Shown here piece after piece: positions 1 to 64,000 of a stretch of DNA of 64,000 nucleotides. The translations under genes and the position numbers were made by a program. The notes beneath the pieces were generated by a model. That model was not told the DNA's origin. It saw only the letters and a program-made list of their open reading frames with translations, and did no database searches. The first letter of the stretch is position 1. Each line of letters begins with the position of its first letter. The stretch is from Desulfobacteraceae bacterium (GTDB lineage: Bacteria; Desulfobacterota; Desulfobacteria; Desulfobacterales; Desulfosalsimonadaceae): contig JAABSH010000001.1 of NCBI GenBank assembly GCA_011390465.1, positions 124,001 through 188,000 of the forward strand, in the 5' to 3' direction.

Positions 1-596
1 TCCGGATCCTCCCGGAGGGCGCCCCGCAGGGCCGCGCTGAAAGACCGGGTGTGTACCCCGATTTCCCGCTGATTGACAATACAGCCGTGGCTTTCGTGAA
101 CAAACTCAATGGGATCTTCCACCGTGATAATATGATCCTTGCGCACCCGGTTGGCTTCATCAATGATGGCGGCAAGGGTGGTGGATTTCCCGCTGCCGGT
201 GGGACCGGTGATGATGACCAGACCCCGGGGCAGAGACGCCAGCTTGGCGATGACCGGCGGCAGCCCCAGCTGTTCACACCCCATGATGTTGTTGGGAATC
301 TGCCGAAACACTGCGCCCACGCCGTTTCGCTGCATAAAAAAATTGGCACGGTATCTTGCCAGCCCGGGAATTTCATATCCAAAATCCACATCCCCGGTTT
401 CCTCAAACACCTTGATTTTATCTTCCGGCGCGATTTCATACACCATGCTGCGAAGATCATTGTTGTCCAGGGGCTTGTATTTGATCCGTTCGATTTCTCC
501 CCGAATCCTGAGCGCCGGCTGTTGTCCGGCAACCAGATGCAAATCCGAGGCGCCCTGATCATTCATTAATTTAAAAAACGCATCAATTTTCGCCAT
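1..596 (-). CDS. pilT: Type IV pilus retraction ATPase PilT, 5' part only
   Basis: Twitching-motility ATPase that powers pilus retraction at the inner membrane. About 198 N-terminal residues are visible; the gene runs off the left edge of the window. The reading begins MAKIDAFFKLMNDQGASDLH, typical of PilT. A Walker A motif GPTGSGKS lies near residue 131, and an Asp-box-like stretch ITVEDPIEF near residue 155. The start at 596 is the first ATG in frame and matches the usual PilT N-terminus. The neighbourhood pilT-yggT-proC (proC divergent) is common in proteobacteria. The C-terminal Walker B and His-box regions lie outside the window, so integrity cannot be judged. Confidence 0.93.
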   Translation of the reverse strand, partial: MAKIDAFFKLMNDQGASDLHLVAGQQPALRIRGEIERIKYKPLDNNDLRSMVYEIAPEDKIKVFEETGDVDFGYEIPGLARYRANFFMQRNGVGAVFRQIPNNIMGCEQLGLPPVIAKLASLPRGLVIITGPTGSGKSTTLAAIIDEANRVRKDHIITVEDPIEFVHESHGCIVNQREIGVHTRSFSAALRGALREDP

Positions 597-677
597 TACC
601 GGCTCCTCTTTTCCGTTTTAACCGTGCGAATATTTATTGTTTTTTTTTGACACATCAGCACCAACGGCGCACTGCAT

Positions 678-977
678 TCAGGACAGGATCATCGATAGAC
701 GCATCAGCGTGTCCACAATAAAAATTTTAAAAAAAACAACCCCCATCAGAACAATAATGGGCGCAAAATCCATGCCGCCGAAAATTGTGGGAATTCTGCG
801 CCGAATCTGATAGAGAAGCGGCTCCGTCACCTGATTAATGAACCGGACAATGGGATTGTAGGGATCCGGGCGCACCCAGGACAGGACCGCATGGGCAATC
901 ACAATCCACATAAACAGGGTCAAACCAATATTAACAACTTCCGCAACCGCTCTGATAAAATTACCCAATATAAACAT
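678..977 (-). CDS. YggT family integral membrane protein
   Basis: A 99-residue protein of the YggT family, commonly encoded beside proC and pilT. Two hydrophobic segments flank a polar loop: about residues 8-30 (AVAEVVNIGLTLFMWIVIAH region) and about 70-92. The loop holds the family signature around VLSWVRPDPYNPIVRFINQ. Function is not firmly established; roles in osmotic tolerance or envelope protein assembly have been suggested for relatives. It lies 80 bp upstream of pilT on the same strand, so the two may be co-transcribed. The length matches the family. Confidence 0.88.
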   Translation of the reverse strand: MFILGNFIRAVAEVVNIGLTLFMWIVIAHAVLSWVRPDPYNPIVRFINQVTEPLLYQIRRRIPTIFGGMDFAPIIVLMGVVFFKIFIVDTLMRLSMILS

Positions 978-1228
978 AGGAACACTTTCTAATCATAGAC
1001 CGTTTCTAAAACTTCTATCATCTTTAAACATCAGTATATTCAATAGAAAAATGCCTCCGGGAAGTCAAGCCATTTCCATGGCCCCCTGCATAACCCGGCC
1101 CGGAAAACGCCGGTGACGGGCCCGGCAAAACCGCCATGGATTATGATTGACATTTTCTGTAAAAATCATGATATCAGGTATCAACGCTGTTTTTACTCTG
1201 TTTTTTCATTTTTAACAGGATTTTTGTT

Positions 1229-2083
1229 ATGCTGAAACTGAACCTTAAAATCGGATTTATTGGTGCGGGCAACATGGGACAGGCCATGATCGGCGCGCTG
1301 GTCCAGTCAAAGGCCGCATTCCCGGCAAATATTTTTGTCTGTGACCTGCGCCAGGAGCAGACCGAACAGTTAAAAGCGGTCTATAACATATCGGTCCTGC
1401 CGGATCCCGGGGCCATTGTGGCCGGCTGCGATGTAATTATTTTTGCGGTTAAACCCCAGTCCATTGACTCCCTGCTGGGGAATCTGAAAGAAAAAAACGC
1501 GTTTATACCGGGTGCCGGAAAAAGAATTTTCATCTCCATTGCCGCCGGCATCCCCATCAAAACCTTTGAATCCTATATCTATGAAGGCGCGGACACGCAG
1601 CAGAAAAAACAGCTGCCGATCCTGCGGGTCATGCCCAACACCCCGGCACTGGTGCTTTCCGGTGTCTCCGGTCTTTGCGCCAATGCTTTTGCCATGCCCG
1701 AAGATACCGCCATTGCCAGAACCATTTTAAGCGCCATGGGCCAGGTTTTTGAATTTCCGGAATCTCAGATGGATGCGGTCACGGCGGTTTCCGGCTCCGG
1801 GCCGGCATACTGCTTTTACCTGGCCGAAGCCATGACAGCGGCGGCGGAAAAACTGAATTTCTCTTCCGAAGATGCGGCTGCCATGACCCTTGCCACCCTG
1901 AAGGGAGCGGTGGCGCTTCTGGAAAACCAGTCCGACAGCGCCGGCGAGTTGCGGCAGAAAGTCACTTCCCCCGGCGGCACCACGGAAGCCGCCATCCGCG
2001 TGCTGGAGGATCACGATGTCAAACAGCATCTTATGGACGCCATTTTTGCCGCGGCCCGGCGATCTTCAGAACTCAGCACCTGA
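1229..2083 (+). CDS. proC: Pyrroline-5-carboxylate reductase
   Basis: Last step of proline synthesis: NAD(P)H-dependent reduction of 1-pyrroline-5-carboxylate to L-proline in the cytoplasm. The N-terminal Rossmann motif IGFIGAGNMGQAMIGAL lies at residues 8-24. The C-terminal P5CR signature lies around residues 180-250, with VTAVSGSGPAYCFYLAEA followed by QKVTSPGGTTEAAIRVLE. Length 284 aa is close to the family norm of about 270. It reads divergently from yggT-pilT. TTGACA at 1147-1152 could be a -35 box, but no strong -10 is visible. Proline also serves as an osmolyte in some relatives, although nothing here links this gene to stress. Confidence 0.95.
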   Translation: MLKLNLKIGFIGAGNMGQAMIGALVQSKAAFPANIFVCDLRQEQTEQLKAVYNISVLPDPGAIVAGCDVIIFAVKPQSIDSLLGNLKEKNAFIPGAGKRIFISIAAGIPIKTFESYIYEGADTQQKKQLPILRVMPNTPALVLSGVSGLCANAFAMPEDTAIARTILSAMGQVFEFPESQMDAVTAVSGSGPAYCFYLAEAMTAAAEKLNFSSEDAAAMTLATLKGAVALLENQSDSAGELRQKVTSPGGTTEAAIRVLEDHDVKQHLMDAIFAAARRSSELST

Positions 2084-2132
2084 TATCATAATTTTAATTT
2101 GATTTTTTCAAAGACGAACTTATATTAAACAA

Positions 2133-2846
2133 ATGTTTACTCAAACAATTTCATATTCTGCCGCGTTTCTGGCCGGCCTGGTCTCCTTTCTAATGCCCTG
2201 CGTCTTTCCTCTGATTCCGGCATATTTTACGTTTATTACCGGATATTCGTTAGATGAATTGACCCGGGACCGGTCCACCGGGGTCCGGCGCAAAGTTTTT
2301 TTTTCAACCCTTGCCTTTGTCTCCGGCTTTTCAGTGCTCTTCATCACCCTGGGGGCACTGGCCGCCAGCTTTGGAGGGCTTTTTGATCAGCATAAAGATA
2401 TCGTCCGCATCATCGGCGGCATTGTGGTCATTATTCTGGGCGTTCATCTGAGTGGCATTTTCCGGCTTCGGTTCCTGGAAGTGGACAAGCGTGTCCATAT
2501 GCAAAAAAAGCCTTTGCATTTTTTCGGAACGTTTATCGTAGGCATGGCGTTTGGCGCGGGCTGGAGTTCCTGCACCGGTCCTATGCTGGGCTCTATTATG
2601 GCCATGGCCGCCACACAGGAAACCATTTTGCAGGGAATGGTGCTGCTGTCCCTGTATACTCTTGGCCTGGCACTGCCGTTTCTGGTGATTTCCCTGTTTA
2701 TCAACTATCTGCTGGAATTCATGCGCCGGGCCTCCGGAGCGCTGAAATACATGAATATCATCGCCGGCGGACTGCTGATTCTGGTGGGTATTTTCTTGCT
2801 GGGATTTAATTATTTCAACATGCTTTTTTTCTCAATGATCCATTAA
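2133..2846 (+). CDS. CcdA/DsbD-type cytochrome c biogenesis membrane protein
   Basis: Polytopic membrane protein that passes reducing equivalents from cytoplasmic thioredoxin to the periplasm, needed for cytochrome c maturation or other periplasmic disulfide reduction. About six hydrophobic segments are visible across 237 residues. The two conserved membrane cysteines are present: C in LMPCVFPLIP near residue 23 and C in WSSCTGPMLGS near residue 146. Each sits in the proline/glycine-rich context typical of CcdA. The gene is 20 bp upstream of a secreted thioredoxin-like gene, a natural periplasmic partner. ScsB/DsbD homologues are larger, so a stand-alone CcdA fits best. Confidence 0.9.
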   Translation: MFTQTISYSAAFLAGLVSFLMPCVFPLIPAYFTFITGYSLDELTRDRSTGVRRKVFFSTLAFVSGFSVLFITLGALAASFGGLFDQHKDIVRIIGGIVVIILGVHLSGIFRLRFLEVDKRVHMQKKPLHFFGTFIVGMAFGAGWSSCTGPMLGSIMAMAATQETILQGMVLLSLYTLGLALPFLVISLFINYLLEFMRRASGALKYMNIIAGGLLILVGIFLLGFNYFNMLFFSMIH

Positions 2847-2866
2847 CCCTTACGGAGGATAATATA

Positions 2867-3358
2867 ATGATAAAAATAACACAAAACCGTTTGGTTTTCT
2901 CCCTGGGATTGATCCTGTTTTTTCTGCCTTTTTTTTCCGTCAGCGCCATGGCCGAACAATCGCCGGAAATTCAATGGCAATCCTATGATACCGGTATCCA
3001 GATGATCAAAGAACAAAACAAAAAAGGGTTTCTCCATTTTTATACGGACTGGTGTACCTATTGCAAAGTCATGAACAACCAGACCTTTGTGGATTCACAG
3101 GTTATTGACTATCTGAATGAAAACTTTGTGGCCATGCGCATCAATGCGGATCAGCAAAAATCCATTGCCCGTAAATACAGCGTCAGCCGCTTTCCGAACA
3201 CCTGGTTTATTTCTGAAGACGCCTCTGCGTTGACCAGCCAGCCCGGATTCATTCCACCGGAGATGCTGCTGAACATGCTGAAGTTCCTGCATACGGACAG
3301 CTTCAAAACCATGAAATTTTCTGAATTTATGAAAAGCCAGGATCCAAAATCAGAATAA
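2867..3358 (+). CDS. Secreted thioredoxin-fold protein
   Basis: A 163-residue exported thioredoxin-like protein. A signal peptide is clear at residues 1-30: a basic start, a hydrophobic core LGLILFFLPFFSVSAMA, and a likely cut after AMA. The redox motif is WCTYCKVM near residues 62-69, of the CxxC type found in DUF255/thioredoxin_7 relatives. The cis-proline loop is visible as SRFPNTWF. A good ribosome site (ACGGAGGATAATATAATG context) supports the start. Placed directly behind the CcdA-type reductase gene, it is probably the periplasmic acceptor of that electron relay. Its final substrate is unknown. Confidence 0.85.
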   Translation: MIKITQNRLVFSLGLILFFLPFFSVSAMAEQSPEIQWQSYDTGIQMIKEQNKKGFLHFYTDWCTYCKVMNNQTFVDSQVIDYLNENFVAMRINADQQKSIARKYSVSRFPNTWFISEDASALTSQPGFIPPEMLLNMLKFLHTDSFKTMKFSEFMKSQDPKSE

Positions 3359-3414
3359 CAGAGAGAAAACCGACAACTGGGTTTTCCACAACAAAACGCC
3401 CCGCAAGTTCAACG

Positions 3415-4026
3415 GTGAACGCATTATCTCCGCAAACCTTAAAACACCTTTTGAAAGCTGCTGACCCACCGGATATTTCCCGGCCGGCGGGTCATGACTG
3501 CGCCTGCGTATTTCTGCTGATCCACCACAAAGATACCCATCCCCATATCCTTGCCATCTTAAAAGCGGACACCCCGGGATATGCCTGGCGCAATCAGGTG
3601 GCGCTCCCCGGGGGGCACATGGATGCTGCTGACAGCAGCCCGCTGGCAGCAGCGTTTCGGGAACTTGAAGAAGAAATCGGAATTTTACGGCATCAGGTCG
3701 ACTATATCGGTTCACTGGGGCATTTTCAAACCATCCTGCGCAAAGATATCGAAGTATTTATGGGCCTCTGGCAGGGGACTGCCGGAAACATTACCGAACA
3801 ACTCACCTATGATACCAAAGAAATTTCCAGAATTCTTGAAATACCGGTGGAATCCCTTTTAAAAACCCATTTGGCCAAAAAATTCACGGGCCGTATCCCC
3901 GGTGTTCTGGATCTGATTTATCCCCATGAAGATATTGTGGTCTGGGGGGTAACCGCCCGGATTTTTCATCACTTTTGCGAACACCTGCTCAAGCAAAAAG
4001 AGTTTTCAAGCCCAGACAAACATTAA
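3415..4026 (+). CDS. Nudix hydrolase, CoA pyrophosphatase-like
   Basis: Probable Nudix pyrophosphatase of the YeaB/NudL group, members of which cleave coenzyme A and related nucleotides. The Nudix box lies near residues 61-84 and has the group's form GGHMDAADSSPLAAAFRELE followed by EEIG. The upstream LKADTPGYAWRNQVALPGGH carries the group-specific lead-in. Length 203 aa is normal. The start is GTG at 3415; no in-frame ATG precedes the domain. It sits 57 bp after the thioredoxin-like gene and may share its transcript. The substrate is inferred from family likeness only. Confidence 0.85.
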   Translation: MNALSPQTLKHLLKAADPPDISRPAGHDCACVFLLIHHKDTHPHILAILKADTPGYAWRNQVALPGGHMDAADSSPLAAAFRELEEEIGILRHQVDYIGSLGHFQTILRKDIEVFMGLWQGTAGNITEQLTYDTKEISRILEIPVESLLKTHLAKKFTGRIPGVLDLIYPHEDIVVWGVTARIFHHFCEHLLKQKEFSSPDKH

Positions 4027-4096
4027 AAATCCCTGAGCGCCCGGCCAAAAAATCAACACCGCCCCCCGCCCGGCTTTTCAGTAGCTCAAGGGGAAA

Positions 4097-4142
4097 ACAC
4101 AATATATAGATTTTTTTATTGACATACTTCTATATATTGTGA
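4097..4142 (+). promoter_or_regulatory. Twin NrdR boxes upstream of nrdD
   Basis: Two 16-bp sites match the NrdR repressor consensus (core C-w-ATATAT-w-G). Box 1 is at 4097-4112 (ACACAATATATAGATT) and box 2 at 4127-4142 (CTTCTATATATTGTGA). Their centres are 30 bp apart, about three helical turns, the arrangement usual for NrdR. Box 2 lies between the -35 and -10 elements of the likely nrdD promoter, so binding would block RNA polymerase. Confidence 0.85.
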
Positions 4143-4148
4143 AATATT
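4119..4148 (+). promoter_or_regulatory. Likely sigma-70 promoter of nrdDG
   Basis: TTGACA at 4119-4124 is a perfect -35 box. AATATT at 4143-4148, 18 bp downstream, is a plausible -10. Box 2 of the NrdR pair fills the spacer. The predicted leader to the nrdD ATG is about 65 nt. Confidence 0.6.
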
Positions 4149-4220
4149 CGTATTCAGAAAAACTCAGCGCCGCATTTCCGGTTCATTCACCTTAACTCAT
4201 CACACAGAGGGACAACTGAT

Positions 4221-6326
4221 ATGTTTCATCACATAAAAAAACGCAACGGCCGGACCGTTGATTTTGATTCTTCAAAAATTACCGCTGCCATTGCCAAAGC
4301 CGGTATTGCCACTGGTGAATTTTCAGAAAAAGACGCCAAAAAAATGACCTTGCGCGCGTTAACCCTCGCCCATGAAATGAACCTTTCTGATTGCCCGGAA
4401 GTTGAAGAAATTCAGGATATTGTGGAACGCGTGCTCCTGGATTCGCCGTTTTACAAAACCGCCAAAGCCTATATTATCTACCGGGAGCAGCATGCCCAGA
4501 TCCGGAAAATCACCACCAAGGCCCATGTGAAAATTGTTGAAAACTACGTGCAGAAGCTGGACTGGAAAATCAAAGAAAACAGCAATATGAGCTACTCTCT
4601 CCAGGGACTCAACAATTATATTTCTTCAGATGTGACAGCAGAATACTGGCTGAACCGGATCTATCCGCCGGAAGTGCGGGATGCGCACAAAACCGGCGAT
4701 CTTCACATTCATGATCTGAGCCTGCTGTCGATTTACTGCGTGGGGTGGGATCTTCAGGATTTGCTGACCGTGGGGTTTATGGGGGTTCCGGGTAAAGTGG
4801 AAAGCGCCCCGCCCAAGCATCTCCGCTCTGCTCTGGGCCAGATCGTAAACTTTTTTTACACCCTTCAGGGAGAGGCGGCCGGGGCTCAGGCGGTTTCCAA
4901 CTTTGACACCCTGCTGGCGCCCTTTGTCCGCAAAGACGGCCTTTCCTACAAAGACGTCAAGCAGGCGCTTCAGGAATTTGTCTTTAATATCAATATTCCC
5001 ACCCGGGTGGGATTTCAGACCCCGTTTACCAACATTACCATGGACCTGAAAGTGCCCTCCACCCTGAAGGATGTGCCGATTATCATCGGCGGCAAATACC
5101 AGAAAGAAACCTATGGGGATTTTCAGGCGGAAATGGATACCATCAACAGTGCCTTTGCTGAGGTCATGATGGAAGGCGATGCCAAGGGACGGGTGTTTAC
5201 CTTCCCGATTCCGACCTACAATATTACGGAAGATTTTGACTGGGACAACACCAACCTGGATAATATATGGAAAATGACCGGTAAGTACGGCATTCCCTAT
5301 TTTTCAAATTTTGTAAATTCCGACATGTCACCGGAAGACGCCCGGTCCATGTGCTGCCGACTGCGTCTGGACAACCGGGAACTGCAAAAACGGGGCGGCG
5401 GATTATTTGGCGCCAACCCGCTCACCGGATCCATCGGCGTGGTCACGATAAATCTTCCCAGAATCGGGTTCCTGGCCAACGATGAAACAGAATTTTTTGA
5501 CTTTCTTACCACTCAGGCCCGTATTGCCAGGGAGAGCCTGACGATTAAACGCAAAGTGCTGGAAAAATTTACCGAGCAGAATCTGTACCCGTATTCAAAA
5601 TTTTATCTGCGCACCATTAAAGAAAAAAGCGACAGATACTGGTCCAATCATTTTTCCACCATTGGTATCATCGGCATGAACGAGGCCTGCCTGAATTTTC
5701 TGGGCCAGGACATCGGGACCCCGGAGGGACACGCATTTTCCATTAAAGTCCTGGATCATTTGCGGCATATCATGGAAACATTTCAGGCGGAAACCGGTGA
5801 ATTGTTTAATCTGGAAGCCACCCCTGGTGAAGGAACGGCATTCCGGCTTGCCATGATCGACAAGCAGCAGTTTCCGGAAATTATCTGCGCCAATGAAACC
5901 GCCTGCCAGGAAGGCGCGGATCCGTTTTACACCAACTCCAGCCAGCTGCCGGTCAACTATACGGATGATATTTTTGAAGCCCTTGAACTTCAGGATGACC
6001 TGCAGACCCGATATACCGGCGGCACCGTCTTCCACATTTTTCTGGGAGAAAAGGTGGACAATATCGCCGCCACCCGCAGTCTTGTTAAAAAAGTTACCGC
6101 AAATTTCAAACTGCCATATTTTACCCTGTCTCCCACGTTCAGCGTCTGCCCGTCCCACGGCTACATTTCCGGTCAGCATGAGACCTGCCCGGAATGTCAT
6201 CAGCCCGTGGAAGTCTATTCCCGCATTGTCGGTTATCTGCGGCCTGTCAGCCAGTGGAACAACGGCAAACAGTCCGAATTCAACATGCGAAAAACCTTTG
6301 CAATGAAGCAAACAGGGGCACTCTAA
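4221..6326 (+). CDS. nrdD: Anaerobic ribonucleoside-triphosphate reductase, class III
   Basis: Oxygen-sensitive glycyl-radical enzyme that reduces ribonucleoside triphosphates to dNTPs, using formate or thioredoxin as reductant. An N-terminal ATP-cone allosteric domain spans residues 1-95 (IKKRNGRTVDFDSSKITAAI). The catalytic domain follows. Near the C-terminus is a zinc site: CPSHGYISGQHETCPECH, four cysteines around residues 645-660. The glycyl radical loop RIVGYLRPVSQWNNGK lies around 668-683. At 701 aa it is full length. nrdG follows 10 bp downstream, and NrdR boxes precede it. No aerobic class I or class II reductase is in this window, which fits a strict anaerobe. Confidence 0.96.
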   Translation: MFHHIKKRNGRTVDFDSSKITAAIAKAGIATGEFSEKDAKKMTLRALTLAHEMNLSDCPEVEEIQDIVERVLLDSPFYKTAKAYIIYREQHAQIRKITTKAHVKIVENYVQKLDWKIKENSNMSYSLQGLNNYISSDVTAEYWLNRIYPPEVRDAHKTGDLHIHDLSLLSIYCVGWDLQDLLTVGFMGVPGKVESAPPKHLRSALGQIVNFFYTLQGEAAGAQAVSNFDTLLAPFVRKDGLSYKDVKQALQEFVFNINIPTRVGFQTPFTNITMDLKVPSTLKDVPIIIGGKYQKETYGDFQAEMDTINSAFAEVMMEGDAKGRVFTFPIPTYNITEDFDWDNTNLDNIWKMTGKYGIPYFSNFVNSDMSPEDARSMCCRLRLDNRELQKRGGGLFGANPLTGSIGVVTINLPRIGFLANDETEFFDFLTTQARIARESLTIKRKVLEKFTEQNLYPYSKFYLRTIKEKSDRYWSNHFSTIGIIGMNEACLNFLGQDIGTPEGHAFSIKVLDHLRHIMETFQAETGELFNLEATPGEGTAFRLAMIDKQQFPEIICANETACQEGADPFYTNSSQLPVNYTDDIFEALELQDDLQTRYTGGTVFHIFLGEKVDNIAATRSLVKKVTANFKLPYFTLSPTFSVCPSHGYISGQHETCPECHQPVEVYSRIVGYLRPVSQWNNGKQSEFNMRKTFAMKQTGAL

Positions 6327-6336
6327 GCGACCTTCT

Positions 6337-7029
6337 ATGATACTCGGCGGCATTCAAAAAAATTCCCTGATTGATTATCCGGCAAAAATCAGCTGTGTGG
6401 TTTTTACCGCCGGCTGCAATTTCAGGTGTCCGTACTGTCATAACCCGAACCTGGTCATCCCTCCGTTTCAGCGGATGGACACCGAAGCGGTTTTGGCCTT
6501 TATCCTTCGGCGAAAATCGCTTCTTGACGGAGTGGTCATCACCGGCGGGGAACCCACCCTTCAAGAAGATCTGCTCGAATTTTGCCAAACCCTTCAGGAC
6601 ATGGGGCTGCCCGTCAAACTGGATACCAACGGCAGTCACCCCCAGGTGGTCAAAGCCCTTCTGGCCGACCGGCTGATCAACTATATCGCCATGGATATCA
6701 AGACCCTGCCGGAAAATTACCCGGCTTATCTGGCACCGTCACTGGATCCGAAAAATATTTCTGCCAGCATTCAACTGATTCTGGAATCCGGCCTTCCACA
6801 CGAATTCCGCACCACCTGCGTCAACCCCTTTGTTGATGAACAGATAATTGGAAAATTAGCCCGTCTTCTTCAGGGTGCCGATCTCTTCGCCTTTCAAAAC
6901 GCCACCATCAACAGCGATGTTTTGAATCCTGATTTTTTCCATGACAAAGAATGGAAAATTTCTGAAACCCGGCTGAACGCTTTTGCATCCATTGCAGCGC
7001 CTTTTGTAAAATCCACACTGATTCGCTGA
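6337..7029 (+). CDS. nrdG: Anaerobic ribonucleotide reductase activating protein (radical SAM)
   Basis: Radical SAM activase that makes the glycyl radical on NrdD using S-adenosylmethionine and a 4Fe-4S cluster. The cluster motif CNFRCPYC lies at residues 28-35, preceded by the typical SLIDYPAKISCVVFTAGC-like lead. A GGEPTLQ motif for SAM binding lies near residue 70. Length 230 aa matches the longer NrdG2-type activase often found in strict anaerobes. It is 10 bp from nrdD and clearly forms an operon with it under the same NrdR control. Confidence 0.94.
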   Translation: MILGGIQKNSLIDYPAKISCVVFTAGCNFRCPYCHNPNLVIPPFQRMDTEAVLAFILRRKSLLDGVVITGGEPTLQEDLLEFCQTLQDMGLPVKLDTNGSHPQVVKALLADRLINYIAMDIKTLPENYPAYLAPSLDPKNISASIQLILESGLPHEFRTTCVNPFVDEQIIGKLARLLQGADLFAFQNATINSDVLNPDFFHDKEWKISETRLNAFASIAAPFVKSTLIR

Positions 7030-7070
7030 GATCCTCTCTGATTTTTCCTGCTTTATCAAATGATTAAAGG

Positions 7071-7100
7071 TTGACAGGCGCTGAAGGATGGCGCTATGTT
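7071..7100 (+). promoter_or_regulatory. Possible sigma-70 promoter of the acyl-CoA dehydrogenase gene
   Basis: TTGACA at 7071-7076 and TATGTT at 7095-7100 with an 18-bp spacer. The -10 overlaps an upstream in-frame ATG at 7096, which supports the later translation start at 7144. Confidence 0.4.
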
Positions 7101-7143
7101 GACGCTTACGTTAACTTTTAATCCCTACCGAAAGGAAAAACAT

Positions 7144-8388
7144 ATGTTTGATCATCTTCTTTCTGATGCCGCCCGGCAAATCCGTGATGAAGCCCGGGAG
7201 TTTGTGAAATCTGTTCCCCGGCAAATGATTCTGGACATGGATAGTGAAAAAATTAAATTCCCCAAAGAATTTCTAAGGGAAGCCGGCCAGCGAAATCTTA
7301 TGGGATGCCGGTACCCGAAAAAATGGGGCGGAAGAGATATGGACTGGGTTACCACGGCCACTGTCATGGAAGAAATCGGCACCCTGGGCTATATTTTTGC
7401 GTGTACCTTTGGTGTCGGCGCCGAACTGGTATGCGACGCCATTATCCTGCACGGAACAGATTTTCAAAAAGAAAAATATGTCCGGCCGCTGCTGAAAGGG
7501 GAAATTTTTGCCGCTGAATGCCTGACCGAACCCCGGGGTGGATCGGATTTTTTCGGTACCACCACCACAGCAGAAGACAAAGGGGATCATTTTTTAATTA
7601 ACGGCCAGAAACGGTTTATTGTAGGGGCAGAAGGCGCTGATTTTTTTCTGGTCTACGCAAAAACCGACCCGGATGCCAAACCGCACAAAGCATTGACCTG
7701 CCTGATTGTAGATCGCGGCCCCGGGGTTGACACCAAATATCTCTACGGGCTTATGGGATGCCGGGGCGGCGGGGCCGGCCGCCTGGTGTTTAAGGATGTC
7801 AAAGTGCCAAAAGAAAACGTGGTCGGCACCATCAATGGGGCCTATCCGGTATTTAAAACCATGATGATTCCGGAACGCCTTGGCACGGCCGCCATGACCA
7901 TCGGCAGTGCGCGGCCCGCCCTGGATGTGGCCACCACCTATACCACCCGCCGAAAAGCCTTTGGCACCACCATCAACAACTTTCAGGGGGTCAGTTTCCA
8001 GATTGCCGAAGCCGCCATGCTGCTTGACGCCTGCCGATCCATGATCTATACCACGGCCTGCGCAGTTGACCGTAATGCCGACGAAAAGAAAATCCGGCGC
8101 ATGGTATCTGAATCCAAAAAGTTTGTCACTGAAGCCTGTCAAAAAGCAGCCAACAATGCCATGCAGGTAATGGGCGGGATCGGCTATACCAATGTATACC
8201 CCATTGAGCGCATTGTCCGGGATCTTCGCTTGGCAAGCATCTGGACGGGCAGCAATGAAGTCATGTCCATGATTATCGCCAATGAATGGTACCGGGAACA
8301 CCTGAAGAACCAGCAATCAGCATCCCAGCGAGATTATGAAGCCGATGCCCTGGAAGCGGATGCACCGGATGAAAAAATATTTGAATAA
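7144..8388 (+). CDS. Acyl-CoA dehydrogenase family protein
   Basis: FAD-dependent enzyme that introduces a 2,3-double bond in an acyl-CoA, passing electrons to ETF. The three ACAD parts are visible: an alpha-helical N-terminus, the middle beta domain with AECLTEPRGGSDFFGTTTTA, and a C-terminal helical domain ending in QVMGGIGYTNVYPIERIVRD. That last stretch holds the conserved Y-P-x-E-R region near the FAD site. The start at 7144 is preferred because AAAGGAAAAAC precedes it; a start at 7096 would add 16 residues absent from the family. About 414 aa. The exact acyl substrate cannot be read; fatty acid or aromatic-acid degradation is plausible in a sulfate reducer. Confidence 0.88.
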   Translation: MFDHLLSDAARQIRDEAREFVKSVPRQMILDMDSEKIKFPKEFLREAGQRNLMGCRYPKKWGGRDMDWVTTATVMEEIGTLGYIFACTFGVGAELVCDAIILHGTDFQKEKYVRPLLKGEIFAAECLTEPRGGSDFFGTTTTAEDKGDHFLINGQKRFIVGAEGADFFLVYAKTDPDAKPHKALTCLIVDRGPGVDTKYLYGLMGCRGGGAGRLVFKDVKVPKENVVGTINGAYPVFKTMMIPERLGTAAMTIGSARPALDVATTYTTRRKAFGTTINNFQGVSFQIAEAAMLLDACRSMIYTTACAVDRNADEKKIRRMVSESKKFVTEACQKAANNAMQVMGGIGYTNVYPIERIVRDLRLASIWTGSNEVMSMIIANEWYREHLKNQQSASQRDYEADALEADAPDEKIFE

Positions 8389-8463
8389 GTTATCTCTGAC
8401 ACTTCAAAAAAACAACCACAACCGGCGCCCTGATCCGCCGGTAAAGGAAAAAGGAAGGGCTCT

Positions 8464-8664
8464 TTGGAAAATCTCATAACCTTAATTCAACTCATTGCCG
8501 TTTTTTTGGCCGCCATCATTCTGGGCAACTGGTTCTCTTCGGAAGCAAAAAAATGTAAAGCAAAAGGAGAACCGGTCTACAGGGCGTATCTAACAACACC
8601 CGGCATTCTTATTCTGCTCATTATCATCGGGCTTCCCATTCTTGTCTGGTTCCTGAAAAAATAG
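8464..8664 (+). CDS. Small two-helix membrane protein of unknown function
   Basis: A 66-residue reading frame starting at TTG (8464), with AAGGAAGGG just upstream as ribosome site. Two hydrophobic segments lie at about residues 5-22 and 46-63, separated by a short lysine-rich loop (SSEAKKCKAKGEPVYRAY), predicting a hairpin in the inner membrane. It lies 75 bp after the acyl-CoA dehydrogenase gene and just before a strong terminator, so it is probably the last gene of that transcript. No family was recognised. Confidence 0.6.
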   Translation: MENLITLIQLIAVFLAAIILGNWFSSEAKKCKAKGEPVYRAYLTTPGILILLIIIGLPILVWFLKK

Positions 8665-8707
8665 CCAGGCCGCGCGGCTTGAAACACTCCGGCATGGAAC
8701 AAAAAAC

Positions 8708-8743
8708 CCGCTGATGAGGGTCGGTCTCGACCCTCATCAGCGG
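8708..8743. terminator. Bidirectional intrinsic terminator
   Basis: A perfect 16-bp stem (8708-8723 with 8728-8743) closed by a 4-nt loop. TTTCTTTGTT follows on the plus strand and an A6 run (8701-8706) precedes it, giving a U-tract on the minus strand. It serves the converging genes ending at 8664 (+) and 8771 (-). Confidence 0.9.
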
Positions 8744-8770
8744 TTTCTTTGTTCCATACGATTCATTTTT

Positions 8771-9121
8771 TTAGCGGCGTTTAATGCCCTCCCTGTGCAG
8801 CAACTCCTGATACCAGCAGGAAAAATCGAACATCCCCTGAAACCTTTCATTTTCATTGATAATCCCCAGGCAAAGATCAAATGCACCCCTGGCATAATCA
8901 CTACTGTATCCTTCCGATGCCAGAGTTTGAAGAAATTCCCGGATCAGCATATGGGAAGTTCTCTTGGTCTTGTCTTTGCGAATATCAATCGGGTCCTTGG
9001 GCTCCTGAAAGGGATCCCACTTGTCATACCCCCGCTTCAAAATATGTTTCTGCCGCCGGGGCGCCGTGGCATCAAAGATTGCCTTTTTTCGCAGGGCTTC
9101 GTCTTCCGTGCGATCCGTCAT
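8771..9121 (-). CDS. Hypothetical protein, 116 aa
   Basis: A small, highly charged soluble protein of unknown function. It has no signal peptide or membrane segment and contains a run of basic and acidic residues in its first half (RRQKHILKRGYDKWDPFQEP). The C-terminal half looks helical (REFLQTLASEGYSSDYARGA). Its ATG overlaps the stop of the upstream YkgJ-like gene by one base (TAATG at 9123-9119), so translation is probably coupled. A role connected with that cysteine-cluster protein is possible but unproven. Confidence 0.7.
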   Translation of the reverse strand: MTDRTEDEALRKKAIFDATAPRRQKHILKRGYDKWDPFQEPKDPIDIRKDKTKRTSHMLIREFLQTLASEGYSSDYARGAFDLCLGIINENERFQGMFDFSCWYQELLHREGIKRR

Positions 9122-9825
9122 TATTTCCCTCCTGCAGTTGTTTCCGTTTCGGTTTCCGCGTCTTTTTCATCCCCAATCCCCAGGTAAGCATCATTGTAAT
9201 CCGTAATCAGGGCCATGGAAAGGGGGACGATCACTTCCGCCATACGGATATGCCGTGACTGGATATCCGCTACCATCTCAGAAGACAATGCCATCAATTG
9301 ATCATTCACCGCATCCATGTTCAACGTGGGATAGCTTTCTCCCGCCTTAAACCCGGACAATCCGCATGTCCGTCCTTTGCCGCCGATGGCCAGAGGGATG
9401 CCATAGGTGCGGCAGGCAATCGGACGGGCCTCATACATATCGCACATATCGGCTTCGTTAAGCAAGGGACACCGAATCCGCTGTTTCGCCACGTCCGCTA
9501 CCACCGACTCTTCTTTCTCACCATTCTGAGTTGCCCGATATGCATCCCTTTTTATTTTGTAAATCTTCCGGTCCGCTTTGTTTGCTTTTTCCAGCAACGC
9601 ATTTTTCTCCCTGCCAGTAAATTTTTCGTTAAAATGCGTATTCACATACAGCGCTTCAATCAAGGTCAAGTCAAAAAGGGCATGACAACAATCCGAACAG
9701 CCCTTGTGGCACGTCACTTCATCTGGAAATTTTTCCCTGACCTGGGCAAAGGCGGCCTCCACCTTTGCCACCAAATTTTCATATTTTTTAAAATAAGGGG
9801 TAAAATCAATTTTCATTTTATCCAA
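9121..9825 (-). CDS. YkgJ family cysteine-cluster protein
   Basis: A 234-residue member of the YkgJ/UPF0153 group, proposed to bind zinc or an iron-sulfur cluster through conserved cysteines. The first cluster CHKGCSDCCHALFDL lies near residues 39-53. The second, CPLLNEADMCDMYEARPIAC, lies near residues 120-140 and is followed by RTYGIPL. Both blocks are characteristic. The central region is lysine-rich and predicted helical. Biochemical function is not established. It is translationally coupled to the 116-aa gene downstream. The parS palindrome lies in the gap between this gene and mnmE. Confidence 0.85.
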   Translation of the reverse strand: MDKMKIDFTPYFKKYENLVAKVEAAFAQVREKFPDEVTCHKGCSDCCHALFDLTLIEALYVNTHFNEKFTGREKNALLEKANKADRKIYKIKRDAYRATQNGEKEESVVADVAKQRIRCPLLNEADMCDMYEARPIACRTYGIPLAIGGKGRTCGLSGFKAGESYPTLNMDAVNDQLMALSSEMVADIQSRHIRMAEVIVPLSMALITDYNDAYLGIGDEKDAETETETTAGGK

Positions 9826-9883
9826 CTCCTTTTATATAATACGCTGCTCGCGTATCGGTTATACCGCCGATCAGCCACTGCAA

Positions 9884-9917
9884 CCGATAAAATGTTTCAC
9901 GTGAAACATTTTATCGG
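9884..9917. other. parS: parS chromosome-partition site (ParB/Spo0J binding)
   Basis: Positions 9893-9908 read TGTTTCACGTGAAACA, an exact match to the classic bacterial parS consensus TGTTNCACGTGAAACA. The dyad extends to a perfect 34-bp palindrome, 9884-9917, centred between 9900 and 9901. It lies in the 99-bp gap between mnmE and the YkgJ-like gene. ParB would load here to organise the origin region. The nearby rpmH-rnpA-yidC-jag-mnmE cluster is origin-proximal in many bacteria, which agrees. The hairpin has no proper U-tract, so termination is a less likely role. Confidence 0.93.
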
Positions 9918-9924
9918 GCACCTA

Positions 9925-11352
9925 TTATTTTCCAATACAAAACCGGCTGAAGATTGCGTCCAGGATTTCCGGGGTTACTGCATCACCGGTAATCTCTGAT
10001 AATGCGCCAAACGCACTTTGCAGATCAATCGAAACAAGATCAGGGGGCAACTGCTGGTCCAATGCAGAGGCTGAAGTTTCAAGGGCCGCCAGCGCCGTTT
10101 CAAGACAAAGCCGATGTCGAAGATTTGGAACAAGACAATCCGCCCGGCCCATATCCCTGTGGTAAATCAGATCAGATATCATCTGCTTCAGCGTACCCAT
10201 TTCCTGACCATATTTTGCTGAAACACGAACCGAAGCCACTTTATCGCTGGCCTGCCACAGGTCGGGCAGCTGGAACTGCTGCTGATCCGCCGGCAAATCC
10301 ATTTTATTGATGACAACAATAGTGGTTTTTCCAGTACGAGACAGTTTATCAAACAGGTTGTTGGCGGAGGGGTCGGCGGCAGTGGTCGCATCCACCACAT
10401 ACAATAAAATATCCGCACGGGAAATATGTTCCCAGGCCCTTTCAATCCCTTGCTGCTCAACCAGGTCCGGGGTCTGGTGGATGCCGGCGGTGTCGGTCAG
10501 CACCACGGACTGGCCATTGACAATAAAGGCGTCTTCAATAAAATCCCGGGTGGTGCCGGGAATATCATCAATAATAGCGCGTTCCTTTTCCAGCAGCCGG
10601 TTCATCAGGCTGGATTTCCCCACATTGGGAGCGCCAATAATAACAATTTTAATCCCATCCCTGAAAAATTGGTTCTGGTCAGCGGTCTGTATCAATTGCC
10701 GGACCGGGGCAATCAGTTCCCTGATCAGCTGATCCCGCAACTCCGGAAGATGAATCTCTTCGTCCACATCTTCCGGAAAATCAATGGCCGCTTCCATTTG
10801 GGTCAGGATATCCAGCAGACCGGAGCGGAGTTTCCGAACAGCGGTTTTCAAGCTTCCTGAAAGCTGGGCCGCGGCCACATCCACGGCTTTTTCCGAACGG
10901 GCCTGAATCATATCCGCAATGGCTTCCGCCTGGGTCAAATCAATGCGGCCATTTAAAAATGCCCGGCGGGTAAATTCACCCGGCGCCGCCAATGTGGCGC
11001 CCTGGCGAATCAGGAGGCTGAGAATTTTCCGCAGCACCGCCGGACCGGCATGACATTGAATTTCAACAACATCTTCACCCGTATAGGACCGGGGCCCGGG
11101 CATGGCCACAAACATGACTTCATCTATAACAAGACTAGATTCCGGATCGATGACCCTCCCATAGCAAAGATGCCGTGATTGCGCCCTAAATGGCAAAAAA
11201 TGACAAGATGCGGCTGCATCAAAAACGGGTTTACCCGGATAAAAAACAGACTGGCCGATCTTGAGAGACAGGGGACCCGACAACCGGATAATACCAATCC
11301 CTCCCTGGCCGGGAGGCGTTGCAATGGCGGCAATGGTAGACGGGTTCATCAC
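9925..11352 (-). CDS. mnmE: tRNA modification GTPase MnmE
   Basis: With MnmG, this GTPase installs the cmnm5 modification on wobble uridine 34 of several tRNAs. The N-terminal tetrahydrofolate-binding domain starts TIAAIATPPGQGGIGIIRLS. The embedded Ras-like G domain begins near residue 225, with GAPNVGKSS (G1), DIPGTT (G2), DTAGI (G3) and NKMD (G4). The protein ends in CIGK, the conserved C-terminal CxGK motif needed for modification. Length 475 aa is normal. It is the last gene of the rpmH-rnpA-yidD-yidC-jag-mnmE series on the minus strand, 71 bp after jag. Confidence 0.97.
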   Translation of the reverse strand: MMNPSTIAAIATPPGQGGIGIIRLSGPLSLKIGQSVFYPGKPVFDAAASCHFLPFRAQSRHLCYGRVIDPESSLVIDEVMFVAMPGPRSYTGEDVVEIQCHAGPAVLRKILSLLIRQGATLAAPGEFTRRAFLNGRIDLTQAEAIADMIQARSEKAVDVAAAQLSGSLKTAVRKLRSGLLDILTQMEAAIDFPEDVDEEIHLPELRDQLIRELIAPVRQLIQTADQNQFFRDGIKIVIIGAPNVGKSSLMNRLLEKERAIIDDIPGTTRDFIEDAFIVNGQSVVLTDTAGIHQTPDLVEQQGIERAWEHISRADILLYVVDATTAADPSANNLFDKLSRTGKTTIVVINKMDLPADQQQFQLPDLWQASDKVASVRVSAKYGQEMGTLKQMISDLIYHRDMGRADCLVPNLRHRLCLETALAALETSASALDQQLPPDLVSIDLQSAFGALSEITGDAVTPEILDAIFSRFCIGK

Positions 11353-11423
11353 TTAACCCCTATGATACAGGTAACCGACCGGAAATACATATAAAGACCA
11401 TTTATGTCCGGTTTATTCCCATT

Positions 11424-12656
11424 TTATTTCTGGGGCCGGGTTTTTTCAGATTTTTTCACGGATTTCTTTTTGGGAAAAATAATCAGCTTTCGGTAATAGC
11501 CCTCGCCAACACTCTGAGTCCGCACTGCCCGATTTTGTTTCAGGGCCACATGAACAATCCGCCGGTCATGGGCATTCATTCGGGTCATTGTTGATGGTTT
11601 TCCGGTTTTAAGTGCCTTGCTGGCCAGCCGGTCGGCCAAATCTGTTAATTCAATTTTACGGGATTCCACATATCCCTCAACATCAAAAATAACCCGGCTG
11701 CCTTTTCCGCATTTTTTGCCAACCATCTTATCGGTCAGATACTGAATTGCTTCAAGGGTTTGTCCGCGCTTACCGATTAAAATCCCCGGCTCCGGCATCT
11801 TGATATTCATCCACACCGGGTTTTCTTCTTTTTTTACAGACAGTTCCGCTTCAATGTCCATTGTTTTGAAAATTTTATGGGCCAGTTCCTGGCCAATGGC
11901 GATGGCCGCTTCATTTGCCTCGGCCGGATCCATTTGGGGCACCTGATCTAAGAAAGCGTTGGACGGTTGATCATTTGAAGTTTCTGCCTGTGGCTGAGAA
12001 TCAGCTTTGGCAGAAACGGCATCCGGACCGTTGTTGGCAATATCCAGGATCTCTGGCAGTTCTCCGTTTTGAGAATGGCCTGAAAGGGTTTCTTGTTTTT
12101 GTGCCGGTTTTGCGGATTGCAGGGGGGCTCTTGGCTGCTTTTTTTTCGGCGCCGCCTTGATGGGTTTATTTTCCGGGGTCTTGTCTTTTGCCGGTTGTTT
12201 AGAAGACGGTTTTTGAGAAGCGCCAGCGGCGTTGCCTGATTTTGTTTCCGGCTTTTTTCCGGAACCGGAACGTTGCACCGCAGCCTGTTTCACCGGCAAA
12301 GTTTTCTTTGGCAACTTTTTTTCTGGGGATTCAGCAGCCGGAACTTCACCAAAGGCCTCATCCACCAGGGCATTAATGGAAAACAGATCCTCCTGAGGCC
12401 CGCTGTCAGCAGCACCAGTAACAGCACCGGACCCGTCGCCACTGGAATTTTTTTGGGATGGCGATTGCATATTTTGTGTTTCAGGTACAACCACCCGGAT
12501 CAGGGCCTTTTTGGCGCCGACAAGGCCAAAAATACCGCTGGATCCATGGGAAATAATGTCATACTTTAGCTTATCACGGGAAATCTTAAGATCGGTGCAT
12601 GCTTTTTGAATGGCTTTCTCTACATTTTTTTCCTCAAAGTCCAAAAAAGACTTCAT
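11424..12656 (-). CDS. jag: Jag/KhpB-type RNA-binding protein with long linker
   Basis: RNA-binding protein of the Jag (SpoIIIJ-associated, KhpB) family. The Jag_N domain covers residues 1-60 (KAIQKACTDLKISRDKLKYD, then HGSSGIFGLVGAKKA). A KH-II domain lies around 270-340, with ILIGKRGQTLEAIQYL. An R3H domain is near the C-terminus (MNAHDRRIVHVALK). Between the N-terminus and KH is about 190 residues of low-complexity K/P/S/A-rich sequence, making the protein 410 aa against about 200-250 in many species. It is 14 bp downstream of yidC, the usual pairing. Confidence 0.92.
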   Translation of the reverse strand: MKSFLDFEEKNVEKAIQKACTDLKISRDKLKYDIISHGSSGIFGLVGAKKALIRVVVPETQNMQSPSQKNSSGDGSGAVTGAADSGPQEDLFSINALVDEAFGEVPAAESPEKKLPKKTLPVKQAAVQRSGSGKKPETKSGNAAGASQKPSSKQPAKDKTPENKPIKAAPKKKQPRAPLQSAKPAQKQETLSGHSQNGELPEILDIANNGPDAVSAKADSQPQAETSNDQPSNAFLDQVPQMDPAEANEAAIAIGQELAHKIFKTMDIEAELSVKKEENPVWMNIKMPEPGILIGKRGQTLEAIQYLTDKMVGKKCGKGSRVIFDVEGYVESRKIELTDLADRLASKALKTGKPSTMTRMNAHDRRIVHVALKQNRAVRTQSVGEGYYRKLIIFPKKKSVKKSEKTRPQK

Positions 12657-12670
12657 GCATATCCTCCATA

Positions 12671-14374
12671 CTAAAGCGTTTTCTGGGTAATATAATACTG
12701 CTGTGAGATCGAAAGGACGTTGTTCACCAGCCAGTACAGGACGAGCCCCGCCGGAAAATTAATAAAAATAAAGGTAAAAATCAAAGGCATCAGCATCATA
12801 AACCGGGCCTGAGCCGGATCACCGGGGGGCGGCGACAGCTTCTGCTGTAAAAACATGGTGGCCCCCATAATAATGGTCAGCACGGGGATGCCATAGGGCG
12901 GGGCCATCAGGGGAATGGTAACATCAAAGGAAAACAGCCGGTCCGGCGCGGACAAATCATTAATCCATCCAAAGAACGGTGCGTGCCGCAGCTCAATGGA
13001 CCCGTACAACATGCGGTAGAAAGCGAAAAAAACGGGAATCTGAACGACCATCGGAAGGCACCCGCTCATGGGGTTAACTTTGTAGGTGCGATAAAGCCCC
13101 ATGATTTCTTCGTTCATTTTCTTTTTATCATTTTTGTGTTTCTGCCGAATTTCCGCCATCAATGGCTGCAGCCGCTTCATTTCGGCCATGGATTTGTAAC
13201 TCTTGGACCCCAGGGGCCAAAAAATCAGTTTAAACAAAATCGTCAGCAGAATAATGGCAATGCCGTAATTGGGCACCATGTGATCATGAATGCCGTTCAT
13301 CAGCCACAGACAGGGCTTTGCAATAAAATCAAAAAACCCGAAATTCACTGCTTTGTCCAGATGGTGGCCCACTGCCTTGAGGGCATCAATTTTCCGGGGA
13401 CCAATATACAGAGAGTGAAAAAACCGGGTGCTGGCGCCGGGAGACAATGCGGCTGGCGAATTCACATACGTCACCTGAATCAGGTTTTCCGGTTCCAGCG
13501 CGGCAAGCCGAACACTGCCGCTGTTTTCCGGGGTATTTTCCGGGGCATCCGCGGCATCACCCAGACCATCACCCGGAAGAACGGCGCTCATAAAATACTG
13601 GTCTGTCAAGCCGGCCCATTGTACCTGACCGGTCAAGGTATTTTTTTCGTCAATATCCTTCACCGCCACTTCTTCCAGCTTTCCGTTGACAAAGGCAAAG
13701 GGGCCCTCAAAGGAAAACTGGCGTTTGTCGTGGGGAGCGGCATCTATCATGGAAACTTGAAGCGTGTCTTTGACCAGGGTATCAGCGGTATTTGTCAGGG
13801 TCACATCCATTTTAATTTCATAGGAATCCGGCAAAAAAGTAAATTTCTTTTCCACCAGAATCCCCTCCGGCGAGTGCCAGAAAAAAGACACAGAAGCGGG
13901 CTCAGTGTTCAGCTGAAGCGTGTTTTCCCGATGCGTCGTGGTAAAAACCGCCCGAGTGAACCGGGTGACGGGGGTGGCGGAAAGATGCGCAAAACCGGTC
14001 CCCAGAGGATTGTCCGCAGATATCAGCTCTTTGTCCGGGGCGGACTTTTCGACACTTTCCCGATACTGGTGAAGGGTAAATCGGGTGATGCCGGCCCCTT
14101 TTTCAGAAATTACCGTACTGTACAGCGGCGTATGAATTGTCAGAGAACCGAAAAAATGGCCTGGGGTGGTAATGCGTTCTTCTGCCGCGGCCTCCGGGTC
14201 CAATGGTGTTTCTTTTTTTTCCACCTCGGCCAGTGGCTCAGGAACGGATGATTCCGTGACCGCGCCTGGTGCAACCGGCGGCACTGGGGATTGTTTTTCC
14301 GCAAACATAAATTCCCAGACGATAAACACCAGAAAGGAAAGTACAATAGCCAGAAACAAGCGGCCCTGTTCCAT
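12671..14374 (-). CDS. yidC: Membrane protein insertase YidC
   Basis: Inner-membrane insertase and chaperone acting alone or with SecYEG. The Gram-negative architecture is complete at 567 aa. It has an N-terminal anchor (LFLAIVLSFLVFIVWEFMFA), a large periplasmic domain (about 40-350), then the conserved core with YNYGIAIILLTILFKLIFWPLG-like segments. The cytoplasmic loop QPLMAEIRQKHKNDKKKMNEEI precedes MSGCLPMVVQIPVFFAFYRML and a final NVLSISQQYYITQK. The order rpmH-rnpA-yidD-yidC is conserved. The 151 bp before yidC holds nothing recognisable. Confidence 0.97.
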   Translation of the reverse strand: MEQGRLFLAIVLSFLVFIVWEFMFAEKQSPVPPVAPGAVTESSVPEPLAEVEKKETPLDPEAAAEERITTPGHFFGSLTIHTPLYSTVISEKGAGITRFTLHQYRESVEKSAPDKELISADNPLGTGFAHLSATPVTRFTRAVFTTTHRENTLQLNTEPASVSFFWHSPEGILVEKKFTFLPDSYEIKMDVTLTNTADTLVKDTLQVSMIDAAPHDKRQFSFEGPFAFVNGKLEEVAVKDIDEKNTLTGQVQWAGLTDQYFMSAVLPGDGLGDAADAPENTPENSGSVRLAALEPENLIQVTYVNSPAALSPGASTRFFHSLYIGPRKIDALKAVGHHLDKAVNFGFFDFIAKPCLWLMNGIHDHMVPNYGIAIILLTILFKLIFWPLGSKSYKSMAEMKRLQPLMAEIRQKHKNDKKKMNEEIMGLYRTYKVNPMSGCLPMVVQIPVFFAFYRMLYGSIELRHAPFFGWINDLSAPDRLFSFDVTIPLMAPPYGIPVLTIIMGATMFLQQKLSPPPGDPAQARFMMLMPLIFTFIFINFPAGLVLYWLVNNVLSISQQYYITQKTL

Positions 14375-14525
14375 ATTAAACTCCTGAATTCTTATTCATA
14401 CCATTACTGGGTTAATCAAAGGCTAAAAACAACGCAACAGACAAGATCTTCGGAATGCTCAGCAGGATTGGCACGTGGAAAGGCAACGGTTTATGGGTCA
14501 GGCGTATTAAATACAAAACAGATGC

Positions 14526-14759
14526 TTAAGGCACCGGATCCACCCCGCCGGGATGAAACGGGTGACATCTTAATATCCGCTTTACCGCAAGCCACCCGCC
14601 CGTGAAGACACCATAACGGGAAACGGCTTCAATGGCATACGCGGAACAGGACGGATAAAAGCGACAGGCCGGTCCGATGGCCGGCGACAACACCACTTGA
14701 TAGACCTTTATTAAAAATATCACGATGTACTTAATGCCGCGACTCCCACACTGATTCAA
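14526..14759 (-). CDS. yidD: Membrane protein insertion efficiency factor YidD
   Basis: Small amphipathic protein aiding YidC-dependent membrane insertion. The 77-residue reading holds the family signature: [30 protein letters not shown] followed by [23 protein letters not shown]. Three cysteines and the HPGGxDPVP end are typical. It overlaps the 3' end of rnpA by 29 bp in a different frame, a common arrangement implying coupled translation. Confidence 0.94.
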
Positions 14760-15132
14760 ATATTTTGTTCAGAGATACAAACACCTCACCGGAAGTTAAT
14801 TCAGCAGCGGATTTTTTGGCAATAATATTAATATCCAGGGACGCCGTGACGGCCCTTTTGTTCAGACGAAACCATTCCCGGATAATCCGCTTCAGGCGGT
14901 TGCGCGTGACTGCATTTCCGACGCGGCGGGACGCAGTGATGCCCAGACGCGGCCAGGGATACACCCCCGGCATAAAAATCACGATAAAATAATGATTCTG
15001 CAATTTTTTCCCGGATCGTGAAAGCGTTAAAAATTCCGTGCGGTCCCGAATTTTTTCCTTTTTTTGTAATCTAAAAACCCCGGCCCGGGTCCGGGTGGCA
15101 GAAAAATTTTCAGGACGTAATCGGGGACGCAT
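14731..15132 (-). CDS. rnpA: Ribonuclease P protein component
   Basis: Protein subunit of RNase P, which cuts the 5' leader from tRNA precursors together with the M1 RNA. The conserved core begins at about residue 18 ([18 protein letters not shown]). The RNR motif appears as [18 protein letters not shown] near residues 80-97. Length is 133 aa. The extra 17 or so N-terminal residues may reflect an uncertain start, but a stop codon lies directly before 15132 and no later start codon precedes the core. It lies downstream of rpmH with an unusually long 189-bp gap. Confidence 0.93.
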
Positions 15133-15321
15133 TTAACGCTTCACTTTCAACGCAGAAAACAAGGAACCCCCCTGCCGACAGGGATTTTGCCACCCCACAA
15201 CGACCCGGCTTTCCAAAAAAATCCGTTTTGTGGCCAACATCATGCTGATCTGCTGAATATAGAGCGGCTGGGGCCATCTCCGGCGAATATAGGCGATGAA
15301 ATCAACGCAAAAAAATGAAAT

Positions 15322-15456
15322 TTATACCGCCAACCGCTTTCTTCCTTTAGCCCTTCTTCTGTTAATAAGCCGTCTACCCTGCTTAGTAGACATTCTTTTC
15401 AAAAATCCGTGGGTTCTTGCCCGCTTTACTCTGCTCGGCTGATATGTGCGTTTCAT
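15322..15456 (-). CDS. rpmH: 50S ribosomal protein L34
   Basis: A 44-residue, strongly basic ribosomal protein. The translation starts [20 protein letters not shown] and ends GRKRLAV, a near-perfect L34. It is the first gene of the rpmH-rnpA-yidD-yidC-jag-mnmE series. AAGGATAGAGGTAA lies upstream on the minus strand as ribosome site. No DnaA-box cluster or dnaA gene lies directly upstream; rng is found there instead. Confidence 0.97.
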
Positions 15457-15774
15457 TTACCTCTATCCTTATTTATGACCAATTTATTATTCGTTAAAGG
15501 TGCATCACACAGGCAAGCGCGTAATCTGAGGCCCGAACATGCTTTCCGGTGCCGTCCGGCGCTCCGCCAATGAATTATTCTACAAAATATCAATAAGTTA
15601 TAGTTGACTTTTCAAAAAATTCCATTTTATCTGGAAATCAATGGAAAACCAATCGAAAAATATAATCACAGTTGATCCTGTTTTGTCAAGTTCAAAAAAA
15701 CAGATCCGGCTGGGAGACTGCTTTTGGCCTTTGGCCCCGGCAGCAGCATATTAAATTTGACGGCTTTACAAAAA
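15457..15774 (-). promoter_or_regulatory. rpmH leader region with a candidate promoter
   Basis: This 318-bp gap between rng and rpmH holds a candidate sigma-70 promoter on the minus strand. TTGACA lies at 15689-15684 and TATATT at 15664-15659, with a 19-bp spacer, leaving a leader of about 200 nt. The region is AT-rich and otherwise shows no gene, no DnaA boxes matching TTATNCACA and no obvious terminator after rng. Confidence 0.5.
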
Positions 15775-17328
15775 TTATGCTTCATACACTTCAATAATAT
15801 TAAATTCTTCAATATGAAACCCGTCCACCGGATAAATCACAACCTGGCGCTGAAGATGTTTTTCAAGGGAAATGATGATTTCATTGGCAGTGCCAAGCAA
15901 CAAATCCGCAACATCCGGATGCACCCGCAGGCTGATTTTTTCTCCCTGCACATCGTGGGAAAGCCGCAGCATTTCCCGGTAAATATTATTGCAGATGGTT
16001 TGCTTAGACAGCAGGGTACCCTCGCCGGCACAGTAAAAACAGGGTTCACACAGCATCCGGTTCAGGGATTTGACGACCCGTTTCCGGGTCATCTGCACCA
16101 GCCCCATATCTGAAATGGGCAGCACGTTTGTTTTGGCCTTGTCTTTTTTCAGCTCTTCAACCAGCAGATTATATACTTTTTCCCGGTTGGATTTTCGTTC
16201 CATATCAATGAAATCGACAATGATAATCCCTCCCAGATTTCTGAGCCGAACCTGATAAGCGATCTCCCGGACCGCCTCAAGGTTTGTTTTTAAAACCGTT
16301 TCCTCAAAATTGTGCTTGCCCACATACCGGCCGGTATTGACATCAATGGCAATCAGCGCCTCGGTAATTTCAATAATAATATAGCCGCCGCATTTGAGCC
16401 ATACTTTCTTTTTCAGGGCCCGGCCAATATCCACTTCCAGATTGTACGCGTCAAAAATCGGCTCCGGGCCCTGATACCGTGTTACGCAATCACGGAGCCG
16501 GGGCATGAACTTTTCAATAAAAGTCAGCACGGATTTATGCACGGCAGGAGAATCAATGGTCACTTTATCGGCGTCATGGGTTAAAAGATCCCGGACGCTC
16601 CGCAAGGTTACGGTCAACTCCTGATGCAACAGGGCCGGGGGCGCGGCCGAAAGGAAATTTTCCTGAATATCTTCCCATAAATTACATAAAAACTGCATTT
16701 CTTTCAGGATTTTATCTTCACTCAGCCCCTCGCCGGCCGTTCGGACAATATAACCAACCTTTTGGGTCCGCAAAGACAGCACCAGATCCTTTAATCGCAG
16801 CCGTTCCGCTTCATCCGTGATGCGCCGGGAAATACCGATATGGTCCACCGTTGGCATGAGCACCAGAAAACGGCCGGGAATGGAAACATACGACGTCAGC
16901 CGGGCCCCTTTGCTGCCGATGGGGGAACGCGCCACCTGGACCAGTACCTGCTGACCTTCCGTGAGCAGGTCATCAATGGAAGATTTGCTTCTGGGCAAAG
17001 ACACCGCTTTTCCCACGGGAGGTTCTTCAGAACTCAGATCTGATGCCTCTTCTTCTTCCTGATTGGACAGGTAAACATGCTCCAGATAGCCATTGTTGCG
17101 CTCATCAATCACATCATCCACATAAATAAACGCGGCCTGGTTCAATCCGATATCCACAAACGCGGCCTGCATTCCCGGCAGCACCCGCTGCACCCGGCCT
17201 TTATAAATATTTCCGGAAATAGTGGATTCATCGCTCCGGTCCACATACAGCTCTACAATGGTATTATCTTCCAGCAGGGCCACCCGGATTTCCGGTCCAA
17301 CTGCATTAATCACTAATTCTCTGTACAT
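15775..17328 (-). CDS. rng: Ribonuclease E/G family endoribonuclease
   Basis: Single-strand-specific endoribonuclease for rRNA maturation and mRNA decay. An S1-like domain lies at about residues 35-130, with ISGNIYKGRVQRVLPGMQAA then FVDIGLNQAAFIYVDD. The catalytic DNase-I-like core has IAIDVNTGRYVGK (about 325) and GGIIIVDFIDME (about 365), supplying the metal-binding aspartates. A zinc-link CEPCFYCAGEG (CPxC-like) follows at about 430. At 517 aa without the long RNase E tail it is RNase G-sized. A radical SAM-DUF2344 gene precedes it on the same strand, a common delta-proteobacterial pairing. Confidence 0.95.
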   Translation of the reverse strand: MYRELVINAVGPEIRVALLEDNTIVELYVDRSDESTISGNIYKGRVQRVLPGMQAAFVDIGLNQAAFIYVDDVIDERNNGYLEHVYLSNQEEEEASDLSSEEPPVGKAVSLPRSKSSIDDLLTEGQQVLVQVARSPIGSKGARLTSYVSIPGRFLVLMPTVDHIGISRRITDEAERLRLKDLVLSLRTQKVGYIVRTAGEGLSEDKILKEMQFLCNLWEDIQENFLSAAPPALLHQELTVTLRSVRDLLTHDADKVTIDSPAVHKSVLTFIEKFMPRLRDCVTRYQGPEPIFDAYNLEVDIGRALKKKVWLKCGGYIIIEITEALIAIDVNTGRYVGKHNFEETVLKTNLEAVREIAYQVRLRNLGGIIIVDFIDMERKSNREKVYNLLVEELKKDKAKTNVLPISDMGLVQMTRKRVVKSLNRMLCEPCFYCAGEGTLLSKQTICNNIYREMLRLSHDVQGEKISLRVHPDVADLLLGTANEIIISLEKHLQRQVVIYPVDGFHIEEFNIIEVYEA

Positions 17329-17384
17329 AAAGGCCCACCTTTTATTTTTTGTCCGTGCGGCTGAGGATAACGGGGTCGGCGGTG

Positions 17385-19904
17385 TTAAGGATCTGAAACA
17401 AATTTTTCTTTTATAATTTCAGCGCGTTTAACAGCATTTTCCGACAGATTAAATACAGACTGTATCACATCCGCGGGACGCACGGAACCCCCCTCCGCTG
17501 CCTTCAGCGTCATCCTCAGCGCGGCCGGACCCGTTTTTGTCAGACGCAGCACCACTTCCTTTAAATTAATCTTTTTTTTACGGCCTTTTTTACTGATCCG
17601 TTCCACCATCCAGTCTGATGCCGCTTCAAACATCTTCAGCCTGGCATCCCCCAGTTCACCGGCCGTCCGCACCCGGTAATGAAGGATGTTGGCTTCCTGA
17701 GGACGCGCGCCAGGTGAAATTTTCCGGCATCCGGTCACTTGCAGCCCGTCCGGCAGTTCCCGGTTCAGGGCCGCCGCCAGAGCCTGGGAGGATTCGGAAT
17801 TTTTCAGGGAAACATAAAAAGATTCTGATTCACTTTCCATACCCAGGGGCAGGGGATTGTGAAAAGACATTTTCGGCTTGGGATGAAATCCCCGGGTAAA
17901 CAGCATATCCACCCCGATGCGCTGCAGGGCCCGGGAAAAAAGGGTCACCATTTCCAGGTGGCCGAAAAACCTGGCCAGCCCGGTTTTGGCATAAAAAATT
18001 TCATACCGTATTTCCTGCTCAGGGACCGGGTGTTTTTCAGGCTTTCCGGAAAAAATTGCGGATTTTTCATTTTCGGCAAAAAACACGGGCCGGATACGAT
18101 CAAAATCGCAGACCCCGCAGCCCTGGCAATCCCCAAACCGGCAGTCATCTGTGGACTGACCGGTCAAGGCCTTTTCCAGTTCCTCCGCCAGAAAAACTTT
18201 GGATACACCGGTATCAATATGATCCCATGGCAACGGGGCCGCCGGCAAACGGGACCGGGTGGTATACCAGGCCAGATCCACCCCGGCATCCTGAAGGGCC
18301 GCTTCCCACAGACCATAATCAAACCGGTCCGACCACCCGTCAAAACAGCATCCTTTTTGCCAGGCAATTTCAAGCAGCCGGGCAAGCCGCCGGTCCCCCC
18401 GGGCCCAGAGGCCTTCCAGGATACTGAGCTCGGGTTTCTGCCATTTGACGTCCACTCCCGGCATTTTCAGCTGCCGTTTCAGGTCAAAAATAATCTGTTT
18501 GGAACTCTCCATTGACATCTGCGGGGCCCACTGAAAGGGCACATGGGGCTTGGGAATAAAAGTGCCGATGCTGACATTGATATTGGGACGATACCCGTCG
18601 GACTTCAGTTTCTGCCGGATGCGCCGCACCAGATCCACAATGGCCGCACGATCGGCATCCGTTTCCGTGGGCAGGCCGATCATAAAATACAATTTGATCA
18701 ATTTCCAGCCCAGAGAGAAGGCCGCGGATACCGTGTCAAAAATTTCCTGCTCTGAAATATTCTTGTTGATCACGGCCCGGAGCCGCTCGCTGCCCGCTTC
18801 CGGGGCAATGGTAAATCCGGTCTTGCGCACTTTTTCCACCAGGGCCATGATTTCCGGGGACAAGGAACCCGCCCGGAACGAGGGAAAAGAGACGGCAACG
18901 CTATCGTCTGCATACCTGGAAAAAAGATTCTGCATAAGTTCGGTAAGGCAGCCGTAGTCACCGGTACTGAGGGACAGCAGGGAAATATCGTCATATCCGG
19001 TGGCGGCAAGGGAGGTTTCCGCAAGATTGAGCAGATTTTCCACGGTTCGTTCCCGCACCGGCCGGTAAATCATTCCAGCCTGACAGAACCGGCATCCACG
19101 GGTGCATCCACGGGCCACTTCCAGGCGCAGACGGTCATGCACCGGCCGGCCATAGGGTACCACCGGCGCATCCGGAAACGGCGCCGCATTCAGATCCGGT
19201 TCTATGGCCCGCCTTACCTGCCGGTAGTCGTCAAATTCCGAAACAATGGCCTTAATGTCAGCACCATCGTAAACAGGGGCAAAAAAACAAGGGATATACA
19301 CCCCCTCTATGTTGGACCAGTCCCGCAGCAGGTTTTTTTTTTCACCGTCCCCGGCAGCTTTCCACGCCATCCAGGCCCGGCTCATTTCCAGAATTACGGT
19401 TTCTCCGTCGCCCACGACCATGGCGTCAAAAAAATCCGCCACTGGCTCCGGATTCACAGTGCAGGGTCCGCCGGCAATGATGACAGGACAAGTTGCATCC
19501 CGATCGGCGGCCCGGAAGGGAATTCCGGCCAGATCCAGCATCATCAGCACATTGGTGTAATTCATTTCATAGAGAAGTGAAAACCCAATGATGTGAAACC
19601 CGGACAGCGGGGTGCCGGTCTCCAGAGAGCATAGCGGAGTTTCTGTTGATTTTAGCTGTGCCGCCAAATCCAAACCCGGCGCAAACACGCGTTCAGCCGC
19701 AATATCCGGTTGGTTGTTCAGGACGTGATACAGAATCTGCATGCCGAAATGGGACATCCCGATTTCATATAAATCAGGAAACGCCAGGGCAAAATGAAGC
19801 GAAACCTTCTGAATATCCTTTACAACGGCATTTTTTTCACTGCCCAGATACCGGCTGGGTTTTTCAACCAGCGGCAGTATACCCGCAAGGGGGGCTTTTT
19901 GCAT
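17385..19904 (-). CDS. TIGR03960-type radical SAM protein fused to a DUF2344 domain
   Basis: An 839-aa protein combining a B12-binding-like N-terminal region, a radical SAM domain and a C-terminal DUF2344 (TIGR03936-like) domain. The 4Fe-4S motif CTRGCRFC lies around residue 265. After it come CRFGDCQGCGVCD (about residue 600) and YAKTGLARFFGHLEMVTLF (about 640), the start of the DUF2344 region. The start at 19904 (MQKAPLAGILPLVEKPSRYL) is chosen because an earlier ATG at 20057 would run into the upstream gene and lacks family similarity. Function is unknown. It precedes rng closely on the same strand, suggesting RNA-related metabolism. Confidence 0.88.
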   Translation of the reverse strand: MQKAPLAGILPLVEKPSRYLGSEKNAVVKDIQKVSLHFALAFPDLYEIGMSHFGMQILYHVLNNQPDIAAERVFAPGLDLAAQLKSTETPLCSLETGTPLSGFHIIGFSLLYEMNYTNVLMMLDLAGIPFRAADRDATCPVIIAGGPCTVNPEPVADFFDAMVVGDGETVILEMSRAWMAWKAAGDGEKKNLLRDWSNIEGVYIPCFFAPVYDGADIKAIVSEFDDYRQVRRAIEPDLNAAPFPDAPVVPYGRPVHDRLRLEVARGCTRGCRFCQAGMIYRPVRERTVENLLNLAETSLAATGYDDISLLSLSTGDYGCLTELMQNLFSRYADDSVAVSFPSFRAGSLSPEIMALVEKVRKTGFTIAPEAGSERLRAVINKNISEQEIFDTVSAAFSLGWKLIKLYFMIGLPTETDADRAAIVDLVRRIRQKLKSDGYRPNINVSIGTFIPKPHVPFQWAPQMSMESSKQIIFDLKRQLKMPGVDVKWQKPELSILEGLWARGDRRLARLLEIAWQKGCCFDGWSDRFDYGLWEAALQDAGVDLAWYTTRSRLPAAPLPWDHIDTGVSKVFLAEELEKALTGQSTDDCRFGDCQGCGVCDFDRIRPVFFAENEKSAIFSGKPEKHPVPEQEIRYEIFYAKTGLARFFGHLEMVTLFSRALQRIGVDMLFTRGFHPKPKMSFHNPLPLGMESESESFYVSLKNSESSQALAAALNRELPDGLQVTGCRKISPGARPQEANILHYRVRTAGELGDARLKMFEAASDWMVERISKKGRKKKINLKEVVLRLTKTGPAALRMTLKAAEGGSVRPADVIQSVFNLSENAVKRAEIIKEKFVSDP

Positions 19905-19938
19905 TATGTATATCCTATTATACTGCCGGTGATCCGGG

Positions 19939-20700
19939 TTATGCCATGGTGGCCTGAACAAACTCCAGGGTCTGGCGCACATCGTCGCGGAAAAAAACCT
20001 GCATGCCGTCCCGCCAGTCTTCCTGTTCCAGTTTGGTTTTAATTCGCCGGGCCGCATCCATGCGCAGCAATTGTTTCATCCGGACAAACGGCCGGTTGGG
20101 AGTATCAATCCACTGGCGGACCACCTGAACCGCCCGCTCCAGGAGCTGGTCTTCCGCCACCACGTCATCAATAAGCTGCATTTCCTTTGCTTTTTCCACG
20201 CCTACCATATCGCCGAAAAACATGATGTCCCGGAATTTGAGATTGCCGTCAAATCCGAAGCGCATGACTTCATGCTGGGCAATGGTGAGCGGCAGCCCGA
20301 TTTTAATCTCGGTCATGCCGATCTTGATTTTGGGATGGTCTTTGGCGATCCGGTAATCCGCGGCCATGGAATAAATCAGGCCGGCGGCGGCACAATGGCC
20401 GTTAATGGCGGATACCACCGGTTTCTCACAGGTAAACAGGGACAAAAGCACCTCTTCTTCCATCTCAAAAAACTCAATGGCCTCGGCCTGGTCCTTGAAA
20501 TTGATAAAAATCGGCAGATCAAATCCGCTGGAAAAAAACCGGCCCTCACCGGTCAAAATAATCCCCCGGGCCGCAGGGCTGGCATTCACCTCATCCACCA
20601 CCTCTTTCAGGCGCAGGAGGATTTCCCGGTTCACGGGATTGGTTTTGCCGTTTTTAAGGGTGAAAATCCTTATTTCATCCTGCACGGTTACATCAAACAT
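19939..20700 (-). CDS. Enoyl-CoA hydratase/isomerase family protein
   Basis: Crotonase-fold protein of 253 aa. The oxyanion-hole regions are visible as FFSSGFDLPIF near residue 55 and INGHCAAAGLIYSMAADYRI near residue 98. The usual catalytic glutamates of enoyl-CoA hydratase are not obvious: the equivalent stretch reads IGMTEIKIGLPLT. It may therefore be an isomerase-type or divergent member. It lies 34 bp upstream of the radical SAM gene and divergent from dapL. Residues 220-240 (RIKTKLEQEDWRDGMQVFF) form the usual C-terminal helix. Substrate unknown. Confidence 0.82.
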   Translation of the reverse strand: MFDVTVQDEIRIFTLKNGKTNPVNREILLRLKEVVDEVNASPAARGIILTGEGRFFSSGFDLPIFINFKDQAEAIEFFEMEEEVLLSLFTCEKPVVSAINGHCAAAGLIYSMAADYRIAKDHPKIKIGMTEIKIGLPLTIAQHEVMRFGFDGNLKFRDIMFFGDMVGVEKAKEMQLIDDVVAEDQLLERAVQVVRQWIDTPNRPFVRMKQLLRMDAARRIKTKLEQEDWRDGMQVFFRDDVRQTLEFVQATMA

Positions 20701-20842
20701 GGGCGTCTCCTTTTTATCTCAATATCGTTAAATTTATTAAATTTTTTATAGAATTCAGTCAGTTTATGTAATACTGAACCAATGTGTCAAGTTTTGAATT
20801 TGCGGTCAAACCAAATTTGCCCTGCATTGGTGCCGGCATTCA

Positions 20843-20871
20843 TTGACAGGAATGGGCGCTTTTACTATAAA
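20843..20871 (+). promoter_or_regulatory. dapL promoter
   Basis: TTGACA (20843-20848), 17-bp spacer, TATAAA (20866-20871). This is close to consensus and leaves a leader of about 57 nt before the ATG at 20935. AGAGGC lies 7 bp upstream of the start as ribosome site. Confidence 0.75.
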
Positions 20872-20934
20872 GACATAGTTTCTTCTGCAACACAAAATTC
20901 TGATATTTAAACTATATACCAAAAGAGGCAATAC

Positions 20935-22158
20935 ATGATCAAAATCAATGAGCATTTTTTAAAACTTCAGACATCTTACCTTTTTTCCACCATTGCCAGA
21001 CGGGTCAATGAATTCCAGCAGCAGCACCCGGACACGGAAATCATTAAAATGGGCATCGGCGACGCCACCCGGGCCCTGCCGGCGGCCTGTGTGGCGGCCT
21101 TTCATGCGGCGGTGGATGAAATGGCCGCAGATGCTACCTTCCGGGGATACGGACCGGAGCAGGGATATCCGTTTTTAAGGGAAAAAATCGCGGAAAATGA
21201 TTATCATGGGCGCAATGTGGACATCTCGCCGGATGAAATTTTCATCAGCGACGGGGCCAAATGCGATACCGGCAATTTCCAGGAAATTCTGGCAACCGAT
21301 ATTGTTTTTGCCGTGCCCGACCCGGTATATCCGGTGTATGTGGACACCAATGTCATGGCCGGGCGCACCGGTTCCTTTGAAAACGGGCGATACCAGAACA
21401 TTGTTTATCTGGAATGCACAAAAAAGACCCATTTTATTCCGGATCTTCCGGAAACACCGGTGGACCTGATTTATCTGTGCTTTCCCAACAATCCCACCGG
21501 TGCCACCATTTCCAAAGCCGATCTTGCCAAATGGGTGGATTATGCGCGGGAAAACCGGGCATTGATCCTGTTCGACGCGGCCTATGAAGCCTTTATTAAG
21601 GATGAAACACTGCCCCACTCCATTTATGAAATTGACGGGGCCAGAGAAGTGGCGGTGGAATTCCGGAGTTTTTCCAAAACCGCAGGGTTTACCGGCACCC
21701 GGTGCGCGTTTACCGTGGTGCCCAAAGACTGCAACGCCTACGACAGCATGGGAAACCGGCAAAGCCTGCACGCCCTTTGGAACCGCCGGCATTCCACCAA
21801 ATTCAACGGGGTATCCTATCCGGTGCAGCGGTCGGCGGAAGCGATTTACAGCCACGCGGGAAAACAGCAGGTCGCCGAAATTATCGACTATTACATGAAA
21901 AATGCGGCCCTGATCCGCAGGGAAATGGATGCCCTGGGCCGGGACTGCGTGGGCGGGGAAAACTCCCCCTATATCTGGATCGATGCCGGCGGGGATTCCT
22001 GGAGCCTGTTTGACAGTCTGCTCAACAATGCCGGGGTGGTCTGCACCCCGGGCGCAGGATTCGGCACCTGCGGCAATCAGTATATCCGGCTGTCCGCGTT
22101 CAACAGTTATGAAAATGTGCAAAACGCCATGACCCGGATCAAAACAGCGTTAAAATAG
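20935..22158 (+). CDS. dapL: LL-diaminopimelate aminotransferase
   Basis: PLP enzyme that converts tetrahydrodipicolinate directly to LL-diaminopimelate, bypassing the succinylase and acetylase routes to lysine and peptidoglycan. The start [20 protein letters not shown] and the early [10 protein letters not shown] are hallmarks of DapL. The cofactor lysine is in [12 protein letters not shown] at about residue 248; [12 protein letters not shown] and [10 protein letters not shown] are also present. Length 407 aa is right for the family. It is monocistronic, between a near-consensus promoter and an intrinsic terminator. DapL is typical of delta-proteobacteria, chlamydiae, cyanobacteria and plants. 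Confidence 0.96.
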
Positions 22159-22196
22159 CAACCAGATTACCCCTTAAACTTCTCCCGGACAAAAAA

Positions 22197-22226
22197 AGCT
22201 GCGCAAAAAAGAGCCTTTGCGCAGCT
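22197..22226 (+). terminator. Intrinsic terminator after dapL
   Basis: A perfect 11-bp stem (22197-22207 with 22216-22226) with an 8-nt loop. AAAATTTTATT follows. It lies immediately upstream of the higBA promoter. Confidence 0.8.
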
Positions 22227-22235
22227 AAAATTTTA

Positions 22236-22264
22236 TTGACACCCGATACGTGCCTGGTTACACT
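22236..22264 (+). promoter_or_regulatory. higBA promoter giving a nearly leaderless mRNA
   Basis: TTGACA (22236-22241), 17-bp spacer, TACACT (22259-22264). The toxin ATG is at 22273, only 8 bp beyond the -10, so the transcript should start within a few bases of the start codon. No Shine-Dalgarno sequence is present. Confidence 0.7.
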
Positions 22265-22272
22265 AAATCAAC

Positions 22273-22551
22273 ATGATTCAAAAATTCAAACATAAAGGGC
22301 TTAAGCGGTTATTCGAATCTGGTGCCTCGGGCGGAGTGAGTTCACAGCATATTAATCGCATTAGGAAGATTCTTGCGCTTCTTGAAACAGCCGAAACTTT
22401 AGAAGATATGGACTTACCAGGTTTAGGATTACATCCGCTTAAAGGAAATCGTAAGGGGACATGGGCAGTGAGTGTCAGTGGAAACTGGCGCATCACGTTC
22501 AAAATTCAAGATGGCGATATCTTTGATATTAACTATGAAGATTATCATTAG
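22273..22551 (+). CDS. higB: HigB/RelE-type toxin of a toxin-antitoxin module
   Basis: A 92-residue RelE-superfamily toxin, expected to cleave mRNA on the ribosome. The sequence [20 protein letters not shown] and the core [20 protein letters not shown], then NWRITF, match HigB of the host-killing family. It ends in DINYEDYH, whose tyrosine-histidine tail is typical. The toxin-first order, with higA 8 bp downstream, is the HigBA hallmark. Base composition is visibly more AT-rich than dapL upstream, suggesting acquisition. Confidence 0.92.
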
Positions 22552-22559
22552 GGGGTAAA

Positions 22560-22847
22560 ATGGCTATGCATAATCCGCCTCATCCAGGTGAAATTATAAG
22601 AGAATTTTGTGTCGAACCATTAAATCTTAACGTGACGGAAGCAGCAAAGGCACTTGGTGTAACTAGAAAAACTTTATCTGCTTTATTAAATGGGCGATCA
22701 GGAATAAGCCCCGAGATGGCATTAAGGTTGTCAAAGGTTTTTGGTCGCAGTCCTGAGGGATGGTTGAGGCTCCAACTTCAATACGATCTCTGGAAAACAA
22801 GACGACAAATTGATGTTGATGATTTGAAAAGAATTGTAGCTGCTTGA
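22560..22847 (+). CDS. higA: HigA-type antitoxin (XRE family)
   Basis: A 95-residue DNA-binding antitoxin that neutralises HigB and represses the operon. The N-terminal [20 protein letters not shown] and the helix-turn-helix [20 protein letters not shown], then LNGRSGIS, are diagnostic of HigA. AGGGGGTAA precedes it; ATG at 22560 or 22566 (MHNPPHP) could serve as start. It is 8 bp downstream of higB and clearly co-transcribed. The C-terminal [16 protein letters not shown] is a usual tail. Confidence 0.93.
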
Positions 22848-23179
22848 ATAATTTTTTTGGGTGTTGTCAATTTAGAGAGTCTTAACACATTGGATTTTTG
22901 TAACAATTTAATAATGGTTGGAATTAGAAAAACATCGGATCTTGTATGAACTTCAATTGCGGAACGTTACGTAAAGTTATCGACAATCTGCATTCTCAAA
23001 AATCTTTGCAATAGTGAAGGTTTTACCGTTGCTGCGACTTGGTTGTCTATAATCTATGAGGGTCTATCGTCTGCCTTAAATTATGATAATTTTAAAAGTG
23101 GATACCCCCTTTTAAAAATATTATGCATAAATAGTAAAATCCCTCCTTTGCCTTTTTGCAGATTTCCTTGCCATGGTTT
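22848..23179. other. Gene-free gap after higBA
   Basis: This 332-bp AT-rich stretch between higA and the convergent serine hydrolase gene shows no reading frame with recognisable content, no strong hairpin and no repeat. It may be a remnant of inserted DNA. Confidence 0.5.
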
Positions 23180-24430
23180 CTACTTTTCTGATCCTTCCAG
23201 GACCACTTTTGCCAGGCAGGTTTCCATCTCCTCAATCAACGGCACTGAATTGTCGACGATTCCGATATCCGTGTTGATTTGAAAAGCAATGGTGACCCCA
23301 TGGTCAGGGTAATGGCGGAGGCTGGAGCTATAACCCGGAATCCATCCGCCGTGACCGTACACCGGGCCAAAAGGGCCTTTGAGATAAATCGCGACCCCGG
23401 CGCCGTAGCGGATATCCGTCGTGTCACGGTCGATGGGAACGGCATTCAGGAGTTCTTCTAAATAGGCGCCCGGCATCGCTTTCCCCCCGAAAAGAGCAGC
23501 CCCCCAGCGCGCAAGATCAAGGGAATTGCTTACCAAACCGCCGCCGGTATATTCAAAAGCTGGATTCCAGAGCATGGTGCCGTCAGATGAAGTTGTTTTT
23601 GGGGGGAAACCAAACAGATTATCCGCTGCCATGTATCCGGAAGCAAGTCCCGGAAGAAAACGGCGGTTAGAGGGAGTCGTCAGGGTCAGACCGAGCGGCG
23701 TCAGGAAACGACTTGTGATCTCATCATAGCAAGTATTTCCGGTGACGGCTTCAATGACTAAACCGATGAGAATGTATCCTGTGTCCGAGTAGGCCCAGCC
23801 TTTGCCAGGCTCAAAAAGCGGCGGCACATCCAGAACAAATTCGACCAGGGCTTCCGGGGAAAATGGATTGCCTGTTTCCCGCCATCTTCTGGAAACCTCA
23901 GCGGCAAAGCGCTCCAGATGAACATGATCGGGCAATCCTGAGCTGTGGTTCAAAAGATGACGCAGGGTGATGGCATCATGATTGGGCAAATGGCTATACC
24001 AAGGCCGGTTGCCGAGCCAGCGCGATACCGGGGCGTCAAGTTCCAGAACACCCTCGCCTACCAGCGCCATTGCTGTTGCCCCCACGAATGTCTTGCCGAT
24101 GCTTGCTGAAAGCATTCGCGATTCTTTTAACATCGGCGTTTCGGCCTCCACATCGGCAAGCCCGGTTGCGGCAACCCCGAATGTGCCGTCCGGCAACACA
24201 TAGGCCGCTGTTGCACCGGGAAAGCAATACTTCTTCTGAAAGGCGTCCAAGGCTGATTGAAAATTTTCAGCTATATCAGAAGCCGTCAGTCTGTCCGGAC
24301 CCATCTGAAATGTTTCAAGTGGCGAAACAAACCCGATCAGTATCAGCAGGGGCAGAAAAGCAGCCGGAATCAGCAGCCGGACACAAAACCTCCATATTCT
24401 TTCCATATTTATTTTGCCTCGCTTAGTCAT
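23180..24430 (-). CDS. Serine hydrolase of the class C beta-lactamase / DD-peptidase fold
   Basis: A membrane-anchored 416-aa member of the beta-lactamase/transpeptidase-like family; many act as esterases or D-aminopeptidases. An N-terminal hydrophobic anchor lies at residues 14-35 (FCVRLLIPAAFLPLLILIGF). The nucleophile motif SxxK is SIGK near residue 109. The second motif is YSD in AYSDTGYILIGLV near residue 205, where YxN is usual. The third appears as YGHGGWIPGYSS near residue 376. The start at 24430 has AAGGAAAAAC before it. It follows the CPBP protease gene by 9 bp. Substrate unknown. Confidence 0.85.
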   Translation of the reverse strand: MTKRGKINMERIWRFCVRLLIPAAFLPLLILIGFVSPLETFQMGPDRLTASDIAENFQSALDAFQKKYCFPGATAAYVLPDGTFGVAATGLADVEAETPMLKESRMLSASIGKTFVGATAMALVGEGVLELDAPVSRWLGNRPWYSHLPNHDAITLRHLLNHSSGLPDHVHLERFAAEVSRRWRETGNPFSPEALVEFVLDVPPLFEPGKGWAYSDTGYILIGLVIEAVTGNTCYDEITSRFLTPLGLTLTTPSNRRFLPGLASGYMAADNLFGFPPKTTSSDGTMLWNPAFEYTGGGLVSNSLDLARWGAALFGGKAMPGAYLEELLNAVPIDRDTTDIRYGAGVAIYLKGPFGPVYGHGGWIPGYSSSLRHYPDHGVTIAFQINTDIGIVDNSVPLIEEMETCLAKVVLEGSEK

Positions 24431-24439
24431 TGTTTTTCC

Positions 24440-25342
24440 TTATTCCTTTCCAGCAGAACAAAGGGCTGCCTTTGAAACGATGATTTTTTCTGGATTATGA
24501 GAAACCATGCTACCTTCATCTTTGGGGATAACTGCTGTAAATGCGCCGGCTCTTGTGAACATGACCTTTCGGTTCAGCCAGACAACAATAACCGCGACAC
24601 CGATAAGAATGTAGGTGTCATAAGGTTGTGCGTCGGGAAAAACCGGGTTCATAAGATTAAAATGGAAAAATGCTGATAGCAGGATGCTGCCACGCGATGC
24701 GTTAAATAATGCGGTTACGATGATGCTTAACGAAATGACGCCGGCAAAGAATGCGAAAAATGACCACTCGCTTTGTTGGGTCCCGCTCAACAGGAATGCC
24801 GGCAAGTGCCAGAAACCCCAGATAACCCCGAGAACCAGCCCGGCCATGATCGGCACGAATTTACGCTGTAGCAGTGGAAGGGCGAGCCCCCGCCAGCCGA
24901 ATTCCTCTACCGGTCCTTTGATGGCAGCCAAGAAAAGTGCGATTAACAGTGTTTGTAATGATGAAAACGGGAAGGGGTTAGACCAGAGCGTCCCTTTCCA
25001 CGCAGCCCCGGCGTAAAACACCATTGGAAGGCCGATAATCAGAAAAGCGTACCAGCCTGATGAGCAGCGCCAGCGGAATGCCCGGGAAAGATAGCGCCGC
25101 AGTCCTGAAACACCGGCCTGGTATATTATGATGATGAAAGCGGCGATGGCAGGTGCGTAAACCGCCAGAAAAAAGAGCGGATGGTTGCCGGTCAGCCGGC
25201 CAAAGATTGTGGCCATCGGATCCGGGAGAAAGATAAACAGGGCCAAAATTCCCCATGCCAGAGCGAATGTAATGAGCAGAAAGGGAATAAGGGAAAGAAA
25301 GGAAATATGATGTTGATCGGCAAGAGATGAAATTTTCTTCAT
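24440..25342 (-). CDS. CPBP family intramembrane metalloprotease
   Basis: A 300-residue polytopic protein of the CAAX protease and bacteriocin-processing (Abi) family. The three catalytic blocks are intact: PVEEFGWRGLALPLLQRK (EExxR-like), IWGFWHLPAFLLSG (FxxxH) and SAFFHFNLMNP (HxxxN). About eight hydrophobic segments are visible. Family members process prenylated or small peptides or give bacteriocin self-immunity. It lies 9 bp upstream of the serine hydrolase gene and 75 bp after the beta-barrel gene on the same strand, so a three-gene operon is likely. Confidence 0.87.
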   Translation of the reverse strand: MKKISSLADQHHISFLSLIPFLLITFALAWGILALFIFLPDPMATIFGRLTGNHPLFFLAVYAPAIAAFIIIIYQAGVSGLRRYLSRAFRWRCSSGWYAFLIIGLPMVFYAGAAWKGTLWSNPFPFSSLQTLLIALFLAAIKGPVEEFGWRGLALPLLQRKFVPIMAGLVLGVIWGFWHLPAFLLSGTQQSEWSFFAFFAGVISLSIIVTALFNASRGSILLSAFFHFNLMNPVFPDAQPYDTYILIGVAVIVVWLNRKVMFTRAGAFTAVIPKDEGSMVSHNPEKIIVSKAALCSAGKE

Positions 25343-25417
25343 GTTGTGGTCCTCCTTGAAATTATTTTTATTTTATCGCCAGGGAATTCATTCCGGTCGT
25401 TTCGATGCACTCAGTGG

Positions 25418-26374
25418 CTAAAACGGCACTTCCATGGAAAAGAAGAAACCGGGTTTTTTCCCCACGTCGTATTCGATTTCGTTTTTTCCTTCATGATCAA
25501 AGAGTTTGTGCTTGCGGGAAAGCGCCTGGGAGATGCCAGCGTTAAGTCCGATGCGATCCGCGATCAGGGTATTGAAGCGGAGGGAGCAGGTTGTGCCGGA
25601 AAACTCAACATATCCTTTTTCCCGGACCGGGCTGTTGTCCGCCAGGCGATAGATTCCGCCTTCAAACCCGCTGGTGTCGATGGTCAAAGAGGTGGTTTTG
25701 CAGAAACGCCAGGTCAACTCTGTTTTTGGCAGGCCGATGGTAAAAGACGGTCCGCTGTCGGTTCCTACGTTCCAAGAGATACTGGCCACGGGAATAACTT
25801 CAAGGTCGGTTTCGACCTTCTGGTGTTTTACGTAAAGTGCGCCTGCTGCAATGGTCCACTTCGGGTTGATGGTAAACATCCCGTAACCGCCGCCGTAAAA
25901 AGAAAAGGAATCCCTTATTTCCCTTTCATATGCGGAGGTCGCACCGAGCATGAGCGCATAGCTCATGCGCTCAGTTATCATGCCGCCATGGTTTGAACCG
26001 ATCGACACTTCATAAAGATTGCCCCACGGATCGCGGCCGTTGGTGTCGATGACATATTCACCGGGGCGATCCCAGGAAAAACGCAGCAGCTTGAAAGCGC
26101 CTTTTATTGAACCTGTACTGAGTTCAAGAGCACTGCATCCTAAAGAGTAGGCCGCGTCTTTATCGGCCACGTCTGATCGGGCAATACCGCCGAATGTGAT
26201 CTGCATAGAGATGCCGGGTGTATTTTCATCTTCTGCAAGGGCAATCACTTCCGGGGGGTTGCGGTCCAATTCCGAATTCACCTTTCCTTCAGCTGCCTGG
26301 ATATTTTCGCAGGCAATCCAGGTTAAGGTTGAGACCAAAAGGATCATCATTATTTGTTTTACGGTTGCTGTCAT
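25418..26374 (-). CDS. Probable outer-membrane beta-barrel protein
   Basis: An exported protein of about 318 aa. Starting at MTATVKQIMMILLVSTLTWI, it has a signal peptide ending near IQAAEG. The mature part alternates polar and hydrophobic residues in short strands rich in glycine and aromatics (SFSFYGGGYGMFTINPKWTI). It ends in MEVPF; the terminal phenylalanine is typical of BAM-inserted barrels. The start at 26374 is chosen for GGGAGC nine bases upstream; a longer frame to 26437 lacks family support and a leader. No specific family was recognised. It heads the likely operon with CPBP and serine hydrolase. Confidence 0.65.
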   Translation of the reverse strand: MTATVKQIMMILLVSTLTWIACENIQAAEGKVNSELDRNPPEVIALAEDENTPGISMQITFGGIARSDVADKDAAYSLGCSALELSTGSIKGAFKLLRFSWDRPGEYVIDTNGRDPWGNLYEVSIGSNHGGMITERMSYALMLGATSAYEREIRDSFSFYGGGYGMFTINPKWTIAAGALYVKHQKVETDLEVIPVASISWNVGTDSGPSFTIGLPKTELTWRFCKTTSLTIDTSGFEGGIYRLADNSPVREKGYVEFSGTTCSLRFNTLIADRIGLNAGISQALSRKHKLFDHEGKNEIEYDVGKKPGFFFSMEVPF

Positions 26375-26758
26375 TTCATTTGCTCCCTTGTTATCTGTTT
26401 TCGCTATTGGTTTGCTGGAAAAACATTTTTGCAGCATGACTGTTTACAGGTATAAGGGCAAAAGGCGTGCCATGCTGAAAAATTAAAGAAAATCCTATTT
26501 TATCAATGCATTAATTTGTTTGCCGGTTGGTGGTTGATACGCGCACCTTCGTACAATTACGAAATTTCGTTGCGAATCATTCGCAGTTGACCTATGGTTG
26601 ACAGGGCCTTAAAAAGTCAAATTTTGCGTGAGAAATTGGTGTATGGGAAGAAACTCACACCGAAAGACCCTTGAAGAAAACCATCCGCCTTTGGAATGTC
26701 ATCAAACTTGATGGGGCGTAACCTTTGGCAATACTAAACGAAATGGCTGGGGTGAGCG
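26375..26758. promoter_or_regulatory. Divergent control region with clustered TTCGT-ACGAA palindromes
   Basis: A 384-bp gap between the divergent beta-barrel and response-regulator genes. Positions 26548-26585 hold three overlapping or abutting palindromes: TTCGTACAATTACGAA (26548-26563), ACGAAATTTCGT (26559-26570) and TGCGAATCATTCGCA (26571-26585). They look like a regulator binding cluster. No clear -24/-12 sigma-54 promoter was found by eye. Confidence 0.55.
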
Positions 26759-28711
26759 ATGCAGGGATATGAGCAGGATGCATTGGGTGAAAAACGGAAT
26801 CGACATGTAGCCACCATTCTGGTGGTGGATGACAAGCCGGCCAACATTAAGCTGCTTTTTGAAGCCTTGAAAGAGACCGGCTACAGGACCCTTGCGGCCA
26901 TTGATGGAGAGAGCGCAGTCCGTCAGGCCCAATTGGGTCGGCCGGATCTGATTCTGATGGATGTGATGATGCCTGGACTAAACGGCTTCGAGGCCTGCAG
27001 AAGGCTGAAAAGCATTCCCGCAACCCGTCACATTCCGGTGATCTTTATGACGGCCCTCCATGAGACCGCTGATAAAATATTGGGATTTCAGGCAGGCGGC
27101 GTTGATTACCTTACCAAGCCACTTGTGCATGAGGAGGTGCTGGCACGGATTGACGCGCACATGAACCGTCATCGCCTTTGGGCTGATGTGACAATCCATA
27201 CGGAGATTCTGCTGGAAATAGGCGCTGCAAAAACACTCGAAGCGGTGTGGAAGGCCCTTGCGCGTCTTGGCGAGGAGCAGCGGGACGTGGTTGGGCTGGC
27301 GGTCTGGTTGTCGGACGATGACGGATTGAAGCTGGAATATACCTCCGGTTTTGAAACCAGCCACCCATCAACATGGCGCCATGATGGCGGCAACTATATC
27401 AGGATTCCGATAGCAGAGCCACTGATCGGTCAGGCGTATACGTTGAAAAAACAGGTTATTGCTACCGACCCAACCGAGTGGAAACCCTATCCACCGTGGG
27501 CCAAGTCTTCGGAGTTGCAGGGGTACATCATCACCCCCATCTGCTGTCACGATACATGCTACGGCGTACTGGCGCTTTTTTTCGGTGCAATGAATATTCA
27601 CGCGCCGGAAGAACGGCGACGCTGGCAACAGATGATCGCCAACAGCCTCGGCAACGCTTTCTTCCACGCTCGATCCATGGAGGCTATCCGATGTCTAAGC
27701 GATCAGCTTAAACAGGAAAACGAACTGTTGCGCGAAGAAGTGAGCGGAGCTGCGGTTTCTGAGGTTATCATCGGCACGAGCGATGCCCTGAAGCGGGTAT
27801 TGGATCAAGTGAACCTGGTGGCGCCCACCGAGGCGGCCGTGCTGATAATGGGGGAGTCCGGAACCGGCAAGGAACTGTTCGCCCAGGTGATCCACGAACG
27901 CAGTCGGCGCCGCCAGGATCCCATTATACGCGTGAATTGCGCCGCCATCCCGCGCGAGCTTTTTGAAAGCGAGTTTTTCGGCCACGTCAAGGGAGCCTTC
28001 ACTGGCGCGCTCAAGGACCGGGCAGGACGTTTTGAATTGGCTGACAGGGGCACGCTGTTTCTGGATGAAGTGGGGGAAATCCCTTTGGAATTGCAGGGAA
28101 AACTTCTTAGGGTGCTTCAGGAAGGTACTTTTGAGCGAATTGGGGATGAAAAAACCCGAAAAACGGATGTCCGCATTATTGCGGCGACCAATCGCGACCT
28201 TCAACAGGCTGCTGTGGACGGGCGGTTTCGCCAGGATTTGTATTACCGGTTAAGCGTTTTTCCATTGACGCTGCCGCCTTTGCGCGAAAGGCGGGAGGAC
28301 ATCGCGGCACTGGTCAGGCATTTTGCCGCTCACGTTGCCCGGAAAATGGGGATTGTCGTACCGGAAATAGCCGACAGCAGGCTCGCCTGCTTAATTGATT
28401 ATTCTTGGCCGGGCAATATTCGCGAATTACAGAATGAAGTCGAGCGGGCCATGATTCTTTCCCGGGGAGGCCCGCCGGTCTTTGCGTCACCCGAACAGGG
28501 GGGAACGCAGATGGCTCAATCGGTATCTGAAGACGGCCCCATTATGCGTGAGGGGGACTGGCAAAAAATGCAGCGCGACAATATGCTGCGGGCATTGAAG
28601 CGGACCAAATGGCGGGTGGATGGTCCAGGAGGTGCCGCCGAACTTTTAGGGGTGCGTCCAACGACGCTCCGCTCCCGTATGAAAGCCATGGGTATTGAGC
28701 GACCCGCCTGA
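26759..28711 (+). CDS. Sigma-54-dependent response regulator: REC-GAF-AAA+-HTH
   Basis: A 650-aa enhancer-binding activator. Receiver domain: residues 20-135, phosphoacceptor Asp near 68 in DLILMDVMMPG, conserved Lys in YLTKPL. A GAF-like sensory region spans about 145-315 (WLSDDDGLKLEYTSGF, then VIATDPTEWKPYP). AAA+ domain: residues 340-575, with Walker A GESGTGKE near 365, the sigma-54 contact loop GAFTGA near 412 and Walker B LFLDEVGEI. The C-terminal Fis-type HTH GGAAELLGVRPTTLRSRMKA resembles FhlA/NorR. It converges on a hybrid kinase gene with 2 bp between, so they probably form a two-component pair. Confidence 0.93.
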   Translation: MQGYEQDALGEKRNRHVATILVVDDKPANIKLLFEALKETGYRTLAAIDGESAVRQAQLGRPDLILMDVMMPGLNGFEACRRLKSIPATRHIPVIFMTALHETADKILGFQAGGVDYLTKPLVHEEVLARIDAHMNRHRLWADVTIHTEILLEIGAAKTLEAVWKALARLGEEQRDVVGLAVWLSDDDGLKLEYTSGFETSHPSTWRHDGGNYIRIPIAEPLIGQAYTLKKQVIATDPTEWKPYPPWAKSSELQGYIITPICCHDTCYGVLALFFGAMNIHAPEERRRWQQMIANSLGNAFFHARSMEAIRCLSDQLKQENELLREEVSGAAVSEVIIGTSDALKRVLDQVNLVAPTEAAVLIMGESGTGKELFAQVIHERSRRRQDPIIRVNCAAIPRELFESEFFGHVKGAFTGALKDRAGRFELADRGTLFLDEVGEIPLELQGKLLRVLQEGTFERIGDEKTRKTDVRIIAATNRDLQQAAVDGRFRQDLYYRLSVFPLTLPPLRERREDIAALVRHFAAHVARKMGIVVPEIADSRLACLIDYSWPGNIRELQNEVERAMILSRGGPPVFASPEQGGTQMAQSVSEDGPIMREGDWQKMQRDNMLRALKRTKWRVDGPGGAAELLGVRPTTLRSRMKAMGIERPA

Positions 28712-28713
28712 TA

Positions 28714-31455
28714 CTATTGATCCAGAAGACGCTGCAACGCCAGAATTTCAAAGCCTGCCGCAAGTTCATGGATGCGGGAAATAAACATGGCGTGCTCGGG
28801 AAACCGGTCTTTAAGTTTTCCGGTTTCCCGTAGTACTTCCTGGACATCACCGATGCGGGCCGCCTCCCGCAGATGATAAAAGGCCTGCGGCAAGGGAGAT
28901 GGCGCGATGGGTTCTTCCGGCGACGTCGAATCAGGGACAGTGCCTGCCGGTTTCCAATCCAATTCAAGCCGTTTGTTAAGTATTAAGATCAGGGCATCGA
29001 GGTTAACGGGCTTGGGGAGAAAACCGACGCACCCGGCACACAGACTCTCGGTCTGCGTCTGGTCATAGACACTGGCGGAAACCGCCACCACGGGTATGCC
29101 GGCCAAAACCGGATCGCTTTTCAGCTTTTGCACCGCTTCAATTCCGCTCATCTCAGGCATCAGTAAATCCATCAGAATTAAATCCGGCATACAGGCGCTG
29201 GCAAGTTCCACTGCTTCCCTCCCGTTGGACGCCTCCATGACATCGAAGCCCATCGGCGTCAGCATGTCGCGTAGAATGGTTCGATTCTCCTGCCGGTCGT
29301 CGGCCACGAGCAGGCGGCATGGTGCGCTGATTGCCTTGAGTGGCGTCGCTGGCGCAGGTGGATGTATAATTTCAGATTCTGTGAGAATACAGGGAAGTTC
29401 AAGGCGAAAAACACTTCCCCGGCCGGGCGTACTTTGCACCAGCACGTCCCCGCCCATTTCCAGTGCGATATTCCGGCTGATGGCCAGGCCGAGGCCGGTT
29501 CCCTCATTTTGTGAGAATTCGATGGATGGCTGCCCCGCAATCGGCTGGGGCTTCACCTGATGGAAAGGGTCAAAGATGGTTTCAAGGGATTCCGGTGCAA
29601 TGCCGATACCCGTGTCTGCAACGCAAAACACAAGTTTGTCGTTTTCCAGCCATGCGGTCAAATGGACACTCCCTTTTTCCGTAAATTTAACCGCGTTGCT
29701 GAGCAGATTCAAAAGGAGCTGGCGGAGTCTCTTTTCATCAGTTTCGATGCCATCCGGAAGGGAGTCGGATGCATCGAAATCAAAAATAAGACCCTTGCCT
29801 CGGGCACGCGGTGCGATCATGTCGGAAACGTTCTTGATTAACGGCCTCAATCGGACTTCACCGGATTGAATGTCTATCTTTCCCGCTTCAATTTTGGCTA
29901 TGTCGAGAATGTCATTGATGAGCATGAGCAAGTGCTCACCGCTATTGCGAATGATCCCGGCCTGTTCTTTCCGGTCCTCGGGCAGTGTGCGGTCTCGTTG
30001 AAACAACTGCGCATATCCGAGAATGGCATTCAGAGGCGTTCGCAATTCGTGTGACATATTGGCCAGAAATTTGCTCTTGGCGATACTGGCGGCTTCTGCT
30101 GCATTCATGGCCAGCCGAAGTTCCGTTGTGCGTTCTCCGACCGTTTTTTCAAGTTTTTGCTGATGATGTTTTAAAGCATCGGTTTGTTCTCGCAATTGTA
30201 GTTGCACCTCACCGGCGGCGCGCTCCTGCACCCATGCCAAAACGATAATCAGGGCCAGTACCCCTATGGGATATAATTCTATACCCGGCGACAGGGACAG
30301 CGTATGGTTGAAAATATCGAAAATGCCTGTCGCTGAAAAAATCAGCAGGGCTGCTGCAATAACCCATTTAGCCTCTCGTTTGCGCAGCACATGCCGCAGC
30401 CCTTCCCCTGCCCCTACCAGAAGCTGGAGTGCGATGGCGCTGTTTCCCAGTAGCTGGCTTACATTGCCAAATGGTATCCATTCGAAAAAATGAGCGGGCC
30501 AAATGGTCGCGGCGACAAAGATCTGCAACTGCCAACATCGGCGAATAAGGCTCATCCAGCCGGGGCCGAGGGAAATCTCGATGAAACGCCACAAACCGAT
30601 CGGAAACAGCAGAGTGGTCAGAAGCCCTGCATGGTAAATCCACTCCGCATGCTCGGAAAACATGAACATCACGTTGCTTGAAAGCAGTTGGCTGATCCCC
30701 AGACAAATGGCCATGAACCCAAACCACGGGGAAAATGAAAGGCCGTACCGGCGTCTCATCAGATAGGCAAAAATGGCGTATATCCCGACAAACAGGAACA
30801 GGTAGCCGAGCGATTGCCCGAGCCATGACCCGGAGAGTAGATGCTGCATCAATTTTGATTGCGATGCATAAAGAATCACGGGTTCGCCGAGGGGAAGGGT
30901 TTCCGGCCGGGCACTGTAAAAGAGGATATGCAGTCTTTTACCGGCCGCATGATCCGGCAAGAGAATCAAATGCAAGCGGTTGGCCGGACGCTGCTGATTC
31001 CATCGCGGCGCCAAAGAACCGCTTTGGTAAACCGGCGCGCCATCTAAAAATACGATAACGGCGTCGCATTGGATATTCGCCATTAAAAGCGATTTGTCGG
31101 GATATGGCGCATCCGGCAGGATGGTTTTCAACCAAAGACCATTGGCGCTGCTTGTGTTGATGGCGGGGTCCCTCCAATTCCATAGGCCCCACTCATCACT
31201 GCTTATTTTATTTTGAAGGAAACCGCCGGCAATATCCAAATCCGCCGTAATATCAACGTACTGATAAGTCCATCCTTGGCGCAACCCCAAGGCAACATCC
31301 GATGATTTCTCCGGTGTTGCATTGTTCCAGAGGTCAAGAACTTCCTCAGGGGGGAGACTTGCTCTGGCAGCAGTTGGCGAGCAGGGGCTTCCCGATATGA
31401 CCGCAATGACCAATGCCGGCAAAAGGATTCGAATTGAACTTGATAATATTTTCAC
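28714..31455 (-). CDS. Hybrid sensor histidine kinase with 7TMR-DISM-like sensor
   Basis: A 913-aa membrane hybrid kinase. A signal/anchor segment is followed by a periplasmic domain (about 35-195; LWLKTILPDAPYPDKSLLMA), then about seven hydrophobic segments (205-395), giving a 7TMR-DISM architecture. A coiled coil (QLREQTDALKHHQQKLEKTV) leads to HisKA, with phospho-His near 469 in NMSHELRTPLNAILG. The HATPase follows, with a DTGIGI box and GTGLGLAIS. A receiver domain has Asp near 763 in DLILMDLLMPEMSG. The last 110 residues form a helical tail lacking an Hpt histidine motif. Its likely partner is the convergent sigma-54 regulator. Confidence 0.92.
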   Translation of the reverse strand: MKILSSSIRILLPALVIAVISGSPCSPTAARASLPPEEVLDLWNNATPEKSSDVALGLRQGWTYQYVDITADLDIAGGFLQNKISSDEWGLWNWRDPAINTSSANGLWLKTILPDAPYPDKSLLMANIQCDAVIVFLDGAPVYQSGSLAPRWNQQRPANRLHLILLPDHAAGKRLHILFYSARPETLPLGEPVILYASQSKLMQHLLSGSWLGQSLGYLFLFVGIYAIFAYLMRRRYGLSFSPWFGFMAICLGISQLLSSNVMFMFSEHAEWIYHAGLLTTLLFPIGLWRFIEISLGPGWMSLIRRCWQLQIFVAATIWPAHFFEWIPFGNVSQLLGNSAIALQLLVGAGEGLRHVLRKREAKWVIAAALLIFSATGIFDIFNHTLSLSPGIELYPIGVLALIIVLAWVQERAAGEVQLQLREQTDALKHHQQKLEKTVGERTTELRLAMNAAEAASIAKSKFLANMSHELRTPLNAILGYAQLFQRDRTLPEDRKEQAGIIRNSGEHLLMLINDILDIAKIEAGKIDIQSGEVRLRPLIKNVSDMIAPRARGKGLIFDFDASDSLPDGIETDEKRLRQLLLNLLSNAVKFTEKGSVHLTAWLENDKLVFCVADTGIGIAPESLETIFDPFHQVKPQPIAGQPSIEFSQNEGTGLGLAISRNIALEMGGDVLVQSTPGRGSVFRLELPCILTESEIIHPPAPATPLKAISAPCRLLVADDRQENRTILRDMLTPMGFDVMEASNGREAVELASACMPDLILMDLLMPEMSGIEAVQKLKSDPVLAGIPVVAVSASVYDQTQTESLCAGCVGFLPKPVNLDALILILNKRLELDWKPAGTVPDSTSPEEPIAPSPLPQAFYHLREAARIGDVQEVLRETGKLKDRFPEHAMFISRIHELAAGFEILALQRLLDQ

Positions 31456-31886
31456 GGCACTCCCGCATGTTGCTAATAAAAATAACTATTCATTTCTTTA
31501 TTACGTTTATAAAACATTGCATAAATTAAGCCAATAATTTAAAATTCTGCAAAAAGGAATAAATCGGGAATATGTACGTGTGGACATTAAAGCCGATGCA
31601 ACGATTATTCGTAACGAAATATCAATTAAATGTATCATTTCGTTTCAGGAATTTATCCGCGCAAGTTTGGGCATCAAGAAGGGCGGATAAATTGTATTGC
31701 AACAGGTGAGCCTTTCAGGATCAAACACCAACGCTCTTTAAAATGTTTTTTTAATATGAGAAGTTAAGGGTCATTTGCATCCTTTCCTGCATCCTGCACG
31801 GACCCCATGCCTGCGCGATGCCGCGTGGACTATTTGACCGATTGATCGCCTTTTGGAAAATTCGCGCTTCAAACACTCTTTGACAA
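31456..31886. promoter_or_regulatory. Upstream region of the hybrid kinase gene with TTCGT-ACGAA motifs
   Basis: A 431-bp gap. TTCGTAACGAA (31608-31618) overlaps a split dyad, ACGAAAT (31614-31620) and ATTTCGT (31637-31643), about 150 bp upstream of the kinase start. These match the palindromes upstream of the sigma-54 regulator. The rest of the gap shows no gene or terminator that can be supported. Confidence 0.5.
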
Positions 31887-32084
31887 TGGATTCAACGACA
31901 TCCGGTTATCAGTTTCCCTATCGTGTATTTGGGTTGGGCCTATCTATTCTGGACCCCTGTGTTGCTCAGCGATACTTCAATCTGGGAATTTCCCTCACTG
32001 TTATGGTTCCTGATTGGTGGGGCCAGCCCGCTGATTGCCGGTATCTTATTGGCCAGCCTGGAAGGCGTCTATATTCACGATTGA
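31887..32084 (+). pseudogene. CPBP protease remnant (N-terminal fragment)
   Basis: A 65-codon stretch with no usable start. It reads IVYLGWAYLFWTPVLLSDTS, then FLIGGASPLIAGILLASLEG and stops at 32082. That wording (Y-L-F-W-T-P and G-G-A-S-P-L-I-A) resembles the first two membrane segments of CPBP family proteases. The catalytic EExxR, FxxxH and HxxxN blocks are absent. It ends 20 bp before a serine hydrolase gene, in the same order as the intact CPBP-hydrolase pair at 23.2-25.3 kb. Confidence 0.5.
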
Positions 32085-32104
32085 CAGTTTATAGGAAACG
32101 AAGA

Positions 32105-33256
32105 ATGCAAAAATGGATTTGTTTTTTTGGGGTTATTTTTGTAGCGGTCACTACCGGCTGCAACACAATGTACGGAGAACATAACGGGGCCATCGAATCC
32201 GAATGGCATTGGAAAAAGGAGTCTCCCGAAAGCCAGGGCATCCGGTCTGAAGATTTGGCTAGAATGGTTGAGTACATCGACAGCAACAAGATATCGATTC
32301 ACAGCATCATAATATATAAAAATGGAACGATCCCCTTGGAGGTGTACTTCAAACCATACAACAAAAATGTTTCACACAATATGAAATCGACTAGCAAAGG
32401 CGTTATTTCCGCGTTAATCGGTATTGCGCTACGCGAAGGATACATAGAAAGTCTTGACGAAAGCGCCTTTTCTTACTTTCCAGAGTACGATGTGAAGAGC
32501 AGCGGCCGAAAATCGGACATAACATTAAGGGATTTGCTCACGATGTCCTCTGGGTTAAAATGGGAAGAAAACAGTCTCAATAGCATGTATACTTTCTTTG
32601 TCAGCAAACGCATTGTAAAGAGAGTTCTGAACCAACCGCTCGTAAGCGAGCCTGGATCAAAGTTCAACTATAATACCGGGTTGACACATCTGTTATCGGC
32701 CATCATTTCGAAAGCCTCGGGGACGAGTACGTTGCAGTTCGCCGAACGGTATCTCTTCCAGCCACTGGATATACATAACGTTCAATGGAAACAGGACAGA
32801 GATGGTTTCCATATTGGGGGATCCGAATTGTTTCTGACACCGCGAGCCATGACTAAGTTCGCGGTGATGTATTTAGATGGTGGAAAGTACGCTGGCCGGC
32901 AAATCGTCCCCAAAGACTGGGTAACAGAATCGACGGTGACCCAGATGGAAGGGCTCTTTCACGGCGCACGAGTCAAATATGGTTATCTCTGGTGGGTCGA
33001 TATCGGTAACCAGTTATTCACTTATCTGGATAATGAGAAAAATTTTCTTGCGATGGGTGTACACGGACAGAGAATTTATATTTGTAAGAATCTCGACGCG
33101 GTGGTTGTTATTACCGCGAATCAAAGTGACGAGTCGCAGTGCGACATCCTCATTCGAGACTTTATCATGCCAGCTTTTTCGAAAGAAGTTGCTCTGCCCG
33201 GCAATCCGACAGCCGAAACCAGGCTGCGTGAAGTTGTAAACAACGTTGGACAATAG
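32105..33256 (+). CDS. Serine hydrolase lipoprotein, beta-lactamase fold
   Basis: A 383-aa SxxK hydrolase distinct from the one at 23.2 kb. The start at 32105 gives a lipoprotein signal, MQKWICFFGVIFVAVTTGC, with the lipobox VTTGC; a longer frame to 31853 would read through the CPBP remnant. Motif 1 is STSKG in HNMKSTSKGVISALIG near residue 95. Motif 2 is FNYNTGLTHLLSAI near residue 187, and motif 3 is HGQRIYI near residue 320. The family includes 6-aminohexanoate-oligomer hydrolases, esterases and DD-peptidases. No substrate can be assigned. An attC-like fold follows at 33314. Confidence 0.85.
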   Translation: MQKWICFFGVIFVAVTTGCNTMYGEHNGAIESEWHWKKESPESQGIRSEDLARMVEYIDSNKISIHSIIIYKNGTIPLEVYFKPYNKNVSHNMKSTSKGVISALIGIALREGYIESLDESAFSYFPEYDVKSSGRKSDITLRDLLTMSSGLKWEENSLNSMYTFFVSKRIVKRVLNQPLVSEPGSKFNYNTGLTHLLSAIISKASGTSTLQFAERYLFQPLDIHNVQWKQDRDGFHIGGSELFLTPRAMTKFAVMYLDGGKYAGRQIVPKDWVTESTVTQMEGLFHGARVKYGYLWWVDIGNQLFTYLDNEKNFLAMGVHGQRIYICKNLDAVVVITANQSDESQCDILIRDFIMPAFSKEVALPGNPTAETRLREVVNNVGQ

Positions 33257-33313
33257 CGTTAAGCGCATTGCAAGGGTCGTGTTGAAGCTTTGCGGGAACG
33301 AAAAGGTTTGTAA

Positions 33314-33381
33314 AGTTAACGCGTTGCACCGGACACAATTCCGCTGGGCTCCATTGCCGCCCGTGAGTTTTGCCGTTCAAT
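33314..33381 (+). other. Degenerate attC-like fold after the serine hydrolase gene
   Basis: AGTTAAC (33314-33320) and GTTCAAT (33375-33381) resemble the outer integron recombination boxes RYYYAAC and GTTRRRY, each with one mismatch. Between them, CACCGG and CCGTG pair with one extrahelical base, and a CAAT/ATTG inner stem follows. The position directly behind a coding region is where attC sits in a gene cassette. Both outer boxes deviate from consensus, so this is tentative. Confidence 0.3.
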
Positions 33382-33447
33382 ATTCTTCACCGCCAAATCT
33401 TACCTCTCTTGTGCATAATACAATAGCAATTCTTTACAAAAAAAAGT

Positions 33448-35703
33448 TCATTTGGTCTCCAGCATTGCAGTATGGATTTTTTGGCATAAGTCCATATCCG
33501 CTTTCAGCGGTTTCCCGTCCAGGTGAAGGGCCGGCACCGCGCCGATCAGTGAATTGGTCAGGATCACCGTGTCCGCGGAAAAGAGATTCCGGGGCATTAT
33601 GTTGCGTTTTTCAATCTGATATCCCTGGCCGGCAAGCTGATGAACCACCTGTTTTTCCATGACACCGGCAAGCACATGGCGGGATATGGGCAGATAAATC
33701 ATGCTGCCGGAAATCAGAAAAATATTTGCGGTATTGGTTTCAGAAACAGAACCCTCGGGATTTAAAATCAGGGCCTCGTCCGCGCCGTGTTTTTGCGCCC
33801 ATTTTCCGGCCAGATAGTAATAGGCATAATTGAGTGTTTTGTGCTCCGCCAGCGGGGTCTGGCGGGGATGGGGATATGACAGTAAATCCAGCCCATTTTT
33901 GCGGGTCAGGGCCGGGCGGGGGGTATATTTTTTCGCAGCCACCATCAGATTGGGACGATGAAAAAAAGAATCTGCCGGGCCGTGCGATGCCATGATTTTA
34001 ACCGCTGCAATGTCGTTTTCCAGATGATTGGCCGCTACGGCCTGCCGGAGAATTTCATGCCAGGTGAGATCCGGCACCTTTAACTCAAACAGTGTTTTCC
34101 AGGCCCGGTAAAACCGGCTGATATGATCCTCCAGAAACAATGGCCGGCCCCTGTCCACCCGGATGGTTTCAAAAAATCCCAACCCGTATTGCACCCCCAG
34201 ATCTGAAACCGGAAGCACCGCCTCTCCGGCAGGAACCAGCTTCCCGTTCTGCCACACCCATTCCGGTTTTTTGGGGCCAGATTTTTGGGCGTCCAGCACC
34301 TCCATCAGGGACCGGCCCTTGTGCAGGGTCTCTTCAAATTCATCTGCCGGATCTGAATCAAACACCACGCCCCCGCCCACGGAAAAAAATATCCGGTTCT
34401 GAAAAATTGTGGCCGTGCGGATGGCAATGGACAGATCCAGGCTGTTGTGAAAGCTCAAATATCCGATGGACCCGGTATAAACATGCCGCCGCACCGGCTC
34501 CAGCTCATCAATGATTTCCATGGCCCGGATCCGGGGACATCCGGTGATGGAGCCGCCGGGAAAGGCCGCTTCGAGAAGATCCACAGAATCTTTTCCATGG
34601 GCCAGCTCCCCTTCAACCACCGACACCAGGTGAAACACATTGTGATAAGCTTCCAGCCGTCTGTGTTCCGCCACCCGCACACTGCGGCCACGGCATACCC
34701 GTCCCAGATCATTTCGCATCAAATCCACAATCATGGACAGCTCGGCATCATCTTTGGGGCTGCGCGCAAGCGCTTCCCGAAATTTCTGGTCCTCGGCAGG
34801 GTCTTTTCCCCGGGGCCGGGTGCCTTTAATCGGACGGGTCTCCACATCATTTTCCCGACGGCGCAAAAACCGTTCCGGAGACGTGGAAACAATCCAGTGA
34901 TCCCCGGCATGAACATAGGCATAAAAAGGGCCGGGCGCGGTCTGATAAAGGCTGCTGAAAAGGGCGAACGGGTCCCCGGAAAAATCCGTTTCAAACCGCT
35001 GGGACAAATTCACCTGATAAATATCGCCCGCGGCAAGATAGTCTTTTATTTTGCCAACAGCAGCCATATACTGTGCCCTGGTGAATGAAGACGTATATCC
35101 GGACGCACCCGCGACAAACCCGGGCGGTTTTGCTGAAGGGTTTTTCAGCAGCGATTCAATGGATTCCGGAATATCGCCCATGGGACCATTTTTTTCATCC
35201 ACGCGCTGTGTCACGCACAGCCAAAATTTTTTTTCCTTTTTATCGCAGCAAACAACCGCGGACGGCGCAAACAGGCAAAGATGCGGAAGCCCCAGATCAT
35301 CAATTGCAGTGCGGGGCAAGGCTTCAGTAAAATCTTTTAAATCATAGGAGAAATATCCAAACAGGCCGCAGGCCACCGGCAGAGCAGGGGGATTTACAGG
35401 CAACGCATAGGCGGCCATCACCTGCCGGAGAAAATCAAATGGATTTTCTTTTATCTCAATAGTTTTTCCGGATACGCAAACGCTCATGCGGGTGCCCCGG
35501 GCTTTTATTTCCAGCCAGGGGTTGACGGCCAGAATATGATATCGGGCACAGTCCAGGTCACCGCCGCTTAAAAGGGCCACCGTGCCGGGATTTTTTGAAA
35601 ACCGGGCCGCCAGTTCTAAAAATGACATATTTAAATCCAGCGGAGTTACGACAACGTTTTTTATTTTCCCGGTCAGTTTACAGAGCGCATCCATGCCGGT
35701 CAT
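33448..35703 (-). CDS. pabB: Aminodeoxychorismate synthase component I fused to 4-amino-4-deoxychorismate lyase
   Basis: A 751-aa bifunctional folate-pathway protein. Residues 1-460 are the chorismate-binding PabB part, with ARYHILAVNPWLEI at the front, then IYQVNLSQRFET and the diagnostic RPIKGTRPRG near 290. SITGCPRIRAMEIIDELEP follows near 360. Residues 485-751 are the PLP-dependent PabC lyase: PVSDLGVQYGLGFFETIRVD, the lysine in EHKTLNYAYYYLAG, then PEGSVSETNTANIFLI. Together with PabA it converts chorismate to 4-aminobenzoate. Fused PabB-PabC proteins are known in several bacteria. The pabA gene is 18 bp upstream. Confidence 0.93.
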   Translation of the reverse strand: MTGMDALCKLTGKIKNVVVTPLDLNMSFLELAARFSKNPGTVALLSGGDLDCARYHILAVNPWLEIKARGTRMSVCVSGKTIEIKENPFDFLRQVMAAYALPVNPPALPVACGLFGYFSYDLKDFTEALPRTAIDDLGLPHLCLFAPSAVVCCDKKEKKFWLCVTQRVDEKNGPMGDIPESIESLLKNPSAKPPGFVAGASGYTSSFTRAQYMAAVGKIKDYLAAGDIYQVNLSQRFETDFSGDPFALFSSLYQTAPGPFYAYVHAGDHWIVSTSPERFLRRRENDVETRPIKGTRPRGKDPAEDQKFREALARSPKDDAELSMIVDLMRNDLGRVCRGRSVRVAEHRRLEAYHNVFHLVSVVEGELAHGKDSVDLLEAAFPGGSITGCPRIRAMEIIDELEPVRRHVYTGSIGYLSFHNSLDLSIAIRTATIFQNRIFFSVGGGVVFDSDPADEFEETLHKGRSLMEVLDAQKSGPKKPEWVWQNGKLVPAGEAVLPVSDLGVQYGLGFFETIRVDRGRPLFLEDHISRFYRAWKTLFELKVPDLTWHEILRQAVAANHLENDIAAVKIMASHGPADSFFHRPNLMVAAKKYTPRPALTRKNGLDLLSYPHPRQTPLAEHKTLNYAYYYLAGKWAQKHGADEALILNPEGSVSETNTANIFLISGSMIYLPISRHVLAGVMEKQVVHQLAGQGYQIEKRNIMPRNLFSADTVILTNSLIGAVPALHLDGKPLKADMDLCQKIHTAMLETK

Positions 35704-35721
35704 AATACCCTCCTCTTATCT

Positions 35722-36324
35722 TCAGGCCGCCACCGGGCTGCGGCATTCGCGCAACGGCCCCTGGTGTAAAAAATTTTCAATGAGCTTTTCGCCATTTTCC
35801 GTCATAAAGCTTTCCGGGTGAAACTGGACACCGGTCAGCAGCTGTTTTTTATGTGAGATTCCCATGACCACACCGTCTTCGGAACGGGCGGTAACGCGCA
35901 GATCCGGGGAGTTGATCGCCACCCGAAGCGAATGATAGCGGGCCGCTGTAAACGGAGACGGCAGGCCGTTAAAAACAGCGGTATTATCATGATAAACCCG
36001 GCTGGTCTTGCCGTGCACCGGCACCGGAGCGCGCACCGTATCCCCGCCCAGGGCGGCATTGATACACTGCATGCCCAGACACACCCCCAAAACAGGAATT
36101 TTCCCGGCAAAACAGGCGATTGCGGAAACAGAAAGGCCACTGTTTGCGGGATCTCCGGGGCCGGGGCTGATGACAAGATAATCCGGCAGCAGCGATTCCA
36201 TCTGCGCAAGGGTCAGTTTGTCGCTTCGGCACACTGTCACGGACAGGCTTTGATAAGCCAAAAACATCTGCACCAGGTTATGGGTAAAAGAATCATAATT
36301 ATCGATCACCAGAACGCGATTCAT
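35722..36324 (-). CDS. pabA: Glutamine amidotransferase component of aminodeoxychorismate/anthranilate synthase
   Basis: A 200-aa class I glutamine amidotransferase that supplies ammonia to PabB. The start NRVLVIDNYDSFTHNLVQMF is typical. Catalytic triad regions: GVCLGMQCI (Cys near residue 78), and HPESFM with the His and Glu near 170. LVISPGPGDP forms the oxyanion region. ATG at 36324 with GGAG upstream is chosen over an in-frame ATG at 36351, which lies inside the leader hairpin. TrpG is an alternative name, but 18-bp linkage to PabB-PabC favours folate synthesis. Confidence 0.93.
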   Translation of the reverse strand: MNRVLVIDNYDSFTHNLVQMFLAYQSLSVTVCRSDKLTLAQMESLLPDYLVISPGPGDPANSGLSVSAIACFAGKIPVLGVCLGMQCINAALGGDTVRAPVPVHGKTSRVYHDNTAVFNGLPSPFTAARYHSLRVAINSPDLRVTARSEDGVVMGISHKKQLLTGVQFHPESFMTENGEKLIENFLHQGPLRECRSPVAA

Positions 36325-36342
36325 TTGTCTTCTCCACAAAAA

Positions 36343-36374
36343 AAACGCCACCCCGACGAGTCTGGGTGGCGTTT
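36343..36374 (-). terminator. Intrinsic terminator-like hairpin in the pabA leader (possible attenuator)
   Basis: An 11-bp perfect stem (36343-36353 with 36364-36374) with a 10-nt loop. On the minus strand it runs straight into U8 (36345-36338). It ends only 14-19 bp before the pabA start codon and points in the same direction as pabA. No minus-strand gene lies upstream that would need a terminator. Confidence 0.7.
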
Positions 36375-36490
36375 GCCTGTTTCATAACTCTTTTAACTGA
36401 CGTTTATCAAAAATTTGGGTATTTTTTTAACTGTTGCCGCCATAAAAAGCAAGTCTAAACTTTCCTGTCAGTGCGCGTACTGGAAATACG

Positions 36491-36499
36491 ATTATAACA
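36491..36499 (-). promoter_or_regulatory. Extended -10 promoter for the pabA leader
   Basis: On the minus strand TGTTATAAT gives an extended -10 (TGn before a perfect TATAAT). The -35 is weak. Transcription would start near 36484, giving a leader of about 160 nt that contains the terminator-like hairpin. Confidence 0.55.
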
Positions 36500-36532
36500 T
36501 CAATAATTCCTGATTATTAAACAGTTTCGCGC

Positions 36533-36561
36533 TTGACAAAAGCCTTCAGTCCCTTTAAACT
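36533..36561 (+). promoter_or_regulatory. Promoter of the double-OmpA lipoprotein gene
   Basis: TTGACA (36533-36538), 17-bp spacer, TAAACT (36556-36561). The leader to the ATG at 36729 is about 160 nt. It contains two copies of CCGGATAAACAC, near 36673 and 36709. Confidence 0.55.
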
Positions 36562-36728
36562 GAAAAAGTTTTTATTGTCATCAGATCCGGATGCCGTGCA
36601 AAAAAGCACTGCCTGCACCACACACAAACAACATCCACGGTGATTATCCGCACCCCTTACCAAAAATAATTACCGGATAAACACCGAATGAAGAACCGAA
36701 TAACAGCCGGATAAACACTGGACGCTTA

Positions 36729-37883
36729 ATGAAACTTAATTTCTTTTCAGCGGGAATCCTGTACCTGACAATGGTCTGCCTGGTACTTATCATCGGGTGC
36801 AAATCCTTTCAAACCGCCTATTTCGGCATTGAAGACGAAGCCCTTACCGCGCCGGTGGAATTTTATCAGACCCGGCTGACGGTTGAATCCGCGAAAAAAT
36901 CCGCGGATTCTCTTTATGCGGAAAAAAAAATCGACCAGGCCATGGACCAGGGAGAGCAGGCCGCCATTGCCTACTGGAAATGCTTTGACCAGGCCGCCAA
37001 AAATATGCTGGCCGTGGCCCGCCAGTCCGCCTTCCGGTCCGAGCTGTTTCATCCCCAGCCCCCGCCGCCGGCTGCTGAACGGACCAGCGCCATCCCCGGC
37101 ACGCCGGAGACACCGGAAAGCCTGAAGGCGGACAACATGTTTGCCGGGGTCATTGCCCTGCCGCCGCGGATGATTCTGGAAACCGTTTATTTTGATTATG
37201 ATTCTTTCAAACTGTCCGCCTATGACAAAACCCTGCTCGAAAATCAGCTTCCGATATTAAAACAACACACGGATGTTGTCTTTGAAATTGCGGGCCACAC
37301 CGATGCCGCAGGCTCGGATGCCTACAACCAGATTTTGTCCGGAAGACGGGCGGGCAGTGTTAAAAATTATTTATCCGCCGGCGGCATTTCCGCAGATCAG
37401 CTCTATGTAATCAGTTATGGCGAATCCGATCCGTTTTATTCCAACAAAACCCCGGAAGGGCAGGCCAGAAACCGGCGCTCTGAAATCCGGGTTACCGGCT
37501 CCCTGCTGCCGGAAATTGCCTTAAAAAATATGGACACCCTGCCGGTCGGCACGACCCTTGAGGTTGTCCACTTCAATTTTGGCGAAGTTCAGTTGCTGCC
37601 GGTTTATCAGGCCCTGCTTGAAAAAACCGCCCCCCTTTTAAACAGCAGCCCGGAGGTAAAGCTGGAGATCACCGGCCACACGGACAGCTATGGATCGGAT
37701 AAAAAAAACCTGGCCCTGTCTTTAAAACGCACCAGCGCGGTCAAAGACTTCCTCATTGCCCGGGGGGTTTCCAAAAACCGTCTGACCACCGCCATTTATG
37801 CTGACAAACATCCCATCGCCTCCAACCTGACAGACATCGGTAAAAAATTAAACCGCCGGGTGGAAATAAAAATAGCGAATTAA
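36729..37883 (+). CDS. Lipoprotein with two tandem OmpA-like peptidoglycan-binding domains
   Basis: A 384-aa outer-membrane lipoprotein. The signal peptide ends in the lipobox LIIGC near residue 24. Residues 35-110 form a helical region (TVESAKKSADSLYAEKKIDQ) resembling DUF4398 helices. A first OmpA_C domain covers about 145-255: TVYFDYDSFKLSAYDK, then EIAGHTDAAGSDAYNQILSG and NRRSEIRV. A second covers about 270-384: VVHFNFGEVQLLP, EITGHTDSYGSDKKNLALS and NRRVEIKI. Both carry the D and R residues that contact meso-diaminopimelate. Having two domains in one chain is unusual and suggests bivalent anchoring to peptidoglycan. Confidence 0.88.
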   Translation: MKLNFFSAGILYLTMVCLVLIIGCKSFQTAYFGIEDEALTAPVEFYQTRLTVESAKKSADSLYAEKKIDQAMDQGEQAAIAYWKCFDQAAKNMLAVARQSAFRSELFHPQPPPPAAERTSAIPGTPETPESLKADNMFAGVIALPPRMILETVYFDYDSFKLSAYDKTLLENQLPILKQHTDVVFEIAGHTDAAGSDAYNQILSGRRAGSVKNYLSAGGISADQLYVISYGESDPFYSNKTPEGQARNRRSEIRVTGSLLPEIALKNMDTLPVGTTLEVVHFNFGEVQLLPVYQALLEKTAPLLNSSPEVKLEITGHTDSYGSDKKNLALSLKRTSAVKDFLIARGVSKNRLTTAIYADKHPIASNLTDIGKKLNRRVEIKIAN

Positions 37884-38083
37884 CCACTGTTTCAGTTGCC
37901 TTTTTATAATATGCTTCCCGTCGTCCTTTTCAGCATTATTTTCCCAAAAAACCCTTGTTTTTGCAGACTTTTTTTTCTGTTGACAGAAAACCCCGATCAA
38001 CAATAGTATACAACGTTTGTAAACAAAAAAACAGGAGCCGGCCCCTGTTGGCGCCTGGTGTTATTCACCCATAACAAAGAGTT

Positions 38084-38581
38084 TTGCCCATGCATCTGGA
38101 CTTGCAGAATATCCACGAAATTGATCTGTTCAAGGATCTGTCTTCCAATGAACTTGATAAAATTCTGCCGCATATTCATCCGGTTAAAATTTTCGAAGGC
38201 GAACGACTGATCCGGGAAGGGGATATCTCCCAGATTTTATACATCATTCTTTCAGGCCATTATCTTGTCTATTTTAAAGACGGCAGAGCGTTTACCCTGC
38301 ACAACAAGGGGGACATGATCGGCTGGACCACCATTGCCTCTCCGTTCAGATATCATGAAAGCGCGGTGGCCCTTACAGACGGCGAAGCCATCACCATCCC
38401 CATTGAAGATTTCTTCTATCTTATGCAGTCTGATTCAGATCTGGGCAATAAAATCACCCGAAAAGCAACAGAAGCCGTCCGCCAGCGAAAAGCCTTTGTC
38501 CGGGAAACCCTAATGGAAAACCGGCCGGAAAACCCAACCGCGGAAACCGACAAACACCCCTCGCCAGCAAAAGGAGTTTAA
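38084..38581 (+). CDS. Cyclic nucleotide-binding domain protein
   Basis: A 165-aa protein made almost entirely of one cNMP-binding beta-roll: LFKDLSSNELDKILPHIHPV, then EGERLIREGDISQILYIILS and GDMIGWTTI. The phosphate-binding cassette is atypical, so the ligand, if any, is uncertain. No C-terminal HTH is visible; the tail (after 130) is charged and low-complexity. It ends 2 bp before the OadG-like gene, suggesting co-transcription and a regulatory or sensing link with the Na+ pump subunits. An internal ATG two codons downstream is an alternative start. Confidence 0.8.
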   Translation: MPMHLDLQNIHEIDLFKDLSSNELDKILPHIHPVKIFEGERLIREGDISQILYIILSGHYLVYFKDGRAFTLHNKGDMIGWTTIASPFRYHESAVALTDGEAITIPIEDFFYLMQSDSDLGNKITRKATEAVRQRKAFVRETLMENRPENPTAETDKHPSPAKGV

Positions 38582-38583
38582 AT

Positions 38584-39024
38584 GTGAAAGGGTTAGAAGC
38601 CATTGCCTTTTATAATGGATGGAACATTTCAGCCACAGGGATACTGATCGTATTCACGGCCCTGTGCACCCTGTCTTTCATTATTTCCCAGCTTCACAAG
38701 GTATTGATGATCATTGAAAAAAAAGATCACTACATCACCAAAGCCAAAAAATTGCTTTCCCGTCGCCGACGAACCCGGCTGCGGCGGAAACTGCAGGTCG
38801 GCACCGGGTTTTACGCGTCCGCCCGGCAGTTCAATCTCTTGATCCGCTCTGTGAACGACCCGTTTTCACTGCCAAAACTGATTACCCTGGCAAAAAAAAT
38901 TGATATTGCCCGTCCTTACGCCACGGTCAGCGAGCTGCTGACCGCGGACATCATTGTTCCGAATGAAAAAGGCTATTTTTCCTGGGATCAGGACGCCTAT
39001 AAAAACATACTTGGAAAGGAGTAA
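38584..39024 (+). CDS. OadG-like small subunit of a sodium-pumping decarboxylase
   Basis: A 146-aa protein with one N-terminal membrane segment (ISATGILIVFTALCTLSFII) followed by a basic cytoplasmic part (KKLLSRRRRTRLRRKLQVGT). The N-terminus GWNISATGILIVFTAL resembles the gamma subunit of oxaloacetate or methylmalonyl-CoA decarboxylases. Start is GTG at 38584, with AAAGGAG upstream. Its extended C-terminus is longer than the usual 80-90 residues. It is 10 bp upstream of the beta subunit gene. The assignment rests on the membrane segment, size and neighbour. Confidence 0.75.
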   Translation: MKGLEAIAFYNGWNISATGILIVFTALCTLSFIISQLHKVLMIIEKKDHYITKAKKLLSRRRRTRLRRKLQVGTGFYASARQFNLLIRSVNDPFSLPKLITLAKKIDIARPYATVSELLTADIIVPNEKGYFSWDQDAYKNILGKE

Positions 39025-39034
39025 AAACAATCCC

Positions 39035-40159
39035 ATGGAACTGCTGATGGATTTTTTCGCCAATACCGGATTCGCCCTGGCGGATTACCGGAATTTTATC
39101 ATGCTGGGTATTGGGGCTGTTTTTATATATCTTGGCATTGCCAAACATTACGAGCCCCTGCTCCTGGTGCCCATTGGATTTGGCATTCTCGTGGGCAATA
39201 TTCCGGTGTTCAAAGGCCTGGGCCTGGGCATTTATGAAGAAAACAGCGTCCTGCATTATCTTTATTTCGGGGTAACCCAGGGCATTTATCCGCCCCTTAT
39301 TTTTCTGGGCATCGGCGCCATGACGGATTTTTCCACCCTCCTTGCCCGGCCCGTGCTCATGCTGCTGGGCGCGGCGGCCCAGACCGGCATTTTTCTGACC
39401 TTTCTCGGGGCTTTGGCCCTGGGATTTGTGCCCAAAGAAGCTGCCTCCATCGGTATTATCGGGGGCGCGGACGGCCCTACCGCGATTTTTCTGACCGCCC
39501 AGCTGGCCAAGGATCTGATCGGTCCCATTGCAGTGGCGGCTTACTCCTATATGGCCCTGGTGCCGGTGATCCAGCCGCCCATTATGAAACTTTTGACCAC
39601 CCGAAAAGAACGCCTGATCCGCATGGAAGAACCCAGAACCGTTTCAAAACTGGAAAAAATGATTTTCCCCATTGTTGCGCTGGTCCTCTGCTGTTTTATC
39701 GCACCGGCGGCCATTCCGCTTTTGGGCATGCTCTGTTTCGGCAACCTTTTAAAAGAAGCCGTGGTCACGGAACGGCTGGCAGTGGCGGCCCGGACCGCGA
39801 TCATTGACACGGTGACCATTCTGCTGGGCCTGACAGTGGGGGCCAGCACCCAGGCGGATGTATTTCTGACCCCCAAATCCGTGGGCATTTTTGTGCTGGG
39901 TGCGGCGTCTTTTTGCGTGGCCACAGCGTGCGGACTGTTGTTTGCCAAGTTCATGAACCTGTTTTTGCGCACCAAAATCAACCCGCTGCTGGGGGCTGCC
40001 GGGGTGTCTGCGGTGCCGGATTCCGCCCGGGTGGTTCAAATCGTGGGTCAACAGGAAGATCCCACCAATTTTCTGCTGATGCACGCCATGGCCCCCAATA
40101 TTTCCGGGGTAATTGGATCTGCCGTGGCCGCCGGCGTGCTGTGGAGCTTTATGATGTAA
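39035..40159 (+). CDS. Sodium ion-translocating decarboxylase beta subunit (OadB/GcdB type)
   Basis: The Na+-translocating membrane subunit of the biotin-dependent decarboxylase family, which couples decarboxylation of carboxybiotin to Na+ export. About ten hydrophobic segments span 374 aa. The signature GIIGGADGPTAIFLTAQLA (about 145-163) carries the conserved Asp needed for Na+ translocation. The C-terminal NFLLMHAMAPNISGVIGSAV is typical. The start at 39035 follows TTGGAAAGGAG. No carboxyltransferase (alpha) or biotin-carrier gene lies beside it, so partner subunits must be encoded elsewhere. Confidence 0.92.
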   Translation: MELLMDFFANTGFALADYRNFIMLGIGAVFIYLGIAKHYEPLLLVPIGFGILVGNIPVFKGLGLGIYEENSVLHYLYFGVTQGIYPPLIFLGIGAMTDFSTLLARPVLMLLGAAAQTGIFLTFLGALALGFVPKEAASIGIIGGADGPTAIFLTAQLAKDLIGPIAVAAYSYMALVPVIQPPIMKLLTTRKERLIRMEEPRTVSKLEKMIFPIVALVLCCFIAPAAIPLLGMLCFGNLLKEAVVTERLAVAARTAIIDTVTILLGLTVGASTQADVFLTPKSVGIFVLGAASFCVATACGLLFAKFMNLFLRTKINPLLGAAGVSAVPDSARVVQIVGQQEDPTNFLLMHAMAPNISGVIGSAVAAGVLWSFMM

Positions 40160-40197
40160 TCTGATTCACCAACAGACTTATAAACGCCAACGCCAAC

Positions 40198-41205
40198 ATG
40201 TCTTCAACCACCGCAGACCAGATAAACCGGTTTTACGCGCAATTTACCGGCTTTGACCATGTCCTTATCCTGATCAATGCAGATCCGGATTCCATTGCCA
40301 GCGCCATGGCGGTAAAACGGGTGTTGTGGCGCCGGGTCATCAATGTCACCATTTCAAACATCAATACCATTACCCGGCCGGACAACATGGCCATGATCCG
40401 GCTCCTGGATGTTACCCTGATTCACATCACCAAAGTCGATCCCCGCCATTACAATAAATTTATCATCATCGACTCCCAGCCGGACCACAATGACGCCTTT
40501 GGCGATTTCACCTATACCGCCATCATCGATCATCACACGGATTCCGGCATAGATGCGCCCTACCGGGATATCCGCCCGCAATACGGTGCCACGGCGTCCA
40601 TCATGACCGAATACCTGCGCGCCGCAAAGATAAAACCGTCCCAACACCTGGCCACCGGGCTTTTTTATGCCATTAAAACCGATACTGCCAATTTTGAGCG
40701 AAAGGCCATTGATGCGGACATGCGAGCCTTTCAGTATCTGTTCAAACACACCAACATTCATCTGGCCCGGAAAATTGAACAGGTGGATCTGCGGCTGGAT
40801 TTTATGGATGACTTTAAAAAAGCCATCACGGATCATGTGATTTCCCGGAATAAAATTTTCGCGAACCTCGGCACGGTCACGAATCCGGATATCTGCGTGC
40901 TGATTGCGGATTTTTTCATGCGATTCAATCTAATCGCCTGGAGTGTGGTATTCGGGATCCATGAAGACAAACTGATTATTGTGGTCCGCAATGACGGAAC
41001 ACGCAAAAACGCCGGCGCCCTGCTGACGGCCAGATTCGGAAACATGGGATCTGCCGGCGGGCACCAGAGCATGGCCCGGGCCGAGGTGGAAATTGACAGA
41101 CTTTCCGAAATAATCGACATACATGACCCTAAAAAATTAAGTACCTGGATGGTCCACCAGTTTGAAAACCAGAAAAAAACCCCAAATTCCCGGGCCACCC
41201 CTTAA
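40198..41205 (+). CDS. DHH family phosphoesterase
   Basis: A 335-aa soluble phosphoesterase of the DHH/DHHA1 superfamily, which includes nanoRNases (NrnA) and c-di-AMP phosphodiesterases. Mn-binding motifs are visible: HVLILINADPDSIASAMAVK (D-x-D near residue 29), IDSQPDHND, and the DHH motif IIDHHTDSG near residue 115. The C-terminal DHHA1 glycine-rich motif reads GSAGGHQSMARAEVE near residue 290. Exact substrate is unclear. It follows oadB by 38 bp and may be in the same transcript. A GGGATGCTG/CAGTATCCC hairpin at 41224-41249 follows the gene. Confidence 0.87.
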   Translation: MSSTTADQINRFYAQFTGFDHVLILINADPDSIASAMAVKRVLWRRVINVTISNINTITRPDNMAMIRLLDVTLIHITKVDPRHYNKFIIIDSQPDHNDAFGDFTYTAIIDHHTDSGIDAPYRDIRPQYGATASIMTEYLRAAKIKPSQHLATGLFYAIKTDTANFERKAIDADMRAFQYLFKHTNIHLARKIEQVDLRLDFMDDFKKAITDHVISRNKIFANLGTVTNPDICVLIADFFMRFNLIAWSVVFGIHEDKLIIVVRNDGTRKNAGALLTARFGNMGSAGGHQSMARAEVEIDRLSEIIDIHDPKKLSTWMVHQFENQKKTPNSRATP

Positions 41206-41317
41206 TTTTGGCCGCATGTTTCAGGGATGCTGTATTTGCCAGTATCCCTTGATGCTGCTTTTTGCAGCTCAGAATTCATATCCCGACAGTTTTAACCCTT
41301 AAAATGGACGGTTTAAT

Positions 41318-42022
41318 ATGTTTTATCCTGTAAACCTGGACATCAGAGGCCGGCATTGCCTGGTGGTGGGCGGCGGCGGCGTGGCCTCCCGCAAAGCACA
41401 CACCCTGCTGGAATGCGAAGCCATTGTGACGGTGGTCAGCCCGGAGTTTTCCGAAGCACTGACAAAAATGGCCTCACTGCCATCCCTCGCCCATACCCTT
41501 ACCCTGATCCGCCGACCGTATCAGTCATCGGATCTGGACGGCAAATTCCTGGTCATCGGCGCCACCAATGATCCGGCCTTGAACCGCCAGGTCAACGCGG
41601 ACGCGGAAGCCCGCAACATGCTCTGCAACATTGCGGATGTCCCCGATATCTGCAACTTTATCCTGCCGTCAATTATCCGGCGCGGTGATCTGTGCATTGC
41701 CATCTCCACTTCCGGAAAAAGCCCGGCCTTTGCCAAATGGCTCCGGAAAAAACTTGAAAAAACATTCGGAGACGAGTATGCCCTGTTTCTTGCCTTGATG
41801 GGGGTAATCCGGAAAAAACTGCTCGAGGAACAACACGCGCCGGAAGCCCACAAACCCTTGTTTGAAAAACTCATTGAAAATGACCTGCTCGCCATGATCA
41901 AAAACAACGACCCGGAAGCCATCAACAGGCTGCTGTCATCTGTTCTGGGCAGCGGCTACCGCTATGATGAACTCCTGGCTGCGGCTGCGGCGGAAGGTGA
42001 CAGGGCCGCAAAATCGGTTTGA
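41318..42022 (+). CDS. Precorrin-2 dehydrogenase / sirohydrochlorin ferrochelatase
   Basis: NAD-dependent siroheme-synthase N-terminal (CysG-N/SirC/Met8p) protein, 234 aa, converting precorrin-2 to sirohydrochlorin and possibly inserting iron. The Rossmann motif is VVGGGGVASRKAHTLL near residues 14-29. CNIADVPDICNFILPSIIRR and IAISTSGKSPAFAKWLRKKL are strongly diagnostic. Siroheme is the cofactor of dissimilatory sulfite reductase, so demand is high in sulfate reducers. It leads the sirC-hemX-hemA tetrapyrrole set, with hemX 10 bp downstream. Confidence 0.93.
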   Translation: MFYPVNLDIRGRHCLVVGGGGVASRKAHTLLECEAIVTVVSPEFSEALTKMASLPSLAHTLTLIRRPYQSSDLDGKFLVIGATNDPALNRQVNADAEARNMLCNIADVPDICNFILPSIIRRGDLCIAISTSGKSPAFAKWLRKKLEKTFGDEYALFLALMGVIRKKLLEEQHAPEAHKPLFEKLIENDLLAMIKNNDPEAINRLLSSVLGSGYRYDELLAAAAAEGDRAAKSV

Positions 42023-42032
42023 GGACAGGGAA

Positions 42033-42854
42033 ATGACATCGATTCTCTTTATCATTATTCTCATGTACCTGCTGGGGGCCATGGGCTATATTTTATATCT
42101 GTGCGCCCAGAAGCCGCTGTATCACCGCTGGGGCTACCGGGTCATGATGGCCGGGTTTCTGCTTCACACCCTGGCCATCGGATATGAATTTTTCCGCATC
42201 GGCCATATTCCGGCCCAGAATTTACACCAGAACCTGATCCTGACGGGCTGGTCCCTGTCCGGGGTGTTTCTGTTTATTAAATATCGGTATCGGCTCAATA
42301 TTTTGGGAGTGTTTGCGGCCCCCCTGACCGCGGCGGTCATGATTGCCGCCTTTTGCGTGCCGTCTGTGGCGGTGGCGCCCACCCCTGTGTTCAAAAGCCT
42401 GTGGCTGGTCATCCATATTGTCATCATCTTTGTTGCCGAAGCCGCGCTGGCCCTGGCCGGGGGCGCCGGCGTCCTGTATCTGATTCAGGAAAACGCCATC
42501 AAAACCAAATCCCATCGTTTCTTTTTCAAGCGCCTGCCGTCTCTTGAATTTCTGGATAAAACCGGCTATGGATTCATTGTCACCGGATTTACCCTGCTCA
42601 CAGTGGGCCTTATCACGGGATTTGTGTATGCCCAGCTGGTCTGGGGAAAATTCTGGAGCTGGGACAACAAGGAAATCTGGTCCGTCATCACCTGGCTGAT
42701 TTATGCGGCCCTGCTGCACGGCCGGCTGGTTTCCGGCTGGCGGGGCCGACGGTCCGCCGTCATGGCCATTGCCGGCCTTGCCGCGCTGCTGTTCACCTTT
42801 TTCGGGGTCAATTTTCTGCTGGAGGGTCACCATGACGAATTCACGAAATGGTAA
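42033..42854 (+). CDS. CcsA/HemX-type cytochrome c assembly membrane protein
   Basis: A 273-aa polytopic protein with about eight hydrophobic segments. The haem-handling WWD-like loop reads WGKFWSWDNKEIWSVITWL near residue 210, and conserved histidines are present (HTLAIGYEF, IHIVIIF, LLHGRL). CcsA proteins deliver haem in System II cytochrome c maturation. HemX forms next to hemA can regulate glutamyl-tRNA reductase level. ATG at 42033 (GAGGACAGGG upstream) is preferred over an earlier ATG at 41964 inside sirC. It overlaps hemA by 23 bp. Confidence 0.88.
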   Translation: MTSILFIIILMYLLGAMGYILYLCAQKPLYHRWGYRVMMAGFLLHTLAIGYEFFRIGHIPAQNLHQNLILTGWSLSGVFLFIKYRYRLNILGVFAAPLTAAVMIAAFCVPSVAVAPTPVFKSLWLVIHIVIIFVAEAALALAGGAGVLYLIQENAIKTKSHRFFFKRLPSLEFLDKTGYGFIVTGFTLLTVGLITGFVYAQLVWGKFWSWDNKEIWSVITWLIYAALLHGRLVSGWRGRRSAVMAIAGLAALLFTFFGVNFLLEGHHDEFTKW

Positions 42855-44154
42855 TGGCGACCCCGTGACGGTTCCGGATCTGTCCCGTATTATGGTTATC
42901 GGCGTCAATCACCGTTCCGCACCCGTGGAACTGCGGGAAAAACTGGCGTTCAGCCCTGAAGAAGCGGAAAAAGCCCTTCACCTGCTTCAGGATTCGCCGC
43001 ACATCAATGAATCCATGATCGTTTCCACCTGCAACCGGGTGGAGATACTGATGGTAACCCAGGACCAGTCCCTGGCCCTTGAAACCATTTTATCCTTTAT
43101 GGCGGCCGCCAAAGCCATCTCCCGGCCCCGGCTTCAGGAATGCCTCTATGTTCACACCGGAGACCGGGCCGTGACCCACATCTTCCGGGTGGCGGCAAGC
43201 CTGGATTCCATGATGATCGGTGAACCCCAGATCCTTGGCCAGGTCAAGGACGCCTTTAAAACCGCGGTGGCCAAAAAAAGCACCGGCCTGATCCTCAACC
43301 GGCTTCTGCACAAGACCTTTTCCGTGGCAAAACGGGTGCGCCATGAAACCGGCATTGGCGGGCATGCGGTCTCTATCAGCTATGCCGCGGTGGAACTGGC
43401 CAGAAAAATCTTTGACACCCTGGACGACAAAACCGTGCTCCTGGTCGGCGCCGGAGAAATGGCGGAACTGGCGGTGGAGCACCTTATCCGGAATCATTCC
43501 GGCACAGGCCGGCTTCTGGTGGCCAACCGGACCTTTTCCGTGGGCGTGGAACTGGCCGGCCGGTACAACGGCCTTGCCATTCATCTGCAGGAAATTCCGG
43601 AAAAACTGAAAACCGTGGATATTATTATCAGTTCCACCGGATCACCGGACTATGTTATCACCAAAGACCATGTCAAACCGGTAATGCGCTCCAGAAAACA
43701 CCGGCCCCTGTTTTTCATTGATATTGCCGTTCCCCGGGACATTGATCCGGCCATCAACCGGATTTCCAATGCCTATGTTTATGATATTGACGATCTTCAG
43801 GGCGTGATCAGCGAAAACATAGAAGCCCGGACCATGGAATCCGTCAAGGCCGAACGGATTATCCATGAATCCGTGATTAAATTTGCCCAGTGGTATGAAA
43901 GCCTGGAGGTGGTCCCCACTATTGTGGATTTAAGAACCAAACTGAGTGCCATTGCCCACGCCGAGCTGACCAAAACCCTGAACGGGCTGCCCCATTTTTC
44001 GCCGGCGGATCGCCAGGCCCTTGAAAAAATGACTGAATCCCTTATCAACAAAGTCCTCCATGACCCCACCCTGTTTCTGAAAAACCCCGGATCCCACCGA
44101 AATAAATCCGTTTATCTTGACTTTACCCGCAAGCTGTTCCACCTGGACCCCTGA
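42832..44154 (+). CDS. hemA: Glutamyl-tRNA reductase
   Basis: First committed step of C5-pathway tetrapyrrole synthesis: reduces glutamyl-tRNA to glutamate-1-semialdehyde using NADPH. The N-terminal catalytic domain has IGVNHRSAPVELREKL and the nucleophile cysteine in VSTCNRVEIL near residue 64. The NADPH domain shows VLLVGAGEMAELAVEH near residue 204. A C-terminal dimerisation helix follows. The start at 42832 (GGAGGGTCACC upstream) gives 440 aa, the normal size; a frame opening at 42703 would lie within hemX. It closes the sirC-hemX-hemA operon. Confidence 0.96.
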   Translation: MTNSRNGNGDPVTVPDLSRIMVIGVNHRSAPVELREKLAFSPEEAEKALHLLQDSPHINESMIVSTCNRVEILMVTQDQSLALETILSFMAAAKAISRPRLQECLYVHTGDRAVTHIFRVAASLDSMMIGEPQILGQVKDAFKTAVAKKSTGLILNRLLHKTFSVAKRVRHETGIGGHAVSISYAAVELARKIFDTLDDKTVLLVGAGEMAELAVEHLIRNHSGTGRLLVANRTFSVGVELAGRYNGLAIHLQEIPEKLKTVDIIISSTGSPDYVITKDHVKPVMRSRKHRPLFFIDIAVPRDIDPAINRISNAYVYDIDDLQGVISENIEARTMESVKAERIIHESVIKFAQWYESLEVVPTIVDLRTKLSAIAHAELTKTLNGLPHFSPADRQALEKMTESLINKVLHDPTLFLKNPGSHRNKSVYLDFTRKLFHLDP

Positions 44155-44343
44155 TTATCAATATGGCTGGGGCATTGTCCTTTCCATCCGCCGGAGACAG
44201 GGGCCGTTATCGGAAGTGAACTTTTTCCTTTGCATTTGTCAAAAATCATGATACTAAAATTTTCTTTATAAAAGAATCTTCTGAATTTCCATTGAAAATG
44301 CCGGCAACGCCAATTTCCTGATGCGCGAGGAAGGGATTGTACC

Positions 44344-44706
44344 ATGAAAAAAAAAGATCTGGAATATTTTAAAGACCTTTTAACAAAACGGATGGAAGAT
44401 CTCCTGAATCAGGCAGATACCACCGTGTCGGATATGAACACGCCCAAGGGCAATTTCCCGGATCCCACGGATCGGGCCACCTATGAAGCGGACCGGAATT
44501 TTGAACTCCGGATTCGCGACCGGGAGCACAAACTTTTCAAGAAAATCAAAAAAGCCCTGGACCGGATTGAAGACGGAACTTTCGGAATCTGCGAAAAATG
44601 CGGCGAAGAAATTTCCATCAAACGACTGAAAGCCCGGCCCGTCACCACCCAGTGCATTGAATGCAAAACCAAAGAAGAGGCGAGAGAAAAGGCTCTTGGA
44701 TTATAA
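44344..44706 (+). CDS. dksA: DksA/TraR family zinc-finger transcription factor
   Basis: RNA polymerase secondary-channel regulator acting with ppGpp. 120 aa. The N-terminal coiled coil (KKDLEYFKDLLTKRMEDLLN) and the acidic tip region (DPTDRATYEADRNFELRIRD) match DksA. The C4 zinc finger reads CEKCGEEISIKRLKARPVTT, then QCIEC, with all four cysteines present. GAGGAAGGGATTGTACC precedes the start. It overlaps the PHP gene and heads a dksA-PHP-rnc-radical SAM operon. Confidence 0.93.
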   Translation: MKKKDLEYFKDLLTKRMEDLLNQADTTVSDMNTPKGNFPDPTDRATYEADRNFELRIRDREHKLFKKIKKALDRIEDGTFGICEKCGEEISIKRLKARPVTTQCIECKTKEEAREKALGL

Positions 44707-45604
44707 GCCCGGAATTATTGACCTTCATATTCACTCCACCGCCTCTGACGGTTCCGTTGCCCCGCTCGATATTCTGCCTTTGGTCAAAAATGCCCGGCTT
44801 GATGCGTTTGCTTTAACCGATCATGACGCTGTTCACGGCGCAAGGGAAATACTGGCGCATCCGCATCTGCTGGGGGATGTCAAATTTCTCACCGGTGTTG
44901 AAATCAGCGCCCAACCCCCTGATTTTTTTGATGTTCCGGGCAGTTTTCACATTCTTGGATACGGGTTTGACATTGACCATTCGGCTCTCAACCAGGCCCT
45001 CAAGGATCAACAGGCGGCCCGGAAAAACCGGAATCCGCAAATCATTGACCGGTTAAACCGTCTGGGATTTGATATTTCCCTTGAAGCCGTTATAGCGGCA
45101 TCTGAAAAAGACGCCCAGATCGGCCGGCCCCACATTGCCCGCACCATGGTTACAAAAGGATTTGCCGCTTCCATTAATCACGCCTTTGACCGATGGCTGG
45201 GCAAAGGCAAACCCGCCTATGTTGAAAAATCCCGGATTGCCACCGCCGCCGCCATTGAGTTGATCCGCGGCGCCGGCGGGGTTGCCGTGCTGGCCCATCC
45301 CGGCCTGCTGGAGGTCGTGGATTTTAACGCTTATGAATATCTGATTTCCGAACTGGCGCCCATGGGGCTGGCGGGCCTGGAAGCCTATTATCCGGGGCAC
45401 TCGCCCGAAGAAACCGACTATTTTCTGGAACTGACCGAAAAATTCGGCCTGCTGGCCACCGGGGGATCGGATTTTCACGGGACCATTAACCCGGAAATCC
45501 ATATCGGCACGGGCGCGGGATCCTTTTCCGTGCCTGTGGTGGTTTATGAGCGCCTGGTGCAGGAAATCCATTGCCACCAGCGCCAGCTGGCGGATGATCT
45601 ATAA
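44696..45604 (+). CDS. PHP domain phosphoesterase (YciV/RNase AM-like)
   Basis: Metal-dependent phosphoesterase of about 302 aa. The PHP motifs are intact: DLHIHSTASDGS near residue 8, LTDHDAVHGAREI, the second-site GVEIS, and the later VLAHPGLLE and GSDFHG. This subgroup includes 3',5'-nucleotide bisphosphatase and RNase AM, which trims rRNA 5' ends. The likely start is TTG at 44696 inside the dksA tail, with GAGAGAAAAGG upstream; TTG at 44657 is possible but has no ribosome site. It overlaps dksA by 11 bp and rnc by 1 bp, so translation is coupled. Confidence 0.85.
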   Translation: MDYKPGIIDLHIHSTASDGSVAPLDILPLVKNARLDAFALTDHDAVHGAREILAHPHLLGDVKFLTGVEISAQPPDFFDVPGSFHILGYGFDIDHSALNQALKDQQAARKNRNPQIIDRLNRLGFDISLEAVIAASEKDAQIGRPHIARTMVTKGFAASINHAFDRWLGKGKPAYVEKSRIATAAAIELIRGAGGVAVLAHPGLLEVVDFNAYEYLISELAPMGLAGLEAYYPGHSPEETDYFLELTEKFGLLATGGSDFHGTINPEIHIGTGAGSFSVPVVVYERLVQEIHCHQRQLADDL

Positions 45605-46302
45605 TGCAAACCGACCTGTCCATGCTTGAAGCCAGCCTTAGCTATGCCTTTACCAACCGGGAAGTTCTTGAAACCGCCCTGCGACACAGCTCTTTTGTAA
45701 ATGAACTGCCCGATCCCAAACCCGAAAATAATGAACGGTTTGAGTTTTTAGGGGATGCCGTCCTGAGTCTGAGTATCAGCCATCTGCTTATGGAACGGTT
45801 TCCGGAGCGCAGTGAAGGGGACTTGTCCAAAATCCGGTCCCAGCTGGTCAATGAAATCCAGCTTTCCCATGTTGCCGCAACCCTTGAGCTTGGCAAGTTT
45901 CTGTGGCTGGGCAAAGGCGAGACCCAGACCGGGGGCCGCAAAAAAAATTCCATTCTGGCGGACACCATGGAGGCCCTGCTGGCGGCGGTGTATCTGGACG
46001 GGGGATTTGCCCGGGCATTTGAAGTGGTCAAAATCCATTTTTCCGGACTGTTTGACCAGGTGGCGGTTCCGGATGACAACCCGGATTATAAAAGCAGGCT
46101 CCAGGAAAAAGTCCAGGCAGAAGGCGCTGTTCAGCCGGAGTACCGGATCATCACTGAAACCGGCCCGGATCATGACAAAACCTTTGAAGCCGCCCTGGAC
46201 CTGGGGGACAAAACCTTTACCGGAACCGGTAAAAGCAAAAAAACCGCTGAACAGGCAGCCGCCAGAAACGCACTGCAGCAGTTAAATGACATCCCTTCGT
46301 AA
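45604..46302 (+). CDS. rnc: Ribonuclease III
   Basis: Double-strand-specific endoribonuclease for rRNA and mRNA processing. The catalytic signature NERFEFLGDAVLSL is near residue 39, and the second metal-binding stretch DTMEALLAAVYLDGG near residue 119. A C-terminal dsRNA-binding domain (YKSRLQEKVQAEGAVQPEYR, then GTGKSKKTAEQAAA) completes it. 232 aa, full length. Its ATG shares one base with the stop of the PHP gene. The next gene overlaps its 3' end by 17 bp. Confidence 0.96.
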   Translation: MQTDLSMLEASLSYAFTNREVLETALRHSSFVNELPDPKPENNERFEFLGDAVLSLSISHLLMERFPERSEGDLSKIRSQLVNEIQLSHVAATLELGKFLWLGKGETQTGGRKKNSILADTMEALLAAVYLDGGFARAFEVVKIHFSGLFDQVAVPDDNPDYKSRLQEKVQAEGAVQPEYRIITETGPDHDKTFEAALDLGDKTFTGTGKSKKTAEQAAARNALQQLNDIPS

Positions 46303-47419
46303 TTCCCGTAATCCCCGTCGTAATCTTCATTGCAATCCCCATTGCAATCCCCATTGCAATCCCCAACACAAGCCCCAATGCAATCCACTGATCATCCCGG
46401 TATTCATTCCCCACTCCGGGTGCCCCCATCATTGCCTTTTCTGCAACCAGCAAAAAATTTCCGGGGTTTCCGCTATGCCGGATGAAACAGAAATTCAGGC
46501 AATTATCAATAAATTTCTGGGGTTTAAAAAAGACCGGCCCTGGGTGGAACTCTCTTTTTTCGGGGGCAACTTTCTGGGGCTAGCACCGGAAAAAATTCAA
46601 CGCCTGCTGGCGGCAGCAGCCCCCTGGATTGCATCCGGAGAGATCAACGGCATCCGGTTCTCCACCCGGCCGGACACCATTGACAGCCAAAGATTGGCCC
46701 TGATCCGCCCGTATCCGGTAACCACGGTGGAACTGGGGGTTCAGTCCATGGACCCCTATGTGCTCCGGCGGGCCAGCCGGGGGCATTCCCCGGAAGACAC
46801 GGTGCGGGCGGTTTCCCTGTTAAAGGCTGAATCCTGCCGCATCGGCCTGCAGATGATGACCGGGCTGCCCGGAGATGATGACGCCACCTGCATCGAAACC
46901 GCCCGCCGGATCATCGCCCTGAAACCGGATATGGTCCGTATTTATCCGACCCTGGTGCTCTCAGGAAGCCCGCTGGCCATGCTTTATCTAAGGGGAAAAT
47001 ACAAGCCCCAGCCCCTTGAAGCCTGCGTCAATCTGCTCAAAACCCTGTATCTGATGTTTCACGAAAACAAAATCGCCGTTATCCGCATGGGGCTTCAGGC
47101 ATCCGAAGGCCTGGACGATCCGGCTACCGTACTGGCCGGCCCGTATCATCCGGCCCTGGGACACATGGTCTATTCACGCATCTTTCTGGATGCGGCTGCG
47201 GAAAAAATCCAGAAAATCGCCAACGTCCGGAAACCTGCCCCAATGGATGCCGTCACATTGCGCATTCATCCCAGAAATCTGTCCCGGATGCAGGGACTCA
47301 AAAAAACCAACCTCACCCGACTCAAACAGCGCTTTCATCTTCAGACACTTATCATCACCACCGACCCGGATCTTGCACAGGATCTTGAACAGGATGCCAT
47401 TATTGTAACTGCGCAGTGA
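46286..47419 (+). CDS. Radical SAM protein (Elp3-like) with an N-terminal tetrapeptide repeat
   Basis: A 377-aa radical SAM protein. The cluster motif CPHHCLFC lies near residues 51-58 in IPVFIPHSGCPHHCLFCNQQ. ELSFFGGNFLGL and TVELGVQSMDPYVLRRASRG match the Elp3/HemN-like branch, but no acetyltransferase domain is present. The first 38 residues are unusual: MTSLRNSRNPRRNL, then three HCNP units and two variants (QHKP, QCNP) encoded by a 12-bp tandem repeat. The start at 46286 overlaps rnc; no other start codon lies before the conserved core. Function in the rnc operon is unknown, tRNA modification being a guess. Confidence 0.82.
   Translation: MTSLRNSRNPRRNLHCNPHCNPHCNPQHKPQCNPLIIPVFIPHSGCPHHCLFCNQQKISGVSAMPDETEIQAIINKFLGFKKDRPWVELSFFGGNFLGLAPEKIQRLLAAAAPWIASGEINGIRFSTRPDTIDSQRLALIRPYPVTTVELGVQSMDPYVLRRASRGHSPEDTVRAVSLLKAESCRIGLQMMTGLPGDDDATCIETARRIIALKPDMVRIYPTLVLSGSPLAMLYLRGKYKPQPLEACVNLLKTLYLMFHENKIAVIRMGLQASEGLDDPATVLAGPYHPALGHMVYSRIFLDAAAEKIQKIANVRKPAPMDAVTLRIHPRNLSRMQGLKKTNLTRLKQRFHLQTLIITTDPDLAQDLEQDAIIVTAQ
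46329..46388 (+). repeat. 12-bp tandem repeat coding for HCNP
   Basis: Three exact units of ATTGCAATCCCC (46329-46364) are followed by two diverged units to 46388. The unit is a multiple of three, so copy-number change keeps the reading frame of the radical SAM gene. Confidence 0.9.
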
Positions 47420-47879
47420 GCTGATTTTAAGGGTGCCGTCAATTTCAATTTTCCTGATCCGGTTCCTGGCCCGGTTTCTGGTTGGGGCTTCAAATTGATG
47501 GATTAAACGTCGAGCATCGAACATCGAATAATGTTGGACGTTCGGTGTTCGATGTTCAAGCGCCTTTTGGCACAGACCCCAAATACGAGAACAATTTTAC
47601 CCTGGGTTCAGTCATACATATACTTTCTTTTCAAAAAATTAAGTGATAACGTAAAAACAATTTGCAGATCAATGTCGTTAACTTAAGCGGTTTCAATGTA
47701 GGGGAGGGGTTTACCCCTCCTGCGAAAAAGGAGACACATGCCGGGAGGGGATAAACCCCTCCCCTACGCATATGGCCTAAGTTAATGACATTGATTTGCA
47801 GATTGTTACGGGCCGATACCAACACCGGATTACCGGCCCTTTTCAGATACAGACAGCGATTATAGAAAGGAAATCTTTC
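47420..47879. other. Repeat-rich gap before the 586-aa gene
   Basis: This 460-bp gap holds no supportable gene. It contains a small inverted repeat (47515-47554; 14-bp arms CATCGAACATCGAA / TTCGGTGTTCGATG with one mismatch) and a larger nested palindromic element (47658-47805). AGAAAGGAAA at its end is the ribosome site of the next gene. Confidence 0.7.
47658..47805. repeat. Nested palindromic element (MITE-like), 148 bp
   Basis: Outer arms 47658-47689 and about 47774-47805 are imperfect inverted copies sharing ATCAATGTC and TTAACTTA blocks. Inner arms start GTAGGGGAGGGGTTTA at 47698 and end in its inverse at 47767. The whole unit could fold into a long cruciform. It has no coding capacity. 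GTAGGGG palindromes of this kind recur in many environmental genomes, but no second copy was seen here. Confidence 0.75.
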
Positions 47880-49640
47880 ATGCAGGACCTTACCAAAGCC
47901 CAAAAAGCCCGGGTGGCCATCCGGTCATTCAAAGCCATTGCCTATACCCTTGCCCTGCGGGGATTTTACCGGCCCTCCGGAAAAATGGGCCAGACCCTGG
48001 CGGATTGTCTTATCGCTCTCAGCCCGGAGATTTACGGCACCATGAATGATCCCCGGATCGTGGAACTCAATGGCCTGGAATACGTGACGGATCGCCTGCC
48101 ACGGGGAGTGGAGGAATGCACGCGCATTATTCTGACAGAAGAAGAGCAGTTTGAAGACAGTCCCTTTGAAAAAATCATTCCCTTAAAACGCCGGCGCTCC
48201 TGCTACCGCATCAGTGAAAATGAATACTGCTTTGTCATTACCCGGGGCATCAGTGAAATTTATGATATTCTCACCCATATCTGCTTTCTGAATCTCGAGG
48301 CCAAAAAAATCCATTCCCGGATGACCGATGAACTTGGCCGGGTTCCCAAGGAATGGAAAGATCTGGAAAAAATCATTCCCCACATCGATACCATGACCCA
48401 AAAAGAAGTGGATGAAGCCATCTGGGATTTGTCGCTCATTGTCGGCCGTCCCTATCATGAAACCAAAGCCGCGTACGAATCCTTTGAAAAAAACAAGCAG
48501 GAATACAACAGCAACAATGGTCTGTTTAATCTGATTTACCGCCTGGGCAAGCGGGTGGAAGCTGAAGAGCAGGATTTTGAAAACTTTCTTATCGTCCACC
48601 TGACCCCGTCGTTGATGAACATTATCGCGCACCAGCGGTACGGGGATAAATGGGCTGCCGATGTAAGCCAGAAACTGGCGGAACTCAACCTTCAAAACCG
48701 GCCCCTGCATATTATCAGCGCCAATCTCCACAGTGTATCAAACCTTGTCTACGGCCACGCGGCCACGGTCTCCTGCGGCACCCAAAAAGTGGTGACCGCG
48801 GATGAGCTGTATAATTTTGTCCAGTGCCTCCGCGGCCAGCGCAGTGATATTCTGAAATTTGCCGCCGCCCATGGATTTTATGAACTTTTGGACCGGTCCG
48901 GCACCCATATTGACTGTCAGATTATCGATTCTGCCGACTTCAAGGGGATGCCCTTTCATCCGGACATTCATCTGTCTTTACCGGAAGACGACAGTGAAAA
49001 ACCCGTGATCCTGGTAATGGATTATGCTTTCGGGGCCCAGGCCTTTGAAGTCATGGACCGGCTTCTGGAATACTGTTCCGGAAATCCGCCGGTGCCCATG
49101 AACATCCAATCCATCTCCATCATGGGCAAAGCCGGCATCCTTACCGGCAACAAGGGAGACATCATGCTGGCCACGGCCCATGTTATTGAAGGAACATCGG
49201 ACAATTACATTTTCGACAACGACCTCTCAAAAGCGGATTTTGATCCGGATATCAATATTTATACCGGCCCCATGGTCACGGTACTGGGCACGTCTCTGCA
49301 AAACCGGGATCTGCTGGAAAGATTTCAAACCAGCTGGAACACTGTGGGCCTGGAAATGGAAGGGGGCCATTATCAGCGGGCCATCAGTGCGGCCCGCATC
49401 AAAGGCCACATTTCAGAAGACGTGAAAGTCCGCTACGCCTACTATGCTTCAGACAATCCCCTGGTGAGCGGCGAAACCCTGGCAGCCGGGGAAATGGGCG
49501 TGGAAGGCATCCGGCCCACCTATATGGTGACCAAAGTAATCCTGGAAAAAATATTTTCCCAAAAAAATAAACCGGAAAATAAACCGGAAAATAAACAAGA
49601 TAACGAACCAGAAAAACAAGCCAAAAAACAAAATAAATAA
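47880..49640 (+). CDS. Uncharacterised protein with nucleoside-phosphorylase-like C-terminal motifs
   Basis: A soluble 586-aa protein with no firm family assignment. The N-terminal half is largely helical (QKEVDEAIWDLSLIVGRPYH, then ESFEKNKQEYNSNNG). The C-terminal half resembles the PNP/UDP phosphorylase fold by eye. It shows SIMGKAGILTGNKGDIMLAT (glycine loop plus GD) and TVGLEMEGGHYQRAI, whose ME pair matches the ribose-binding methionine-glutamate of that family. The last 25 residues (KPENKPENKQDNEPEKQAKK) are a charged repeat tail. ATG at 47880 with AAAGGAAA upstream is chosen. Nucleotide or AMP hydrolysis is a guess; it stands alone in transcription. Confidence 0.7.
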   Translation: MQDLTKAQKARVAIRSFKAIAYTLALRGFYRPSGKMGQTLADCLIALSPEIYGTMNDPRIVELNGLEYVTDRLPRGVEECTRIILTEEEQFEDSPFEKIIPLKRRRSCYRISENEYCFVITRGISEIYDILTHICFLNLEAKKIHSRMTDELGRVPKEWKDLEKIIPHIDTMTQKEVDEAIWDLSLIVGRPYHETKAAYESFEKNKQEYNSNNGLFNLIYRLGKRVEAEEQDFENFLIVHLTPSLMNIIAHQRYGDKWAADVSQKLAELNLQNRPLHIISANLHSVSNLVYGHAATVSCGTQKVVTADELYNFVQCLRGQRSDILKFAAAHGFYELLDRSGTHIDCQIIDSADFKGMPFHPDIHLSLPEDDSEKPVILVMDYAFGAQAFEVMDRLLEYCSGNPPVPMNIQSISIMGKAGILTGNKGDIMLATAHVIEGTSDNYIFDNDLSKADFDPDINIYTGPMVTVLGTSLQNRDLLERFQTSWNTVGLEMEGGHYQRAISAARIKGHISEDVKVRYAYYASDNPLVSGETLAAGEMGVEGIRPTYMVTKVILEKIFSQKNKPENKPENKQDNEPEKQAKKQNK

Positions 49641-49726
49641 TATGGTTATCTGCTTCCCCGAAACTGCCGTGTTTTTACCGGGATCGGCATCAGCCTGACA
49701 ACAGCAGACAGCCGGACATCGATTTT

Positions 49727-51262
49727 ATGCAACGCAAGGAGACAAAAGCAACCATCACCGCCATTGTTCTGACCGTGGCGGTGATCATGATGGGGGGGGC
49801 CGGCTTTCTTGTTGTCCGCCACACCGGAGAATCTGGCAATGCCGCCTTTCAGGCAAATACCGGGCCGGTGTCTCCGGGCACCCGCCCGGGGACTGACGAA
49901 AATCTTTCCTGGCTGAAACAACAGTGGACCGGCGATTTTCCGGCCATGGCCGACCGCAATATTATCCGCGCCCTGGTACCTTACAGCAAAACCTATTATT
50001 TTCTGGATGGCATTGATCAGCGGGGATTTGCCTATGAAATGCTCAAAGCTTTTGAAGAATACATCAATGCGGCGGAAAACCGGGACGTAATCAAAATCCG
50101 GGTCATGGTCATTCCCACCCGGCGCAACCGCCTGATTCCGGATCTGGTAGACGGCCGGGGCGATATTGCCGCCGGCAACCTGACCATTACCCCGGAACGC
50201 TTAAAGCATGTGGATTTTTCAAATCCCGGGCTTTCCAATGTCATGGAAATTCTGGTGACCGGCCCGGGCGTCCCCATCCCTGAAGCCATAGAAGACCTTT
50301 CCGGACAACCCGTTTATGTGCGGGCCTCATCCAGCTACTATGAAAGCCTGATGCAGACAAACCGCCGGTTTAAAAAGGAAAAAATCAAACCCATCCGTAT
50401 TCAAGCACTTGATGAACTGCTGGAAGACGAAGATGTGCTTGAAATGATGAATGCCGGCATCATCCCCAGAACCGTTATCGACAACCACAAGGCCGGGTGC
50501 TGGTCGGATATTTTCAGTGATCTCACCTTCTGCCACCATATCCGGCTGCGGGAAAACGGAGAAGTGGCCTGGGCCATCCGGAAAAACAGCCCAACGCTCA
50601 AACAAAAAATCAACGCCTTTGCAAAAACCCATAAAAGGGGAACGTTGATGGGCAACATTTTGTTCAACCGGTATCTGGGATCCTGCTGCTGGATGAGCAA
50701 TCCCATGGAAAAAGACGCGTTTGACCGGTTTGAAAATTCAGTGTCCCTGTTTAAAAAATACGGCCGGAAATATGATTTCGACTGGGTGATGCTCGCGGCC
50801 CTGGCGTATCAGGAATCCCGCATCAACCAGGATCGCATGAACCCTTCCGGCGCTGTTGGCGTGATGCAGGTGCTGCCGTCCACAGCCGCAGACCCCAACG
50901 TGGGCATCACAGACATTCATACCCTTGAAGGCAACATCCACGCAGGAGTCAAATATCTGGCGTTTTTAAAAAACCGGTATTTCGCGGGTCAGCCCATGGA
51001 CCGCCTGAACAAAATGTTTTTTACCCTGGCAAGCTACAATGCCGGGCCGGCAAAAATCGCCCGGATGCGGCAGAAAACCGCTGAAATGAATCTGAACCCG
51101 AACCGCTGGTTTGAAAATGTGGAAATGGCAGTGGCCCGGGAAATCGGCCGGGAAACCGTGCAGTATGTGAGCAATATTTATAAATATTACATTGCCTACC
51201 GCATGATCGTGGATGCGGGCCAGGAAAAAGACCGGCTCAAAAAGCAATTTTCCGCCGGATAA
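49727..51262 (+). CDS. MltF-like membrane-bound lytic transglycosylase
   Basis: A 511-aa envelope enzyme. An N-terminal anchor (ITAIVLTVAVIMMGGAGFLV) precedes a periplasmic solute-binding (SBP_bac_3) domain, about 75-310, with GDIAAGNLTITPERLKHVDF. The SLT domain follows at about 340-490. The catalytic Glu is near residue 363 in LAALAYQESRINQDRMNPSG, then VGVMQVLPSTAADPNVG and SYNAGPAKIARMR. This two-domain order is that of MltF, which cleaves peptidoglycan with 1,6-anhydro product formation. It ends at a strong terminator facing the opuA genes. Confidence 0.9.
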   Translation: MQRKETKATITAIVLTVAVIMMGGAGFLVVRHTGESGNAAFQANTGPVSPGTRPGTDENLSWLKQQWTGDFPAMADRNIIRALVPYSKTYYFLDGIDQRGFAYEMLKAFEEYINAAENRDVIKIRVMVIPTRRNRLIPDLVDGRGDIAAGNLTITPERLKHVDFSNPGLSNVMEILVTGPGVPIPEAIEDLSGQPVYVRASSSYYESLMQTNRRFKKEKIKPIRIQALDELLEDEDVLEMMNAGIIPRTVIDNHKAGCWSDIFSDLTFCHHIRLRENGEVAWAIRKNSPTLKQKINAFAKTHKRGTLMGNILFNRYLGSCCWMSNPMEKDAFDRFENSVSLFKKYGRKYDFDWVMLAALAYQESRINQDRMNPSGAVGVMQVLPSTAADPNVGITDIHTLEGNIHAGVKYLAFLKNRYFAGQPMDRLNKMFFTLASYNAGPAKIARMRQKTAEMNLNPNRWFENVEMAVAREIGRETVQYVSNIYKYYIAYRMIVDAGQEKDRLKKQFSAG

Positions 51263-51280
51263 AGCAGGATATAATGGATA

Positions 51281-51318
51281 AAAAAGCCGGGAAGGGGCAA
51301 CCCCCTTCCCGGCTTTTT
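51281..51318. terminator. Bidirectional intrinsic terminator between mltF-like gene and opuAC
   Basis: A perfect 17-bp stem (51281-51297 with 51302-51318) with a 4-nt loop; A5 and T5 form the stem base, giving U-tracts both ways. It separates converging genes ending at 51262 (+) and 51340 (-). Confidence 0.92.
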
Positions 51319-51339
51319 GTCTTTAACTTTATCTAAAAA

Positions 51340-52191
51340 TTACTTCAGCCATTGTTTGACAATTTCCGGATTGTTTTTCACCCATTTTTTCGCGTTTTCC
51401 CCGGCTTTGCCGTTTTCCATGTTCATGGCCATGACTTCACCGATTTCCGCGGGCCCCCACTGGAAGTTGTCCAGTATTTTGTAAACTTCAGGCATATCTT
51501 CTTTCAGGCCTTTTCTAACAATCGTATTAATGGTTTCAGATTCACCAAATACTTTTTTGGGATCTTCGAGAAATTTAAGATCAAATTTGGCAAATTTCCA
51601 GTGCGGTACCCAGCCGGTCACCACCACCCATTTCTTGTCGTCGTATCTGTCTTTCAACTCCGCGGTCATCATGGGGCCGGTGGAAGACACCAGTTCCATA
51701 TTGTTAAGGTTGTATTCTTCCAGCGCAAGCTCTGATTTGCTCATGATGCCGGCACCCGGATCAATACCGATAATTCGCCCGTCAAACTTCTTGGCGTGGC
51801 TGTTCAGTTCTTCGATAGAATCAATGGTCACATAGGTGGGAACCACAAGACCGATTCTCGCGCCTGCCATGCTGGGGCCGAGGTCCACAATATCCTCTTT
51901 ATACTTTTTAACATACTGGCCATGGGTCACCGGCAGCCAGGCGGTTGTCATGGCATCCTGGTCTCCTGTTGCCAGGGACGCATACATGGCCGCTGCCGCC
52001 ACAGAGGTAAGTTCCACTTTGTAATCAGTTTCCTGTTCAATCACCGCCTTTACAACATTTGAGCTTGCAGTGGCGCAGGCCCATTCCACATAAACGATTT
52101 TGACCTTTTCTGCGGCAATGGCAGTGGTGGTAAAAACACATACCATGCAAAGACTGAGCAAAAGTGCGGTAAAAAATTTAAAATGTTTCAT
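51340..52191 (-). CDS. opuAC: Glycine betaine ABC transporter, substrate-binding protein
   Basis: Periplasmic substrate-binding protein of an OpuA/ProU-type osmoprotectant importer, 283 aa. A signal peptide with the core FKFFTALLLSLCMVCVFTTT ends near AIAAEK. The mature protein has KIVYVEWACATASSNVVKAV and TAWLPVTHGQYVKKYKED. Aromatic residues likely form the cation-pi cage, including WACA and WVPHWKFAKFDLKFL. No lipobox is evident despite Cys17. It lies 30 bp after the permease gene, last in the marR-opuAA-opuAB-opuAC series. Confidence 0.92.
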   Translation of the reverse strand: MKHFKFFTALLLSLCMVCVFTTTAIAAEKVKIVYVEWACATASSNVVKAVIEQETDYKVELTSVAAAAMYASLATGDQDAMTTAWLPVTHGQYVKKYKEDIVDLGPSMAGARIGLVVPTYVTIDSIEELNSHAKKFDGRIIGIDPGAGIMSKSELALEEYNLNNMELVSSTGPMMTAELKDRYDDKKWVVVTGWVPHWKFAKFDLKFLEDPKKVFGESETINTIVRKGLKEDMPEVYKILDNFQWGPAEIGEVMAMNMENGKAGENAKKWVKNNPEIVKQWLK

Positions 52192-52221
52192 TTTTGACTC
52201 CTTTTTTTGTTGAATTTTTAA

Positions 52222-53082
52222 TTAATGGTCCTTGCTAACTTCTTCATGTCTCTGTCTGCCGACCTGCTGTAAAATTCTGTCCAGCAGAATGGCAATGATA
52301 ACGATACCCAACCCGGCTTCAAACCCGGCACCGCTTTGAAGCCGTTGAATCGCTTTCCATACTTCACCCCCCAGTCCTTTGGCGCCGATCATCGCCGCGA
52401 TCACCACCATGGAAAGGGCCAGCATCACTGTCTGGTTGATGCCTGCCATAATGGTCGGCGTTGCCATGGGAAGCTGAAGTTTAAAAAGTTTTTGCCGCGG
52501 ATTGGACCCGAACGCGTCTGCCGCTTCAACCAGCTCGCTGGGCACCTGGCGGATGCCAAGACAGGTGAGCCGGATCACCGGCGGCACGGAAAAAATCACG
52601 GTTGAAAAAATCGCCGCCACCTTTCCAAGACCGAAAAACGGGATTGCCGGAATCAGATACACAAAGGCCGGCATGGTCTGCATAAAATCCAGAACCGGCA
52701 TGGTGATTTTATACGATGTTTGGTTCAGGGCCGCAAAAATCCCCAAGGGAAGACCGATGATCATTGAAAAAAGCGTGGCAATCAGCACAAGGGCAAGGGT
52801 GTCAAGGGTCGGATACCACAGCCCCAGATTTAAAATCAGAAACAGTCCCACAAAAGAAAGCACCGCAACCCCTTTTTTCCGGGTCAGATACCAGGAAAGG
52901 GCGGTCACAATAAGGATGAATAAAACCGGCGGGACAAATGTCATTCCGGCAATGATCACATCAATTGCCGCCTCAATGCCCTTGGACATTGCTTTGGTAA
53001 TGAAAGAAAAATTGGAGTCAAGAAACTCAATGCCCCTTTCAACTCCCTCGCCAATGGGTATCTTTGGAATATTAACATCCAT
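52222..53082 (-). CDS. opuAB: Glycine betaine/proline ABC transporter permease
   Basis: ProW/OpuAB-type permease, 286 aa, with about six hydrophobic segments. The BPD_transp EAA loop reads EAADAFGSNPRQKLFKLQLP near residue 175. PAFVYLIPAIPFFGLGKVAA is characteristic of ProW. The start at 53082 (MDVNIPKIPIGEGVERGIEF) is preferred: AAGGAGGAAGC lies 8 bases upstream, inside the last codons of opuAA, showing coupled translation. Forms importer with the ATPase upstream and binding protein downstream. Confidence 0.93.
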   Translation of the reverse strand: MDVNIPKIPIGEGVERGIEFLDSNFSFITKAMSKGIEAAIDVIIAGMTFVPPVLFILIVTALSWYLTRKKGVAVLSFVGLFLILNLGLWYPTLDTLALVLIATLFSMIIGLPLGIFAALNQTSYKITMPVLDFMQTMPAFVYLIPAIPFFGLGKVAAIFSTVIFSVPPVIRLTCLGIRQVPSELVEAADAFGSNPRQKLFKLQLPMATPTIMAGINQTVMLALSMVVIAAMIGAKGLGGEVWKAIQRLQSGAGFEAGLGIVIIAILLDRILQQVGRQRHEEVSKDH

Positions 53083-53083
53083 A

Positions 53084-54271
53084 TCAGCTTCCTCCTTCAG
53101 CAAGGGCCGCCAGCAGCGTGCCTCTTATGATAACGCCCTTGAGTTTTTTATTTTCATCAATAACGCCAAGGGGGTAGGGAAGATTGTGAAGAATTTCAAA
53201 CAGCTCGGAAGCCGGTGCATCCGGCGTCACGGTAATGATATCCTCCTCAATGATTTTTGTGAGATCCTTGTCGCCCCTCTTCTGTGCTTCAGATGCTTTT
53301 TCAGCAGTGATCATTCCCACCAGGGTGTTATCCTGACGGGTAATAAACAGTTTGGAAAAATTGTTGTTTCGCATTTTTCTCAAGGCAGACATCGGCCCGT
53401 CATTTCTGATGTGACCGGTGGCTTTTACCTTGTTCATCACATGCCGTGCGGTAAGAATTTTGGTTAAATTCACATCTTCAACAAATTTTTCCACATACCT
53501 TGTGGCCGGATTCATGAGAATATCTTCCGGTGTTCCGATCTGAACCACCTTGCCATCTTTCATCAAAACAATCCGGTCGCCCAGTTTAAGGGCTTCGTCA
53601 AGGTCATGGCTGATAAAAACAATGGTTTTTTTCACCTTGTCCTGAAGATCAATGAGCTCATCCTGCATATCGCTTCGGATCAGCGGATCCAGGGCGGAAA
53701 AGGCTTCATCCATCAAAAGAATATCCGGATCCAGGGCAAGGGCCCGGGCGAGTCCCACCCGCTGCTGCATGCCCCCGCTCATCTGGGACGGGTAGCTGTC
53801 TTCATGGCCTTGCAGTCCCACCTGTGCCAGAACATCAATGGCGATTTTTCTTCTTTCCTGAGGGTCCATTCCTTTTATTTCAAGACCGTATTCCGCGTTT
53901 TCCGCAATGGTTCTGTGGGGAAACAACGCGAAATGCTGAAACACCATTCCGAATTTTTTCTGCCGCAGCTTTCTGAGTTCCGCCTCATTCAGACTGCCGA
54001 TATCAACACCATCAATGTTGATCTGTCCGGCTGAAGGCTCAATCAGCCGGTTAAGGCATCTGACAAGGGTTGATTTCCCGCTTCCCGAAAGACCCATGAT
54101 AACAAGAATTTCACCTTCTTTAACATCAAAAGTGACACCGCCAACACCAACCGCATGTTTGGTTTTGTTGAGGAGTTCATCCTTTGTCATTCCATCCTTT
54201 AAAAGCTGGACAGCTTTTTTCGGATCGGGTCCAAAAATTTTGTATACTTCTTTAATCTGTATTTTGGACAT
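53084..54271 (-). CDS. opuAA: Glycine betaine/proline ABC transporter ATP-binding protein with CBS domains
   Basis: ATPase of the OpuA/ProU importer, 395 aa. Walker A GLSGSGKSTLVRCLNRL is near residue 60, the ABC signature MSGGMQQRVGLARALALDPD near 165, and Walker B ILLMDEAFSALDPL follows. Two C-terminal CBS repeats (about 280-395: LTARHVMNKVKATGHIRND and IEEDIITVTPDAPASELFEI) sense ionic strength or cyclic di-AMP in relatives such as OpuA. A long N-terminal extension (KEVYKIFGPDPKKAVQLLKD) is typical of ProV. It lies 42 bp after marR and overlaps the opuAB ribosome site. Confidence 0.95.
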   Translation of the reverse strand: MSKIQIKEVYKIFGPDPKKAVQLLKDGMTKDELLNKTKHAVGVGGVTFDVKEGEILVIMGLSGSGKSTLVRCLNRLIEPSAGQINIDGVDIGSLNEAELRKLRQKKFGMVFQHFALFPHRTIAENAEYGLEIKGMDPQERRKIAIDVLAQVGLQGHEDSYPSQMSGGMQQRVGLARALALDPDILLMDEAFSALDPLIRSDMQDELIDLQDKVKKTIVFISHDLDEALKLGDRIVLMKDGKVVQIGTPEDILMNPATRYVEKFVEDVNLTKILTARHVMNKVKATGHIRNDGPMSALRKMRNNNFSKLFITRQDNTLVGMITAEKASEAQKRGDKDLTKIIEEDIITVTPDAPASELFEILHNLPYPLGVIDENKKLKGVIIRGTLLAALAEGGS

Positions 54272-54313
54272 GGTTTTTTCCTGTAAAAAGTTATTATTTT
54301 AATTGCCTATGAA

Positions 54314-54862
54314 CTATGAAGTAAACGGCAGGTCCCTGGCCGGCTTTTCCGCCTCGCCGGTTTCAATGGGGGATGCAGACAGAAACGGCTCTGCTTTTAA
54401 TGCCTTTGCATCCAGGATGGTGACAAGCCGCTGCAGGGCGGACAGGATCATGGTTTTTTCCCAATCCTGAAGGGTATTGAATTTTTCAAGAAAATTTTCC
54501 TGCATCACCGGCGGGGCTTTCCGCAGCAGTTTCTCCCCGATATCTGTGATGGCGACCATCACCTTCCGCTTATCGCGAAGGCCTTTGTGCCGGGCAACCA
54601 GCCCCCGCTTTTCCATCCGCTCCAGGATTCCGGTGAGGGTTCCCTGGCTTAAACTCACGTTTTTTGCCACCTGACCGACCGAAATCTCATCAACGGATTG
54701 AATATACCGCAACACAACCAGCTGCGGCCCGGTCAGCCCCACGCGCTTGACCAGCTGTTTGGAATTCAAATCAACGGCCTGTATGATTTTCCTCAATGAA
54801 ATCAAAACATTGTCACTCAATTCCCGGTTAACAGCATTTTCGCTTTGCATAACCCCAAACAC
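54314..54862 (-). CDS. MarR family transcriptional regulator
   Basis: A 182-aa winged-helix repressor. The DNA-binding part lies at about 55-115, with ISVGQVAKNVSLSQGTLTGI and the wing GLRDKRKVMVAITDIG. The first 45 residues (LISLRKIIQAVDLNSKQLVK) dimerise. It is the first gene of the likely marR-opuAA-opuAB-opuAC operon. MarR regulators control osmolyte genes elsewhere, for example EctR, so control of betaine uptake is a reasonable inference. Start GTG 54862 or ATG 54850 (MQSENAV); neither has a good ribosome site. Its promoter carries clustered palindromes, suggesting autorepression. Confidence 0.88.
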   Translation of the reverse strand: MFGVMQSENAVNRELSDNVLISLRKIIQAVDLNSKQLVKRVGLTGPQLVVLRYIQSVDEISVGQVAKNVSLSQGTLTGILERMEKRGLVARHKGLRDKRKVMVAITDIGEKLLRKAPPVMQENFLEKFNTLQDWEKTMILSALQRLVTILDAKALKAEPFLSASPIETGEAEKPARDLPFTS

Positions 54863-55259
54863 ACCTGAACAGTTGTCGAGACTGACCTGCTTTTAAATTT
54901 CCTTTGTATTAAAAATATTAGCATAACAAATAAATTCATTTGATGTCAAATTAAAAATTTGATAACAAATGAATTTATGATAAAGAATCCAACATTATAA
55001 CGCCGGCATGACTGCTTCTATAGCATCAAAATCAGCATCAAAACCGGTTTTTTTTGTTTGCACAACAACCATCTTAAGAAAAAATTACCTAAATTTTACC
55101 GCATATGTTTGACTTTTTTTTATAAATTTGCTTTGTATACAATATATTTGAGAATTTTATAATTTACCTTTCGGCCTGTCTGCGTAAACATTGTCTGTTT
55201 TTGGCTGACAAAAGCCGGAAACCCTAAATTTTTAACTTAAGAGCAAAGGAGTCAGAATC
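54863..55259. promoter_or_regulatory. AT-rich control region between marR-opuA and the porin gene, with operator-like palindromes
   Basis: A 397-bp gap. On the minus strand TTGACA (54949-54944) and TATGCT (54925-54920), 18-bp spacer, form the likely marR promoter. Three palindromes sit about 20 bp apart. CAAATAAATTCATTTG (54927-54942) lies between -35 and -10, TCAAATTAAAAATTTGA (54946-54962) overlaps the -35, and CAAATGAATTTATGAT (54966-54981) is upstream. The first and third also pair as a 13-bp inverted repeat. On the other side GCAAAGGAGTCAG is the porin ribosome site. Confidence 0.65.
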
Positions 55260-56492
55260 ATGAAAACCGTAAGGACTGTTTTTTATTTTTTAATCAGCTT
55301 TCTATTGTTATTGCCGGTAACCAGCAGCTTCGCGGCCGTGGACATCGGCCCGCTTTCCATTGGCGGCGCCATCCGGGCCAATTACGTGATTGGCGACTAC
55401 ACACCAGAACTGAACCGGGCATCCCGGGCCCAGGACGACGGCGGCACATTCACCCTGGACACGTTCCGGTTTAACGTGGGGTTTGAACAGGGATCCTTTA
55501 TCGGCAAAGCCGAATACCGCTTCTACCCGGGATATGGGGACAACAACCATGACGGCTACCATTTCCTGCACACCGGCTGGCTCGGGTACAATTTTGAAGA
55601 CGAAAGCCAGATTCAGGTAGGTGTCAACCGGGTGCCTTTCGGACCCGGCCCCTATGGGGTTTCCCAGAGCTTTTTCTTTGACCAGCACTATTATGTCGGT
55701 CTTGCCGATGACATGGATCTGGGTGTCAAATATTCCAAAACCTACGACAACCTGGCCATTGATGTGGCTTATTACGCCTCGGACGAAGGCACTTACAACG
55801 GCGGCAATTTTTCCAATGACAGTGTCCGTTATTCCTACGACGTGGTAGATGAAACCGGCGACGGATACGAAGAACGCAACCAGGTCAATCTCCGGGCCAT
55901 CTATACGCTTAAAGGCGACAACGGCAGTACGGCCCTGGGGGGGTCTCTTCAATACGGCGAGCTGGAAAGCAACGGGCCCCAGGATGACGGAGATCATTAT
56001 GCGGCTTCCGGTCATGCGGTATTCAAATATTTCAATGTGACCCTGGCCACCCAGTTGACCTATTATGACTATGATGTGGAAGCGGATCAGCCCCTGGGAA
56101 CCGACCGGCTGGTGCAGATGGGCGCATTTGATTTTCCCACAGTGATTGCGGAAGAAGCCTGGATTCCGGCGGTTTCCCTGAGTTATTTTCTGGAAACCCC
56201 TCAGGTGGATTGGCTGTCTTACGTGATCCCCTATGTTGAATACAGTAATATTGTCAAAGAAACCGGCAACTGCAATGACAGCGAAATGGTGGATATCGGC
56301 GCGGCCTGGGGCAATGGGGGATGGTATATTTATACCGACCTTGTCTTTTCCAACGGCAATGATTTTATCGGCAACGCTGCCGGCTATGGTGATTATGCAG
56401 GCGATTCTGTCTGGTCCAGCAACCGGGTGGGCGAAAATCCCACGGACAAATGGGAATACCGGTTTAACATCAACTTTGGCTATTATTTCTAA
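55260..56492 (+). CDS. Outer-membrane porin-like beta-barrel
   Basis: A 410-aa exported barrel. The signal peptide (VFYFLISFLLLLPVTSSFAA) is cut after SFA or FAA. Mature sequence has many alternating strands ending in aromatic girdle residues, for example FIGKAEYRFYPGYGDNN and YNFEDESQIQVGVNRVPFGP. The last strand ends FNINFGYYF, with the C-terminal phenylalanine used by the BAM complex. Its family was not named by eye; acidic surface loops (NNHDGYH, DDMDLGV) could favour cations or carbohydrates. It is monocistronic, between a control region shared with marR and a terminator, in an osmolyte neighbourhood. Confidence 0.82.
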   Translation: MKTVRTVFYFLISFLLLLPVTSSFAAVDIGPLSIGGAIRANYVIGDYTPELNRASRAQDDGGTFTLDTFRFNVGFEQGSFIGKAEYRFYPGYGDNNHDGYHFLHTGWLGYNFEDESQIQVGVNRVPFGPGPYGVSQSFFFDQHYYVGLADDMDLGVKYSKTYDNLAIDVAYYASDEGTYNGGNFSNDSVRYSYDVVDETGDGYEERNQVNLRAIYTLKGDNGSTALGGSLQYGELESNGPQDDGDHYAASGHAVFKYFNVTLATQLTYYDYDVEADQPLGTDRLVQMGAFDFPTVIAEEAWIPAVSLSYFLETPQVDWLSYVIPYVEYSNIVKETGNCNDSEMVDIGAAWGNGGWYIYTDLVFSNGNDFIGNAAGYGDYAGDSVWSSNRVGENPTDKWEYRFNINFGYYF

Positions 56493-56524
56493 TCCATATT
56501 CACAAAACACATTATAAAAAATCC

Positions 56525-56574
56525 AGCCCGGCGGATGCAAATAGGCGTATTTGCGGAACCCGGGCTGTTTTTTT
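56525..56574 (+). terminator. Intrinsic terminator after the porin gene
   Basis: Two stacked stems: AGCCCGG/CCGGGCT (56525-56531 with 56560-56566) and GCAAATA/TATTTGC (56537-56543 with 56548-56554), separated by an internal loop. T7 follows at 56568-56574. Confidence 0.8.
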
Positions 56575-56656
56575 GGGTTGAAAAAATCACCGCCCGTGCC
56601 CATACTTTACAAATTAAACTTTTCCTATATCGCACTTTTTTTCAGGAACCACGCCA

Positions 56657-58105
56657 ATGACCATTCAAAACAAAATTCATGTCATCACCTATCCCGACAG
56701 CCTGGGAAAAAACCTCCAGGAACTTCACTATGTGCTGAACCGGTATTTCAGAGCCGCGGTAAGCGGCATCCACATCCTGCCCTTTTATCCGTCTTCCGCG
56801 GACCGGGGATTTGCACCGCTCACCTACTATGAAGTGGCCCCTGGGTTCGGCACATGGAAAGACCTTGAAATCATCAACCACGACTATGACCTGATGTTCG
56901 ACTTCATGGTCAACCACCTGTCCCGGCAGTCCAAATATTTTGTTGATTTTCTGGAAAACGGCAATCAGTCCGAATTTGCGGATCTTTTTCTGTCTTTTTC
57001 CAAACTGGATCCGGAAAACAAGATCACCCAGGCGGATCTGGACAAGGTCTACACCCGCAAACCCCGGCCCCCGTTTCAGGAAATCCAGCGGCCGGACGGG
57101 TCCATGGAAACCATCTGGAGCACCTTTGATTTCGAGCAGATTGATGTGGATATTGATTCGCCGAAAACCAAAGAACTGTTCCGGGATTTTCTGATTTTTC
57201 TGTCCCGAAAAAAACCCACCTTCATCCGGATGGACGCCATTGCCTACACCACGGTGGAGATCGGCACCAACTGCTTTTTTCTGGAGCCCCAGATCTGGGA
57301 TATTCTTGAAATGCTGAAAGGGTTTGTGTCGCCATTCGGCGTCCACATTCTTCCGGAAGTTCACGCCCATTATACCTATCAGCTGAAAATGGCGGAAAAA
57401 GGCTATTGGGTGTATGATTTTTCCCTGCCCATGCTGGTGCTGCACACCCTGTATCACCATACCAACCAGCGGCTGCTTGAATGGCTGAAAATCTGCCCCC
57501 GCCGGCAGATCACCACCCTGGATACCCATGACGGCATCGGCGTGGTGGATGTGGAAGATCTGATGGCGCCGGAAGAGATCGAAAAAACCGTTAACGGGCT
57601 TTACGCCAAAGGCTCCAATGTCAAACCCATCTATTCCAGTGCGGAATACCAGAATCTCGACATTTATCAGGTCAACTGCACCTTTTATTCCGCGCTGGAA
57701 GAAAATGACGATTCCTATATCGCGGCCCGCACCATCCAGTTTTTCACGCCGGGCATTCCCCAGGTCTATTATGTGGGGCTTCTGGCCGGCAAAAATGATA
57801 TCCGCCTGGTGGAAGAAACCCGAAACGGCCGGGACATCAACCGGCACAGTTATCATCTGGATGAAATTCATGAAGAAGTGAACCGGCCCGTGGTGCAGCG
57901 GCTTACCCGGCTCATGGAATTCCGAAACACCTATCCGGCCTTTGACGGGGACCTGACCATTGAAGAGTCTCCTGAAAGTCAGGTAAAATTGACTTACACT
58001 CACGGCAACTGCACCTGCACCGCACACATTGACCTTTTTGACTATTCCACCCAAATAACGTATTATGATGAAAAAACGGGTACCATGAAAACCTTTTCAG
58101 CATAA
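56657..58105 (+). CDS. Sucrose phosphorylase (GH13 subfamily 18)
   Basis: Phosphorolytic glycoside hydrolase-family enzyme, 482 aa, that converts sucrose and phosphate to glucose-1-phosphate and fructose. The nucleophile Asp is near 193 in FIRMDAIAYT, the acid/base Glu near 234 in LPEVHAHYTY, and the stabilising Asp near 292 in TLDTHDGIG. The spacing closely matches Bifidobacterium sucrose phosphorylase (192/232/290). IHILPFYPSSADRGFAPLTY is also typical. Related GH13_18 enzymes act on sucrose-6'-phosphate, glucosylglycerol or glucosylglycerate. The nearby sugar kinase and sucrose-phosphate synthase favour sucrose or its phosphate. Confidence 0.9.
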   Translation: MTIQNKIHVITYPDSLGKNLQELHYVLNRYFRAAVSGIHILPFYPSSADRGFAPLTYYEVAPGFGTWKDLEIINHDYDLMFDFMVNHLSRQSKYFVDFLENGNQSEFADLFLSFSKLDPENKITQADLDKVYTRKPRPPFQEIQRPDGSMETIWSTFDFEQIDVDIDSPKTKELFRDFLIFLSRKKPTFIRMDAIAYTTVEIGTNCFFLEPQIWDILEMLKGFVSPFGVHILPEVHAHYTYQLKMAEKGYWVYDFSLPMLVLHTLYHHTNQRLLEWLKICPRRQITTLDTHDGIGVVDVEDLMAPEEIEKTVNGLYAKGSNVKPIYSSAEYQNLDIYQVNCTFYSALEENDDSYIAARTIQFFTPGIPQVYYVGLLAGKNDIRLVEETRNGRDINRHSYHLDEIHEEVNRPVVQRLTRLMEFRNTYPAFDGDLTIEESPESQVKLTYTHGNCTCTAHIDLFDYSTQITYYDEKTGTMKTFSA

Positions 58106-58144
58106 GCAAGACGGCTTCCAAATAAGTGCATTTTAAAAAAATCT

Positions 58145-58227
58145 TATCTCGCGCAGAGCCGCAGAGCTCGCAGAGAAAAAATCTCAGCGCCTCTGCGTCC
58201 CTGCGGGAGAAAAAATATTATGGACAG
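58145..58227 (-). repeat. Hairpin repeat, copy 1 of an inverted pair
   Basis: An 83-bp element rich in CGCAGAG/CTCTGCG blocks, able to fold on itself. On the minus strand it begins CTGTCCATAATATTTTTT and reads into TCCCGCAGGGACGCAGAG. Copy 2 at 62442-62526 has the same start on the plus strand. The pair brackets the kinase, SPS and hydratase genes. Confidence 0.85.
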
Positions 58228-58277
58228 GAATTTCTTATTGGTCCATACAGCGGCGAAAATACCGTCAAAGGTTTTTT

Positions 58278-59219
58278 ATGAAACAGTCAAAAGCACAGAC
58301 TCCTTTTAAAACACCCTTGGTCGTGGTTGTCGGTGAAATTCTCTTTGACATTATCCGCGGGGAAAAACACCTGGGCGGGGCCCCGTTTAATTTTGCTTTT
58401 CACATGCAGCACCTGGGCTTTGGGGTGCGGTTTGTGTCCCGTATCGGCAGGGATGAAAACGGCCGGGAAATGATGGAACAGCTCAAAACCCTTGATTTTC
58501 CCGTGGCAGACATTCAGATGGATCCGGAATATCCCACCGGCACGGTGACCGTGACGTTGGATCCGGACGGCACGCCGCAATTTGACATCGCCGCGCCAGT
58601 GGCGTATGATCATATTGAATTTATGGAAAATATTCACGCGCCCCGTTTAAATGCGGCAGACTGCCTGTATTACGGCACCCTTTCCCAGCGCAGATCCCAT
58701 GGACACGCGCAGATCCAACAATTTCTCGCGCACATGCCGGCCTCCAGAATCTGCTTCTATGATATCAATCTGCGGCCAAATGGCTATACCAAACCCGCAA
58801 TCCTGGAATCGCTCGCCCGCACCACCATTTTAAAGCTCAATGAAGACGAACTGGGCGTGTGCGGACAAATGCTCGCGCTCGCCATGGAAGGCGACGATCT
58901 GGTGCGGCAGCTCATGGCGCAATTTGATATTTCCCAGGTGATTTTAACCCGGGGCGCTGACGGCAGCGTGTTATACACCAAAGATCAGCAGATAAAATCG
59001 CCCCCTGCGAAGGTGCGTCACATGGCCGATTCCGTGGGCGCGGGAGACGCGTTTGCCGCCATGTTCTCGGCATGCACCTTAACCGGCCGGCCCCCGGAAC
59101 AGGCCATTGGCGCAGCATCGGCTTTTAGCGCCCGCATCTGTGAAATTGCGGGCGCGATTCCGGAATCTGCTGACGTTTATATACCCTTCAGAAAAATGCT
59201 TTATGCGCAAACCGACTGA
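58278..59219 (+). CDS. PfkB family carbohydrate kinase, probable fructokinase
   Basis: Ribokinase-fold sugar kinase, 313 aa. The first PfkB signature is visible as GGAPFNFAFHMQHLGFGVRF followed by VSRIGRDENGREMM. The second, with the catalytic base, reads DSVGAGDAFAAMFSACTL near residue 250. LTRGADGSVLY also fits. Between sucrose phosphorylase and sucrose-phosphate synthase, it most likely phosphorylates fructose released from sucrose, returning fructose-6-phosphate to the SPS reaction. Other hexose or nucleoside substrates cannot be excluded. Confidence 0.87.
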   Translation: MKQSKAQTPFKTPLVVVVGEILFDIIRGEKHLGGAPFNFAFHMQHLGFGVRFVSRIGRDENGREMMEQLKTLDFPVADIQMDPEYPTGTVTVTLDPDGTPQFDIAAPVAYDHIEFMENIHAPRLNAADCLYYGTLSQRRSHGHAQIQQFLAHMPASRICFYDINLRPNGYTKPAILESLARTTILKLNEDELGVCGQMLALAMEGDDLVRQLMAQFDISQVILTRGADGSVLYTKDQQIKSPPAKVRHMADSVGAGDAFAAMFSACTLTGRPPEQAIGAASAFSARICEIAGAIPESADVYIPFRKMLYAQTD

Positions 59220-59241
59220 CACACTGCCACAAGGACACTCC

Positions 59242-61428
59242 ATGAAAAACTCAAAACTCTATATCCAATTGTTCAGCATTCACGGACTGGTCCGAAGCGA
59301 AAACATGGAACTGGGCCATGACGCGGACACCGGCGGCCAGATCAAATATGTGGTGGAACTGGCCCGGGCCCTCAGCCGGAACCACGCGGTGGCGCGGGTG
59401 GATCTTTTCACCCGCCTGATTTCGGACAAATCCGTGTCCGTGGATTATGCAAAACCCGTTGAAAAGGTGAATGATAAATTCAGTATTGTGCGTATTCAGT
59501 GCGGGGGCCGCAAATACATGCGCAAGGAACTGCTGTGGCCGTATCTGGACGAGTTTGTGGACAAAACCATCAAGCACATGAAACGGCAAAACCGCATCCC
59601 GGACATTGTGCACGGCCATTATCCGGATGCCGGGTACGTGGCCTTGAATCTTGCGGAGATTTTCGGCATTCCCTTTGTCTATACCGGCCATTCCCTGGGC
59701 CGGTCCAAACTGGCCCGGCTGCTCAATGACGGCATGAAAAAAAAGGATATCATCAGCAAATACAAAATCGACCACCGCATCGAAATGGAAGAAAAAATTC
59801 TGAAAAACGCGGATTTTGTGGTGGCGTCCACCAACCAGGAAGTCAACGAACAGTACGGGCTTTATGAAAACCGCAACGTGCCCAAATACAGCGTGATCCC
59901 GCCGGGTTTGGATGTGGACCGGTTTTATCCGTTTTATCATGACATGCTGCCGGAGATCACCAAAGAGGAGGCCGAAGTCTATGCCGAGGCCTCGGTTCTG
60001 GAAGAGCTGAACCGGTTTTTCATGCACCCGGACCGGCCGCTTATTCTGTCGCTGTGCCGGCCGGACAAGCGCAAAAACATTACCGGCCTGATCAAAGCCT
60101 ATGGCGAGGACAAAAGCCTTCAGTCCATGGCCAATCTGGCGGTTTTCGCGGGCATCCGCAAAGACATCACGGAAAAAGAAGACAACGAACGGGACGTGCT
60201 CACCCGGATTCTCCTGCTCATGGACAAATACGATCTTTACGGCAAAATCGCCATTCCCAAAAAACATGATTTTGAGTATGAAGTACCGGCCCTGTACCGC
60301 ATTGCCGCGGATAAAAAAGGGGTGTTTGTCAATTCCGCGCTCACCGAACCCTTCGGCATCACCCTGCTCGAAGCCGCTGCCACCGGGCTTCCCCTTGTGG
60401 CGCCCAATGACGGCGGTCCCCAGGACATCATTAAAAACTGCGATTGCGGCTTTCTTGTGGACACCACCAATACAAAAGAACTGGCGGAGGCCATCAAAAC
60501 CCTGATCATTGATGAAGAAAAATGGAAGACCTTTTCCAAAAACGGCATCATGAATGTCCGAAAATATTATACCTGGGACAGCCACAGCAGCACCTATATT
60601 AAAAACATCAACAGCGTGCTCAAGAAATTCCACCCCAACGACATGAGCAAAGCCCGGCCCACGGACGCCATCGGCCGCCGCATTGCCGGGCTCAATTATT
60701 TTCTGGTCACAGACATCGACAACACCCTTATTGGCGATGACAATTCCCATCTTTCGGAACTTTGCGAGTTGCTTGCAAAACACAAAAACCATATCGGCTT
60801 TGCCGTGGCCACCGGCCGCACCGTGGAATCCGCCATTGAGCATCTGAAAAAATTCAAGGTTCCCATGCCGGATATTATTATCTCCTCTGTGGGAACGGAA
60901 ATCTATTACGGACCGGAGCGCCATTACAGCCGGGGGTGGGACACCCATATTTCCGCAAAATGGAACCGGAAAAAAATCGTTGCCCTGCTTGCGGATTTTT
61001 CATTTCTCACCTATCAGGAGGAAGCCACCCAGCGGAAATTCAAAATCAGCTATGACATGAAACCGAGAAAAGACCGGCTGGCCAAAATTCACAGCCGGCT
61101 CCTGGAAAATAAATGCAGCTACAATCTGATCTATTCCCATGATAAATACCTGGATATTCTGCCGTACCGGGCGTCAAAAGGAAAAGCCGTGCGGTATCTG
61201 AGCTATAAATGGGATATTCCCCTTAAAAATTTTCTGGTCTGCGGGGATTCGGGCAATGACGAGGAAATGCTGCGGGGCGAGCCCATGGCCGCAGTCATGG
61301 GAAATTACAGCCCGGAACTGGAACCCCTCAAAGGCCAGCGCAAACTGTTTTTTGCCGAAAGTCCCTGTGCCGGCGGCATTCTGGAGGCTGTCCGGCATTA
61401 TCGGTTCGTTGAAAAAGCCAGGGGATGA
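59242..61428 (+). CDS. sps: Sucrose-phosphate synthase with fused sucrose-phosphatase domain
   Basis: A 728-aa bifunctional protein for sucrose synthesis. The GT-B glycosyltransferase part (residues 1-470; GT4) has HGLVRSENMELGHDADTGGQ at the front and NSALTEPFGITLLEAAATGLP with the E-x7-E region near 370. It joins a nucleotide-sugar to fructose-6-phosphate. The C-terminal HAD part (about 490-728), with VTDIDNTLIGDD carrying the DxDxT nucleophile, would release free sucrose. The start at 59242 (AAGGACACTCC upstream) is chosen over a frame opening inside the kinase gene at 59107. SPS-SPP fusions are known in cyanobacteria and some proteobacteria, where sucrose is a compatible solute. Confidence 0.93.
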   Translation: MKNSKLYIQLFSIHGLVRSENMELGHDADTGGQIKYVVELARALSRNHAVARVDLFTRLISDKSVSVDYAKPVEKVNDKFSIVRIQCGGRKYMRKELLWPYLDEFVDKTIKHMKRQNRIPDIVHGHYPDAGYVALNLAEIFGIPFVYTGHSLGRSKLARLLNDGMKKKDIISKYKIDHRIEMEEKILKNADFVVASTNQEVNEQYGLYENRNVPKYSVIPPGLDVDRFYPFYHDMLPEITKEEAEVYAEASVLEELNRFFMHPDRPLILSLCRPDKRKNITGLIKAYGEDKSLQSMANLAVFAGIRKDITEKEDNERDVLTRILLLMDKYDLYGKIAIPKKHDFEYEVPALYRIAADKKGVFVNSALTEPFGITLLEAAATGLPLVAPNDGGPQDIIKNCDCGFLVDTTNTKELAEAIKTLIIDEEKWKTFSKNGIMNVRKYYTWDSHSSTYIKNINSVLKKFHPNDMSKARPTDAIGRRIAGLNYFLVTDIDNTLIGDDNSHLSELCELLAKHKNHIGFAVATGRTVESAIEHLKKFKVPMPDIIISSVGTEIYYGPERHYSRGWDTHISAKWNRKKIVALLADFSFLTYQEEATQRKFKISYDMKPRKDRLAKIHSRLLENKCSYNLIYSHDKYLDILPYRASKGKAVRYLSYKWDIPLKNFLVCGDSGNDEEMLRGEPMAAVMGNYSPELEPLKGQRKLFFAESPCAGGILEAVRHYRFVEKARG

Positions 61429-61551
61429 CGGCTTCGCAAAAAGTCCAAATTCTTTGTTGCGCTGCATTCTCAGCTGCTTCAGCGTAAACTAACTACGCAT
61501 CATTGCTGAGGATTTGCGCGCCTCAAATTTGGAGCTTTTTTCTTTGCCGTC
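61427..61551. repeat. Palindromic element abutting the sps stop codon
   Basis: A 125-bp imperfect cruciform. GACGGCTTCGCAAAAAGTCC at its left end is mirrored by GGAGCTTTTTTCTTTGCCGTC-like sequence at its right. Inner arms CTCAGC/GCTGAG and GCGTA/TACGC flank the centre. It starts inside the sps stop codon. It may act as a transcript 3' structure. Confidence 0.7.
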
Positions 61552-61634
61552 GAAATCTGACTTTTTACGGTTTTATCAGGAGATAAGCGGGTTGCAGGTT
61601 ACAGGTTGTCAGGCTGAAAAAAAGGAGAAAAATT

Positions 61635-62405
61635 ATGGATTTTGAATGTATCCTGTTTGAAAAAGACGGGCCCTTTGCCATTATCACCCTGAACCGGCCC
61701 CAGGTATTGAATGCCATGAACAAGCAGATGTGGCTGGAAATTCAGGCGGCCATGGCGGACGCAAAATCGGATGACGCCATCCGGGTGCTCATTTTTACCA
61801 GTCATGGCCGGGCTTTTTCCACGGGCGCGGATTTAAAGGAATCCAAAACCCGCAGCCCGGAAGCGTACCGGGATTATCTGGAATATCTGCAAACCGTTTC
61901 CAGGGAAATCATTGGGTTTGAAAAACCCACCATTGCGGCGGTAAACGGTTATGCCCTGGGGTCCGGATATGAGCTGGCCCTGGCCTGCGACATCCGGATC
62001 GCAGCAGAGGATGCCCTGATCGGCTCCCCGGAAGCCCGGGTGTCATCGTCTGCCACCGGCGGCGCGTTCCGGCTGCTGCACGATCTCATCGGCCCGGCCA
62101 AAGCCCGGGAACTGCTGTTTACCGCGGAAAACATTGACGGCCGGGAGGCTGAACGCATCGGCCTGGTGAACCGGGCCGTACCGGGCGACCAGCTCATGGA
62201 TGCGGTCCGGGACATGGCCGAAAAAATCGCGGCGAATGCGGCCTTTTCCATTCAAGTGCTCAAACAGGGTCTGATCCGGGCAGCCAGCGGCGAATCCATG
62301 GCATCGCTCATGAAATTTGAGGTTGACGCCTGTCTGGCCTGCGTGGCGTCCAAAGACCGGGCCGGGGCATTGTCTGATTTTGAGAATCGCAAAAAATTGG
62401 ATTAA
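61635..62405 (+). CDS. Enoyl-CoA hydratase/isomerase
   Basis: A 256-aa crotonase-fold enzyme. The oxyanion-hole elements are HGRAFSTGADLKES near residue 59 and AAVNGYALGSGYELALACDI near residue 98. The expected catalytic region reads IGSPEARVSSSATGGAFRLL, with one glutamate conserved. It differs from the paralogue at 19.9 kb, which is more divergent. AAAGGAGAAAAATT is a strong ribosome site. It lies upstream of an acyl-CoA synthetase gene, with a repeat element between, so a shared role in acyl-CoA degradation is plausible but the transcript is not certain. Confidence 0.86.
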   Translation: MDFECILFEKDGPFAIITLNRPQVLNAMNKQMWLEIQAAMADAKSDDAIRVLIFTSHGRAFSTGADLKESKTRSPEAYRDYLEYLQTVSREIIGFEKPTIAAVNGYALGSGYELALACDIRIAAEDALIGSPEARVSSSATGGAFRLLHDLIGPAKARELLFTAENIDGREAERIGLVNRAVPGDQLMDAVRDMAEKIAANAAFSIQVLKQGLIRAASGESMASLMKFEVDACLACVASKDRAGALSDFENRKKLD

Positions 62406-62441
62406 AAAACAAATGGTTATAAAAACTTGTTCCCCAAAACC

Positions 62442-62526
62442 CTGTCCATAATATTTTTTATCCCGCAGAGGCGCTGAGGCGCTGAGATTTTTTCCTCTGC
62501 GATCTCCGCGCCTCTGCGGGAGATAA
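62442..62526 (+). repeat. Hairpin repeat, copy 2 of an inverted pair
   Basis: An 85-bp copy of the CGCAGAG-rich element, beginning CTGTCCATAATATTTTTT on the plus strand and self-complementary (TCCCGCAGAGGCG with CGCCTCTGCGGGA). It is inverted with respect to copy 1 at 58145-58227, 4.2 kb away. Confidence 0.85.
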
Positions 62527-62563
62527 TGGTTTTTTACAATTCACTTATCTGGAAGGAAACCCC

Positions 62564-64000
62564 ATGACCCTTGACGCCATTTTAAACGCGGAATCCGTTG
62601 CCATTATCGGCGCATCCAAAGACCCCACCAAACGCGGGCTCCAGACCATCCGGTCCCTGGTAAATGAAAAATACGAGGGCCGGATTTATCCAGTCAACCC
62701 GAAAGAAAAAAAAATCATGGGCTTTGACTGCTACAAAAACGTCTCTCACATCAAGGGCGATGTGGATATCGCGCTTATCGCGACACCCGCCCGCACCGTG
62801 CCCGCGGTGCTGGAAGACTGCGGCAAAAAAGGCGTCAAAGGCGCGGTGATCCTGGCAGTGGGATTCGGGGAAACCAATGCCGATGGCAAGGCCCTTGAGC
62901 AAAAAATCATTGAAATTGCCAACAAAAACAATATCCGGCTCATCGGACCGAACACCTCCGGCATGATGAATGTAGCCTCCGGTCTCAACCTGGTGGGCCT
63001 TCAGGATACCCCCAAAGGCAGCATCGGCCTGCTCAGCCAGAGCGGCAACATGGCGCTCACCCTGATTACGGAAGCCCGGTTAAAAAGCCTGAAAGGGTTT
63101 TCCTATTACATCGGCGTGGGCAACGAGGCGGACATCAAATTTCATGAATATCTGAACTTTTTTAAAAATGACCCCAAAACCAATGTGATTCTCATGTATG
63201 TGGAAGGGCTGCGGGAAGGGCGGAATTTTCTGCAGCAGGCGTATCAGACCAGCGTCAAAAAACCCATTGTGCTGTTGAAAAGCGGTCGCTCCGCCACGGG
63301 CCAGCGGTCGGCAGGCTCCCACACCGGGGCATTGGCCGGGATTTCCGAAGTCGCCAATACCGCGTTCAGGCGGGCCGGCATCATTGTAATTGATAAATCC
63401 GATCAACTGTTTCCCGTGGCCGAAACCCTGGCCTGCCTGCCGCCCCTGAAAAAAAACAAAGTGGCGATCCTGGCCGACGGGGGCGGACACGCCACCATTG
63501 CCGCGGACATTCTCACGGATCTGTCCATTGAAGTGCCGGAACTAGCTGCGGCCACCCGCAATAAACTGGCAAAATTCCTGCCCCAGGCCGCCTCTATGCG
63601 AAATCCCGTGGATATTGCCGGGGGCGCGGACGCGGACCCCACCATTTTTGCGGATTGCGCAGACATTCTGCTGAAAGATAAAAACATCCACGGCCTGCTG
63701 ATAGTGGGCCTTTTCGGGGGCTACGGCATCCGGTTTTCCGAAAGTCTGGGGCTCATGGAAGAAGACGCGGCCCACCGGCTGGGAAAACTGGTGGCAAAAA
63801 CCAAAAAACCCATTATTGTGCACAGCCTGTATGGTTCTGAAAAATCCCACCCCCTGCATCTGCTCCGGTATTATAATATCCCGGTGTATGATTCTCTGGA
63901 TGTGGCATCCAAATGCATGGGCGCGCTGGGCGAATACGAAACCTATCTCTCCAGCTATCACGCCAAAACCAATTTTATATTAAATCGCGGGGCCAAGCGA
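62564..64000 (+). CDS. NDP-forming acyl-CoA synthetase, 5' part only
   Basis: Acetate/acyl-CoA synthetase of the ADP-forming (Acd/protein-acetyltransferase-like) superfamily. The window ends after 479 codons and the gene continues beyond. An N-terminal CoA-binding Rossmann domain starts LNAESVAIIGASKDPTKRGL. The succinyl-CoA ligase-like middle follows with GLLSQSGNMALTLITEARLK near 155. The phosphorylated-histidine loop is likely GRSATGQRSAGSHTGALAG near 245. GGAAGGAAACCCC gives the start at 62564. The ATP-grasp domain, if present, lies outside. It would make ATP while releasing acid from an acyl-CoA, or activate acids. Confidence 0.88.
   Translation, partial: MTLDAILNAESVAIIGASKDPTKRGLQTIRSLVNEKYEGRIYPVNPKEKKIMGFDCYKNVSHIKGDVDIALIATPARTVPAVLEDCGKKGVKGAVILAVGFGETNADGKALEQKIIEIANKNNIRLIGPNTSGMMNVASGLNLVGLQDTPKGSIGLLSQSGNMALTLITEARLKSLKGFSYYIGVGNEADIKFHEYLNFFKNDPKTNVILMYVEGLREGRNFLQQAYQTSVKKPIVLLKSGRSATGQRSAGSHTGALAGISEVANTAFRRAGIIVIDKSDQLFPVAETLACLPPLKKNKVAILADGGGHATIAADILTDLSIEVPELAAATRNKLAKFLPQAASMRNPVDIAGGADADPTIFADCADILLKDKNIHGLLIVGLFGGYGIRFSESLGLMEEDAAHRLGKLVAKTKKPIIVHSLYGSEKSHPLHLLRYYNIPVYDSLDVASKCMGALGEYETYLSSYHAKTNFILNRGAKR

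Follow-up and report, generated by a model that had tools for sequence, protein, structure and literature searches.

The window, by which we mean the whole 64,000-nt stretch of DNA that was analysed, carries on its minus strand a pabA gene with a terminator in its leader (Table 1); the leader sequence reads GAGUUAUGAAACAGGCAAACGCCACCCAGACUCGUCGGGGUGGCGUUUUUUUUGUGGAGAAGACAAAUG. The gene was designated pabA and not trpG, a close relative, because it precedes pabBC. The PabBC protein contains PIKGT and scored 352.7 bits with the pabB model TIGR00553, above the cut-off of 328.4, and 383.7 bits with the trpE model TIGR00564, below the cut-off of 517.7; its lyase domain (residues 494–728) scored below the cut-off of the lyase model. 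The neighbour upstream of pabA is a divergent plus-strand ORF (36729–37883) and thus, as the first-pass annotation had stated, no upstream gene needs the terminator. By eye, the C-terminal part of this ORF resembles tandem OmpA-type repeats. It is preceded by a promoter-like TTGACA-17-TAAACT element (36533–36561, plus strand), the sequence of which is recognisable in four relatives of the genus (L034, L035, L037, and L039). On the other side, an ORF converging on pabBC (31853–33256, plus strand) looks like a member of the serine beta-lactamase/esterase family by eye, and its TTG start and N-terminus appear doubtful. A dihydropteroate synthase (DHPS) gene (TIGR01496) is located on the same contig, about 3.5 kb before the window start (G000:C31:119733-120524), and the model search of the own genome did not find the RNA block described below at this gene.

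Table 1 Features of the pabA leader and the genes behind it.
Feature	Position in window	Strand	Evidence or remark
Promoter-like element: -35 TTAATA, 18-nt spacer, extended -10 TG-T-TATAAT	36491–36520	-	Consensus scan, 10/12
P1 5' strand, GAGU	36387–36390	-	Pairs with ACUC (36361–36358); compensatory changes in relatives
Internal loop, 5' side, UAUGAAACA (consensus UAUGNNAYA)	36378–36386	-	1–2 nt shorter in some relatives
P2 5' strand, GGC	36375–36377	-	Pairs with GCC (36370–36368); extended or covarying in relatives
P2 3' strand, GCC, common to the terminator 5' arm (switching strand)	36368–36370	-	Coordinated changes in L277 and L278
Internal loop, 3' side, ACCCAG	36362–36367	-	ACCC also in the terminator 5' arm; A invariant
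P1 3' strand, ACUC, within the terminator loop	36358–36361	-	Covariation analysis and RNAalifold
Terminator hairpin, 11 bp	36374–36343	-	Sequence read directly; arms AAACGCCACCC / GGGUGGCGUUU
U8 tract	36345–36338	-	Sequence read directly; first 3 bases also paired in the hairpin
Shine-Dalgarno-like GGAG of pabA	36335–36332	-	Sequence read directly
pabA, glutamine amidotransferase of 4-amino-4-deoxychorismate synthase	35722–36324	-	ATG at 36324–36322
pabBC fusion, aminodeoxychorismate synthase component I and lyase domain	33448–35703	-	NCBIfam models and PIKGT motif

The 11-bp hairpin and U8 tract directly before the pabA ribosome site, which the first-pass annotation had pointed out, were confirmed by the sequence and by conservation in relatives. 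The extended -10 promoter that it had placed upstream fared less evenly. TG-T-TATAAT with the -10 at 36496–36491 is present and scored 10/12, but conservation of this -10 was not seen in the seven genus relatives aligned. Neither the scan for terminators nor the folding of the whole leader makes the case alone, because 14 terminator-like sites were found in 5 kb by the consensus scan against 8.3 expected, and the folding stability of the leader is ordinary (z = -0.80; 46 of 200 shuffles were as stable or more). It is conservation that settles the matter, and on this ground the predicted terminator in the pabA leader is real.

A blastn search with the 261-nt leader gave matches in 48 of 98 genomes, the own genome included, mostly at query positions ~171–223, corresponding to the terminator hairpin and the 16 nt before it. 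The conserved block is about 53 nt long (36390–36338, minus strand). Within the genus, strong conservation is limited to these last ~53 nt, and the segment that separates the promoter from the block differs among relatives in both length and sequence. Among the pabA loci of 80 relatives taken from named genome records, 69 carry the block by pattern and one (L059) carries a degenerate block found by the model, while the fetched DNA of the other 10 gave no model match (L049, L054, L074, L076, L085, L096, L102, L105, L110, and L112). Isolates bearing the motif include Desulfosarcina widdelii (L094), D. alkanivorans (L088), and Desulfatitalea alkaliphila (L101). The distance from block to pabA is mostly 20–60 nt (range 16–255 in the 57 loci matching a stricter pattern). 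A covariance model, R1, was built on the first 37 positions of the block and used with a threshold of E ≤ 0.01. It found a single copy in the own genome (E = 3.5e-11; next match, E = 1.34) and matches in 141 of 389 genomes of the class and 55 of 395 genomes of the phylum, the own genome being counted in both and the filters of these large searches losing weak matches. There is one copy per genome except in G155, which has two. Since the two sets share nine genomes, the matches amount to 188 places. Many genomes containing PabB lack the RNA. This model-based distribution covers genomes of Desulfobacterota, and viral contigs were scanned by one pattern. The matches on five viral contigs were rejected, as tblastn gave no match to PabA or PabBC and no terminator-like U-run followed the match by eye. 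Two identical sequences (L294 and L297; 24.2 bits, E = 8.2e-4 with a model R2) were counted as chance.

The search for conserved antiterminator pairing in relatives, proposed by the first-pass annotation, was successful: a hairpin of two helices, P1 and P2, separated by an internal loop, is conserved and covarying. The key to the mechanism is the conserved GAGUUAUGNNAYAGGC element at its 5' side, which had been missed in the first reading. The A, U, and G of UAUG are identical in all 177 distinct cores kept, a count that excludes one degenerate 32-nt core without UAUG (L059/L198) and comes from cores gathered by a pattern or model favouring this element. The core alone (36392–36356 in the window) folds as P1 and P2 in 169 of 177 sequences (176 loci, with two places counted twice, and the window), with a mean z of -1.7 relative to dinucleotide shuffles. 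In A2, the close relatives as aligned by MAFFT, the two helices are paired in 95.4% of cells versus 93.8% after shuffling (5/500), and covariation in P1 is modest, with one of five pairs changed on both sides and a score reached by 8 of 500 shuffles. When distant matches were added (97 sequences, 94 distinct), changes on both sides appeared in four of the five P1 pairs, with 32 double-change cells versus 9.5 shuffled (no shuffle of 500 as high, and the same for the covariation score). These weak distant matches, which bear most of the P1 covariation, were found by a model that rewards pairing, and their alignment (A3) was fitted to it. Of the 32 double-change cells, 20 belong to the outermost P1 pair, which is unpaired in 35 of the 94 sequences. 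Additional pair types in P1 are not unusually numerous, as 91 of 500 shuffles reached their number. RNAalifold predicted P1 and P2 on the alignment with distant matches. Individual variants of P1 include AAGGU/ACCUU (L204), UUAGGU/ACCUAA (L207), CAAAGU/ACUUUG (L194), and GAGG/CCUC (L176, L183, L188, L192, and L195), and in L107, L174, L182, and L187 a longer P2 is seen, the added bases of its two sides being complementary. A fourth P2 pair is formed in 21 of 59 sequences versus 11.3 shuffled (0 of 5000 shuffles as high). Immediately flanking P1, the -1/+1 pair is formed by 45 of 69 distinct sequences versus 36.2 shuffled (p ~0.003), and further out, from -2/+2 to -5/+5, pairing is not significant. 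The terminator pairing GCCACCC/GGGUGGC is likewise extended by a covarying outer pair, paired in 68 of 68 sequences versus 32.6 shuffled; this count leaves out L109, which has no terminator.

The GCC strand belongs to both P2 and the 5' arm of the terminator. Because the 3' strand of P2 is the terminator 5' arm, the two helices exclude each other. In two loci from different families (L277 and L278; genomes G053 and G122), the upstream strand (GGU), the shared strand (ACC), and the downstream strand (GGU) have changed together. The A of GCCACCC is invariant in 167 distinct sequences kept at five or more of seven terminator pairs, while its partner in the terminator is C in 13, G in three, and A in one. 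This would be expected if the A is needed in the other structure. On the sequence evidence, the conserved domain and the expression platform are mutually exclusive. A terminator with at least six pairs and at least five T in eight was recognised in 171 of the 177 sequences. The rule was missed by L227 and by L165, L196, L225, L277, and L278; for the last two this is partly because the script took GCC as its anchor, and by eye each of them has a hairpin and a U-run. L227, on the same contig as L109, is without a terminator, and in its folded platform a CUCUUC strand pairs with the Shine-Dalgarno region. This single case is perhaps a translational version of the switch. The predicted energy of the terminator hairpin is lower than that of the P1 and P2 core (median -19.0 vs -8.2 kcal/mol; -19.9 vs -7.4 kcal/mol in the window), so the default state should be OFF unless the early hairpin is held.

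To classify the genes behind the RNA, 176 hit loci (L117–L292) were fetched, two places twice. Besides the window there are 187 places, of which this covers 174; the 13 places left out are those of G002, G006, G016, G017, G018, G020, G022, G024, G026, G027, G028, G033, and G069. The RNA is followed by pabA in 152 places (154 loci), by pabB in two (L125 and L135), by a sodium:solute symporter (SSS) in nine (L170, L186, L191, L194, L196, L201, L204, L205, and L207), and by a LivK-type substrate-binding protein of an ABC transporter in eight (L165, L193, L197, L202, L203, L206, L208, and L209), so that pab genes or a transporter follow in 171 of 174 places. The genes in L201 and L203 are fragmentary, lying at the ends of contigs. 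A PabBC match lies behind PabA in 144 of the 154 loci; of the other ten, two end within 20 bases past pabA and eight show no PabBC in the 777–1410 bases left. A PIKGT-like motif in 94 of the 154 pabA loci, with a PIAGT-like motif in two, indicates pab rather than trp genes where this can be judged. The SSS proteins form one ortholog family (47–97% identity among eight), as do the LivK proteins (53–93% among seven), and a LivH-like permease lies behind LivK in L193, L197, L202, L206, and L208 by eye. Among NCBIfam models, panF was nearest to the SSS proteins of L186 and L204, below its cut-off, and a branched-chain amino-acid binding protein was nearest to LivK of L193 and L206, far below its cut-off. 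The genes that carry this conserved structured RNA in their 5' leader are therefore related in metabolism, the transporters being counted by their presumed roles.

No gene was identified after the RNA at L134, at L210 (none before the contig end), and at L282 (contig end). L134 (1501–1580) carries the full motif and terminator with no recognisable gene behind; its genome, G112, is 98% complete and has TrpE and DHPS, and PabB was not called. The motif there is perhaps a relic after loss of the pab gene. At L282 (1–116, reverse strand) the sequence directly past the terminator is GUGCGCCCGGCAUGG..., presumably resembling the 5' end of a group II intron, and Rfam gave no match on the 400-nt stretch; PabB of this genome (G075) is on another contig than the motif.

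In a search with the window PabBC, no PabB was detected in 16 of the 17 genomes where the RNA precedes a transporter. TrpE alone was found in 12, no chorismate enzyme was found in four (G253, G279, G386, and G659), and the counter-example, G521, has both TrpE and PabB. Completeness is 90% or more in ten of the 17, and in nine of these ten no PabB was detected. The motif P[IL]AGT marks TrpE and PIKGT marks PabB. In the six genomes scanned (G350, G654, G509, G436, G247, and G521), the best-scoring NCBIfam model was that of TrpE, three above a trpE cut-off and three below (two being partial ORFs), with two TrpE models scoring alike in G247; the remaining TrpE were judged by the motif, and a fragment in G390 by similarity and by the trpG next to it. 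The two enzymes are told apart by TIGR00553, with 352.7 and 373.8 bits for PabB versus at most 312.7 for eight TrpE, and its cut-off of 328.4 is conservative, being passed in 4 of 14 control genomes. As background, 51% of the phylum genomes and 36% of the class genomes have no PabB above the cut-off, which was passed in 193 of 395 and 248 of 389, respectively. Within the class, 250 genomes matched at E ≤ 1e-97, and the nine transporter genomes of this set are all absent from them; of the eight in the phylum set, one is above the cut-off. The transporter genomes are related genomes (about ten families) with incomplete assemblies, and the statistics are weakened by relatedness. DHPS above the cut-off is present in 13 of the 17 genomes, and therefore most should need 4-aminobenzoate (PABA), the building block of folate that the pab genes supply. 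The simplest reading of these gene contents is that the transporters import PABA or a PABA compound. The combined placement suggests that one signal controls making or importing PABA, as one regulon for PABA supply. Geobacter bemidjiensis is an organism that we take to belong to the same phylum as that of the window. PABA auxotrophy has been reported for it (PMC2996986).

We consider it likely that the block is a cis-acting two-state RNA on PABA genes, most probably a metabolite-sensing ON riboswitch of an undescribed class. In the proposed mechanism, about 37 nt of the nascent leader would fold into an aptamer-like hairpin made of P1 (GAGU/ACUC), an asymmetric conserved internal loop (UAUGNNAYA // AYCCMG), and P2 (GGC/GCC). 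Without ligand, GGGUGGC would capture GCCACCC, opening P2 and P1 and forming the terminator. A ligand that locks the internal loop would keep GCCACCC occupied, so that polymerase reads through and pabA–pabBC is expressed. Both structures, their overlap by one strand, the conservation, and the gene association are read from the sequences; direct binding of a small molecule that turns the gene on is what we infer from them. The alternative left by the first-pass annotation, attenuation or a small RNA, is thus narrowed down. Controlled readthrough is strongly supported by the conserved antiterminator pairing, and the small RNA is unsupported.

The same hairpin could in principle be held by a protein. 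Antitermination by an RNA-binding protein that stabilises P1/P2, as LicT and SacY do with RAT hairpins, short antiterminator hairpins overlapping a terminator, is unlikely in our estimate. A ~37-nt hairpin that has an asymmetric internal loop and overlaps the 5' side of the terminator is indeed RAT-like in size and geometry, and a single copy in all hit genomes but one would fit a dedicated regulator no less than a metabolite. However, the sequence is not known to be related to RAT, and the RAT-binding domain CAT_RBD (PF03123) was found in none of the 20 motif genomes searched versus 4 of 14 control genomes, for which reason a LicT-type regulator was rejected. An OFF switch, in which PABA or folate would stabilise the terminator with GAGU–ACUC loop pairing as an H-type pseudoknot, appears very unlikely. 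It would follow the usual logic of end-product repression, and in sequences with longer loops, the window included, GAGU could pair with the loop ACUC beside the formed terminator. Against this, the nucleotides between ACUC and the terminator 3' arm number zero in L159, L160, L163, L164, L202, and L208, one in L203 and L206, and two in L209, and the pseudoknot inside the terminator is unlikely at these loci because the linker is too short. Moreover, P2 is lost when the terminator forms and yet shows conservation and covariation of its own, and the A of GCCACCC is independent of its terminator partner.

That the terminator merely fixes a low level of expression, as an unregulated attenuator, is highly improbable: it is strong and close to the gene in most loci, but such a device leaves unexplained the GAGUUAUG..AGG element, the covariation in P1/P2, and the occurrence before transporter genes. 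Hardly any credence can be given to a small-RNA gene ending at the terminator. The promoter-like element about 110 nt from the terminator had led to the proposal of a ~140–150-nt small RNA, and L134 is one possible stand-alone case. Yet the body between promoter and block is poorly conserved even in the genus, and the block is tied to a downstream gene, be it pab or a transporter, in nearly all places. Attenuation of the trp type had been doubted from the outset because of the lack of a tryptophan run, and rightly so, as the window leader has no run of Trp codons. It was rejected here, as no conserved leader ORF was found: in 42 or more of the 69 sequences, the frame opened by the conserved AUG closes within two codons, with UAG as the third codon and with variants, and the spacing after the AUG is 2–4 nt.

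Returning to the metabolite-sensing ON riboswitch, most biosynthetic riboswitches respond to the end product by switching their genes off. An ON switch needs a signal of shortage, and the ligand should report that PABA or folate is short, as would, for example, the pterin partner of PABA. By analogy with the HMP-PP riboswitch discussed below, a pterin intermediate awaiting PABA would be a sensible ligand, and PABA, folates, and other signals are also possible. The specific proposal of an ON riboswitch for 6-hydroxymethyl-7,8-dihydropterin or its pyrophosphate is conceivable but doubtful. Such an intermediate would pile up when PABA is short, making the RNA an “other-half” folate sensor that turns on PABA synthesis in prototrophs and SSS or LivK importers in genomes without PabB.

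No previously described family of this kind was present in Rfam or in the open-access literature searched. No Rfam family matches the window at the gathering score, and the leader gave 26 matches at E up to 10, all under the gathering scores. In 20 diverse relatives the sole match was an Acido-Lenti-1 RNA (44.5 bits) at L277 910–955 (minus strand), lying some 1 kb further downstream than the motif. Known RNAs that control genes of the folate pathway include the THF-I, THF-II (folE motif), and ZTP (pfl) riboswitches. These differ from the present RNA in that none of their Rfam models matched the window or the 20 relatives at the gathering score, and they are absent among the 26 relaxed matches of the leader. 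A search of 5.39 million open-access papers gave no pabA, pabB, pabC, trpG, or folP motif, no attenuation RNA or pabA leader RNA, and no PABA riboswitch. No “pab” word occurs in the main texts of two surveys of riboswitch candidates and one survey of attenuation. The trpB and fhsA candidate motifs are similar in being candidate attenuating RNAs with terminators in related metabolism, but they precede other genes, and the main text of that survey contains no word that begins with “pab” and has its sole passage on Desulfobacteraceae under the gcsH motif (PMC11109978). If the proposal is true, a riboswitch class with a very small aptamer extends across much of Desulfobacterota and controls a folate step for which no RNA regulator was listed in the searches of the open-access literature. 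Its placement would also nominate the SSS and LivK families as PABA importers where DHPS is present and PabB undetected.

The RNA is best read as a candidate orphan ON riboswitch whose small aptamer is the antiterminator, working in a manner like that of the HMP-PP riboswitch. In the HMP-PP riboswitch (thiS motif), the aptamer is very small and lies within an intrinsic terminator, and the RNA responds to an abundant precursor of one half of thiamin by readthrough into the genes for the other half (PMC6478431). Both RNAs have two exclusive states, with termination in the unliganded and readthrough in the liganded state, which were established experimentally there and are deduced here. The sequence and geometry are different: here the 3' strand of P2 is the terminator 5' arm and the 3' strand of P1 lies in the terminator loop. 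The genes differ too, being folate precursor genes of Desulfobacterota and not thiamin thiazole genes, so that an aptamer-like hairpin within a terminator is a likeness and not membership. In both cases, the genes under control are those for one half of a vitamin.
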